Shown here: one piece after another, positions 1-46,232 of the stretch | Numbering within the stretch: the stretch's first letter is position 1 | Layout: every line of letters begins with the position of its first letter | Origin: Okeania sp. KiyG1 | GTDB taxonomy: Bacteria; Cyanobacteriota; Cyanobacteriia; Cyanobacteriales; Microcoleaceae | DNA length: 46,232 bases | Direction: 5' to 3' | Assembly: GCF_014132355.1 (NCBI RefSeq) | Contig: NZ_BLZO01000128.1 | Location: 1-46,232, forward strand | Program-made: the position numbers and the translations under genes | Notes under the pieces: generated by a model | Told to the model about the DNA's origin: nothing | Databases searched by the model: none | Seen by the model: the letters and a program-made list of their open reading frames with translations, nothing else

Positions 1-819
1 GTAGTTAATATCAATACAGGTGCTCGCTCTGCTCTATCTGGTATTACCCGTGCTTTCATTTTAATGGTTGTGATTTTGGGCGCTGGTAGTTTAACTGCAC
101 AAATTCCCATGGCAGTTTTGGCAGGTATTGCTCTCCAGGTTGGTATTAAGATTATTGACTGGGGTTTCCTCAAGCGTGCCCATAATATCTCTTGGAAATC
201 TGCCATGATTATGTACGCTGTGATCGGTCTGACTGTATTCGTTGACCTGATCGCTGCTGTAGGTATTGGGGTGTTTGTTGCTAATGTTCTCACTATCGAT
301 CGCCTGACTCAAATTAAATCTGAAGATGTGAAAGCTATCACTGATGCTGATGATGCAATTATCTTAGACAATGATGAGAAAGAATTACTAGACCGTGCTG
401 AGGGTCGGATTTTATTATTCCACCTCAGTGGTCCGATGATTTTCGGTGTTTCCAAAGCTATCTCTCGCCAGCATACACTTCTGAATAACTATGAAGTTTT
501 GATTGTAGATTTGAGCGAAGTACCTCACATGGGTGTGACTTCTGCTCTCGCAATAGAAAATGCAATTCAGGAAACTGTTGATACAGGTCGTCATGTATTT
601 CTAGTTGGTGCTGCAGGTAGTGTCAAACGACGTTTAGAAAAACTGGGGGTTTTAGAGATTGTACCTCCACAAAATATGTTGATGGATCGCAGGCAAGCAT
701 TAGTCAATGCTGTTGCCTTGGTTACTTCTGATGGTAATATCAATTCTGCAAATTCTAAGGTAAATAACGACGCTCGACCCAGTTTTGACAATCTGAAAAT
801 TGGTAAAAACCCTTCTTGA
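1..819 (+). CDS. bicA: SulP-family bicarbonate transporter, BicA-like (5' end outside window)
   Basis: The frame is open from base 1, so this is the C-terminal 272 residues of a larger protein; the ATG at 64 is internal. The first ~95 visible residues hold the last hydrophobic membrane segments of a SulP transporter. The rest is a cytoplasmic STAS domain (visible residues ~125-240) containing LFHLSGPMIFGVSKAIS and LIVDLSEVPHMGVTSA, which resemble cyanobacterial BicA, a Na+-dependent bicarbonate importer of the CO2-concentrating mechanism. The SulP/STAS call is firm. The BicA assignment rests on remembered family similarity; a sulfate transporter of the same family is the alternative. The low-complexity tail after residue ~240 is not conserved in appearance. 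The gene is followed by a nest of MITEs that separates it from the terminator-like hairpin at 1475-1507. Confidence 0.85.
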   Translation, partial: VVNINTGARSALSGITRAFILMVVILGAGSLTAQIPMAVLAGIALQVGIKIIDWGFLKRAHNISWKSAMIMYAVIGLTVFVDLIAAVGIGVFVANVLTIDRLTQIKSEDVKAITDADDAIILDNDEKELLDRAEGRILLFHLSGPMIFGVSKAISRQHTLLNNYEVLIVDLSEVPHMGVTSALAIENAIQETVDTGRHVFLVGAAGSVKRRLEKLGVLEIVPPQNMLMDRRQALVNAVALVTSDGNINSANSKVNNDARPSFDNLKIGKNPS

Positions 820-1001
820 AGAAGGAAGAAGGCATCCCCCTTTGAAAGCAGGGCTGTTTCATTCTCGATAGACACGGGGACGCACCAGACACACCAGACA
901 CACCAGACACGGGGATGGAGGCTTTTAATTTATGATTAAAAGTGGACTTTTTACCCAAAGAAGTAGAACTTTCCCATAACGGTCTCCCCTATCAGGCTTT
1001 G

Positions 1002-1184
1002 AGAGGTTGTCTGAGAAGTCTCATTTGCTACATCAAAGCCCCCGCGCATCCCCCTTGGGGGACTTTGCCCCCTAAATCCCCCAAAATTGGGGGACTTTTA
1101 GCAGCTAATGGATTCTTGTTCCCCCCAGAATTGGGGGGTTAGGGGGGCAAAATTCAGTATTAAACAACTTTTCAGATATCCTCT
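1002..1184. repeat. MITE-like element, AGAGG...CCTCT family (copy 1)
   Basis: The ends AGAGGTTGTCTGAGAAGT and AACTTTTCAGATATCCTCT are imperfect inverted repeats. The interior is built of CCCCC..GGGGG palindromes around the text CTAATGGATTCTTGTTCCCC. Related copies lie at 34801-34955 and 35039-35187. Confidence 0.7.
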
Positions 1185-1185
1185 G

Positions 1186-1328
1186 ATATCAAATCCGGTT
1201 GAATACTTATTGTATGAGAGTAGGGAGATGGGGAGATGGGGAGGTAGGGAGATGGGGAGATGGGGAGATTTAAGGCGAAAAAGTGTGGATAGAATTATAA
1301 ACATATACTGTATAACCGGATTCTATAT
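1186..1328. repeat. MITE-like element, ATATC-TCCGG family
   Basis: It begins ATATCAAATCCGGTTGAATA and ends TATAACCGGATTCTATAT, an inverted pair. The interior has an 8-bp microsatellite (ATGGGGAG). It is one of at least six elements in the window with TCCGG-type ends (also ~3151, 16467, 16750, 28732, 32400). Confidence 0.7.
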
Positions 1329-1474
1329 GAGAGAAACGCAAAAATTTAGAATGAAACAGCCCTGCCTTTGAAAGGGGGAAGGCAGAAGGGAATATTGATT
1401 CAAAGGGATAAGGTTTTTTTATTTTCAATGATTTGATGTGCAGGCCAAGGAAAATCACTTAATATTAACTCTCA

Positions 1475-1507
1475 AGAAGCCGGATGAGGAAAAACTCTCC
1501 GGCTTCT
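1475..1507 (+). terminator. Terminator-like hairpin
   Basis: AGAAGCCGGA (1475-1484) pairs perfectly with TCCGGCTTCT (1498-1507) around a 13-nt loop, followed by a moderately T/A-rich stretch without a strong T-run. It is the best intrinsic terminator candidate downstream of the bicA-like gene, now ~650 bp away because of inserted repeats. It could also serve an unrelated transcript. Confidence 0.45.
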
Positions 1508-1682
1508 ACTATTTATCAAGGGAAGACAGATCAAGGGTTTGCTGAATTAGAATAGGGAAAAAGGTGGAAATTTGCCTCCCTCTTCACCATCTCCCCACAT
1601 TCCCCTCCTGGGAGGGGTTAGGGGTGGGTCCCCCCACTCCCCCACTCCCTACTCCCCTACTCCCCTACTCCCCACTCCCAAC

Positions 1683-2978
1683 TTACCCACCAACAGGTTC
1701 AAGCCGAATTAATTGTCCGTTAGGTCGATCGGTGAGAACATACAGTAGTCCATCAGGTCCTTGTCGCACATCCCGCACTCTCTGACCTATAGAAATAGAT
1801 TCCTGAGTGACAACATTACCCTCTTCATCTACCTCAATGCGATGGATATCTTGTGATACTAACCCACCCGCAAACAAATTACCTTGCCACTGTGGAAAGC
1901 GATCGCCACTGTAGAAAGCTAAACCAGAGGGTGCTATCGATGGAGTCCACACTACTTTAGGATCTACCATACCAGGGCGAGATTTTTCCGGGGAGATGAG
2001 TCCGCCAGAATATTCACGACTGTGAGTAACTGCTGGCCAACCGTAGTTTTCTCCAGGCTCAACAAGATTTAGTTCGTCGCCACCTCGAGAACCATGTTCC
2101 GTTGCCCAGACTCTATTCCTTGTGGAGTCAAAGGTGATTCCCTGGATATTGCGATGTCCGTAGCTCCAGACGGCAGGTTCGGCATCTGTAGAAGTTGCGA
2201 AAGGGTTATCGGAAGGTACAGATCCATCGTCATTTAACCGTAACACTTTGCCCAGATGACTACGGCGATTTTGAGCTTGTTGACGGATAAATTCGCCATT
2301 AAATTCAATAGGTGGGTTGCCACCGTCACCAATTGTCATTAGTAGAGTTTCGTCAGGTAGCCAAATAATGCGTGACCCAAAGTGTTGCGCACCAGATTTT
2401 GTCTGGGAAACCTCGAAGATTACTTGCAGCTCGCGCAGAGTATTATCCTCAAGTCTCGCCCGTGCAATGCGGGTACGGTTTGCCGAGCGATCGCCATGAG
2501 AATAAGTGAGATAAATCAAGCGATTTTCTGTAAAGCGCGGATGAATTGAGACATCCATTAATCCCCCTTGTCCAGAGGCAAATATTTCAGGAAGTCCTGC
2601 AACCGGAGTCGGATCTAGAACTCCATCACGCACAATTCGCAATCTCCCTGGTCGCTCGGTAATTAGCATAGTGCCATCAGGAAGCCAGGTAAGACCCCAA
2701 GGATGTTCCAGGTCTTCTACCAAAGTGATTTTCTGCAAACCTGAATTAGTCGCAACATTTTTAGGAGACTCGGTTTGATTATTAGAAACTGATGAAGTTT
2801 GAGTTTGAGCAGCAGTAGATGAATCTAGTTGAACTTTGGTGGTACAACTTACAGTCCCGAATAGAGCGATCGCTATCGCTATAGTAGTGCGAAATAGTAT
2901 AACTACACCCATAGCAGCGGCAGTTTCTGCTGCCTTTATCGCAGCACGTTTGCCGATAGAATCATTATTTTTTGACAT
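1683..2978 (-). CDS. PQQ-dependent aldose/sorbosone-type sugar dehydrogenase, probable lipoprotein
   Basis: This 431-residue protein belongs to the soluble glucose/sorbosone dehydrogenase (GSDH/YliI) beta-propeller family, which oxidises aldoses using pyrroloquinoline quinone in the periplasm. Family signatures are LEHPWGLTWLPDG, QHFGSRIIW, WSYGHRNIQGI and ATEHGSRGGDELN. The N-terminus has a hydrophobic stretch (~residues 20-42) ending in GTVSC, a plausible lipobox, followed by a Ser/Thr/Gln linker before the propeller (~residue 80 on). Length is normal for the family. The ATG at 2978 is well supported: AGGAG lies about seven bases upstream. It is a single gene, divergent from the NB-ARC gene. 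Whether the host makes or imports PQQ cannot be told here. Confidence 0.88.
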   Translation of the reverse strand: MSKNNDSIGKRAAIKAAETAAAMGVVILFRTTIAIAIALFGTVSCTTKVQLDSSTAAQTQTSSVSNNQTESPKNVATNSGLQKITLVEDLEHPWGLTWLPDGTMLITERPGRLRIVRDGVLDPTPVAGLPEIFASGQGGLMDVSIHPRFTENRLIYLTYSHGDRSANRTRIARARLEDNTLRELQVIFEVSQTKSGAQHFGSRIIWLPDETLLMTIGDGGNPPIEFNGEFIRQQAQNRRSHLGKVLRLNDDGSVPSDNPFATSTDAEPAVWSYGHRNIQGITFDSTRNRVWATEHGSRGGDELNLVEPGENYGWPAVTHSREYSGGLISPEKSRPGMVDPKVVWTPSIAPSGLAFYSGDRFPQWQGNLFAGGLVSQDIHRIEVDEEGNVVTQESISIGQRVRDVRQGPDGLLYVLTDRPNGQLIRLEPVGG

Positions 2979-3150
2979 TTTTTATCTCCTAAATTTAGGT
3001 TTCTAATGAAATTCTACTCAATACCTCATCTAGGATGCCATAGCAGTTTTAGGGCATGCTTTGGGGCAGTTTTGGTATTAGGCGTTTTTACAGTGTTTGA
3101 CCGATTCAATTTTTTTCAATACCCTAAAGATGCTCTAACAAATGCCCTAA

Positions 3151-3468
3151 TATAGAATCCGGTTGAATAGTTATTGTATAGTTGGGAGTAGGGGAGTGGG
3201 GGAGTGGGGGAGTGGGGAGTGGAGGAGATTAAAGGCTTGAAGTAATATCAAATCCGGTAGCATCGGTGTAATTAGATGGAGGGATGGGGAGATGGGGAGA
3301 TGGGGAGATGGGGAGATGGGGAGATGGGGAGATGGGGAGATGAGGAGATGGGGAGATTAAGAAATATTTGGTAATGGTTGAAGATGGAACATTTTTTTAT
3401 ACCGAATTAAACGGATTTGATATAATTTAAGAAATTATCAACATATACTGTATAACCGGATTCTATAT
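3151..3468. repeat. Nested MITE pair with 8-bp microsatellite core
   Basis: The outer ends TATAGAATCCGGTTGAATA (3151) and TATAACCGGATTCTATA (to ~3468) are inverted repeats. A second pair, ATATCAAATCCGGTA (3245) and CGGATTTGATAT (to 3423), lies inside, so one element sits within another of the same superfamily. The inner element carries about nine copies of ATGGGGAG (3281-3355). The remainder of the 2979-3513 gap shows nothing recognisable beyond the dehydrogenase upstream region. Confidence 0.7.
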
Positions 3469-3513
3469 AAAAATGAGCTAAACTTATACTTGATAATCAG
3501 CAATACAAAGTGT

Positions 3514-4956
3514 ATGGCAAGAACTCTAAAAGTATCTTCAGAGGGATTATTAAAAATTGAGCAAGCTATTAAGGATAAGGAGAAGGTTGAGGGGTGGAAA
3601 AAACAGGATGAGCGGTGGCTTAACGAAGTTAGAAAACACCTAGAGATTCCTCCAAGAAAGAAGACAGCCAAGACGCAAGAAGAAGAACGCTTTAAGATAG
3701 ATACTTGGAAGCGATTCTATACAGGTAAGGACAGAATTAGAGACTATTTTTTTATAGCTTGCTGTAAGGCTTTAGGGTTGAATTGGGAGGAGGTGGCAGA
3801 ACTAGAGCAGACAGGTTCTGAGATTCAACAGAGAGGAATGTCCAGTTCCACCACTGATAATTGGGTGGGCAGAGGTGAACTGATTGGCCAGCTAATACCT
3901 AAGTTAAAGGGAGACTGCCGAGTATTAATACTAACTGGCATTACTGGCATTGGCAAGTCTACTTTAGCTGGACGTCTAGCAGCAGAATTTCCTGAGTTGA
4001 CTCCTGTTCTATGGCCTTGTAGCCAGAATACGACGGATTTTGCAACTGTAGCGACTGGTTTGTTTACGGACTGGGGTGAGGTTGTTTCGCCAGATGAGCT
4101 GAAAAACCCGGTGGTATTAGTGCATCGGTTGTTGAATAAACTACAAGACAATCAATATTTGCTAATTCTAGATTCTCTGGAAAATATCCTCAAGGGAGAT
4201 GCTGAAAATGGCTGGACTGAATTTCACGATAAATGGTGGGAAGATTTCTTTAACAAATTATTGTCTCAAAATCCTTTTCAAAGTAAGATAATTCTGACTT
4301 CTCAGGATTTAACACAGTATTTATATAAAAAATGTTCCGATGAACCTATACTTTGCCATAATGAATCTCTCATGGGATTTACTCCAGAGGAACGACTGGA
4401 GTTTTTTCGGACTAGAGGGTTAAATATTGGCGATCGCGAGAATAGATTAGCTTTAGAAAAAATAGGGGAATTATTTGAGGGTCATCCTCTGGGTTTAAGG
4501 GCGATCGCTGGTGAAGTTCTGGATCGTCCTTTTAATGGGGATGCTGCTAAATACTGGCAAAAATACGGTGACAAGATGTTGAAAATTAAAGATGAATACA
4601 ATACAGAAGAGATTGATCAAAATACTCAGTTACCGAAATTACATAGTTATTCACGATCATTGCGAGATACTTTGAAGAAGAATCTAGATGAGACGTTTAA
4701 AAGATTGCCTCCAGATGCTTATCTATTGCTTTGTCACGCAGCAGTCTATCATGTACCTGTCTCAGAAGATTTTTGGCTGAGTCATTTGGAAGTGTTAGGA
4801 AAAACTGAAGATGAGCAAATACAAGCACTAGATATTTTACACAGGCGCTTTTTAGTAGAGGAAGAAGACAACGAAGATGAAATATTGCTGAAACAGCACC
4901 CTTTAATTCGTAGTGTAGCTCTTGCTTGTCTTAAGCAAACTATCACCAAGTTGTAG
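3514..4956 (+). CDS. NB-ARC/STAND-family ATPase with N-terminal adaptor-like domain
   Basis: This is a 480-residue signal-transducing P-loop NTPase. Residues 1-~100 form a helical domain (starting MARTLKVSSEGLLKIEQAIK, ending ALGLNWEEVAEL) of a type seen at the start of cyanobacterial NB-ARC proteins. Then come the NB-ARC entry motif WVGRGELI (~117), Walker A GITGIGKST (142-150), Walker B YLLILDSLENIL, and the GHPLGLRAIAGE motif equivalent to GLPL, followed by a winged-helix-like region. The protein stops before any sensor repeats, which most STAND proteins carry; the next gene, 186 bp downstream on the same strand, is entirely TPR. The upstream TTG at 3490 is a less likely start than this ATG. 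No clear Shine-Dalgarno is visible. Oligomerisation on ligand sensing is known for the family; its partner and output are not visible. Confidence 0.85.
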   Translation: MARTLKVSSEGLLKIEQAIKDKEKVEGWKKQDERWLNEVRKHLEIPPRKKTAKTQEEERFKIDTWKRFYTGKDRIRDYFFIACCKALGLNWEEVAELEQTGSEIQQRGMSSSTTDNWVGRGELIGQLIPKLKGDCRVLILTGITGIGKSTLAGRLAAEFPELTPVLWPCSQNTTDFATVATGLFTDWGEVVSPDELKNPVVLVHRLLNKLQDNQYLLILDSLENILKGDAENGWTEFHDKWWEDFFNKLLSQNPFQSKIILTSQDLTQYLYKKCSDEPILCHNESLMGFTPEERLEFFRTRGLNIGDRENRLALEKIGELFEGHPLGLRAIAGEVLDRPFNGDAAKYWQKYGDKMLKIKDEYNTEEIDQNTQLPKLHSYSRSLRDTLKKNLDETFKRLPPDAYLLLCHAAVYHVPVSEDFWLSHLEVLGKTEDEQIQALDILHRRFLVEEEDNEDEILLKQHPLIRSVALACLKQTITKL

Positions 4957-5142
4957 GTCGGGACTTATGTAATGCCTTTGCATAAGGGGTCTTGGTGCGT
5001 TACGCTAGCGCTAACACACCCTACTGGACTGTCATTGCGAGTGACAAGGAAGCAATCTCATGTTTCTGTCATTGCGAGTGATAATGTTTGCGGAGCAGTC
5101 CGTTAGGAAAGCAATCTCATTTAGTTTAGTTACTGTAAAAAT
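4957..5142. repeat. Interspersed repeats between NB-ARC and TPR genes
   Basis: Two imperfect copies of a repeat starting GTCATTGCGAGTGA and ending AGCAATCTCAT (about 5032-5061 and 5069-5121) lie behind a palindrome-rich GTTACGCTAGCGCTAAC segment. These resemble mobile intergenic repeats common in cyanobacteria. No promoter is evident. The repeats may have split a formerly continuous NB-ARC-TPR gene. Confidence 0.55.
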
Positions 5143-8100
5143 ATGACTAACCATTTCCCAGATTTTCAGCTAAAAACCGAACAACACCTAGAAGGAGTTG
5201 ACCTCTCTTCCCCAGGCGAATTAGTTATTGCCAAGGTAAAAAGTCAGATAAAAATACAAATATCTACTGAAATTAACCATTGGCAACTTGGTGAGTGGGT
5301 TGCTATTAGAAATTGGTTGAAATATAAACCCAAGCCAAATGCTAACAATTTAGAGCTAGTCGAAGGATATTTACAAGCTTTTCAGCATCTTTGTGAATTG
5401 GAAGAGTGGGAGCTTGCTTACAAAATTCTATTTGTTCGTGTGGATACGCCAATTCAAGAGGAATTATGGGAACAGTTAAAAACTTGGGGTTATTATCAGG
5501 AATGTTTTGAGTTATCACAAAAACTTCTTAACAAACTTCCTCCTACAGAAAATGCTATTGTTTTAAAGTGGGTAGGCAACTCACATTTTTTTCTGGAAAA
5601 TTATGAGGAAGCTAAAAAGTATTATCAGGAAGCGTTATCTATTCTGCAAACTCGACCAGATAAAGACCGTCGTCGAGAGGCAATACTTCTGGGAAACCTG
5701 GGAGGCGTTTACATTGCCCAAGGATTTTATGATAAAGGGTTGGAGTATCAAAAACAAAGTTTAGAAATAGCACGGGAAATTGAAGACTTTCAGCGGGAAG
5801 CATCTGTTTTATCTAATATGGGTGTAATAGAGAAAAATTTTGCTAACCATACTCAGTCACTTAGTTATTATCAGCAAAGTCTAGCAATTTTTAAACGCAT
5901 AGGAGATGTTGCAGGAGAAGCAAGAGAATTGGGTAATATAGGCATTGCATATACCAATCTAGAAAACTATGACAATGCAATTGATTATTTGCAAAAAGCT
6001 TTGAAAATAGCACGATATATACAATACCGTTTAGTGGAAGCTTTCAGTATAGAAGGCTTAGGAAGGGTTTATTCTAGCCTAAGAGAATATGAAAAAGCGA
6101 TTGAAAATTTCAAGCAAAGTTCGGATATCTATGAAGAAATGGGAGACAGTAGCCGTCTTTCAATAATTCTTAGAACAGTAGGTGACAATTACTTTAATTT
6201 GGGTAATTATAAGTCGGCAAAGGAATATTATCAGAAGAGTATAACAACTGGAACTGGAGTTAGACCTGAAGAAAAAGGACAGACTTTGTTGGGTTTAGGA
6301 AATAGCTGCAATGCTTTGGGTGATTTAAGCAAGGCAATTGAATACTATGAAGAAGCAATTAATAACTATGACCAAGCAATTAAACTCCAGCCAGATAATT
6401 CATATTACTGGAATTTAAAAGGTAATGTTTTATATCAATTAAATCGCTACGAAGAGGCACTAAATTGTTATCAAAAAGCCACTGAACTTAACCCAGATGT
6501 TCATTGGTTTTGGTCAAATCAAGGACTGGCATTAAACAATTTAGAACGTTATCAAGAAGCAATTAATAACTATGACCAAGCAATTAAAATCAAGCCAGAT
6601 AATTCAGATTACTGGAATTTAAAAGGCAATATTTTACATAATAATTTAAACCACTATGAAGAGGCAGTAACTTGTTATAAAAAAGCTATTGAACTTAACC
6701 CAAATGCTGATTGGGCTTGGTATAATCAAGGACTGGCACTAAACAATTTAGAGCGTTATCAAGAAGCAATTAATAACTGTGACCAAGCAATTAAACTCAA
6801 CCCAGATAATTCAGATTACTGGAATTTAAAAGGTAATATTTTATGTTATCAGTTAAATCGCTATGAAGAAGCACTAACTTGTTATCAAAAAGCCATTGAA
6901 CTTAACCCAAATGCTGATTGGGCTTGGTCAAATTTAGGCAATACATTAAGCAATTTAGAACGTTATGAAGAGGCAATTAGTAGTTTTGATCGAGCAATTG
7001 AACTCAAGCCAGATAATTCAGATTACTGGAATTTAAAAGGTAATATTTTATGTTATCAGTTAAATCGCTACGAAGAAGCACTAACTTGTTATCAAAAAGC
7101 CATTGAACTTAACCCAAATGCTGATTGGGCTTGGTCAAATCTAGGCGATACATTAGACAATTTAGAACGCTATGAAGAAGCAATTAATAGCTATGATCGA
7201 GCAATTGAACTCAAGCCAGATAACTCAAATTACTGGAATTTAAAAGGTAATATTTTACATAATAAATTAAACTACTATGAAGAGGCACTAACTTGTTGTA
7301 AAAAAGCACTTGTACTGAACCCAAATGCTGATTGGGCTTGGTATAATCAAGGACTGGCACTAAACAATTTAGAACGTTATGAAGAAGCAGTTAATAACTT
7401 TGATCGAGCAATTCAACTAAAGCCAGATAATTCATATTCTTGGTATCATCATGGCGAGGCATTAAAGAAATTAGAATGTTATGAAGAAGCAATTAATAGC
7501 TATGATCGAGCAATTGAGCTTCAACCAGAGGATTCAAATTGCTGGAGGTCAAAAGGTATAATTTTGACACGATTGAATCGCGGCGAAGAGGCATTAAATT
7601 GTTATAATAAACTTATTGAAATTCAACCAGACTTTTCTGCTAATTGGTATATAAGAGGGTTAATATTAGACATATTTAAACGTCATGAAGAAGCAATTAA
7701 TAGTTTAGAAAAAGCAATTGAGATTGAAGCAAATAATTCAGATTACTGGAAGTCAAAAGGTGATATTTTATATAGATTAAATCGCTACGAAGAGGCAATT
7801 ATAAACTATGATAAAGCACTAGAATTAAACTATAATCTTACTGATGTTTGGGATAACAAAGGTCAAGCTCTAAGAAACTTGGGTCGCGATGAAGAAGCGA
7901 TCGCTAGTTACAACAAAGCAATTGAACTTCAACCAGATAACTCAGATTACTGGAATTTAAAAGGTAATTTTTTGTGTGGTCAGTTAAATCGCTACGAAGA
8001 AGGACTAACTTGTTATAAAAAAATCATTGAATTTAACCCAGATGCTCATTTTGTTTGGTCAAAGATAGGTAATACATTAAGCAATTTAGAACGCTATGAA

Positions 8101-9063
8101 GAAGCAATTAATAGTCTAGATAAAGCAATTGAACTCAAGCCAGATAACTCACATCACTGGAATTTAAAAGGTAATATTTTACATGATAAATTAAATTGCT
8201 ATGAAGAGGCTCTTACTTGTTATAAAAAAGCCGTTGAGCTTAACCCAGATGCTCATTGGACTTGGTCAAATATAGGCCATACATTGTACAATTTAGAACG
8301 CTATGAAGAAGCAGTTAATAGCTGCGAACGAGCAATTAAACTCAAGCCAGATTATTCAGATTCTTGGTATCATCATGGCGAGGCATTAAAGAAGTTAGAA
8401 TGTTATGAGGAAGCAATTAATAGCTATGATCGAGCCATTGAGCTTCAACCAGAGGATTCAAGTTACTGGAGGTCAAAAGGTGTAATTTTGACAGAATTGA
8501 GTCGCTGGGAAGATGCATTAAATTGTTATAATAAACTTATTGAAATTCAACCAGAGTATTCTGCTGATTGGTATATAAAAGGGTTAATTTTAGACATATT
8601 AAACCGTTATGAAGAAGCAATTAATAACTTTGATCGAGCCATTGAGCTTCAACCAGATAAACCGAGTTATTGGTATGATCGTGGCAAGGTATTAGAAAAA
8701 TTAGAACGTTATGAAGAAGCAATTAATAGCTATGACAAAGCAATTGAGCTTCAACCAGATAAACCGAGTTATTGGAATAACCGTGGCGCGGCATTAAAGA
8801 AATTAGAACGCTATGAAGAAGCAATTGATAATTGCACTAAAGCCATTGAAATTGAAGAAAATTACGCTCTTGCTTGGTACAATAGAGCTTGTTATCGTGT
8901 ATTAAAAGGAGATATTCAACAAGGACTTGAAGACTTGCAAAAGGCAATTTCTTTAAATCCTTCAGATCGAGAATTCGCCAAAACAGATTCAGATTTTGAT
9001 AGTATTCGGGATAATCAAGATTTTCAAATGTTAATTCATCTCAAGGAGAGTTCAAGAATTTAG
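5143..9063 (+). CDS. Giant tetratricopeptide-repeat protein (1306 aa)
   Basis: Almost the whole protein is TPR. Residues ~1-140 form a helical region including TWGYYQECFELSQKLL, typical of what follows the ATPase in NB-ARC-TPR proteins. Residues ~145-405 are longer LGN/TPR_12-type repeats (GNLGGVYIAQGFYDKGLEYQ). Residues ~405-1290 hold about 25 canonical units of 34-35 residues (W..LG..L..L.RYEEAI..Y.KAIEL.PD). No signal peptide or catalytic domain is seen. Units of 35 and 34 residues alternate over much of the array, so a ~207-bp dimer was amplified. A block of about 2.5 units (~7435-7690) recurs at ~8350-8610. Function is probably sensing or scaffolding, perhaps for the NB-ARC ATPase just upstream. 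The ATG at 5143 has only a weak ribosome site. Confidence 0.85.
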   Translation: MTNHFPDFQLKTEQHLEGVDLSSPGELVIAKVKSQIKIQISTEINHWQLGEWVAIRNWLKYKPKPNANNLELVEGYLQAFQHLCELEEWELAYKILFVRVDTPIQEELWEQLKTWGYYQECFELSQKLLNKLPPTENAIVLKWVGNSHFFLENYEEAKKYYQEALSILQTRPDKDRRREAILLGNLGGVYIAQGFYDKGLEYQKQSLEIAREIEDFQREASVLSNMGVIEKNFANHTQSLSYYQQSLAIFKRIGDVAGEARELGNIGIAYTNLENYDNAIDYLQKALKIARYIQYRLVEAFSIEGLGRVYSSLREYEKAIENFKQSSDIYEEMGDSSRLSIILRTVGDNYFNLGNYKSAKEYYQKSITTGTGVRPEEKGQTLLGLGNSCNALGDLSKAIEYYEEAINNYDQAIKLQPDNSYYWNLKGNVLYQLNRYEEALNCYQKATELNPDVHWFWSNQGLALNNLERYQEAINNYDQAIKIKPDNSDYWNLKGNILHNNLNHYEEAVTCYKKAIELNPNADWAWYNQGLALNNLERYQEAINNCDQAIKLNPDNSDYWNLKGNILCYQLNRYEEALTCYQKAIELNPNADWAWSNLGNTLSNLERYEEAISSFDRAIELKPDNSDYWNLKGNILCYQLNRYEEALTCYQKAIELNPNADWAWSNLGDTLDNLERYEEAINSYDRAIELKPDNSNYWNLKGNILHNKLNYYEEALTCCKKALVLNPNADWAWYNQGLALNNLERYEEAVNNFDRAIQLKPDNSYSWYHHGEALKKLECYEEAINSYDRAIELQPEDSNCWRSKGIILTRLNRGEEALNCYNKLIEIQPDFSANWYIRGLILDIFKRHEEAINSLEKAIEIEANNSDYWKSKGDILYRLNRYEEAIINYDKALELNYNLTDVWDNKGQALRNLGRDEEAIASYNKAIELQPDNSDYWNLKGNFLCGQLNRYEEGLTCYKKIIEFNPDAHFVWSKIGNTLSNLERYEEAINSLDKAIELKPDNSHHWNLKGNILHDKLNCYEEALTCYKKAVELNPDAHWTWSNIGHTLYNLERYEEAVNSCERAIKLKPDYSDSWYHHGEALKKLECYEEAINSYDRAIELQPEDSSYWRSKGVILTELSRWEDALNCYNKLIEIQPEYSADWYIKGLILDILNRYEEAINNFDRAIELQPDKPSYWYDRGKVLEKLERYEEAINSYDKAIELQPDKPSYWNNRGAALKKLERYEEAIDNCTKAIEIEENYALAWYNRACYRVLKGDIQQGLEDLQKAISLNPSDREFAKTDSDFDSIRDNQDFQMLIHLKESSRI

Positions 9064-9085
9064 AATTTAGAATTTAGAATTTAGA

Positions 9086-9187
9086 ATTACCTATTCTTTT
9101 CAAGGAGAGGATTGACGAACAGGAAAATTTTTATTTATTATCCCCTTAAAAGGGGAGGCTTTAAACCACAATATTTCGGTAATTATT
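9086..9187. repeat. MITE-like repeat, ATTACC...GGTAAT family (copy 1)
   Basis: This ~100-bp element contains TCCCCTTAAAAGGGGA and AGGCTTTAAACCA. A near-identical copy lies in inverse orientation at 29001-29100, and a diverged, expanded copy at ~32680-32830. The ends carry short inverted ATTACC/GGTAAT. It directly precedes the truncated exoprotein pseudogene. A short TTTAGAA tandem (9061-9087) precedes it. Confidence 0.65.
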
Positions 9188-9233
9188 AATAATAGAGTTG
9201 TTGAAATGGCTTTGCTACTATTGGAGGTATTAG

Positions 9234-9563
9234 ATGGCAGATTTAAAAAAAGTTTTAGTCTTCACTATTTCCCCCCTAACATATTTGACGTTAGGGTATT
9301 GGCAACTTTCCTGATCACCAGCGATCGCTCAACTTCTCCCCGACGGCACCTTGGGAGAAGAAAATTCAGTCGTCACACCCAATATCAATATCAAAGGAAT
9401 AGAGAGCGATCGTATAGATGGCGGTGCTAAAAGAGGAGGCAACCTATTCCACAGTTTTCAAGAATTCAACGTTCAACAAGGGCGAGGAGTTTACTTTACT
9501 AACCCCGATGGAGTTGCAAATATCCTGACTCGCATCACAGGAAATAATGCCTCCAATATATAA
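9234..9563 (+). pseudogene. Truncated TPS exoprotein (filamentous haemagglutinin N-terminal domain), pseudogene
   Basis: From the ATG at 9234 (GGAGG seven bases upstream) the frame reads a signal-peptide-like start, meets an in-frame TGA at 9312-9314 just before SPAIAQ, then continues through LGEENSVVTPNINIKGIESD and GRGVYFTNPDGVANILTRIT to a TAA at 9561-9563. This matches the first ~115 residues of the intact fusion protein at 11515 almost residue for residue. The copy therefore has a nonsense mutation in its signal peptide and has lost everything after NNASNI. The break lies beside a repeat, a GGTAATTCTAAATTCGCGC motif also found at ~29094, suggesting repeat-mediated deletion. No product is expected. 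Confidence 0.8.
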
Positions 9564-9833
9564 CGGATTTAAAAGAGAGGTAATTCTAAATTCGCGCATT
9601 CTTAATTCTAAATTCTTGAATCCTACCTCCTCTATAATTCCCCGTTCCTCCTGTACGTCGCCCTATCAACGGCTCCCCGACCTGACTCCTGACTCCTGAC
9701 TCCTAACCTCACTCATAATACTTTTTTAGCAAACCCTACTTATGTTTGATAAATTAATAGGTCGAGCGATCGCCTTTCGTGAGGATTTATTGAAGAGTTA
9801 AATCCAGATATTTACCTTAATAAGGGAGTTTCC
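9564..9833. other. Intergenic: short repeats, no gene
   Basis: It holds a copy of the TAATTCTAAATTCGCGCATT repeat (9578 on; also ~29096), a GACTCCT tandem (~9680-9708) and an AGCAAACCCTA motif (9729 on) also found at the end of the 28088-28352 element. An 18-codon ORF at 9742 has no supporting evidence. Confidence 0.5.
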
Positions 9834-9980
9834 ATGAGTACAATCAAAACACATCTACTAACAAATACATGGATTATAACTACCTGGGATGAATTTATCG
9901 AAATGGCATAAAACTCTACCTATAAAAAAGCTAAGTGTTATTACCACAACGAGCAAATGACATCCGTGCTGCGAATTTAA
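9834..9980 (+). pseudogene. Degraded Uma2/DUF820-like nuclease N-terminal fragment
   Basis: The frame from the ATG at 9834 reads 25 codons ending TTWDEFIEMA, an in-frame TAA (9909-9911), then NSTYKKAKCYYHNEQM before diverging to a stop at 9978-9980. The combination TWxxFI...NxxYxKAKCYYHNxQM resembles the start of cyanobacterial Uma2-family putative restriction-type nucleases, a large and often decayed family. An ancestral GAA-to-TAA change would explain the stop. The rest of the domain (~150 residues) is absent. A GGAG-type ribosome site (AAGGGAG) precedes the ATG. Confidence 0.5.
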
Positions 9981-10043
9981 CTTCTGACTTCTAACTTCTA
10001 ACTTCTAACTTCTAACTTCTAACTTCTGACTTCTGACTTCGTT
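9981..10043. repeat. 9-bp-class microsatellite (ACTTCTAACTTCTGACTTC)
   Basis: A run of about eight imperfect ACTTCTRACTTCTR units. Similar short tandem runs occur at many intergenic positions in this window. Confidence 0.7.
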
Positions 10044-10067
10044 AAGATATCTGTCCCATAAATTATT

Positions 10068-10390
10068 CAAAAAAAAGTTTTCAAGGTTGCATAACTGACT
10101 AAAACTCAGAAATATGTGTTTGACAGAATTGATTAATCACAGTCCCCCTAACCTAATCTGGGGGTGAAAGTCAATAGTTTTAATCCATTGAACTTAATTC
10201 AGGAGAATGATTGAGGGAATTAATCTCATACTATCCTGCAAAAAAAGTTCTCAAGAGTGCATAAGTGTCTCAAACATAGAAATATGTGTTTGACAGAATG
10301 GGTTAATCACATTTCGCTTAACCAATTTGAGGTCAATAATAAATAGTTTTAACCCATTGAATGCCAACATTAAACTTAATTCAGGAGAAT
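10068..10390 (+). promoter_or_regulatory. Directly duplicated leader region upstream of the Gly/Thr-rich peptide gene
   Basis: Copy 1 (~10068-10208) and copy 2 (~10239-10390) share, in the same order, an A-run then AGTT.TCAAG.., AGAAATATGTGTTTGACAGAAT, TTAATCACA, AATAGTTTTAA.CCATTGAA and AACTTAATTCAGGAGAAT. Copy 2 ends in the AGGAG ribosome site of the gene at 10395. Copy 1 has the same AGGAGAATG but only a 28-codon ORF unrelated to the downstream peptide. Both contain TTGACA, though no convincing -10 box follows at the right distance. The conservation suggests a regulatory leader, duplicated together with a now lost peptide gene. Confidence 0.55.
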
Positions 10391-10394
10391 TATA

Positions 10395-10670
10395 ATGGCC
10401 GAAACTTCTAAAAAACTAGACAAATCCGAAAATTCTAAGAATATTCACAATAACAACCACGACCAACTACAGGAGCAGGAATTAGATGAACTCGAACCCA
10501 TTGTAGATGGTACAGCTCTACACGCTCAACTTACCCCTGGGACTGGTAGTGGTAGCGGTGGAACAGGTGGAACAGGTGGAACAGGTGGAACAGGTGGAAC
10601 AGGTGGAACAGGTGGAACAGGTGGAACAGGTGGAACAGGTGGAACAGGTGGAGGAACATATTTCGGTTAA
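10395..10670 (+). CDS. Small peptide with acidic leader and ten GGT repeats; possible RiPP-like or secreted peptide
   Basis: The protein has 91 residues. Residues 1-~45 are hydrophilic and charged, ending ELDELEPIVDGTALHAQ; the rest is Gly/Ser/Thr only, with ten Gly-Gly-Thr units encoded by a 9-bp tandem repeat, ending GGGTYFG. The start is strong: ATG with AGGAG seven bases upstream. The leader end (ELDELEPIVDG) faintly recalls the E-L-rich Gly-terminated leaders of cyanobacterial ribosomally made peptides, but no maturation enzyme or ABC peptidase lies nearby and there is no Cys or Ser/Cys-rich core. I do not recognise the family. The in-frame 9-bp repeat could vary in length without breaking the frame. 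A low-complexity surface or structural peptide is equally possible. Confidence 0.55.
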   Translation: MAETSKKLDKSENSKNIHNNNHDQLQEQELDELEPIVDGTALHAQLTPGTGSGSGGTGGTGGTGGTGGTGGTGGTGGTGGTGGTGGGTYFG

Positions 10671-11076
10671 CTAATCTGGAGCCTAAAGTAATATAAATAT
10701 TGATGATACTGTTGATTAACTTACAGCAGTTTTCATTTCGGTAGACCATAGTAGGGAGGTTCCATGGAACGTCCCTACAGGGGGCGTGATTGTGACGATG
10801 TGGTTCATCAATCTGTTATGCACAGAGTCGAAACGGCGTTGCTGAATACTGGGATGATTTCGGCGCTCTACGGGGACACACCGGACACACCGGACACGGG
10901 GATTATGGTTTCTGCTCTGGTAACAAAATCATCCCGCAATTATGCAATGCCCCAAAAATCAAAAATAAAATCAATTATACCAAATCTCATGCATTCTTGC
11001 TACATCTCCTTGAGAGTAGGCAGTAGGCAGTAGGCAGTAGGGTTCAAAGAGATAAGATATCTTGGCTTAATGCCGA

Positions 11077-11214
11077 CAGGACTTACGCAAAATATTAAAT
11101 TCTACACCATCTGTAGGGGCGCCATTCGGAGCTTTGCGCCAGCAAACGGCCGAAAGCTTGCGCATAACTATCGTTAACGCCCCTACTAGGTATAGTGGTT
11201 GTGCGTAAGTCCCG
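11077..11214. repeat. MITE-like element, CAGGACTTACGCA family (copy 1)
   Basis: The ends CAGGACTTACGCA and TGCGTAAGTCCCG are inverted repeats of ~13 bp. The interior carries CACCATCTGTAGGGGCG. A related copy in the other orientation lies at 43808-43920. Confidence 0.75.
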
Positions 11215-11264
11215 ATAGCATTATTTTTGGGTATTATTGCACAGAAATTATCAGTTCTTTCCCC

Positions 11265-11336
11265 CTCCATACCTATTCCCTCCATACCTATTCCCTCCAT
11301 ACCTATTTCCTCCATACCTATTCCCTCCATACCTCT
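11265..11336. repeat. Tandem repeat, five copies of a 15-bp unit
   Basis: Unit CCATACCTATTCCCT, nearly perfect. It lies ~180 bp before the exoprotein gene. No function is evident. Confidence 0.8.
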
Positions 11337-11514
11337 TTTGGAGGAGATGTCTAATACCAAATCAAACACTTTCTTAATACCTAAAAGTATATTGCAGGTT
11401 TATAAGGTACAGTAATAAGAGTTTGTAAACCAGTTTTTTAATACTGGGAATCGATCAAATCAGGTACTGTACTTTATTGACCTGTAATCTGCTGTTTTTA
11501 ATATGGAAAGTGAT

Positions 11515-14500
11515 ATGAAAATGCTTTTTTTGAATAAATTTTCAATCTTTACTATTTTCTCACTAATGTATTTGACATTAGGGTATGGAGGACTTTCCAT
11601 ATCGCCATCCATTGCTCAACTGCAACCAGATAGCACCTTGGGAGAAGAAAAATCAGTAGTTACCCCCAATATCAATATTAAAGGAATAGAGAGCGATCGC
11701 ATAGACGGTGGTACCCAAAGAGGAGCCAACCTATTTCACAGTTTTCAAGAATTCAATATTCAACAGGGACGAGGAGTTTACTTTACTAACCCCGATGGAG
11801 TGGCAAATATCCTGACTCGCATCACAGGAAATAACGCCTCTAATATATTAGGAACTTTGGGCGTACTTGGAAATGCCAACCTATTTTTCATCAACCCCAA
11901 CGGCATAATTTTTGGACCAAATGCCCAATTAGATATTGGTGGTTCATTTTATGGAGCTACTGCCGATAGCATCTTATTTGCAAATGGATTTGAATTTGCC
12001 ACTTCAGACCCTCAAGCACCCCCACTATTAACAGTTAACGTTCCCATTGGGTTGAGGTTGCCAGAAAATCCAGGAAGTATTCAGGTAGAGGGGAAAGGTC
12101 ATAATTTGAGCTTCGATCCGAATACTTTTTCTTACATCAGAGAAAACCGGAATGCAGGGTTGCAAGTTGCACCAAGTCAAACGTTAGCTCTAATTGGAGG
12201 AGATATATTCTTAAGAGGAGGAAACCTCACTTCAGAAGGGGGGAGAATTGAACTAGGGAGCGTTCAGGGTGGTGTGGTAGGAATCACTAATTCTGCCAAT
12301 GCTCTCAACTATAAAGAAATACCTGTATTTGGCATAATTCAACTATCTCAAGCCAGCTCTTTGGACATGAGTGGAGAGGGAGCGGGAAATTTTCAAATTC
12401 AAGGTAGGCATCTTGAAATCCGAGATGGTTCAAGAATTTTAGCAAATACTTTGGGAGGGGAAGATGGGGACACATCAACTATTAGAGCCTCTGAGTTCAT
12501 TGAAATACTAGGAACAACTCCTGACGGTGAAATTTTTAGTGGTATTACGGTAGAGGTAGCTGGAGGAGGAGCAGGTAAAGGCGGAAGTTTAATAATGGAG
12601 ACAAAAAACTTACGTCTTAGAGAAAGAGGTGAGATAAGTGTTAGTACATTAGGTGAGGGAACAGGAGGGGATTTAACTATCTCTGCTACTGATGTAGAAC
12701 TGTTAGGAGGTCCTGCTGATTCATTTGCTCGGAACACGATTATCAGCGGTCTTGTCAAGTTGGAAGGAGAGGGAAATGCAGGAAATATCAGAATCAAGAC
12801 AGAAAGTTTACGGGTACTTGATGGAGCGCAGATCGCTAGTACTACTTTTGGTCAGGGAAATGCAGGGCGTTTAACTATCTCTGCCACGGATATAGAATTA
12901 ATTGGTACTACTTCCGATTCCAATCGTTTTCCCAGTGGCTTGTTTGCTGCAGTAGTGCCACCGAAATTTATAGTAGAGGGAGCAATGGAATTGGAAAAAA
13001 TGGGGAATGGAGGTAGTGTGAGGGTTGAGACAGAAAATTTACGGGTTCAAGATGGAGCAGAAATCAGCAGTAGCACTTTGGGTCAGGGAAATGCAGGGAA
13101 TTTAACTATCTCTGCTAAAAACATAGAAATTATTGGTGCTGAGACTTCTTCTAGTAGCTTAATTAGTGCAGTAGCAGTACTAGAAGCAGAAGGAAATGGA
13201 GGAAATTTAAAGCTTGAGACAGAAAATCTACTGATACGAGATGGAGGGCAGATCAATACTGTGACTAGAGGTCAGGGAAATGCAGGGAATTTAACTATCT
13301 TTGCTACAAACATAGAACTTATGGGAACAACTGCTGATGAGCAATTTCCTAGTGCTTTGTTAAACTCTGTAGAAACAGCGGAAGCGTCAGGGGATGGAGG
13401 AAATGTGACTATTCATACAGAAACTCTAGTAATACAAGATGGAGCAGGAATCAGTGTAGCTACCTTTGGCAAGGGGAATGCAGGGAATTTAACTATCTCT
13501 GCTAAAGACATAGAAATAATAGGGACTTCTATTAATAGTGGGTTTATTAGTGGTTTATTTAGCTCAGTAGCAGCAGTAGAAGCAAAAGGCAATGGAGGAA
13601 TTATTAGACTAGAAGCAGAAACTTTACGACTACAAGATGGAGCACAGATCGCAACTGCTACTAGAGGTCAAGGAGATGGAGGAGATTTAAGTATCTCTGC
13701 CACTGATGTAACAGTAATAGGAACTTCTGCTGATGGTCAAAGAGTCAGTGAAATGACAGCCTCAGTACAAGAAGAAGCAATAGGTCATGGAGGAAACATA
13801 ACACTCAACACAACAAACCTACAAATCCAAAACGGAGCCCGAATAACAGCTAGCACCTCCGGTCAAGGAAACGCTGGAGATATAACCATCTCTGCTAAAA
13901 ACCTAGAAATAATAGGAACTTCTGCCCAACAGACCCCTAGTAGATTAACCGCAGCAGCAACAGATGAAGGAACAGGAGCAGGAGGAACATTAATTATCAA
14001 CACAGAAAATCTCAAGATTAGGAATGAAGCCGAAATCACAGTCAGTTCCGCCACCCAAGAACCAGCAGGCAACCTAGAAATCAACAGCAACAACATCCTC
14101 CTCGAAAACCAAGGCAGTCTCAACGCCGAAACCACAGCAGGTCAAGGCAGCATCACCATCAACAACAACAAAGACCTCATCCTCCGCCACCACAGCAACA
14201 TCACCACCAACGCCACCGGAGAAGCTACCGGAGGTAACATAGAAATCAACACCTCAAACCTAGTCGCCCTCGAAAACAGCGACATCTCCGCCAACGCCCA
14301 AGCAGCCAAAGGAGGCACCATCAACATCACAGCAGCAGGTATATTCGGCACAGAATTCCGCCCCCAACAAACAAATAATAGCGACATCACCGCCACCTCA
14401 GAACTAGGAGCATCATTCAGTGGAGAAGTCACCCTCAACACCCCAGAAGTAGACCCTAGTGAAGGACTCGTACAATTTGACGACACCATCGAAGACATCT

Positions 14501-16353
14501 CAACTCTGATAGACCAAAACCCATGTCAACGAGGAGAAGGCAGTGAATTCACCATTACAGGTCAGGGAGGTTTACCTCCTAGTCCCAGAGATTTTCTCAC
14601 TCCCCATAACATATCCCAAGAAGAAACCCCTGCTACTGCTACCCCTGAAAAAATTGTCACCCCATCACAGCCAGAATTTATCGAAGCTCAAGGATGGGTA
14701 TCTACACCAAACGGCATCCAACTCATCGTCAACCCAAATACAGCCATACCTGTTCGCCCCTGGTTAACTCCTCCCAACTGTGAAAAACTAGATTCTCAGC
14801 AACTTCAACCCTACTTACTTGCCAGCACTACAGACATAATTCCATCTGGTAATTCTCAACCTCTACAAGTAACCATTCAACAATTCAACTTTCAAGGCAA
14901 TACAAAATTTAGCAACCTCGAACTACAACAACAACTCACACCATACCTCAACAAACCCATCGCCTTCGACCAACTCATAGCAGCTCGCACTGCCATTACA
15001 GAATATTACACCAAAAATAACTACATCACATCAGGCGCTTTTATTCCTCCTCAAACTATTACGGAAAACGGCACAGTCACTATCCAAGTAGTAGAAGGAA
15101 AAATTGATGAAATTGACATTAAAATCGAAGGCAGATTAAATGAAAATTATATCAAAAGTCGCTTAGAAAAAGCAACAATAGCTCCCATTAATCAAGAAAA
15201 ACTGCTATCAGCTTTACAATTATTACAACTAGACCCGTTAATTGAGAATATTTCAGCGGAACTCTCAGCAGGAGTTAGACCAGATACCAGTGTATTAGCA
15301 GTGGAAGTCGTCACCGCTAACCCCTGGCAAATAGCAGCCATTAGTAATAACGGCAGAGTACCAAGTGTCGGAACTTTTCGACGAGGAATAGAAGTAGGTC
15401 ATGGCAACCTCACAGGTATGGGCGACAGTTTCAATAGTCTCTATACCAACACCGACGGCAGCGATCTAGTAGAATTATCTTATGCAATTCCTGTAAATTC
15501 TCGCAACGGTCGCATAGAAATGTTTTACCGCTATCAGGATAATGAAGTCATAGAATCACCTTTTGAAAGGCTGGATATTCAGTCAAATTCTCATACCTAC
15601 GAATTAACTTTTCGTCAACCAATAATACAAACACCAAGGCAAGAATTTACTGTGGGGTTAGGTGCAACGAGGCGAGATAGTCAAACATCAGTTTTAGGAG
15701 AAAACTTTCCATTATCAGAAGGTGCTAATGATGATGGTGAGACTAAACTATCAATATTGCAATTTTTCCAAGATTATCAATTACGAGGAGATAATCAGGT
15801 TTTGGCATTGAATTCCCAATTTAATATTGGGTTGGGAATATTGGATGCGACTGTGAATAGTGATGAACCAGATAGTCGGTTTTTTTATTGGCGTGGTCAG
15901 GGACAATGGGTGCGCTCCTTAGCAACAGATACTCTATTAGTAGTGGGAGCGGATGTGCAGTTATCTCCATCAGATTTGGTGCCGTTAGAAAGGTTTGGTT
16001 TAGGGGGATACAGGAGTGTGAGGGGTTATCGTCAAGATACTCGTTTGACTGATAATGGGGCTTTGGGTACGGTGGAGTTAAGGTTGCCTGTGCCATGGGT
16101 TTCAGGGGAGAATAGGTTATTTCAGGTAGTGCCATTTATTGATGGTGGGGTGGCCTGGAATAGTGATGGCGAGGAGGTGTCGGGGAGTAATGGTTTGGCA
16201 GCGGTGGGGGTGGGGTTGCAGGTGAAGTTATGGGATAAGATTAATCTGCGGTTGGATTATGGAATTCCGTTGATTGATGTGGATTCACGCGATCGTACTG
16301 CTCAGGAGGAGGGGTTTTATTTTTCTGTTTCTTCTTCTCCTTTTTCGTTCTAG
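11515..16353 (+). CDS. Fused two-partner secretion protein: haemagglutinin-type exoprotein (TpsA) plus POTRA/ShlB-FhaC pore (TpsB)
   Basis: About 1612 residues. A signal peptide (MKMLFLNKFSIFTIF..., cleavage near SIAQ) leads into a TPS domain (~35-200) with GVANILTRIT, ANLFFINPNGIIFGP and GGSFYGATA. Residues ~200-990 form a beta-helix of ~65-residue repeats (GQGNAGNLTISAKNIEIIG). A Pro-rich linker (~1020-1070) is followed by a POTRA_2-like domain (~1116-1190) and an FhaC/ShlB-type 16-strand barrel region (~1260-1612) with the loop motif VRGYRQD (V1502) and a C-terminal Phe. In normal type Vb systems exoprotein and transporter are separate genes; here one chain carries both, so the exoprotein would probably stay attached to its pore, as in type Va/Vd systems. 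The ATG at 11503 is an alternative start; 11515 has GGAAAG upstream and gives a cleaner signal peptide. Confidence 0.85.
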   Translation: MKMLFLNKFSIFTIFSLMYLTLGYGGLSISPSIAQLQPDSTLGEEKSVVTPNINIKGIESDRIDGGTQRGANLFHSFQEFNIQQGRGVYFTNPDGVANILTRITGNNASNILGTLGVLGNANLFFINPNGIIFGPNAQLDIGGSFYGATADSILFANGFEFATSDPQAPPLLTVNVPIGLRLPENPGSIQVEGKGHNLSFDPNTFSYIRENRNAGLQVAPSQTLALIGGDIFLRGGNLTSEGGRIELGSVQGGVVGITNSANALNYKEIPVFGIIQLSQASSLDMSGEGAGNFQIQGRHLEIRDGSRILANTLGGEDGDTSTIRASEFIEILGTTPDGEIFSGITVEVAGGGAGKGGSLIMETKNLRLRERGEISVSTLGEGTGGDLTISATDVELLGGPADSFARNTIISGLVKLEGEGNAGNIRIKTESLRVLDGAQIASTTFGQGNAGRLTISATDIELIGTTSDSNRFPSGLFAAVVPPKFIVEGAMELEKMGNGGSVRVETENLRVQDGAEISSSTLGQGNAGNLTISAKNIEIIGAETSSSSLISAVAVLEAEGNGGNLKLETENLLIRDGGQINTVTRGQGNAGNLTIFATNIELMGTTADEQFPSALLNSVETAEASGDGGNVTIHTETLVIQDGAGISVATFGKGNAGNLTISAKDIEIIGTSINSGFISGLFSSVAAVEAKGNGGIIRLEAETLRLQDGAQIATATRGQGDGGDLSISATDVTVIGTSADGQRVSEMTASVQEEAIGHGGNITLNTTNLQIQNGARITASTSGQGNAGDITISAKNLEIIGTSAQQTPSRLTAAATDEGTGAGGTLIINTENLKIRNEAEITVSSATQEPAGNLEINSNNILLENQGSLNAETTAGQGSITINNNKDLILRHHSNITTNATGEATGGNIEINTSNLVALENSDISANAQAAKGGTINITAAGIFGTEFRPQQTNNSDITATSELGASFSGEVTLNTPEVDPSEGLVQFDDTIEDISTLIDQNPCQRGEGSEFTITGQGGLPPSPRDFLTPHNISQEETPATATPEKIVTPSQPEFIEAQGWVSTPNGIQLIVNPNTAIPVRPWLTPPNCEKLDSQQLQPYLLASTTDIIPSGNSQPLQVTIQQFNFQGNTKFSNLELQQQLTPYLNKPIAFDQLIAARTAITEYYTKNNYITSGAFIPPQTITENGTVTIQVVEGKIDEIDIKIEGRLNENYIKSRLEKATIAPINQEKLLSALQLLQLDPLIENISAELSAGVRPDTSVLAVEVVTANPWQIAAISNNGRVPSVGTFRRGIEVGHGNLTGMGDSFNSLYTNTDGSDLVELSYAIPVNSRNGRIEMFYRYQDNEVIESPFERLDIQSNSHTYELTFRQPIIQTPRQEFTVGLGATRRDSQTSVLGENFPLSEGANDDGETKLSILQFFQDYQLRGDNQVLALNSQFNIGLGILDATVNSDEPDSRFFYWRGQGQWVRSLATDTLLVVGADVQLSPSDLVPLERFGLGGYRSVRGYRQDTRLTDNGALGTVELRLPVPWVSGENRLFQVVPFIDGGVAWNSDGEEVSGSNGLAAVGVGLQVKLWDKINLRLDYGIPLIDVDSRDRTAQEEGFYFSVSSSPFSF

Positions 16354-16466
16354 TAAATGTGGAATTGTCTGCGGTTGTCTGATAATTAGGCTCATTAGTA
16401 AAACGTTCCTGGACTAAATCCTGCAAATATTTTTCCCAGGCTTTAATATCAGGTGCTTTGGACGTA

Positions 16467-16630
16467 ATATCATGTCCGGTTGAATAGTTATAAATAAATG
16501 AGGGAGGAGACAGGAGTCAGGAGACAGGAGTCAACCCACCCCTAACCCCTCCCAGGAGGGGAAGAGGAGGGAATTTTAAGCTATAAAGAAGAGAAAGTTT
16601 TTTTTATCACTGATTATCCGGACATGATAT
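16467..16630. repeat. MITE, CATGTCCGG family, with ATAT target duplication
   Basis: The ends ATATCATGTCCGG and CCGGACATGATAT are perfect inverted repeats. The interior contains AACCCCTCCCAGGAGGGG. ATAT at 16467-16470 and 16627-16630 is the inferred target duplication, because deleting the element plus one ATAT restores the host frame. The closest relative is at 28732-28905. Confidence 0.8.
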
Positions 16631-16749
16631 AAGACCTTTTTTTATCGTTTTTAGATTCTGGCTCGTCTACTGTTTCAGTATCTGGGTCGGGTTCTTGTTT
16701 TGGGTGCAAATAATTTCCTATTATCTCTTCCAATAACTTTTCCGGCTTG

Positions 16750-16888
16750 ATATCAAATCCGGTGGGGTTGCACATAGAATCCGGTTATATAATATCTGTT
16801 TATAATTTCTTAAATTACTTCAATATTAGACATCTCCTTCATGCATAGTAGGGACGCCCTTATGCAACGTCCCTACCGGACATGATAT
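16750..16888. repeat. MITE, TCCGG family, with ATAT target duplication
   Basis: It starts ATATCAAATCCGG and ends CCGGACATGATAT, so the two ends come from different subfamilies. It contains the GTAGGGACG...CGTCCCTAC palindrome (16848-16876). Removing it with one ATAT also restores the host reading frame. Confidence 0.75.
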
Positions 16889-17148
16889 AATTTGCTGTAA
16901 TGGGTTTGGATTGATGCTTTGCCTTATCCAGCACGTCCTGCCAACAGCTTGTAGTTTTATCAGTTTCCTCGCTTACTTGACTGGCAGAAGTGGCTAATCT
17001 TATAGCTTGAGATACGTTGTCTGGCAGCTCGGTAAATCCTTGCAATATCAAGTTCCAAGATGTTTGAGCAGCTTTAATGACTCGTTTGACGTAATAGACC
17101 GATTTTTTCAAACTTTTGACACAATATTGCTTAAAGGTTTTGACATAC

Positions 17149-17179
17149 TCCCGACGCTCCCCTACGGGAGAGCGCGGGA
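17149..17179. repeat. 31-bp palindromic repeat, copy at the 3' end of tnpB
   Basis: The hairpin CCCGACGCTCCCCTACGGGA-GAGCGCGGGA is identical to 18696-18726. It overlaps the last codons and stop of tnpB and could form the structured right end or 3' guide RNA scaffold of the IS200/IS605-type element, or be an independent mobile palindrome. Confidence 0.7.
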
Positions 17180-18582
17180 TTCTTCAGCCAGAGAAAAACT
17201 GACCGCAGTTTTAACAGAAGTGATGTCCTCCTCCTGTGTTGAAAACAATCCTATTTTTTGTATTAGGAGTGCTGAGTTATAGTCTCTGTCTAATTCCTGT
17301 CCACATTTAGCACAGGAATGCCAGCGTTCTGATAAACTTTTAGAGACTTTATTCAGACATTTCCAACAATGTTGGGATGTACCTTTGGGTCTACTTTGAT
17401 AATTTTTTTGCCTAGTTTCCAGGCTACATACTCCAAAACCTGAACAAACTGCCCAAAAGCTGCATCTTGCAAAGATTTATTTAATCCTGACTTAGCTGAT
17501 TGACCATTGGGCAAAAACTGACCATTATCACCCAATTTAGCTTTGCAACGTCTGATTAAATTTGCTATTTGCAGGTCTTCTAAAAATATCACCTGACAGT
17601 CACTAAATAAATGATAAGCCAGTTTGAATTGCCAATCCAAACGTTGTCTAGCTATTAATTGATGCAGTCTAGATATTTTACCTTTGAGAATTTTCCAACT
17701 CTTTGAATGTTTGTGTTTTTTAGCTAATCTCGCCTGAAGTTTAGACAAGCGATGCTCAGAACACCTGAAAAACTTCGGGACTTCTATAAATTCACCATCA
17801 CTGGTAACAGCATAGTACAATAATCCTAAATCAATACCTTTTGAGTTATCTTCGGTGGGTTGAATTTCTGCACGCCTCAAAGGTACAGCTTGATCTTCTA
17901 TCGTTAAGCTGATATACCATCCATCTGCCGCCCGTATCACTGTACCTGTTTTCACCTTGAATCCTATTGGTATTGAACGATTGTAGACAAAGGGGACTAA
18001 ACCAATCTTTGGTAGATTTATACAAAAACGACCGTTGGCATTTTTGACTATGTTGGCATTTGATAGCTGAGGATAACTGAAAGAATTATAATAATGCCGA
18101 CCTTTAAATTTAGGTCTACCACTGGTTTTACCCTTGTGATCAGGTTTGGTAAAGTTATCCATTGTTGTTTGCACACGCTGGATAACATCTTGCAACACCT
18201 GAGAGTGCATCAACTTATACTCAGGGAAAAGTTTTTTAGTCCGTGCTAAATCTGCTAGTTGAACAGTCTCCCAAACAACATATCCATTAACTGTGTTCGG
18301 ATGCTTATCTCCTTTCCTTGTTATCGGATTACCAAAAATGTCCTTTTTTCTACCATCTCGTGTTTGTACCCTAAATTCAGGGATATTCTGATAAATCTGG
18401 TCTACTGGCACCACTGAAACATTAAGAGGACAAGCATTTACTGGTGTGCGTGTTGCTTCAAACCAGTTTAGCCTTTCAGCTAAACGGTAATTATATTGCT
18501 TTCTGGCCATTTCTAACCAATTGGCTATAATTACCGTTTGACTTTTATGGGGTTTTAGCTTGTACTTGTATTTCAGTAACAT
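17162..18582 (-). pseudogene. tnpB: IS200/IS605-family TnpB (RNA-guided nuclease), apparent frameshift near the C-terminus
   Basis: From the ATG at 18582 (MLLKYKYKLKPHKSQ) the protein shows the TnpB N-terminal domain, RuvC-I GIDLGLLYYAVTSDG and RuvC-II IFLEDLQIANLIRR. The frame ends early at 17353. One extra base at ~17382 (run of three A to four on the coding strand) would continue it as GTSQHCWKCLNKVSKSLSE, then the zinc-finger CAKCG and RuvC-III DRDYNSA, stopping at 17162. All catalytic residues and zinc ligands are thus present but split between two frames. An upstream non-ATG extension to 18642 is unlikely. No tnpA is present, so it is a stand-alone tnpB. Either a recent decay or a sequence error. 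Confidence 0.85.
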
Positions 18583-18854
18583 GGCAGAATCTACCAGGAT
18601 TTCTATATTAGTTATTATAATGGCTATGTTAGAAATTTTCAATAGCTATAGCAAACAGGATCTTATGAAAACCACACACCCTGGCCCGGCTCTCATCCCG
18701 ACGCTCCCCTACGGGAGAGCGCGGGACTTCCCGCCGGGGAAGTTAAATCCTAAATTTTCATAAAGCTTATGGGGCGAGTCCCCATCTCCCCACACTCCCT
18801 ACACTCCCCACACTCCCTACACTCCCCATCTCCCCATCTCCCCATCTCCCCATC
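18583..18854. other. Intergenic: palindrome and CT-rich microsatellite
   Basis: Contains the second 31-bp palindrome (18696-18726) and a long CT-rich run of ACTCCC and ATCTCCCC units (18780-18855). No gene is seen. Confidence 0.6.
18696..18726. repeat. 31-bp palindromic repeat, copy upstream of tnpB
   Basis: Identical to 17149-17179 and in the same orientation, so tnpB lies between direct copies of one hairpin-forming sequence. Confidence 0.75.
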
Positions 18855-19823
18855 TTATGTTCTGTAGGCGATCGCCAAATTTCGCCCCTGCTGTTTTGCT
18901 TTGTACATTGCTCGATCTGCCATACTAATCAAAATCTCTGGTGAACTGTCTGTAGTAGGAATAACACAAGCAATTCCCATACTAACGGAAACAACAGGAC
19001 TTACTTCTGAACGTTCGTGGGGAATAGCTAGTACCTCAATAGCTTGTCGAATACCCTCGGCGACGGCGATCGCTCCTTGCCGATCCGTATTAGGTAAAAT
19101 GATGACAAATTCTTCACCACCATAACGAGCAACAAAATCTCCCGGACGCTTGACCATTTTTGAGGCAACTTGGGCAATTTGTACCAAACAATTATCTCCA
19201 GCTTGATGCCCATAATAATCATTATATAATTTAAAATAATCTGCATCAAATAAAATTAAAGATAAAGGCTGTTTTTCTCTTTGAGAACGTTGCCATTCTT
19301 GCGCAAGAGTTTTATCAAAAGTGGGACGATTATAAACTCCTGTTAATCCGTCAATAGTTGCGAGACGATTTAGCTCTAATTCTAATATTTTTCTTTCAGT
19401 AATATCTCTGACCGTAACAGCAAAACCATCAGCTAATTTGACTGCTATACAAGAATACCATTTTTGTTCTTCTTTGTACTTATAATTAAAGTCTTTTTGT
19501 AAGGATATTCCTGTTTCTACGACTCTGATAAAACCAGCAAATAAATCAGGGTCAATTTTATCGATAAACTTTCTGAAAATAAATTTTCCAATTAAATTTT
19601 CTCGTTCTTGATTGAAGACTTCAGCAATAATAGGATTAACTTCCAGGCAGCGAAAATCTTCAATTTCTCCTGTTTTGGGATTTCTGACTGCTTCTAAGGC
19701 CGCAACCCCATCAAGGGAACTCCTTAAAATACTAGAAATCAAGGCTCTAGATTGATATAAAATTGCTTCTGCTTCTTTTCTTTGTTGAATTTCTTGCTTG
19801 AGCTTTTCTTGTTCCTGTTTCAA
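18855..19823 (-). CDS. PAS-GGDEF diguanylate cyclase
   Basis: 322 residues. A coiled coil (1-~25) leads to a PAS-like domain (~28-142, ending DITERK) and a GGDEF domain (~152-320). The active site is GGEEF (235-239) and an RxxD inhibitory site lies exactly five residues before it (R226-D229), so the enzyme should make c-di-GMP from two GTP with product feedback. The start overlaps the stop of the response-regulator ORF by four bases (ATGA). The coiled coil before this ATG continues backwards in frame (LLQQEKELLKQEQEKLKQE) into the regulator ORF, so the two are probably one receiver-PAS-GGDEF protein split by one missing base in the T7 tract (19848-19854). Confidence 0.9.
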   Translation of the reverse strand: MKQEQEKLKQEIQQRKEAEAILYQSRALISSILRSSLDGVAALEAVRNPKTGEIEDFRCLEVNPIIAEVFNQERENLIGKFIFRKFIDKIDPDLFAGFIRVVETGISLQKDFNYKYKEEQKWYSCIAVKLADGFAVTVRDITERKILELELNRLATIDGLTGVYNRPTFDKTLAQEWQRSQREKQPLSLILFDADYFKLYNDYYGHQAGDNCLVQIAQVASKMVKRPGDFVARYGGEEFVIILPNTDRQGAIAVAEGIRQAIEVLAIPHERSEVSPVVSVSMGIACVIPTTDSSPEILISMADRAMYKAKQQGRNLAIAYRT

Positions 19824-20242
19824 GAGTTCTTTTTCTTGTTGTAAAAGTTTTTTTGTTTCTGAATCGTTAATTGACTGTTAATTCTTGCTAAGACTTCTTC
19901 TTCCTGAAATGGCTTAGTAATATAATCAATTCCGCCTAATTCAAAGGCTTTAACTTTATCAAATAGTTCACTTAAAGCACTAATAAAAATAATGGGAATA
20001 TCTTGAGTTTTCTGATTTGATTTGAAGTGCTTACAAACTTCATAGCCATCCATTCCTGGCATTTTTATATCTAAAATAATTAAATCAGGAGGTTCTACTT
20101 TAGCTGCTTCAATTGCAGTTTCACCATCTGTGGCTTTTCTTACTTTATAATTTTTTCCCTTTAAAATAGTAGTTAAAACTCGTAAATTATTAATTTGGTC
20201 GTCAATAATTAATATATTACCTACTAATGTTTTCTGATTCAT
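19820..20242 (-). CDS. Response-regulator receiver domain (probably N-terminal part of the GGDEF protein)
   Basis: A CheY-like receiver: acidic pocket D14/D15, phosphorylation site D58 in LIILDIKMPG, conserved K110 in YITKPF. After the receiver the ORF ends in a short out-of-frame tail (KNFYNKKKNS). Adding one A to the A7 run (coding strand) joins it to the coiled coil of the GGDEF ORF. Receiver-PAS-GGDEF proteins are common in cyanobacteria and act under a histidine kinase; no kinase is in the window. If the break is real, the two parts could still be made separately through the ATGA overlap. Confidence 0.9.
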   Translation of the reverse strand: MNQKTLVGNILIIDDQINNLRVLTTILKGKNYKVRKATDGETAIEAAKVEPPDLIILDIKMPGMDGYEVCKHFKSNQKTQDIPIIFISALSELFDKVKAFELGGIDYITKPFQEEEVLARINSQLTIQKQKNFYNKKKNS

Positions 20243-20791
20243 AATATTTATTTTTTGATTGAAAATATAATTTTTTGCAATTTTGAAGCAGAAAAAATTA
20301 AATAATATAATTGTTAATAATATACCTAATACTTTTGTATTGTCTTACAGCAACTAGCAATTTGAGATTTGCCATTGTCTAATATTAGGAATCTTAGTAT
20401 ATTTAATCATAATTTTGCTAGTTTCAATAACAACTGATATCGGCTTTACTAATTAATATCGATTTCATTTTATCTTGGAAATATAAAAACCATATAAATC
20501 ATCATTTTTTTGATATAGTCAATCACTTAATAATAGAAAATTTTTGATTTTATCGGTTTCAAGTAGGCCATTATTATCCTTTAAATATTGGACTTTATGA
20601 CAAATTGGCCATACCTGTGCCTGAAAAAAATTTAGCAATAATCCTTAATAAAATTTAACTCTATAAATAATTTAATCGGTGGTAAAATGCATTATTAAGA
20701 AATGTTGAGTTTGTGCATCAAAAAACTTATACTTGTTTATATATAGAAGCCAAAAATATCTGAATTGTATATTTTTTAAGACAATCAGAGA

Positions 20792-21013
20792 GTAAGCATT
20801 TCCTGCGGAATGCTGCGCAAACAGCTAGCTCGCTGTCAGCTCTGTGCTCTCATGAGGGGGTTTTAATGAAAATAGACTGTTTCAGCCGACTTTGGTAGTA
20901 AGTATAAATTCTGACTCAATTAGTAAATCTTTGATCTAAAACTGAAAGTAATAGCTGAAGTCCGCAGTTCCTCTGCAGGAGGCTGGCTGAAGTGCTGACT
21001 GCTGAATGCTTAC
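20792..21013. repeat. Inverted-repeat element, GTAAGCATT family
   Basis: Ends GTAAGCATT and AATGCTTAC. The arms contain TGCGGAATGCTGCGCAAAC and GCTGAAGTCCGCAGTTCCTC. Related pieces lie at ~30552-30648 and ~34080-34135. Confidence 0.55.
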
Positions 21014-21025
21014 ATCAGAGAATTA

Positions 21026-21232
21026 GGCGTTGCTGAATTGAAGTATGAATGTGCGATTGTTTGGTTCTCGCCTTCGCCCCCGCGCATCCCCGTTCAACAA
21101 AAAGCGCAGCAACATCTGGCTTCCCCCTTTTCAAGGGGGACGGGAGGGATCAAGGGGGACTTTTAGAGTTTTATTCCCCCCACGCATTGGGGGGCTAGGG
21201 GGGCTTGCATCATACCCAGAATCAGCAACGCC
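21026..21232. repeat. MITE-like element, GGCGTTGCTGA family
   Basis: Ends GGCGTTGCTGAATT.. and ..AATCAGCAACGCC are imperfect inverted repeats of ~25 bp. The interior has the same CCCCC..GGGGG palindromes as the AGAGG family (34.8 kb). A relative with GGCGTTGGTAA ends is at 26577-26700, and an isolated right end is at ~35157-35187. Confidence 0.7.
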
Positions 21233-21289
21233 GAGAATTATTAGTGTCGCTAGAAATTTTCGATTAATTAATAGATAAGGAGCATTATA

Positions 21290-24200
21290 ATGTCTGAAGT
21301 CGCTACTAAAAACCTTACTTTTTGGGATACTACTGACTATAAGTATCCAGGGTTTGGCCAAACAGCGCAAATATCCGATGGTTTAGGAGGTACAATAGGT
21401 ATAACCTACAATAAAATAGACTACGATGACCGTGCTTGGAAAGGAAAGCCAGATGGTGGTACCCCTATTACAAAAGACCGCCTCCTATCTGGGGAAATAG
21501 AGAATAAATTTAGCTTAACAGGTAAAGTAAAAGGCATCACTGCTACTATGCCTCAAATCAGAACTATAGGACGTGAAAACAACTATTCTGTTACTCTAGA
21601 TTTTAGTAACTACAAAGCTTCTCTAACTGGCTCAAAAGCAACTGATGGCGCTACCTGTGGTGACACCTATTTGGCCATATCAAGATTCTTCAACGGTAGC
21701 AAAGCTGGATATACAACCATAAAAGTCACAGCAACAACTCTAGATGGTAGTCCAGTAAATTTAGCTGACTGGAAATTATTCAACAGTGGCACTCTTGGCA
21801 AAGGACACAATGCTCGGATATTCCTAGATGCAGCGACTCAAACTATCTCTGGTAAAAACTCTCAAGGTAAACAAGAGTTTTGCCCAACTCCACCCAACCC
21901 AGGTAATTCCTTTGGCACAGATACGGGTCTAGGTTTGTTTGAGTTACCGAGCGACCAACGTTATACATCTATTACCCTTACTTTTAAACAAAAAAAGATT
22001 AAAGGTGTAATACCTAATGATTTACACGATATTTATGTTGCTAGCAATACTACCTCTACAAGTCCAATTAGTGAAACTCCTGAAACTAAACCTATGGATA
22101 TAAATAATGGTTTACAACTTCATCTGCCACTGAATGAAATTGTGGAAAATGCTGCTAAAGAAAAAGAAGTTCTTGATATTTCAGGCAACAAACTTAATGG
22201 CAAAGTTCACGGTGGAGAAATTGTAGCTGACTCCCGCTTTGGCAAATGTATCAACTTTGATGGTGTAGATGATTATATTGATCTGCCAAAAGAAACTATT
22301 CCTCAAACTGGTGCAATTACTATTAGTTTTTGGGCATATGGTGGCAAGTCTTTACCTAAAAATACTGTTTTAATATCTGCATATAATAAAGGTAATCAGC
22401 CACTTGTTCGCGTCTATTTACCTTGGTCAGACCGTCGCATCATCTTTGATTATGGAAATCCTTTTGACAGAATTGAGAAGGTAGGTGAGGCTGTTGATTT
22501 TAAAGATAAATGGGTTTACTGGACATTTACTAAGAATGTTGCCAAAGGGGAGATGAATATTTATCTTAATGGTAGTTTGTGGCACAGTGGTACAGGTAAA
22601 GACAAAGCTATAGATTTAGATTCAGTTGTTAAGGTGATGTTTGGTCGTGAAACTTATAATAGTTACTATAATGGTCAAATTGCTCATCTACGGATTTATG
22701 ACCGAGTATTATCTCCAGAAGACATCAATGAATGTATGAAAGTGGATGGAACTCCTCCACCGATGGATATAAATAGTGGTTTACAATTGCATCTGCCACT
22801 GAATGAAATTGTGGAAAATGCAGCTAAGGAAAAAGAAGTTGTTGATGTTTCAGCAGCAAAACTCAATGGTAAAGTTAATGGGGCAACAGTTGTAGCAGAC
22901 GATCGCTTTGGTAACTGTATCAACTTTGATGGGGTTGATGATTATATCGAACTTCCTACAGCAGCTATTCCTGAAACTGGTGAAATTACAATTAGTTTCT
23001 GGGCAAATGGTGGCAAGTCTTTACCTAAACAAAATTCTATTATCTTGGCACAAGATAAAAGTAATCACAGGGTAGTCAACATTCATTTACCTTGGTCAGA
23101 TAGTAAAATTTACTTTGATTGTGGAAATACCACTACTTCTGATAATAGTTATGACCGTATCGAAGAACTATCTCAAGCAACTGACTTCAAGGATAAATGG
23201 ACTTGCTGGGTATTTACAAAGAATGTTGCTACCGCAGAGATGAAAATCTATCTCAATGGTGTTCTTTGGCAAAGTGGTGTTGGTAAAGAAAATCCTCTAA
23301 GCTCAATTACTCTGGTTAAATTTGGTTGTGGTTATGGGTTTTATAATGGTAAGGTTGCTCATCTACGAATTTATGACCGAGTATTGTCACCTGAAGAAAT
23401 TAACGAATGTATGAAAGTGGATGGAACTCCTCCACCGATGGATATTAATCGTGGTTTACAATTGCATCTGCCACTGAATGAAATTGTGGAAAATGCAGCT
23501 AAGGAAAAAGAAGTTGTTGATGTTTCAGCAGCAAAGCTCAATGGTAAAGTTAATGGGGCAACAGTTGTAGCAGACTCCAAACTTGGCAATTGTCTAAATT
23601 TTGACGGGGTGGATGATTATATCCAAATGCCAGAGATCAATATTGACTATTCACAAGGTTTGACTGTCGAAGCTTGGGTACACTATAGCAGCTTCAAGAG
23701 TTGGTCGAGAATTATTGATTTTGGAAATGGTCAAGGTAACGACAACATTCTGTTTGCGAATGAAGGTACTACTAAGAATTTAGTCTTGGATGTTTATAAA
23801 GGTACTACTCAAAACAGGATTAAAGCAGATGGAATGCTAGAGTTGAACCAGTGGCTTTATTTAACAGTAACTGTTGATGGGTCAGGTAGTAGCAAAATCT
23901 ACAAGAATGGTGAAGAAGTACAGAGTGGTTTAGTACATCTACCTAATAATCTTAATCGTACTAAAAATTATATTGGCGATAGTAACTGGTCAGCAGATGG
24001 ATTTTTTCATGGAAAAATGTCACATCTGCGGATGTATAACCGAGCGTTATCAAAAGCAGAAATTAACGAATGTATGAAAGTGGATGGAACTCCTCCACCG
24101 ATGGATATTAATCGTGGTTTACAATTGCATCTGCCACTGAATGAAATTGTGGAAAATGCAGCTAAGGAAAAAGAAGTTGTTGATGTTTCAGCAGCAAAAC

Positions 24201-26539
24201 TCAATGGTAAAGTTAATGGGGCAACAGTTGTAGCAGACGATCGCTTTGGTAACTGTATCAACTTTGATGGGGTTGATGATTATATCGAACTTCCTACAGC
24301 AACTATTCCCGAAACTGGTGAAATTACAATTAGTTTCTGGGCAAATGGTGGCAAGTCTTTACCTAAACAAAATTCTATTATCTTGGCACAAGATAAAAGT
24401 AATCACAGGGTAGTCAACATTCATTTACCTTGGTCAGATAGTAAAATTTACTTTGATTGTGGAAATACCACTACTTCTGATAATAGTTATGACCGTATCG
24501 AAGAACTATCTCAAGCAACTGACTTCAAGGATAAATGGACTTCCTGGGTATTTACAAAGAATGTTGCTACCGCAGAGATGAAAATCTATCTCAATGGTGT
24601 TCTTTGGCAAAGTGGTGTTGGTAAAGAAAATCCTCTAAGCTCAATTACTCTGGTTAAATTTGGTTGTGGTTATGGGTTTTATAATGGTAAGGTTGCTCAT
24701 CTACGAATTTATGACCGAGTATTGTCACCTGAAGAAATTAACGAATTGATGACAGTTGATGAGGCTGATGAAACTGACACTACATCAACAACTGGTGAGA
24801 CTGAGACCACTGATGCTACTGACAGCACATCCACAACGGATGAGACTGAGACTACTGATGCTACTGACACTACATCAACAACTGGTGAGACTGAGACTAC
24901 TGATGCTACTGACAGCACATCCACAACGGATGAGACTGAAACTACTGATGCTACTGACAGCACATCCACAACGGATGAGACTGAGACTACTGACAGCACA
25001 TCCACAACAGATGAGACTGAGACTACTGACAGCACATCCACAACAGATGAGACTGAGACTACTGACAGCACATCCACAACAGATGAGACTGAGACTACTG
25101 ACAGCACATCCACAACAGATGAGACTGAGACTACTGACAGCACATCCACAACAGATGAAACTGAGACTACTGACAGCACATCCACAACAGATGAAACTGA
25201 GACTACTGACAGCACATCCACAACGGATGAGACTGAGACTACTGATGCTACTGACAGCACATCCACAACGGATGAGACTGAGACTACTGATGCTACTGAC
25301 AGCACATCCACAACGGATGAGACTGAGACTACTGACAGCACATCAACAACGGATGAGACTGAGACCACTGAGACTACTGACAGCACATCCACAACAGATG
25401 AGACCACTGATGCTACCGACACCACATCAACAACGGATGAGACTGAGACTACTGGTGAAACCGACAGCACATCAACCACTGATGAGCCTGATGCCACTGG
25501 TGAAACCGACACCACATCAACAACGGATGAGACTCCTCAACCTATAGATATAAATAGTGGTTTACACCTCCATCTCCCACTGAATGAAATAGTAGAAAAC
25601 TCAGCAAAAGAAAAAGAAGTAGTTGATGGCTCAAACGGAAAACTCAATGGTAAAGTTTATGGCGCTAAAGTCATAGCTGACCCTAACTTTGGTGACTGTA
25701 TAGGTTTTGATGGAGTAGATGATTATATAGAACTACCCCCAACAGCTATTCCCGAAACTAATGAAATCACAATTAGTTTTTGGGCAAACGGTGGAGAGTC
25801 TCTACCCAAAAAAAGCTCTATCTTGTTAGCACAAGATAAAACTAATCACAGGGTAGTTAATATTCTCTTACCATGGTCAGACAGTACCGTATACTTTGAT
25901 TGTGGAAATAAAACCACTTCTTTTGACAGAATTGAACAATTAGCTCAAGTCTCTGATTTTAAGGGTAAATGGAATCACTGGGCATTTACAAAAAATGTTG
26001 CTACCGGCGAGATGAAAATCTATCTCAATGGTAGTCTGTGGCAAACTGTTACAGGTAAAGATCAAGAATTAAGTCAAATTACTCGAATAAAATTGGGTTG
26101 TGGTTATGGGTTCTATGAGGGTAAAGTTGCCGATCTGCGAATCTATGACCGAGTATTATCTCAAGAGGAAATTAACGAACTAATGAAAGTCAATCAACCT
26201 GCTACTACATCAACAACTGGTGAAACAGACACCACACCTACGACTGACGAAACTGATACTACCCAAAAACCTATGGAATATCGGATTTATCAGGTCAAAG
26301 GTAATCCCACAATCAATACTGGATATCAAGAATCAGAATGGACTGCAGTTATTGCCGGATTTAATTCCGGAGCAAAGCAGAAACACAAAGCCTCAGCATT
26401 GACGATCATGCCTGTTGTTGAGGATGGAGAATGGACAATCAAGTGCGATCTAAAAGATACAGAGGACCGCTATTGGGATGTGGCCGTTTTATTTATCAGG
26501 AATAATATGGTAAATAGGGTCAACAACTTTTATCGTTAG
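21290..26539 (+). CDS. Large multi-LamG protein with Thr/Ser/Asp/Glu repeat region
   Basis: 1749 residues from an ATG with AAGGAG seven bases upstream. Residues 1-~250 are a beta-rich domain I do not recognise. Five LamG/concanavalin-like modules follow at ~268-483, 492-707, 714-930, 935-1150 and 1417-1633, each starting with GLQLHLPLNEIVENAAKEKE and carrying INFDGVDDYI and HLRIYDRVLSPEEIN. Modules 2 and 4 are almost identical in DNA, pointing to a recent duplication; module 3 is of a different subtype (LTVEAWVHYSS). Residues ~1155-1415 are a TDSTSTTDETET repeat. The last ~90 residues form another unrecognised domain. LamG folds commonly bind glycans and mediate adhesion, so a surface role is likely, yet no Sec signal, TM segment or anchor is visible. 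Secretion through a C-terminal signal is possible but unproven. Confidence 0.8.
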   Translation: MSEVATKNLTFWDTTDYKYPGFGQTAQISDGLGGTIGITYNKIDYDDRAWKGKPDGGTPITKDRLLSGEIENKFSLTGKVKGITATMPQIRTIGRENNYSVTLDFSNYKASLTGSKATDGATCGDTYLAISRFFNGSKAGYTTIKVTATTLDGSPVNLADWKLFNSGTLGKGHNARIFLDAATQTISGKNSQGKQEFCPTPPNPGNSFGTDTGLGLFELPSDQRYTSITLTFKQKKIKGVIPNDLHDIYVASNTTSTSPISETPETKPMDINNGLQLHLPLNEIVENAAKEKEVLDISGNKLNGKVHGGEIVADSRFGKCINFDGVDDYIDLPKETIPQTGAITISFWAYGGKSLPKNTVLISAYNKGNQPLVRVYLPWSDRRIIFDYGNPFDRIEKVGEAVDFKDKWVYWTFTKNVAKGEMNIYLNGSLWHSGTGKDKAIDLDSVVKVMFGRETYNSYYNGQIAHLRIYDRVLSPEDINECMKVDGTPPPMDINSGLQLHLPLNEIVENAAKEKEVVDVSAAKLNGKVNGATVVADDRFGNCINFDGVDDYIELPTAAIPETGEITISFWANGGKSLPKQNSIILAQDKSNHRVVNIHLPWSDSKIYFDCGNTTTSDNSYDRIEELSQATDFKDKWTCWVFTKNVATAEMKIYLNGVLWQSGVGKENPLSSITLVKFGCGYGFYNGKVAHLRIYDRVLSPEEINECMKVDGTPPPMDINRGLQLHLPLNEIVENAAKEKEVVDVSAAKLNGKVNGATVVADSKLGNCLNFDGVDDYIQMPEINIDYSQGLTVEAWVHYSSFKSWSRIIDFGNGQGNDNILFANEGTTKNLVLDVYKGTTQNRIKADGMLELNQWLYLTVTVDGSGSSKIYKNGEEVQSGLVHLPNNLNRTKNYIGDSNWSADGFFHGKMSHLRMYNRALSKAEINECMKVDGTPPPMDINRGLQLHLPLNEIVENAAKEKEVVDVSAAKLNGKVNGATVVADDRFGNCINFDGVDDYIELPTATIPETGEITISFWANGGKSLPKQNSIILAQDKSNHRVVNIHLPWSDSKIYFDCGNTTTSDNSYDRIEELSQATDFKDKWTSWVFTKNVATAEMKIYLNGVLWQSGVGKENPLSSITLVKFGCGYGFYNGKVAHLRIYDRVLSPEEINELMTVDEADETDTTSTTGETETTDATDSTSTTDETETTDATDTTSTTGETETTDATDSTSTTDETETTDATDSTSTTDETETTDSTSTTDETETTDSTSTTDETETTDSTSTTDETETTDSTSTTDETETTDSTSTTDETETTDSTSTTDETETTDSTSTTDETETTDATDSTSTTDETETTDATDSTSTTDETETTDSTSTTDETETTETTDSTSTTDETTDATDTTSTTDETETTGETDSTSTTDEPDATGETDTTSTTDETPQPIDINSGLHLHLPLNEIVENSAKEKEVVDGSNGKLNGKVYGAKVIADPNFGDCIGFDGVDDYIELPPTAIPETNEITISFWANGGESLPKKSSILLAQDKTNHRVVNILLPWSDSTVYFDCGNKTTSFDRIEQLAQVSDFKGKWNHWAFTKNVATGEMKIYLNGSLWQTVTGKDQELSQITRIKLGCGYGFYEGKVADLRIYDRVLSQEEINELMKVNQPATTSTTGETDTTPTTDETDTTQKPMEYRIYQVKGNPTINTGYQESEWTAVIAGFNSGAKQKHKASALTIMPVVEDGEWTIKCDLKDTEDRYWDVAVLFIRNNMVNRVNNFYR
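24769..25530 (+). repeat. Coding tandem repeat, 36-bp unit (TDSTSTTDETET) with 45-bp variants
   Basis: About 20 units inside the LamG gene. The DNA is repetitive in all frames, which produces long false ORFs on both strands. Central units (~24980-25200) are nearly identical, so copy number may vary between isolates without a frameshift. Confidence 0.85.
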
Positions 26540-26576
26540 ATAGCTTTAGCCTAAAACGGTATCTGATAGAATTTTT

Positions 26577-26700
26577 GGCGTTGGTAATTGGTAAGATGAT
26601 TTCCTGGTAAGGGTGACACCCCTTGCCTACTCTGGTTAGGTATTCGGAGCTATCACAGGAGGATTACCCTTAAAGTTTCATCTCTTGATTTACCAACGCC
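26577..26700. repeat. MITE-like element, GGCGTTGGTAA family
   Basis: GGCGTTGGTAA at 26577 and TTACCAACGCC ending at 26700 form inverted ends around a ~124-bp element. It fills most of the 26540-26814 gap between the LamG gene and tnpB. Confidence 0.65.
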
Positions 26701-26814
26701 GAATTTTTTGGGGTGATTAACTGTTGGACAAAAATTGTAGAAAGTAGTTGCTATTTGCAGAAAAGTGTTTTAATATTAAACAGGTAACTAAAGCTTAGGA
26801 AATAATTCAGGTGA

Positions 26815-28020
26815 ATGCGACTTGTTGACAGACATATTATTAACCGAACACATCAGTATTGGCGGGTGTGTGATGAATTAGCCTTTAAGTCAAAAAACTT
26901 GTATAATTTGGCTAATTATTACTGTCGTCAACATTTTTTCTGTACTGGTCATAGTCTGGATTTAACTAAACTGTACCACGCCACCAAAGATAGCGATGCC
27001 TATAGATCGCTACCAACTAAAGTATCAAAACAAATAATAAAATGCTTGGTTGCCACTTGGCGTGGTTATTTTCAAGCTATAAAAGAATGGTCAAAACATC
27101 CAGGGAAGTTTTTAGGTAAACCCAAAATACCAAAGTATAAGAATAAAACTCAAGGTAGGAATGTAGTTATATATTCAAAAGAATCAGTCTACAGAGCAAG
27201 TCTAAAAGATGGTATTTGTCACTTATCCATGAGTGAAATCAAAATACCTGTAGTTGTGGATACTGTCATCGAAGTGAGGATAGTACCTGCTACTAACTGC
27301 TATATAATTGAAGTAGTGTATGAAAAAACACTTCAGCCACAAATACACTCAACATATGTAGCCGGAATTGACTTAGGAATTGGCAGATTAGTAGCTCTAT
27401 CTACAAATAAGCCTGGTGTCAAACCACTGCTGATTAATGGGAAGCCACTAAAAAGCGTCAATCAATTATATAACAAGCGTAAAGCCAAGTACCAAAGTCA
27501 TCTCAAAGGCAACAGAAAAACTAGCCGTAAGATTAAGGCGTTAACCTATCACCGAAATCGTTTTGTCGAGAATTATTTGCATAACACCAGTTTCTTAGTG
27601 GTTGAGTATTTAACCACTAATAATATTGGTACTGTAGTCATTGGAAAAAATGATAATTGGAAACAAGGTGCAAATATGGGCAAAAAAAACAACCAAAATT
27701 TTACTCAAATACCTCACTATAAGCTAATTCAACAGATAACTTATAAATGCCTACTTGCTGGGGTAAAAGTCATTGAAACCGAAGAAAGTTACACCAGTAA
27801 AACATCTGCTATTGACTTAGAAAAACCTTGTAAGCATGAAAACTATGTAGGCAAGCGAGTCAAACGTGGTTTATTCAGAAGTGCAACTGGTCAAGTGATT
27901 AATGCCGATATCAATGGCAGTCTTCAAATAATAAGAAAGAAATTCCCAGAGGCATTTACTGCCGAGGGAATAGTGAGCTGCGCCGTACAGCCAGTATTGG
28001 TTAATCCAATATCAAGATAA
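26815..28020 (+). CDS. tnpB: TnpB-like IS605 OrfB-family protein with altered RuvC layout
   Basis: 401 residues; RuvC-I GIDLGIGRLVALS and RuvC-III NADINGSLQIIRK are clear. In the usual RuvC-II position the sequence is TVVIGKNDNWKQ, without the expected Glu-Asp pair; a Glu-rich ETEESYTSKTSAID follows ~60 residues later. The CxxC...CxxC zinc finger is absent. This fits a TnpB branch in which the catalytic Glu is thought to have moved, rather than a broken copy, because the rest of the frame is intact. Start ATG at 26815 with AGGTG just upstream. No tnpA is nearby. TnpB proteins are RNA-guided nucleases that help retain IS200/IS605 elements; activity of this variant is uncertain. Confidence 0.85.
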   Translation: MRLVDRHIINRTHQYWRVCDELAFKSKNLYNLANYYCRQHFFCTGHSLDLTKLYHATKDSDAYRSLPTKVSKQIIKCLVATWRGYFQAIKEWSKHPGKFLGKPKIPKYKNKTQGRNVVIYSKESVYRASLKDGICHLSMSEIKIPVVVDTVIEVRIVPATNCYIIEVVYEKTLQPQIHSTYVAGIDLGIGRLVALSTNKPGVKPLLINGKPLKSVNQLYNKRKAKYQSHLKGNRKTSRKIKALTYHRNRFVENYLHNTSFLVVEYLTTNNIGTVVIGKNDNWKQGANMGKKNNQNFTQIPHYKLIQQITYKCLLAGVKVIETEESYTSKTSAIDLEKPCKHENYVGKRVKRGLFRSATGQVINADINGSLQIIRKKFPEAFTAEGIVSCAVQPVLVNPISR

Positions 28021-28087
28021 AAGCTGTTACAATTTTCTACAGTTTTTTTCGTACGGTAGCATTTGATGGCTGCCCCTTTTGATTTAT

Positions 28088-28352
28088 ATAGGGTTTGCTG
28101 AAAAAAGCAGATTTTAAATAGGGTTTGCTGATTAAATCTCAAATAATTACCAGATAAAGGTTTTAGCCTTTTTAAGGATTGAAAAAGTACATGGTTTTCA
28201 GCTCTTCATGCTCATGCATGGAGCGCATTTTTAGCGCATAGTTGGGCAAAAAAATTCTCCCGTACGGACGTTGCATGCAACGTCCCTACCCTACTCCCCT
28301 ACTCCCCCACTCCCCTACTCCTTAAAAAAGACTTTTTCCGCAAACCCTAAAT
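28088..28352. repeat. MITE-like element, TAGGGTTTGC family, with internal palindromes
   Basis: ATAGGGTTTGCTGAAAAA (28088 on, partly repeated at ~28117) faces GACTTTTTCCGCAAACCCTAAAT (to 28352). Inside are a CTCATGCATGGAG palindrome, a GGACGTTGCATGCAACGTCC palindrome (28266-28285) and CCCCTACT microsatellite. No gene is seen in 28021-28368. Confidence 0.6.
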
Positions 28353-28368
28353 AGATCCCAAATGGGTT

Positions 28369-28692
28369 CTATAAAATTAGCGGTTGAACAAAAATTGTTT
28401 TTGCTTCTTCTCTCCTAATTGCTAATTCTGTACTGACACCTACTCTGATATGAATTGGTCCGCCAAAACAACTTTTTCGTAATACCATTATTTGTTTTTC
28501 TGGCACAACTCCCATAGCTTTAAAACGTTTCACTAATACTTCACCATAAGCATCTATTTCAATTCTTTTAATAATTGCTGAATTTTGGATGTCTAGGCAA
28601 GATAAATCTATCAGTTGTGTAGTAGTTTTACTATCTAAATCTTGATTATTTGCTTGGTCAAAAATTATTTTTTCTGGATGATTAGACAACAT
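28369..28692 (-). CDS. FeoA-domain protein
   Basis: 107 residues from the ATG at 28692. The core (~35-107) fits the FeoA/SH3-like fold: RRIE-type strand, LVKRFKAMGVVPEKQIMVLRKS, then FGGPIHIRVGVSTELAIRREEAKTIFV. FeoA is a small cytoplasmic partner of the FeoB ferrous-iron transporter. Here no feoB adjoins, and the ~30-residue N-terminal extension is not typical. Upstream of the ATG the frame stays open to a MITE starting ~40 bp away (28732), so the original 5' end and promoter may have been displaced by that insertion. A TTG at 28698 is a possible alternative start. Confidence 0.75.
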   Translation of the reverse strand: MLSNHPEKIIFDQANNQDLDSKTTTQLIDLSCLDIQNSAIIKRIEIDAYGEVLVKRFKAMGVVPEKQIMVLRKSCFGGPIHIRVGVSTELAIRREEAKTIFVQPLIL

Positions 28693-28731
28693 TTTCAAAG
28701 TAGTATTTTGATCTTTTGGCGATGAACTATT

Positions 28732-28905
28732 ATATCATGTCCGGTTGAACAGTTATAAATAAATAACGGCGTAGGAGTCAGGAGTCAACCCACCCCTAAC
28801 CCCTCCCAGGAGGGGAATTCAGGAGTCAGGAGGGAAGACTGAAGTTGGAAGAAGAAGAACAGGAGAAGAAGGAGAAAGTTTTTTATCACTAATTATCCGG
28901 ATGAT
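28732..28905. repeat. MITE, CATGTCCGG family (degenerate right end)
   Basis: Left end ATATCATGTCCGGTTGAACAG; right end ATTATCCGGATGATT. The interior shares AACCCACCCCTAACCCCTCC and TTTTTTATCACT with the element at 16467-16630. Confidence 0.7.
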
Positions 28906-29000
28906 TAAGATCATAAAAATGTTCGACCTTCAAAACATAATTGGTAATGTTTTAGTTTAAGAGCACTCTCATTATAAAATATTTAATTTTTTATAAGCAT

Positions 29001-29100
29001 ATTACCGAAATATTATGGTTTAAAGCCTCCCCTTTTAAGGGGATAATAAATAAATTTTTTCATGATTAGTCAACCCTCTTCTTTTCAAGGATAGGTAATT
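29001..29100. repeat. MITE-like repeat, ATTACC...GGTAAT family (copy 2, inverted)
   Basis: Reverse complement of 9086-9187 with few changes, followed by the TAATTCTAAATTCGCGCATT motif as at 9578. Together with the preceding element it fills the gap before the glycosyltransferase. Confidence 0.65.
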
Positions 29101-29194
29101 CTAAATTCGCGCATTCTAAATTCTTAATTCTCGAATAATGACTACTGTGGAAACTTGTTATAGGATAGTATTAATCTTTAATGGAAAAAATCCC

Positions 29195-30298
29195 ATGTCT
29201 CGACCTACCTTATATCTTGCTATTACTAATCATGGATTTGGTCACGCTGTACGGATATCATCAGTTGCCAATCTAGTACAAAAAATGTGTCCAGATGTTT
29301 TATTAATTATGGTGACAACTGCTCCCCGTTGGTTATTAGAATCTTATATTTATGGTGATTTTATTCATCGTCCCCGTGCTTTTGATGTGGGAGTTATTCA
29401 ATCAGACAGTATGACAATGGATAAACAAACTACCCTAGAAAAATTGACAGAAATTCGGAGCAAAGAACGGTCAATTATTGCTGGAGAAGTTGATTTTATT
29501 AAGCAGAATAGAGTTGATTTATTATTAGCAGATATTCCGCCACTTGCTTCTAAAATTGCTAAAGCTGCTGATATTCCTGGCTGGATGTTGAGTAATTTTG
29601 GTTGGGATTTTATTTATCGTCCCTGGGGTGGTAAATTTGTGGAAATTGCTGATTGGATTGGAGAATGTTTTGGGCAGTGTGACCGTTTATTTCGCCTGCC
29701 ACTCCATGAATCTATGGGCGCTTTTCCTAATATTGTTGATGTTGGTTTGACTGGGGGAACTCCACATTATCAACCTGAAGAAATTAAAGCAAAGTTTGGC
29801 ATTTATACAGACAAAGAAAAAACTGTTTTACTGACTTTTGGTGGTTTGGGTTTAGCACAAATTCCCTATCAAAATATATCTCGTTTTCCTGACTGGCAAT
29901 TTATTACTTTTGAGAGTAATGCTCCAGAATTTCCCAACCTCATAAATGTCAGAAATAAATTAGATAAAAATCACACACAATTCCTCAATATTCGACCTGT
30001 AGATTTCATGCCAATATGTGGCAGAATTATTTCCAAACCAGGATATAGCACATTTGCTGAAGCCTTAAGATTAGAGACACCTGTTGTATCATTAATCAGA
30101 GAAGGTTTTGCTGAATCAAAATTATTATTAGAAGGTATTCAAGATTATAGTTATCATCAAATTTTACCACCAACAGAATTTTTTGATGGTGATTGGGAAT
30201 TTCTCAGACAACCCCTACAACCACCCCGTAAATCTGAAAAATTAGATAAGCATGGTAGTGAAGCGATCGCTAAAGCTGTTGTAGAATATTTACATTAA
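29195..30298 (+). CDS. Glycosyltransferase-like protein (GT-B fold, MurG/UGT type)
   Basis: 367 residues starting MSRPTLYLAITNHGFGHAVR, a GT-B N-terminal loop of the NHGFGHxxR type. The C-terminal half has the strand VLLTFGGLGLAQ and the donor-binding-like motif IISKPGYSTFAEALRLETPVV, like the KPG..T..E motif of MurG/GT28 enzymes. It is probably cytosolic, transferring a sugar from a nucleotide donor; the acceptor is unknown. The in-frame upstream ATG (29138) would add 19 unconserved-looking residues lying against the repeat border, so the ATG at 29195 is preferred. The 3' end of this gene is duplicated at 32476-32544. Confidence 0.75.
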   Translation: MSRPTLYLAITNHGFGHAVRISSVANLVQKMCPDVLLIMVTTAPRWLLESYIYGDFIHRPRAFDVGVIQSDSMTMDKQTTLEKLTEIRSKERSIIAGEVDFIKQNRVDLLLADIPPLASKIAKAADIPGWMLSNFGWDFIYRPWGGKFVEIADWIGECFGQCDRLFRLPLHESMGAFPNIVDVGLTGGTPHYQPEEIKAKFGIYTDKEKTVLLTFGGLGLAQIPYQNISRFPDWQFITFESNAPEFPNLINVRNKLDKNHTQFLNIRPVDFMPICGRIISKPGYSTFAEALRLETPVVSLIREGFAESKLLLEGIQDYSYHQILPPTEFFDGDWEFLRQPLQPPRKSEKLDKHGSEAIAKAVVEYLH

Positions 30299-30787
30299 AT
30301 AAGGCAGTTTATTAATTGATAATTGATAATGGATAATTGATAATTACCTCGGGTTTTAATCGTTTAAGTAATAATAATGGTTCGGCAATGTTTGTAAGGA
30401 TTCTCGACATTAAGCCAAAATATCTTATCTCTTTGAACCCTACTCCCTACTCCCTACTCCCTACTCCCTACTCCCTACTTTCAAGGAGATGTAGCAATAC
30501 TTTTGAGATTTGGTATAAGACAATTAAATATTGCTTTGATCCTAAACTAAAAGCAATAGCTGAAGTCCGCAGTTCCTCCGGAGGAGACTAGCTGAAGTCC
30601 GCAGTTCCGACCATAGGAGGCTGGCTGACGGCTAAATGCTTACATTTTAAGCACCGTATAGACTGTGGGGTATTAAACCCGCCACAGGAAAAATAATTAC
30701 TTTCAACTATCTAATTACTGCACAATCTATTCAACGAAAATAATTATGCTCCCTAAAATTAATTTTAACAACTTCATTGAAATTGAT
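30299..30787. other. Intergenic: repeats before MscS-1
   Basis: Contains an ATTGATAATTG tandem (30314-30343), an interspersed repeat (~30396-30519) with CTACTCC microsatellite that is the inverse of ~10976-11075, and arms of the GCTGAAGTCCGCAGTTCC family (~30552-30648). No gene is seen; an ATG at 30746 could extend MscS-1 upstream. Confidence 0.55.
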
Positions 30788-32393
30788 ATGAACAGCATCA
30801 TTGCAACTGGAGTTGAAATCGTATTTCTAATATGTTTCTTTGTAGCAATTAAATTTTTTGTTAACAGAACATATAAACAATTAATAAAAGTATCATCAAT
30901 CAAAAAAAGAAAAAGATATTGAAGTTGTTTACCAAAATATTCAGATATTATTAACTTTAAGTTGCTTACTATTATGTTTATTAATATCCGGAATTAATGG
31001 ATGGCTTATTTATCGAGGAGAAAATTTAATCGAATATCAAACTTCCTTGATTAAAAATATTTCCTTTAATTACCTGCTAACTATAGGAATTCGAGTCCTC
31101 AAAATCTTGGGCATACTAATTTTAACTAAATGGAGTATTCCATACATAAATAAATTTATAACCTGGTCAAAAGAGTGGGCAAAAAACGTTGATAAAATCA
31201 CTGCCAATGATGCCAGTATTGAAAATTTATTTGAATTTTTTAGGAGCAACTTTAATAATATGATTTGGCTGTTATATCTGACTATATCAGCTCAAATTAT
31301 GGTATTCCCAGGAGTAATTATCAAATATTTGTATATAAGTTTGCAGGTTTATATGATTATTATTGTTGGGTTACTCTTTACTAAAGCTAATACAACAGTT
31401 ATTGATACTTTGGATGGTCTTAGCAAGAAATATTCCGATCAAAGAAATATTTTGCGGCTTTACGACCGCCTAAGTAAATTAATTCCCCTTGCCAAACGAT
31501 GTCTTGAATATGCAATCTATATTGCTACAGCTACTTTTTCAATTGATAAAGTTGATTTTATTGCTGGTTTAGCTGATTATGGTCCTTTATTTTTGCAAAT
31601 AATTGGGATTATATTTATGAGTCGTGTTGTTCAAGAAATTGGTCACCTGTTACTAGAAGAAGTTCTACTGCGTGAGGGCGATACAGATGATATATCTAAA
31701 CAGAGACGACAGACATTTTTACCCCTATTTCAAAGTTGTATTAAATACCTGATTTACTTTGGTACAGGGATAGCAATTCTTTATACTTTTGAGATTGACC
31801 CGACTCCTATTTTAGCAGGTGTAGGTATTTTAGGTTTAACAATTGGAATGGGAGCGCAAAGTCTGGTTGAAGATATAGTTGCAGGTTTCTTTATTTTGTT
31901 TGAAAATTACTATTTGGTAGGAGATTTTGTAGAGATAAATGGTGTAAATGGTTTTGTCACTGGAATAGAATTAAGAACAACTCGTATTAATGGTGGAGAT
32001 AAAAATTATATTATCCATAATCGTGATGTTAAGGATATAGTTAATCACTCTAGCTATAGTAGTGCAGTGGTCATGCTAAAAATTCCTTATCAAGTTAAGA
32101 TTAGTCAAGTCTATGAAGTTATGGAAAAAGTTGGAAAGAAATTGCTAGAGAATTATCCGGAAGACATAATTGAACCAACAACAATAGGAGGAGTAGAAGA
32201 ATTTGCTGAAAATCACATATTAATCGAAATAGTTACAGAAGTTAAACCAGGAAAACATTTCACTATTCAAAAAGTATTAGGTATAATGATTAAAGAAGCT
32301 TTTGAAGAAGCAAATATTGAACTTAGAGTGGTTAATCATGTAACACTGAGTGACGATCAACCTATTCCAATATTTTTAAAACCTTTACGATAA
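30788..32393 (+). CDS. MscS-family mechanosensitive channel 1, apparent frameshift near the N-terminus
   Basis: The frame from ATG 30788 reads MNSIIATGVEIVFLICFFVAIKFFVNR, matching the start of MscS-2, then stops at 30920-30922 after an A7 run (30902-30908). In the third frame coding continues from the same run (KEKDIEVVYQNIQILLTL...) without a stop to 32393, so removing one A gives a single protein. The intact part has several TM helices and the pore and beta-domain signature GMGAQSLVEDIVAGFFILFE and GFVTGIELRTTRING. MscS channels open under membrane tension in the inner membrane and release solutes on osmotic downshift. If the break is real, translation could restart at the TTG at 31047, losing the first helices. 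It is a tandem paralogue of the gene at 32916. Confidence 0.85.
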
Positions 32394-32399
32394 ATAGTT

Positions 32400-32475
32400 A
32401 TATCAAATTTGGTTAAACAATTATAGATTGGTAGTCTTTAGGAGTCAGTCCTCAAGAGTCAGACGGACATGATAT
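32400..32475. repeat. Degenerate short MITE, TCCGG family
   Basis: Starts ATATCAAATTTGGTTAAACA and ends CGGACATGATAT, only ~76 bp. It abuts the copied glycosyltransferase 3' fragment. Confidence 0.6.
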
Positions 32476-32544
32476 AAATCTGAAAAATTAGATAAAAATG
32501 GTAGTCAAGCGATCGCTCAAGCTGTTGTGCAATATTTACAATAA
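32476..32544 (+). pseudogene. Duplicated 3' end of the glycosyltransferase gene
   Basis: The 23 codons KSEKLDKNGSQAIAQAVVQ..LQ-stop match the last residues of the 29195-30298 protein (KSEKLDKHGSEAIAKAVVEYLH) in DNA and protein. Sequence after the stop (CAATCTATTCAA) also matches that before MscS-1. It marks the left end of the segmental duplication that produced MscS-2. Confidence 0.8.
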
Positions 32545-32635
32545 TTACTGTTAACTGTTCAATTATGGAACAATCTATTCAATAAAAACTACTAAGTAGG
32601 TAAGCACGAAAAACAAAAGTATTTCAATAATTGAT

Positions 32636-32830
32636 AATTGATAATTGATAATTGATAATTACCTCTCCCTAAAAGGAAGAGGATTGAATAAAAGGAAAAT
32701 TTTTTTTCTCTTGGTCGATTGGATATGGTTAGGAAACCCATCCATCCCACCCTACGGGAAGCTGCGCTAACGACCGCTTGTTTCTCCTTTAAAGGAGAGG
32801 CTTTAAATCTTAATTATTCAGTAACGAAAA
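32636..32830. repeat. Intergenic tandem and expanded ATTACC-family repeat before MscS-2
   Basis: An ATTGATAATTG tandem is followed by a diverged ATTACC-family copy (CTCTCCCTAAAAGGAAGAGG ... AAAGGAGAGGCTTTAAA) carrying an extra ~90-bp GC-richer insert. No gene. Confidence 0.5.
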
Positions 32831-32915
32831 GTTAAATTATCAGCAACTTCTTCCTTCCTCCCTTATCATAAAAATAATTTTTAATGCCGACCTACTTATC
32901 ATTTCTTAAATTGAT

Positions 32916-34079
32916 ATGAACAACATCATTGTAATTGGAATTGAAATCGGATTTATGATATGTATCTTTCTGGCAATTAGATTTGTTTTCAGTAGGATAT
33001 ATAAACAGCTAATGAAAATTTCATCTATAAGGTTGCTCTTTATCAAGGCAAATACAGCTATTATTGATACTTTCGATGCCTTGAGCAATAAATATTCCGA
33101 CCGACAAAATATCTTGCGTATTTACCATCGCCTGAGTCGTTTAATTCCTCTAGCAAAAAGATGTATCGAATATGTAATCTGTATAATTACAGCTACCTTA
33201 GTAGTTCAGCAAGTTGATTTTGTCGAAACATTAGCTAGATATGGACCTGTATTTATTCGAATCATTGGCATTATATTTCTCAGTCGTGTTATTGAAGAAA
33301 TTGCTAAACTTATTCTTGAAGGATTGTTACTCCGTAACAATGATTCTAGTAATTTATCTCAACAAAGAAATCAGGCATTTCTACCTTTATTTAAAAGCTT
33401 TCTCAAATATTTTATTTACTTTGGTACAGGCATCGCTATTCTTTATACTATTGGTATCTATGCTATTGGTATGTATCTTGCCCTAATTTTTGTCCAAATT
33501 TTACCAGCAGGTGTAGTTATTCTTGGTTTAGCAGTAGGAATAGGGGCAAAAAGTCTGATTGAAGATATAATTGCAGGTTTCTTTATTTTATCTCAAAACT
33601 ACTACTTAGTAGGAGATTTTGTAGAGATAAATGGTACTTATGGCTTTGTCACAGGAATAGAATTAAGAACAACTCGCATTCATTATAAAGATAAACATTA
33701 CATTATCCATAATCGTGATGTTAAGGATGTAGTTAATCATTCACACCATAGTAATTCAGTTGTCACTATGAAAATTCCTTATCAAAGTGATATTAATCGA
33801 ATCTATGAAATTATAGAAAAAGTAGGAAAGAAGCTTCAAGAAAATTATCCAGAAGAGATAATGAAAGCAACAGTAGTAGATGGAATAGAAGAATTTGATG
33901 ACTATCAAATGTTAATTCATATCACTACAGAAGTTAAACCAGGAAGACATATTGATATGAAGAGAATTCTTGGTACAATGATTAAACAAGCTTTCCAGGA
34001 AGAAGGTATTGAAATTCCTGTGATTCACCATTTAATGATGAGTAATCAAGACACAACAAATATTAACCTGAATAAATAG
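32916..34079 (+). CDS. MscS-family mechanosensitive channel 2
   Basis: 387 residues, starting MNNIIVIGIEIGFMICIFLAIRF (TM1), then further TM helices and the MscS signature GIGAKSLIEDIIAGFFILSQNYYLVGDFVEING and GFVTGIELRTTRI. It is paralogous to MscS-1 through its length but lacks ~100 residues of membrane region that MscS-1 has after TM1, and has a ~9-residue insert just before the pore helix (GIYAIGMYLALIFVQILPAG). Start codon context (AAATTGATATGAAC) is shared with MscS-1, supporting this ATG in both. Probable inner-membrane osmotic safety valve. Arose with the upstream glycosyltransferase fragment by tandem duplication. Confidence 0.9.
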   Translation: MNNIIVIGIEIGFMICIFLAIRFVFSRIYKQLMKISSIRLLFIKANTAIIDTFDALSNKYSDRQNILRIYHRLSRLIPLAKRCIEYVICIITATLVVQQVDFVETLARYGPVFIRIIGIIFLSRVIEEIAKLILEGLLLRNNDSSNLSQQRNQAFLPLFKSFLKYFIYFGTGIAILYTIGIYAIGMYLALIFVQILPAGVVILGLAVGIGAKSLIEDIIAGFFILSQNYYLVGDFVEINGTYGFVTGIELRTTRIHYKDKHYIIHNRDVKDVVNHSHHSNSVVTMKIPYQSDINRIYEIIEKVGKKLQENYPEEIMKATVVDGIEEFDDYQMLIHITTEVKPGRHIDMKRILGTMIKQAFQEEGIEIPVIHHLMMSNQDTTNINLNK

Positions 34080-34167
34080 CTGAAGCGCTGATGGCTGACT
34101 GCTGTTTGCGCAGCATTCCGCAGGAAATGCTTACCTGATAACTGATAACTGATAACTGATAACTGAA
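34080..34167. repeat. Short repeats between MscS-2 and yjbQ
   Basis: Carries a piece of the GTAAGCATT-family element (TTGCGCAGCATTCCGCAGG) and four ACTGATA units immediately before the yjbQ ATG, leaving no recognisable Shine-Dalgarno. Confidence 0.5.
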
Positions 34168-34584
34168 ATGACTCACTATCAACAATTACTCCAAATAAAT
34201 ACCTCCGGCAAGTCTCTGTTAAAAATCACTTCTAAAGTGCAAGAAAGTGTAGCAAAATCCGGGATAAAAACAGGCTTATGTAATCTATTTTTACGGCATA
34301 CTTCTGCTAGTTTAATAATTCAAGAAAATGCCGATCCAGATGTATTAGTTGATTTGGAAAACTTTATCTCGAAGTTAGTTCCAGAAGGTTATCATTATAT
34401 TCATAGTGCTGAAGGTCCTGATGATATGCCAGCTCATATTCGTAGTGTTTTAACCCATACTTCAGAACAAATTCCGATTAATAATGGCAGATTAGTATTA
34501 GGTACTTGGCAAGGAATTTATGTTTGGGAACATCGCCAACGTAGTCATTGTCGAGATTTAGTAATTCACGTTAGTGGAGATTAA
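34168..34584 (+). CDS. YjbQ/UPF0047 family protein
   Basis: 138 residues, full length for the family. Signatures are FLRHTSASLIIQENADPDV, HSAEGPDDMPAHIRSVLTHTS and GRLVLGTWQGIYVWEHR; the conserved His residues in these motifs line the trimer active site. The family has been linked to a secondary thiamine-phosphate synthase activity in E. coli, but its main role is unsettled. Cytoplasmic. It stands alone after the MscS genes. Confidence 0.9.
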   Translation: MTHYQQLLQINTSGKSLLKITSKVQESVAKSGIKTGLCNLFLRHTSASLIIQENADPDVLVDLENFISKLVPEGYHYIHSAEGPDDMPAHIRSVLTHTSEQIPINNGRLVLGTWQGIYVWEHRQRSHCRDLVIHVSGD

Positions 34585-34800
34585 TTTTATAGCAGAAGGA
34601 AGAAGGAAGAAGGAAGAAGGAAGAAGGAAGAAGGAAGAAGGAAAAGATAGCCCATTCATTCATTATTTACAAGCTCCTAAAATTATGGGAATTTTCCTAT
34701 TCCTTATTCTCCGTCAACACAGTTTTGTCACACTGTTTTTGACAAAATTAGTATTATTTTTTTCTTTTAGGTTTAATATCCCACTGTCTACATTGTGTTT

Positions 34801-34955
34801 AGAGGTTGTCTGAGAAGTCTCATTTGCTAGATCGCGCGCCCCCGCGCATCCCCCACGCATTGGGGGACTTTTAGAAGCTAATGGATTCTTCTTCCCCCCA
34901 GAATTGGGGGCTAGGGGGCAAAATTCAGTATTAAACAACTTTTGAGATATCCTCT
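34801..34955. repeat. MITE-like element, AGAGG...CCTCT family (copy 2)
   Basis: Same ends and interior as 1002-1184: AGAGGTTGTCTGAGAAGT at the left and GAGATATCCTCT at the right. Confidence 0.7.
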
Positions 34956-35038
34956 TAGAATTGGTTCAGATGGTAAGACACGAAGTTTAGTATTATTTTT
35001 TCTTTTAGGTTTAATATCCCACTGTCTACATAGTGTTT

Positions 35039-35187
35039 AGAGGTTGTCTGAGAAGTTTCATTTGCTAGATCGCGCCCCCCGCGCATCCCCCACGCATTGG
35101 GGGACTTTTAGAAGCTAATGGATTCTTGTTCCCCCCAGAATTGGGGGGCTAGGGGGGCTTGCATCATACCCAGAATCAGCAACACCG
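35039..35187. repeat. Chimeric MITE: AGAGG-family left part, GGCGTTGCTGA-family right end
   Basis: The left part equals 34801 onward, but after AATTGGGGGGCTAGGGGG it switches to GCTTGCATCATACCCAGAAT and CAGCAACACCG, the right end of the 21026-21232 element. The switch falls in the GC-rich palindrome shared by both families. Confidence 0.65.
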
Positions 35188-35279
35188 CTTTTGGATAGTG
35201 TGTTATATCATATTCGTATAATCAGTTATAAAAAAAACTTCTGCCCTCTGCCTTCTTCTATAACCCAGAGTCTCCTGTA

Positions 35280-35783
35280 TCACTTCAACTTAATTTCAAT
35301 CTGCACTTCACTCCGTTTCAAATCTTCCGGTGTCATTGGCGAATTATACAACAACCGTCTTGGCGGACTTACAACTTCATACTCTGGGTGTTGCGCCAAC
35401 CATTCTTTCAGCTTTTGCAAATTTTGTTCGTAGCTCTCCCAACTATAAGCACCCTGTATTCCAATACTCACAACCTTCATCGGCAAAGTATCTCTCACCA
35501 TCACCTGAGAATCAATTTTCTGGGGAGTCATATCCGGGGTCGAATAGAGAAAAGATACTTCTGTTTGTTCGCCTTCTTTGACATAACGTGCTTCCACAGG
35601 GGTTGTCATGGCAATTTGATTACTGCTGATATGTTGATACAGTGGATCGAAAGCAGCTCTGGTTGCCATCCGGGAATCACCTGTATGGGTGTAGGTGACA
35701 GCGCGATATTGGGGATACTCTTTAACTTCAATGATATTTGCCTCAGTAGGTTGAGGAAAACCTTGGGGTAAAGATGCAGACAT
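35280..35783 (-). CDS. SOUL-family haem-binding-like protein
   Basis: 167 residues covering the whole SOUL/HBP fold. Key text: EVKEYPQYRAVTYTHTGD, NQIAMTTPVEARY (the IAMTxPV motif typical of the family), VSFLYSTPDMTP and LPMKVVSIGIQGAYSWESY. Family members bind haem or tetrapyrroles in some eukaryotes; the bacterial function is unknown. No signal peptide. Its upstream region directly abuts the 49-unit array at 35841, so any promoter must lie in the ~60 bp between, or use the first array unit. Confidence 0.9.
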   Translation of the reverse strand: MSASLPQGFPQPTEANIIEVKEYPQYRAVTYTHTGDSRMATRAAFDPLYQHISSNQIAMTTPVEARYVKEGEQTEVSFLYSTPDMTPQKIDSQVMVRDTLPMKVVSIGIQGAYSWESYEQNLQKLKEWLAQHPEYEVVSPPRRLLYNSPMTPEDLKRSEVQIEIKLK

Positions 35784-35813
35784 TTCAAAATTTGGGTTGA
35801 TTTACTATTCCAT

Positions 35814-35843
35814 TATATATACTTGTTATAGAATAGATATCAA
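35814..35843 (-). promoter_or_regulatory. Possible -10/-35 promoter of the SOUL gene at the array border
   Basis: On the minus strand TTGATA (35843-35838) and TATATA (35819-35814) are 18 bp apart, ~30 bp before the ATG at 35783. The -35-like hexamer straddles the first bases of the tandem array. Prediction by eye only. Confidence 0.3.
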
Positions 35844-38800
35844 CTGCTGTAACTATTGTCCAATAGATAAATCAAAATCAATCAAAGGAAAAATCAGCGC
35901 TGGCGAAAACTGTTGTAACTATTGTCCAATAGATAAATAAACATCAATATCGCAAAAATCAGCGTTCGCGAGAACTGTTGTAACTATTGTCCAATAGTTA
36001 AATAAACATCAATATCGCAAAAATCAGCGTTCGCGAGAACTGTTGTAACTATTGTCCAATAGTTAAATAAACATCAATATCGCAAAAATCACTGCTCGCG
36101 AAAACTGTTGTAACTATTGTCCAATAGATAAATCAAAATCAACCAAAGGAAAAGAGAGCGCTCGCGAAAACTGCCGTAACTATTGTCCAATAGTTAAATA
36201 AACATCAATATCGCAAAAATCAGCGCTCGCGAAAACTGCCGTAACTATTGTCCAATAGTTAAATAAACATCAATCTTGGAAAAATTAGCGTTCGCGAGAA
36301 CTGTTGTAACTATTGTTCAATAGATAAATCAAAATCAACCAAAGGAAAAGAGAGCACTCGCGAAAACTGTTGTAACTATTGTCCAATAGATAAATCAAAA
36401 TCAACCAAAGGAAAAGAGAGCGCTCGCGAAAATTGTTGTAACTATTGTCCAATAGATAAATAAACATCAATCAAAGGAAAAATTAGCACTCGCGAAAACT
36501 GTTGTAACTATTGTCCAATAGATAAATCAAAATCAACCAAAGGAAAAGAGAGCGATCGCGAAAACTGCCGTAACTATTGTCCAATAGTTAAATAAACATC
36601 AATATCGCAAAAATCAGCGTTCGCGAAAATTGTTGTAACTATTGTCCAATAGTTAAATAAACATCAATCAAAGGAAAAATTAGCGTTCGCGAGAACTGTT
36701 GTAACTATTGTTCAATAGATAAATCAAAATCAACCAAAGGAAAAGAGAGCACTCGCGAAAACTGTTGTAACTATTGTCCAATAGATAAATCAAAATCAAC
36801 CAAAGGAAAAGAGAGCGCTCGCGAAAATTGTTGTAACTATTGTCCAATAGATAAATAAACATCAATCAAAGGAAAAATTAGCACTCGCGAAAACTGTTGT
36901 AACTATTGTCCAATAGTTAAATAAACATCAATCAAAGGAAAAGAGAGCGATCGCGAAAATTGTTGTAACTATTGTCCAATAGTTAAATAAACATCAATCA
37001 AAGGAAAAATCAGCGTTCGCGAGAACTGTTGTAACTATTGTTCAATAGATAAATCAACATTAACCTGGGAAAAATTAGCGATCGTGAGAACTGTTGTAAC
37101 TATTGTCCAATAGATAAATCAAAATCAACCAAAGGAAAAATTAGCGCTCGCGAGAACTGTTGTAACTATTGTCCAATAGTTAAATCAAAATCAACCAAAG
37201 GAAAAATTAGCGCTCGCGAGAACTGTTGTAACTATTGTCCAATAGTTAAATCAAAATCAACCAAAGGAAAAATTAGCACTCGCGAAAACTGTTGTAACTA
37301 TTGTCCAATAGATAAATCAAAATCAACCAAAGGAAAAATTAGCACTCGCGAAAACTGTTGTAACTATTGTCCAATAGATAAATCAAAATCAACCAAAGGA
37401 AAAATTAGCACTCGCGAAAACTGTTGTAACTATTGTCCAATAGATAAATCAAAATCAACCAAAGGAAAAGAGAGCGCTCGCGAAAACTGTTGTAACTATT
37501 GTCCAATAGATAAATCAAAATCAACCAAAGGAAAAGAGAGCGCTCGCGAAAACTGCCGTAACTATTGTCCAATAGTTAAATAAACATCAACCAAAGGAAA
37601 AATCAGCGTTCGCGAGAACTGCTGTAACTATTGTCCAATAGTTAAATAAACATCAATATCGCAAAAATCAGCGTTCGCGAGAACTGCTGTAACTATTGTC
37701 CAATAGTTAAATCAAAATCAATATCGCAAAAATCAGCGTTCGCGAGAACTGTTGTAACTATTGTCCAATAGTTAAATAAACATCAATCTTGGAAAAATTA
37801 GCGTTCGTGAGAACTGTTGTAACTATTGTCCAATAGATAAATAAACATCAACCAAAGGAAAAATCAGCGTTCGCGAGAACTGCTGTAACTATTGTCCAAT
37901 AGATAAATCAAAATCAACCAAAGGAAAAGAGAGCGCTCGCGAAAACTGCCGTAACTATTGTCCAATAGTTAAATAAACATCAACCAAAGGAAAAATCAGC
38001 GCTGGCGAAAATTGTTGTAACTATTATCCAATAGTTAAATAAACATCAATCAAAGGAAAAATTAGCGTTCGCGAGAACTGTTGTAACTATTGTTCAATAG
38101 ATAAATCAAAATCAACTAAAGGAAAAATTAGCACTCGCGAAAACTGTTGTAACTATTGTCCAATAGATAAATCAAAATCAACCAAAGGAAAAGAGAGCGC
38201 TCGCGAAAATTGTTGTAACTATTGTCCAATAGATAAATAAACATCAATCAAAGGAAAAATTAGCACTCGCGAAAACTGTTGTAACTATTGTCCAATAGAT
38301 AAATAAACATCAACCAAAGGAAAAGAGAGCGGTCGCGAAAATTGTTGTAACTATTGTCCAATAGATAAATAAACATCAACCAAAGGAAAAGAGAGCGGTC
38401 GCGAAAATTGTTGTAACTATTGTCCAATAGATAAATAAACATCAATCAAAGGAAAAATTAGCACTCGCGAAAACTGTTGTAACTATTGTCCAATAGATAA
38501 ATCAAAATCAACCAAAGGAAAAGAGAGCGCTCGCGAAAACTGCCGTAACTATTGTCCAATAGTTAAATAAACATCAATATCGCAAAAATCAGCGTTCGCG
38601 AAAACTGCCGTAACTATTGTCCAATAGTTAAATAAACATCAATATCGCAAAAATCAGCGTTCGCGGGAACTGTTGTAACTATTGTCCAATAGTTAAATAA
38701 ACATCAATATCGCAAAAATCAGCGATCGCGAGAACTGCTGTAACTATTGTCCAATAGTTAAATAAACATCAATATCGCAAAAATCAGCGATCGCGAGAAC

Positions 38801-39045
38801 TGCTGTAACTATTGTCCAATAGTTAAATAAACATCAATCTTGGAAAAATTAGCGTTCGTGAGAACTGTTGTAACTATTGTCCAATAGTTAAATAAACATC
38901 AATCTTGGAAAAATTAGCGTTCGTGAGAACTGTTGTAACTATTGTCCAATAGTTAAATAAACATCAATCTTGGAAAAATTAGCGAGCGCGAGAACTACTG
39001 TAACTATTGTCCAATAGATAAATCAAAATCAATCAAAGGAAAACT
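35841..39045. repeat. Tandem array of 49 units, 65 or 66 bp each, with a dyad in each unit
   Basis: The motif GTAACTATTGTCCAATAG begins at 35849 and recurs 49 times to 39000. Of 48 intervals, 31 are 66 bp and 17 are 65 bp. Each unit is: a dyad core (AACTATTG-TC-CAATAG, often extended to TT), an A/T-rich WTAAATMAAMATCAA, a variable module (CCAAAGGAAAAATTAG or ..AAGAGAG, 16 nt; ATCGCAAAAATCAG or CTTGGAAAAATTAG type, 15 nt), then CGNTCGCGA and RAACTGYYG. The length class follows the module. Short 22-residue-repeat ORFs inside are broken wherever a 65-bp unit occurs, so it is not a coding array. Some units contain full HIP1 (GCGATCGC). It lies upstream of the SOUL gene and overlaps the stop codon of the vWA gene. 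Confidence 0.95.
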
Positions 39046-40694
39046 CTAAGCAGTTGACGAATCTCATCTTCCTGTTGGCGAGGCAACTCGTAAATCAGCC
39101 ATGATCGCAGCCAGTCAGGCATATAACCATATCGAAACCAAGGCAGACGAGCTAGATCGGTGAGCCGACAAGCCTGAAGGAGGGATATGCCATCATCAGT
39201 CTGGAGCCTATTGCCCAGGTAAACTGTAAGATTCCAATGTAGTTCGGGAAACACTGCACAAGCACTCAGCCAATAGTAACCAGCTTTCCCTAAATAACGT
39301 CGGAGAGATTCTAGGACATCAGCTACCAACCATGGCTCAGGTGCATCTCGCTCTATCCAGCGTCGCCCTCTCACTCTCAAGGCTTCCGGAAAAGGTGTCC
39401 TGTTTTTCTCTGAAGGCACATCAGGCAATTTTCCATATTCGATGCTGCGTATCAAATCAATCAACCCATCATTTGTAGCGGGTAAAACAATAAACTCTCG
39501 CGATAATTCTAGTTCCTGATATCCCCAGTGTTCGGAAGGTTTGGGAGTCAAGACAGCCCGCTCAGGCCAACTCGAAAATAGATTAAGCCAGGGTTCGGGT
39601 TCGCCAGTGAGGGAACTGAAAAAAACGTCGGTATCGGAGAAGACTATCAGTCGATGCTGACTGTACTTCAAGGCAATTTCCCTTAGCTTAGAAGAAAGTC
39701 TTTTTCCTGTTATAGGAAAGCAAACCCGGGGGTCGCCATCAAAGTAGTAGCCTCTGATTAAGACTTCGTTGTGGGTGAGTTGAGCAATCATTTCCTTGAC
39801 AAATCTTGCCTGGTGGTCGCTGTAATTCGCCCCGTCTATGAGAACGAGGTATTCAGGTAAAACCTGATGGTAGCCGTACACTGGCGCAAACCAACCTCCT
39901 CCCCCCACAGTTTTTTCTACAGTCTTGTCAACATTAAGTTCATTGGATGGAACCAGAATACGTCGCCTCAAACCCTGAGCAATGCGCAAAAACAAAAGGC
40001 TGGGAAATAGTTCCTCATCAAGACCAGAGATAGACACTTGCTGAATTTCGGGCTGTCGCCTGGTCGTACGACGCTTGAGGTATTGGCGTGCTCGTCTAGA
40101 CCACCAGAGTCTTGAAGCTAAAAATGTAACTAGGGGTACAAGCATTAACAATAACATTATCGTCTGCCATTCCTGAAGAAAAACTAGATCGTTATAGTTT
40201 GGGGATGGAACTGGTGTAACTGTTGGCAGTGAAACTGGTTTGTCGCTCTTTGTTGTAAGTGGAAATTGCTGGATTAGGAAATTGGTGATAACAACAGTAA
40301 TAGAAACTGCAATCCCCAATAGTACCCACCGTTGCCATCGCCATTTCTTCTCAATCTTTTTCAACTCCTGTTCAAATTTCTGAGCCTTTTCATCTTCTGG
40401 AATAGCCTCCCTAACAGTAAAACCCATCCGTTCAACCCATTGGTCAAACCGTCGCTGAAAATCCTCTTGTTCTACTGGAGAACTGCATAGCAAGGGACCG
40501 AGAAGGCTTCTCAGCCTCTGGGGTTCCTCTAGCTGCTCTCCTTTTGCACTCAGAGCAATTATGAGTTCTTGAGCAGCAATATATTGCGAAACACCAATGT
40601 TGTAATTGTGTTCTCTGCGCAGCTCATCAATGAACTCAATCAATTTTTCTGGTTGTAGCCACCCTGGGCTTACTTTTGGCGACTGTCTATCCAT
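39033..40694 (-). CDS. Two-TM protein with vWA-like domain, MoxR partner
   Basis: 553 residues. Residues ~10-95 form a helical domain with the pattern FIDELRREHNYNIGVSQYIAA, as in vWA proteins paired with MoxR ATPases. A coiled coil (~100-120) leads to TM1 (~123-144), a short Pro/Ser loop, TM2 (~178-198), and a cytoplasmic vWA-like domain from ~280: YLVLIDGANYSD (degenerate MIDAS, first Asp 287), then LIVFSDTDVFF. The canonical DxSxS is not intact, so metal binding is doubtful. The start overlaps moxR by 25 bp, implying translational coupling. The TGA stop (39033-39035) lies in the last unit of the tandem array. In predicted conflict systems such proteins work with MoxR to remodel or release an effector. 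Confidence 0.75.
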   Translation of the reverse strand: MDRQSPKVSPGWLQPEKLIEFIDELRREHNYNIGVSQYIAAQELIIALSAKGEQLEEPQRLRSLLGPLLCSSPVEQEDFQRRFDQWVERMGFTVREAIPEDEKAQKFEQELKKIEKKWRWQRWVLLGIAVSITVVITNFLIQQFPLTTKSDKPVSLPTVTPVPSPNYNDLVFLQEWQTIMLLLMLVPLVTFLASRLWWSRRARQYLKRRTTRRQPEIQQVSISGLDEELFPSLLFLRIAQGLRRRILVPSNELNVDKTVEKTVGGGGWFAPVYGYHQVLPEYLVLIDGANYSDHQARFVKEMIAQLTHNEVLIRGYYFDGDPRVCFPITGKRLSSKLREIALKYSQHRLIVFSDTDVFFSSLTGEPEPWLNLFSSWPERAVLTPKPSEHWGYQELELSREFIVLPATNDGLIDLIRSIEYGKLPDVPSEKNRTPFPEALRVRGRRWIERDAPEPWLVADVLESLRRYLGKAGYYWLSACAVFPELHWNLTVYLGNRLQTDDGISLLQACRLTDLARLPWFRYGYMPDWLRSWLIYELPRQQEDEIRQLLRVFL

Positions 40695-41662
40695 TGCTTC
40701 ACTATCTCCTTAGCTTTATCTTGGTCCTCAGAGGTTTTTATCAAATTACTCAGGGTACGCAGAGCTAGCTCAGACTCAACAAGGGGGTTGTCTGCACCAC
40801 CTGAAATTTCTTGCAGCGCTATCATCCAACCCAAGAGTTCAGCAGTGCCGGGTTTCTTGCGCAAGCCACTCTTTCGTAGCTTAAAGAAAATATCTAGGGC
40901 ATCCTGGAGAAAATCACTGCTACCAGCAGAGTGCAAACCTAATCTATTGGTAACAATATCCGCAAGACGCTCTTTTTGTGGAAAAGGAAGATTGTAGTAA
41001 ACACAACGTCGCAAAAATGCGTCCGGCAGGTCTTTCTCAGAATTACTGGTGATTACGACTATAGGTTGTAGTTTGGGATTAGCTTCAATCTTGACATTGC
41101 CCAGTTCTGGCAGCCGAAAATATAGATGCTCTAATTCGTTCAGGATATCATTAGGAAAATCCCTGGTTGCCTTGTCTACTTCGTCAATGAGAACAATAGA
41201 GCGTCTTTTACCAGGATGAACAAAATCTGGAGGAAGAACATTCTTAATTTCAGACTGCTCTCTAGTTAGCAAGATTGCTGTACCCAAAGCATTGTATGTC
41301 AGATAGTCTAGAGACCTTCTGTCTTCTATACGATTCTGGGCATCTTGAAATTGCCTCAAAGTGTCATAACTGTAAAATAAATCCCGGGCAGTGCTAGTAG
41401 ATTTGGTTTCAAACTTAAGCGGCTCATCAAAACCTAATTCCCAAGCTAGACTGTAAGCAAACAAGGTCTTGCCAGTACCAGGTTCTCCAGTCAGTAACAA
41501 GGGTTGACCTAAAAGCAAAGCAACGTTGCAAGCATCACGAAGACCCGGATCTGCCAAATAATTTTCTGGCTTCATAAATTGGGAACGTCGCGATACAGGT
41601 AGAGTAACTGGTGTGTCGGGTTGCTTCCGTGTTCCGTCACCAAAGTAAAATGGGTATTTCAT
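40670..41662 (-). CDS. MoxR-family AAA+ ATPase
   Basis: 330 residues. Walker A GEPGTGKT (59-66), Walker B IVLIDE (156-161), sensor-1 Asn in ITSNSEKDLP (~207) and the DAFLRRC arginine region (~214-220) are all intact, so ATPase activity is expected. MoxR proteins act as chaperones together with vWA partners; here the vWA gene overlaps its 3' end by 25 bp and the upstream inactive-STAND ORF overlaps its start by four bases (ATGA). The position inside a caspase operon suggests it controls assembly or activation of the protease module. Confidence 0.92.
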   Translation of the reverse strand: MKYPFYFGDGTRKQPDTPVTLPVSRRSQFMKPENYLADPGLRDACNVALLLGQPLLLTGEPGTGKTLFAYSLAWELGFDEPLKFETKSTSTARDLFYSYDTLRQFQDAQNRIEDRRSLDYLTYNALGTAILLTREQSEIKNVLPPDFVHPGKRRSIVLIDEVDKATRDFPNDILNELEHLYFRLPELGNVKIEANPKLQPIVVITSNSEKDLPDAFLRRCVYYNLPFPQKERLADIVTNRLGLHSAGSSDFLQDALDIFFKLRKSGLRKKPGTAELLGWMIALQEISGGADNPLVESELALRTLSNLIKTSEDQDKAKEIVKQWIDSRQK

Positions 41663-42294
41663 GAAATATCCCCCTTGATAGTTATTTTTCCCTGCAAAAT
41701 ATCACTCAAGTTTTGAGCTAAATGAGACATTGGCATAGTATTAGATGCTTGCTTTTTCTCCCATTTTTCAAACATATCTTCAATTGTATGAATTAAATAT
41801 TGAATATTTTCCTCATCCCAGTAATTCTTGACTGCTTCACTACGCGCCCAACTTTCTACTTCTGTTTGAGAAACTCCTTGAAGTTCCGGCAGAACCACTC
41901 CAATAATTTTGTCAAATTTAGTAAAGTTAGAGGAAGACAAGTCTTTGATACTTTTTTGAATAGAAGAATTCCAACACTCGAATCCAGAATTATTTTTCAA
42001 TAGATTCTTAAAAATCCCATGCCACAACTTCTGAAAATAGCTCTGACTTTTTTGTTTAACTTGATATTTAATAAATAAACAAATAATTAGACATTGATTG
42101 GGATTAAGTTCAGGCCAATCTTGCCAAAATTCAAGGAAGTTTTCAATGATTTTAGATGAATTTTTCTGCAAATCATTAGTGAGCAAATGTGTATGGATTA
42201 CAACTGGTCCAATACTAGCTAGATGCTTATTTATATCCTCCTTTGAAGCTAATCCATAGTCGAGTACGCGATTTGCTAAATTGTATTTTAACAT
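41659..42294 (-). CDS. C-terminal part of an inactive-STAND-like protein (separate frame)
   Basis: 211 residues starting MLKYNLANRVLDYGLASKED. It contains GPVVIHTHLLTNDLQK, a helical stretch FWQDWPELNPNQCLIICLF, and VVLPELQGVSQTEVESWARSEAVKNYW, which match the pattern of the later half of iSTAND modules: P-loop-like folds lacking nucleotide-binding motifs. The ORF overlaps the preceding one by seven bases (ATGTTAA). One extra A in the A5 run there would join both into one ~370-residue EAD-iSTAND protein. No Walker motifs are visible. Assignment is by remembered family pattern. Confidence 0.6.
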   Translation of the reverse strand: MLKYNLANRVLDYGLASKEDINKHLASIGPVVIHTHLLTNDLQKNSSKIIENFLEFWQDWPELNPNQCLIICLFIKYQVKQKSQSYFQKLWHGIFKNLLKNNSGFECWNSSIQKSIKDLSSSNFTKFDKIIGVVLPELQGVSQTEVESWARSEAVKNYWDEENIQYLIHTIEDMFEKWEKKQASNTMPMSHLAQNLSDILQGKITIKGDIS

Positions 42295-42776
42295 ATTTTT
42301 AATTCTTCTATAATTGTGATTCTAGGAGGCCATTTAAGTTCGTGTTTTCCAATAGATTCCGTATAGTAATCACTTGTAGTTGTGTTGGTATTTTGCTTGA
42401 AAATCTTGGGCAAAGATACCTTGATTAGAGATTCAAAAAACGTATCATGGCATTGAAATTGATCACCGTGAATAATACATAAAAGTGGCTTAGGAGAGGG
42501 GTTATTTAACAATATTTTTAATGCTTCCCCAAGCTTGAACTCTTGATAATCACGATTGACAAAATAAGGAAGCAAAGGAGGAATATCACGACCTTTTTGC
42601 AAGCGATCGCGATGCCCATTGAGACCTGTTAATTCGGCTTTTAATCTGCGTTCATTCTTGATTAATTCCAATGGAATATCCGTCTCAAGAACGAATTGGG
42701 ATTTGCGTTCCTTAATCAAACTAAGTTTTTCTTCAACCTCTCTAATTTGATTTTCAATAGATTTAATCTCATCCAT
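42288..42776 (-). CDS. Adaptor (effector-associated) domain plus N-terminal part of inactive-STAND-like protein
   Basis: 162 residues. Residues 1-~60 are a helical hairpin with LSLIKERKSQFVLETDIPL and LIKNERRLKAELTGL. The same motif forms the C-terminus of the caspase just upstream (LLLIEERMTEYVEFTDIPL). From ~78 the sequence FKLGEALKILLNNPSPKPLLCIIHGDQFQCHDTF looks like the opening of an inactive-STAND module; the ORF ends shortly after KWPPRITIIEELK, where the next frame takes over. The start lies 19 bp after the caspase stop, so they are co-transcribed. Shared adaptor domains imply direct protease-iSTAND pairing. Confidence 0.65.
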   Translation of the reverse strand: MDEIKSIENQIREVEEKLSLIKERKSQFVLETDIPLELIKNERRLKAELTGLNGHRDRLQKGRDIPPLLPYFVNRDYQEFKLGEALKILLNNPSPKPLLCIIHGDQFQCHDTFFESLIKVSLPKIFKQNTNTTTSDYYTESIGKHELKWPPRITIIEELKIC

Positions 42777-42795
42777 TACCTTACAATGCCAATTT

Positions 42796-43776
42796 TTAAA
42801 CGTTTCCCCCTAATTTCTGTTCCAACTTAGTTATTTCCGCTTCTATCCGACGTTTATTTTTAACAAGTCCTAATGGAATATCAGTAAATTCAACATATTC
42901 AGTCATCCGTTCTTCAATCAGCAGCAGATTTTCACGATAGTTAGCTAACATCCGTCGCCAGGTAGCCACCTGTTCAACATCTAAACCTGGTGCAATAGAT
43001 GGAATATTAGTTTCCCATTTTAGCAACGGATGCACACTTTTCTTCCCTCCAGCATACCAAGCTAAAGCAAAGTTATTCTTTAAATTACTAATCTTGATGA
43101 TAGGGTGCTGTCGATCACCTGTACGTTCTGGGACTTTGCATCCTACCCACATAGCAATACCCAACACACGAGCATAACCATCTTCTTCAAACGCGCCATA
43201 ACCTGCTAAAGCTTCCAATAATGCTGCTGTAAAGACAGTGTATTGCTTTCCCGTCCAAGATACTTCATCTTTTCGAGAAGAAGCAATTATAACCCTACCA
43301 CTACTGCTACCAAACTGAGCGATCGCCTCTGGTGGCAAAGGTGATTTAACCACCCCCTTAGCTTCTGCTTGTCCGCCAGCATGACAGCAATCTAGCAGTA
43401 CCAATAATTTCTTAGCTTTAATAGCTCGCAGATGCTCAGTGAAGGTTTCCCCACGAATCGCTGTACTCTGCAAATCTGCCAGATCATAACCATAAGGCAT
43501 CAAATAATAATCCGGTGTTTCAATTCCATGGCCAGAGAAATAAGCGATCGCTGTATCATCTTCTCCCGTCGTCTCAGCTAACCAACTCAAAGCAGATAGA
43601 ACATTGGTACGGTTTGCATTTTCTTCTGTTAGTAAACGCACTTGCTCAGTAGGATAGGCGCAACGAGATGGATCGCCTAATAAATTCGCAACGGCAGTAG
43701 CATCATCAACCGTGACTGGCAAATCAGCACCGACTCCGACAACAACAGCGTATCCTTGTTTGAAAATTTGAGACAT
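42796..43776 (-). CDS. Caspase-like (peptidase C14) protease with C-terminal adaptor domain
   Basis: 326 residues from the ATG at 43776, which has AAAGGAG seven bases upstream; a TTG at 43794 is rejected. The caspase fold covers ~1-240: catalytic His83 in AYFSGHG and Cys131 in LLDCCHAGG, with IIASSRKDEVS and TVFTAALLEAL following. A linker leads to a helical hairpin (~275-326) LLLIEERMTEYVEFTDIPL.LVKNKRRIEAEI, shared with the next gene. The residues for Cys-protease activity are intact. Prokaryotic caspase-like enzymes of this kind are associated with stress-induced or phage-induced cell death. It heads a four- to five-ORF operon with iSTAND, MoxR and vWA. Confidence 0.92.
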   Translation of the reverse strand: MSQIFKQGYAVVVGVGADLPVTVDDATAVANLLGDPSRCAYPTEQVRLLTEENANRTNVLSALSWLAETTGEDDTAIAYFSGHGIETPDYYLMPYGYDLADLQSTAIRGETFTEHLRAIKAKKLLVLLDCCHAGGQAEAKGVVKSPLPPEAIAQFGSSSGRVIIASSRKDEVSWTGKQYTVFTAALLEALAGYGAFEEDGYARVLGIAMWVGCKVPERTGDRQHPIIKISNLKNNFALAWYAGGKKSVHPLLKWETNIPSIAPGLDVEQVATWRRMLANYRENLLLIEERMTEYVEFTDIPLGLVKNKRRIEAEITKLEQKLGGNV

Positions 43777-43807
43777 AATTCTCCTTTCTATCAAGATTGA
43801 AAATACA

Positions 43808-43920
43808 CAGGACTTACACAGACACTCTATATACAGGGAGGGCGTTAGCGGAGCTTGGCGTTAGCCAATGCCATTCGCCCCTACAGATGGTGTATGATTT
43901 TATATTTTGCGTAAGTCCTG
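43808..43920. repeat. MITE-like element, CAGGACTTACGCA family (copy 2)
   Basis: CAGGACTTACACA at the left and TTGCGTAAGTCCTG at the right are inverted ends. The interior is the inverse of 11077-11214, with an added GGGCGTTAGCGGAGCTTGGC palindromic stretch. It separates the CHAT gene from the caspase operon and may carry or block their co-transcription. Confidence 0.7.
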
Positions 43921-43992
43921 ATAAAATTATACTGGCTTTGATGATATAAATCTTCTCTTCTTCCCTCTTCCTTCTTCCTCCTTCCTTACGCA

Positions 43993-46232
43993 CTACAACC
44001 AATTACCAACAAGAATAAATGATGACCAATAATAGGGTTGATCGTAATCTGGATTTAATTCTATTTCTCCTTTGATAAATCTCATTTGAACTTGACGCAG
44101 TGCTTCCGCTTTTCTGATTTGTGAACTACCAGACTGCAATAATTGTTGATAAAACTGTTTCATAAATTCTGCTGTCGAGGCATCATTAACGTTCCATAAA
44201 CTCCCTAAAACACTACGAGCACCTGCTCGAATAGAAACTCCTGCTAAACCCAATGCTGCTCGCGTATCTCCCACTGCCGTTTGACAAGCACTTAAAATTA
44301 ATAATTCGATCGCTTGCTCCGATGGTTTCAAATTCCTAGTCTGAAGCAATAGGTCTAAATCTCGGACATTAATACGTTCGTTCCACCCTAAAATGAAGGT
44401 ATCATCTGGATTAGAACTAAACTGTCCGTGAGTTGCAATATGGATGATGTTAAAAGGTTCAGAATTAATCTGAGCTTGAATGTTAGTTTTCGTGAATTTT
44501 TCATCTGCTAATTTCTCGGATTGTGGTACAGTTTTTTCAATAGCTTCTAGTTCTTGTTGAATATTAGGTAGCGAACTAAAACCCTCTAATTCATAACTGG
44601 GTGCTTTTTGACTTGTTCCGGCAGTTAATACTCGTACTTGCTCTTTTAATAAGGGGTTGGGATTGACTAATTGCAAACCCGGTACTACTGCAATTGCATA
44701 TCTTTCCACAAGATAACGTTCGCGATCGCTATCATACAATACAGACATGGGAATATTTCTGAGTAACCCATCCAAGACAAAAACTAGGGTTTTGATTTCA
44801 CTGGTATTGCGTTCTAAATCTACTTCCAAATCTGCTTCAAAGGGTTTGATTAACCACTGATAAAGTTGATTAGGTGGCAACTTAACTTCGCTGATTCCTG
44901 TTATAGTTGAAATGTAAATTCTCAGATTAAATAAGCTTTCTTTAAATTGTGCTGCAAATTTTTTATCGCTCACTGCAGCATAACGAAAGTTGTCAGTTCC
45001 CGGCAATTTGAGAATAACACTTAATTGATTATCTAATAATATGGGATAAACAACCGCTGCATTTTTATCAATTTGATCGATATTAATATCCTCAGCATTG
45101 ACACAAGCATTTTGGAAAAAATTATCTAATTCTGCTAATTGTAGAGATTCAATTACCTTCTGAGCTGCTTTTATATTAGACAACTTTGGTTGGCTTGAAG
45201 CAAGTTCAGGCTGAAGTAATAGTGCTACGAGTTTTCTGTATAAAGGTTCAATACTTGCCCGAAAATCAAACTGAATATCTCTATTTAAAGCTACCAAATT
45301 GCTTCGTAAAACTTGCAGGGTATTAAAAGCAGATTTGTAAGCTAAAAGTGCTTCTGAGGAATTTTCTTGTTGAAGAAAAATATCTCCCAATTGTTCTTGG
45401 AGTTGATAAGCAATATCTGAAGCAGAGATTTTTTGAGCGATCGCTAAGGCTTGATTTGTCAAATTAAGTGCATTTTCTAGTTTTCCCATGTTTTGATGCA
45501 ATTTTCCTTTAATTCCAATGGCATAAGCTTCTAAACGAGAATTATGGATAATTTTTGCTTGTTGAATTGCTTGATTGAGGAATTGTTCATTAATAGTATT
45601 TGGTAGAGTTAATTCGGCAAAATTAGTCTGTAGTTTAACTAAAGTTGATTTGGCATTTATTTGTTCAAAATTCATCAAACTTTCTGCTAATTTGATTGTT
45701 GCTTGAATTGAATGAGGAGAGGGATTAATTTTATTTAAAATTTGAATAATTTGAGGTAAAGTATTAATCTGAAATTGTACATGAGGTTGCAGCCAATTAT
45801 CGCCTGAACTCTTCTGCCATTGCCTGTCTAATTCAAGTAGTAGACTAAGATGATTAATAGTTGCCTGAATTTTAATTAATTCTTCATCAGAAACAGTCAC
45901 TACTTTTTCATAATAAGATAAACCTTGAATAATCCCTTGTCTTTCTGCTTTTCCTCTGAGCTTAAAATTAGCAATACCTTGAACTTGAGAAAGAATTGTA
46001 TTTCCTAAATTTAGCAATAATCGACCTTCAATATTTTGAGAATTTACCAATGGAAAACTAGCTTCTAAAACCCTTTGAGATAAAACTAATTTACCCAATA
46101 CACGCAATCCATTTCCTAAGCTTTGTAGCCCTTGAAAATTCAGGTTATTATTTGATGTATTAAATCTTGGCAAAACAATTTTTAGGTCACTTTCCGTCAA
46201 GCGTTCACATTGTAAATCATTGCCAAATGCTT
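43993..46232 (-). CDS. TPR-CHAT protease-like protein (5' end outside window)
   Basis: The frame is open to the right edge (the first visible residues AFGNDLQCERLTESDLK continue upstream), so the TTG at 46200 need not be the start. The visible N-terminal half is helical with TPR-like repeats (GKLHQNMGKLENALNLTNQAL, LGDIFLQQENSSEALLAYKSA). The C-terminal ~330 residues are a CHAT domain with the catalytic His in IIHIATHGQFSSNP and Cys in ILSACQTAVGD, ending SSFILVGNW. CHAT proteins are caspase-related proteases, often triggered through TPR or STAND sensors. It lies on the same strand as the caspase operon, ~215 bp upstream, with a MITE between, so co-regulation is uncertain. Confidence 0.9.
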   Translation of the reverse strand, partial: AFGNDLQCERLTESDLKIVLPRFNTSNNNLNFQGLQSLGNGLRVLGKLVLSQRVLEASFPLVNSQNIEGRLLLNLGNTILSQVQGIANFKLRGKAERQGIIQGLSYYEKVVTVSDEELIKIQATINHLSLLLELDRQWQKSSGDNWLQPHVQFQINTLPQIIQILNKINPSPHSIQATIKLAESLMNFEQINAKSTLVKLQTNFAELTLPNTINEQFLNQAIQQAKIIHNSRLEAYAIGIKGKLHQNMGKLENALNLTNQALAIAQKISASDIAYQLQEQLGDIFLQQENSSEALLAYKSAFNTLQVLRSNLVALNRDIQFDFRASIEPLYRKLVALLLQPELASSQPKLSNIKAAQKVIESLQLAELDNFFQNACVNAEDINIDQIDKNAAVVYPILLDNQLSVILKLPGTDNFRYAAVSDKKFAAQFKESLFNLRIYISTITGISEVKLPPNQLYQWLIKPFEADLEVDLERNTSEIKTLVFVLDGLLRNIPMSVLYDSDRERYLVERYAIAVVPGLQLVNPNPLLKEQVRVLTAGTSQKAPSYELEGFSSLPNIQQELEAIEKTVPQSEKLADEKFTKTNIQAQINSEPFNIIHIATHGQFSSNPDDTFILGWNERINVRDLDLLLQTRNLKPSEQAIELLILSACQTAVGDTRAALGLAGVSIRAGARSVLGSLWNVNDASTAEFMKQFYQQLLQSGSSQIRKAEALRQVQMRFIKGEIELNPDYDQPYYWSSFILVGNWL

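Follow-up and report, generated by a model that had tools for sequence, protein, structure and literature searches.

A 49-unit tandem array in Okeania sp. KiyG1 is probably the overgrown interior of a damaged, non-autonomous transposable element

Introduction

Arrays of tens of tandem units are unusual in bacteria. One such array lies in a 46,232-nucleotide contig of the cyanobacterium Okeania sp. KiyG1 (NZ_BLZO01000128.1, positions 1 to 46,232; the whole stretch is called the window here), between a gene for a SOUL haem-binding protein and a group of caspase-associated genes. The locus raises the question of how a bacterial sequence comes to be repeated about fifty times, and whether the result serves the genes beside it. 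A preliminary description, made from the letters of the window, had called the array neither a CRISPR nor coding, had remarked that its place beside the caspase/MoxR operon might be chance or functional, and had proposed a protein-binding platform or decoy, a centromere-like site, a source of structured RNA or a selfish satellite. We followed its repeated core through the genome, through related genomes and through larger sequence collections.

Results

Structure of the window array

Our recount agreed with the 49 cores reported before. The window array contains GTAACTATTGTCCAATAG 49 times, 44 times exactly and five times with a single change (GTTCAATAG four times, TATTATCC once), and the distance from core to core is 66 bp in 31 intervals and 65 bp in 17. 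The copies extend from 35849, where the first starts, to 39017, where the last ends, with no additional copy elsewhere in the window at up to two mismatches. Tandem Repeats Finder (TRF) delimited the array at 35842-39043 (period 66, 48.8 copies, 89% matches, score 4248). The full core is a 20-bp palindrome, TAACTATTG-TC-CAATAGTTA, in which a TC centre separates two arms of 9 bp. The features of the locus are as follows.

35842..39043, + strand: tandem array of 48.8 units of 65/66 bp, defined by TRF, the core count and the orthologous arrays; read as the interior minisatellite of a B-type element (see below)
35849..39017, + strand: 49 palindromic cores, GTAACTATTGTCCAATAG(A/T)TA, 65 or 66 bp apart, defined by the core count
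35842..35848, + strand: left edge of the array, AACTGCT, read as the remainder of the inner border of B left ends (..GAAACTGCTG, then TAAC); compare loci L014 and L020
39018..39043, + strand: last partial unit, apparently joined to the next gene by a deletion of ~950 bp; loci L170 and L171 continue to the B right terminal repeat
35280..35783, - strand: SOUL haem-binding protein gene (Pfam PF04832); the array starts 58 bp before its start codon
39033..40694, - strand: 553-aa open reading frame (ORF), first gene of an AAA/caspase/CHAT neighbourhood; its 3' end enters the last repeat unit

No ORF of at least 80 aa lies inside the array, and the ORF at 39033-40694 overlaps its last bases only, so the reading as non-coding held; so did the exclusion of a CRISPR, as spacers recur within arrays. 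The 48 internal units comprise 34 distinct sequences and include duplicated blocks, two or three units long, that lie 6, 21 and 27 units apart. Diversity was 0.014 in the core versus 0.157 in the spacer. A known RNA family was rejected as a candidate because Rfam gave no match in the window at gathering thresholds, and no tRNA genes were found in the window. Pfam assigned no family to the 553-aa ORF or to its two orthologues (L170, L171). Elsewhere in the window are two IS605 OrfB/TnpB-type genes (17353-18642 and 26815-28020; PF01385) and, at 24765-25534, a coding tandem repeat of 36/45 bp units in a 1749-aa ORF with Laminin_G_3 domains.

The core within the Okeania sp. KiyG1 genome

In the genome of this strain (G000; 10.98 Mb in 198 contigs) a 17-base core was found at 247 forward and 253 reverse sites with at most one mismatch, compared with 0 forward and 1 reverse sites for the reversed pattern, which excludes chance as the source of the core matches. 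At up to two mismatches, where a fully symmetric site is counted on both strands, the numbers were 271 and 271. Since a symmetric site has two centre mismatches on the opposite strand, the forward and reverse sites found at one mismatch are generally different and total about 500. Across the genome the core recurs in further arrays that have spacers of their own and periods between 58 and ~195 bp, and it is also present inside small transposable elements. The preliminary description had held that a unit scattered at many unrelated loci would favour a plain satellite: the core is indeed scattered, but the spacers differ between elements.

Two families of elements carry the core

The first family, which we term B elements, has ~20-bp terminal inverted repeats (TIRs; GGCTTTGTTGCATGAAAGTA) with core arrays inside. 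We found 45 B ends in G000 at up to one mismatch, nine of which fall in a single locus (L011), where eight are array copies of one end. A core lay within 330 bp inward at 41 of the 45, and in 36 of these 41 it was 66-85 bp away. The closed pairs of ends in our first set from this genome were flanked by a perfect 9-bp target-site duplication (TSD) in eight of eight cases; in an enlarged set of 15 distinct closed pairs the 9-bp TSD was perfect in 11, matched at 8/9 positions in one and at 7/9 in one, and was absent in two. Element-free flanks were found in relatives without a clean junction, and conserved junctions were lacking; for one candidate empty site the insertion was also present in a related genome, G004, with 15 cores versus 14. 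As no clean empty site was recovered, the mobility of B elements rests on the target duplications.

Among 55 arrays with at least four cores, a B end was present on both sides in 11, on one side in 23 and on neither in 21, five of the last lying near the edge of the fetched stretch. Some of the arrays that have no B end may have another origin. Three B loci read for coding content (L141, L144 and L145) contained no transposase gene, only repeat-coded ORFs of up to 315 aa. At L145:3071-7131 two arrays of 72-bp period (15 and 26 cores) appear to be one B element split by ~1.2 kb, and the 72-bp period there keeps long repeat-coded frames open on both strands.

The second family, A elements, consists of fold-back MITEs of ~89 bp with ends AGGACTTACGCA..TGCGTAAGTCCT; most solitary copies of the core form the centre of such an element. 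Within a set of solitary core groups selected by the presence of the core, 64 of 77 passed a two-sided test for A ends; seven of the 13 that failed were the two viral contigs and the five organisms with chance matches described below. A search by ends rather than by core identified 84 A elements in G000. Among the 50 of these 84 that were listed, a hand count gave 17 with the core at the centre (at most two changes) and 33 with another centre, ~27 of the 33 being GGGGCGAATGGCATTCGCCCC-like. The window itself contains two A-type (AGGACTTACGCA) elements, at 11078-11213 and 43809-43919, whose centres are not the core palindrome. These two copies and the mixed centres among the 50 are a sign that the centre of the A family is exchangeable. 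At a further locus (L149:1086-1902) there is a tandem array of 136-bp period with A-like sequence around the core and the TC/GA centre flipped in place; A-type sequence can thus also go tandem.

Taxonomic distribution of the core

The core was found in 11 of 40 genomes searched, namely in that of this strain, in all five others of the genus and in five of 34 outside it. A scan of a larger collection returned at least 102 stretches; among the matches listed, 95 were from Okeania, one from Microcoleaceae and one from Trichodesmium. The other five among the matches listed, from Thiotrichales, Thiotrichaceae, Pelagibacteraceae, Dysgonamonadaceae and Woesearchaeota, were single cores without element ends, which we take as chance. 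Viral contigs yielded two single core matches without element ends and no exact B end, 400 bp of the window array matched no phage, and one 269-bp B element matched no plasmid. The core is present in a Trichodesmium MAG (L117), and in a Microcoleaceae MAG (L030) a core array lies near a B-end-like sequence (12 bases, at most two changes). On these two loci, the element family may reach beyond Okeania.

The SOUL locus in related genomes

We sought the flanks of the window array in six genomes of the genus, that of KiyG1 included. An array adjoins the SOUL gene in five of the six, with 49 cores in this strain, 7 in G001, 8 in G002, 17 in G004 and 15 in G005, and with a period of 65/66 throughout; in G003 the flank query matched only a dispersed repeat that it contained. 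The flank on the side of the 553-aa ORF was found outside this strain only in G001 and G004. In both of these the right B terminal repeat, TACTTTCATGCAACAAAAC, is kept ~80 bp past the last core (with one mismatch in G001 and two in G004), followed by ~0.9 kb up to the matching part of the neighbouring gene that is missing from the window. The orthologues of the 553-aa ORF are longer (906 aa in L171, 772 aa in L170), and the last codons of the 553-aa ORF are repeat sequence of the last unit. The comparison thus indicates that a deletion of ~950 bp removed the right B end of the window copy and shortened the next gene at its C-terminus. The window copy carries no B terminal repeat on either side and no visible target duplication; a left B end is likewise missing from the orthologous copies read.

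In G002 and G005 the sequence directly after the array differs from that of the window, and the operon gene was not found in the part of those loci read; its absence there is likely. As judged from these comparisons, the array is common to these Okeania genomes, tracks the SOUL locus and not the caspase operon, and reaches its greatest length here in KiyG1. A link to the caspase/MoxR operon is not supported, since the array lies beside SOUL in five genomes, of which three yielded the operon gene, counting the parts of G002 and G005 that were read. A second copy of the SOUL gene in G000 (L174, contig C129; 92% DNA identity) has no core in 6 kb.

Turnover of units and conservation of the core

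When the units of the five orthologous arrays were compared, the closest relative lay in the same array for 79 of 90, and no identical units were shared in any of the ten genome pairs. We infer that slippage or unequal exchange turns the units over, as in ordinary concerted evolution. The core, in general, varies less than the sequence between cores. In 37 of 40 array runs the core was less diverse than the spacer (means 0.011 versus 0.084; sign test 2e-8), where the runs are partly dependent (five are orthologous and some come from one locus) and the units were located via cores with at most 3 changes in 14, a procedure that somewhat favours conserved cores.

The asymmetric centre of the palindrome was changed from TC to GA in place, with unchanged flanks, at 21 sites in four arrays. 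A single array (L024) holds 17 of the 21, probably one or two events that were then copied. The same survey gave no whole-unit inversions, nine ambiguous sites and 47 uniform arrays. In L149, the orientation of the centre is the sole difference between two units that are identical over 30 bp on each side. Taken together, the lower diversity of the core and the in-place flips point to a part for the palindrome in array growth. A compensated double mutant of the core, ACTGTTGTCCAACAGT, did not occur in any of the 30 genomes searched, this strain included, which speaks against selection for base pairing; from the one variant tested, covariation of the arms is without support.

A candidate transposase

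The genome of this strain has three matches to PF13737 (DDE_Tnp_1_5), two of them overlapping, all in decayed insertion sequences. The left end of these sequences, GGCTTTGTTGCATGAATG, is identical to the B end at 17 of 18 positions and the right end at 15 of 18; the TSD matches at 8/9 positions in L175 and is absent in L177. No core lies inside them, and their inner sequence beyond the TIR is unlike that of B elements. An intact autonomous partner was not found in our searches. We presume that the IS5 family, IS903 group, which has a 9-bp TSD, is the appropriate assignment. B elements are presumably mobilised in trans by an IS5-type (IS903-like) transposase.

Discussion

The window array is, in our judgement, likely to be a minisatellite that has overgrown inside an old, damaged copy of a non-autonomous B element, a copy that no longer moves. 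Among the roles proposed in the preliminary description the selfish satellite came closest to what was found, while a centromere-like or decoy role is without positive evidence and nothing points to a function that would serve the host or the caspase operon. B elements would have been moved, now or formerly, in trans by the IS5/IS903-type enzyme. Slippage or unequal recombination would add and remove units, aided by the palindrome, whose folding may cause the polymerase to switch strands and would in that way yield in-place TC/GA flips. The core may be kept intact because it is important to the element, as a protein site or as the structure that drives growth.

Of the alternatives, the one that survives best supposes that the palindrome with its asymmetric centre is the dedicated site of a putative cyanobacterial site-specific recombinase or nuclease, an enzyme that would build and remodel the arrays and flip its own site's centre. 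Units of core plus spacer would be excised and re-inserted like cassettes, and the element would be their vehicle. The architecture is suggestive of such a site: the two central bases of the palindrome are non-palindromic and have been flipped in place in four arrays, the core is common to two element families with different ends, and it is fixed while spacers differ and, in some arrays, alternate in length (97, 72, 97, 72.. in L144). However, the type of the left flank is for the most part coupled to that of the right, no recombinase gene could be connected with the core, and the flips are few and also compatible with template switching. Free shuffling of spacers at the core was considered in its own right and found weak, with four of 784 four-combination sets present (the eight commonest types on each side). 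We therefore regard a dedicated enzyme as unlikely, both as an account of the core and as an account of this array; if true, it would amount to an enzyme-driven bacterial satellite-making system common to two element families with different ends.

We think it still less probable that the array is a plain satellite, in which slippage could occur anywhere, the core would be kept by chance or homogenisation and the element ends would be an accidental container. Concerted evolution within arrays and the lack of a B end at 21 of 55 arrays are what such a satellite would produce, but the same 14-20 bp are kept across differing spacers and periods of 58 to ~195 bp, and the cores found inward of 41 of 45 B ends, 36 of them at 66-85 bp, tie the arrays to the element.

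Equally improbable is that the array has a function in the caspase/MoxR operon or in regulating SOUL, acting as platform, decoy, promoter, terminator or structured RNA. It does lie 58 bp before the SOUL start and beside SOUL in four other genomes. Its first 400 bp fold better than shuffled sequence on both strands (z -3.7 and -4.6), although tandem palindromes by themselves give such values. The array region has 10 terminator-like sites versus 2.4 expected, all on the minus strand and all from repeat units, and 0 sigma-70-like promoters versus 12.7 expected; in a tandem repeat one unit decides counts of this kind, so that neither the terminators in favour nor the missing promoters against carry much weight. 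Against a host function, unit number varies sevenfold, the second SOUL copy does without the core, and the operon gene was not found in the read part of the G002 and G005 loci. The caspase-operon link, a false lead, is weakened by these results, with nothing found that ties the array to the operon.

It is very unlikely that the core is a REP-type palindrome mobilised by a Y1 (TnpA-REP/RAYT) transposase. REPs, too, are found repeated in tandem together with segments of adjoining DNA, according to the available parts of two reports (PMC3733652, PMC3116915), and the genome has 24 Y1_Tnp matches; but the core was in none of these 24 Y1 loci (about 1.5 kb on each side), and the palindrome has no GTAG or CGTC tag at its foot. 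Finally, an assembly artefact, for which draft assemblies of many contigs give some occasion, is scarcely credible given 34 distinct sequences among 48 internal units and arrays at the same locus in four other assemblies.

The element family of this genus offers natural replicates of the birth of a satellite, in which the same palindrome is combined with different spacers between known ends. The orthologous loci with 7 to 49 cores would permit a direct test of what makes a bacterial sequence go tandem, and the family as a whole allows one to ask whether the palindrome drives tandem growth. It can likewise be asked why two kinds of element that differ in their ends both retain one 20-bp sequence.

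Our search for literature on these arrays in Okeania or Trichodesmium, confined to listings of open-licence work, showed none. Elhai et al. (2008) reportedly described small dispersed repeats (SDR), very small mobile-looking sequences in cyanobacterial genomes. B elements resemble the IS5 family, IS903 group, in their left TIR, GGCTTTGTTGCATGAA, and their 9-bp TSD; they differ in that the B elements read code no transposase and are unlike the decayed insertion sequences inside. As far as the available parts of the sources go, REP/REPIN clusters are similar in that short palindromes stand in tandem with flanking DNA of variable length (PMC3733652, PMC3116915). Unlike them, the Okeania core lacks a GTAG/CGTC tag and is absent from the 24 Y1 loci, and its palindrome lies inside TIR elements with 9-bp TSDs.

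The nearest published parallel that we found is BrickBuilt of Porphyromonas gingivalis, together with the PgRS/464 elements (PMC4596501, available part). BrickBuilt is described there as a non-autonomous MITE with TIRs, in which 1 to 22.8 copies of a 23-nt minisatellite form a tandem interior between a leader and a tail that are constant; in some copies one end or both are missing, and TSDs of differing length flank three of four complete copies (PMC4596501). The B elements are alike in having a tandem interior of varying copy number between constant ends. On the same partial source, the differences are that BrickBuilt has one 23-nt unit whereas the Okeania arrays have periods of 58 to ~195 bp around a common palindromic core of 14-20 bp, that unit number reaches 49 in Okeania versus 22.8 in BrickBuilt (PMC4596501), and that B elements have a perfect 9-bp TSD in 11 of 15 closed copies versus TSDs of differing length in three of four. 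The Okeania core, unlike that of BrickBuilt as described in that part, also occurs in a second element family. The Okeania system is set apart by its size, by a palindrome that stays fixed while the spacers change, and by the occurrence of that palindrome in two families whose ends differ.
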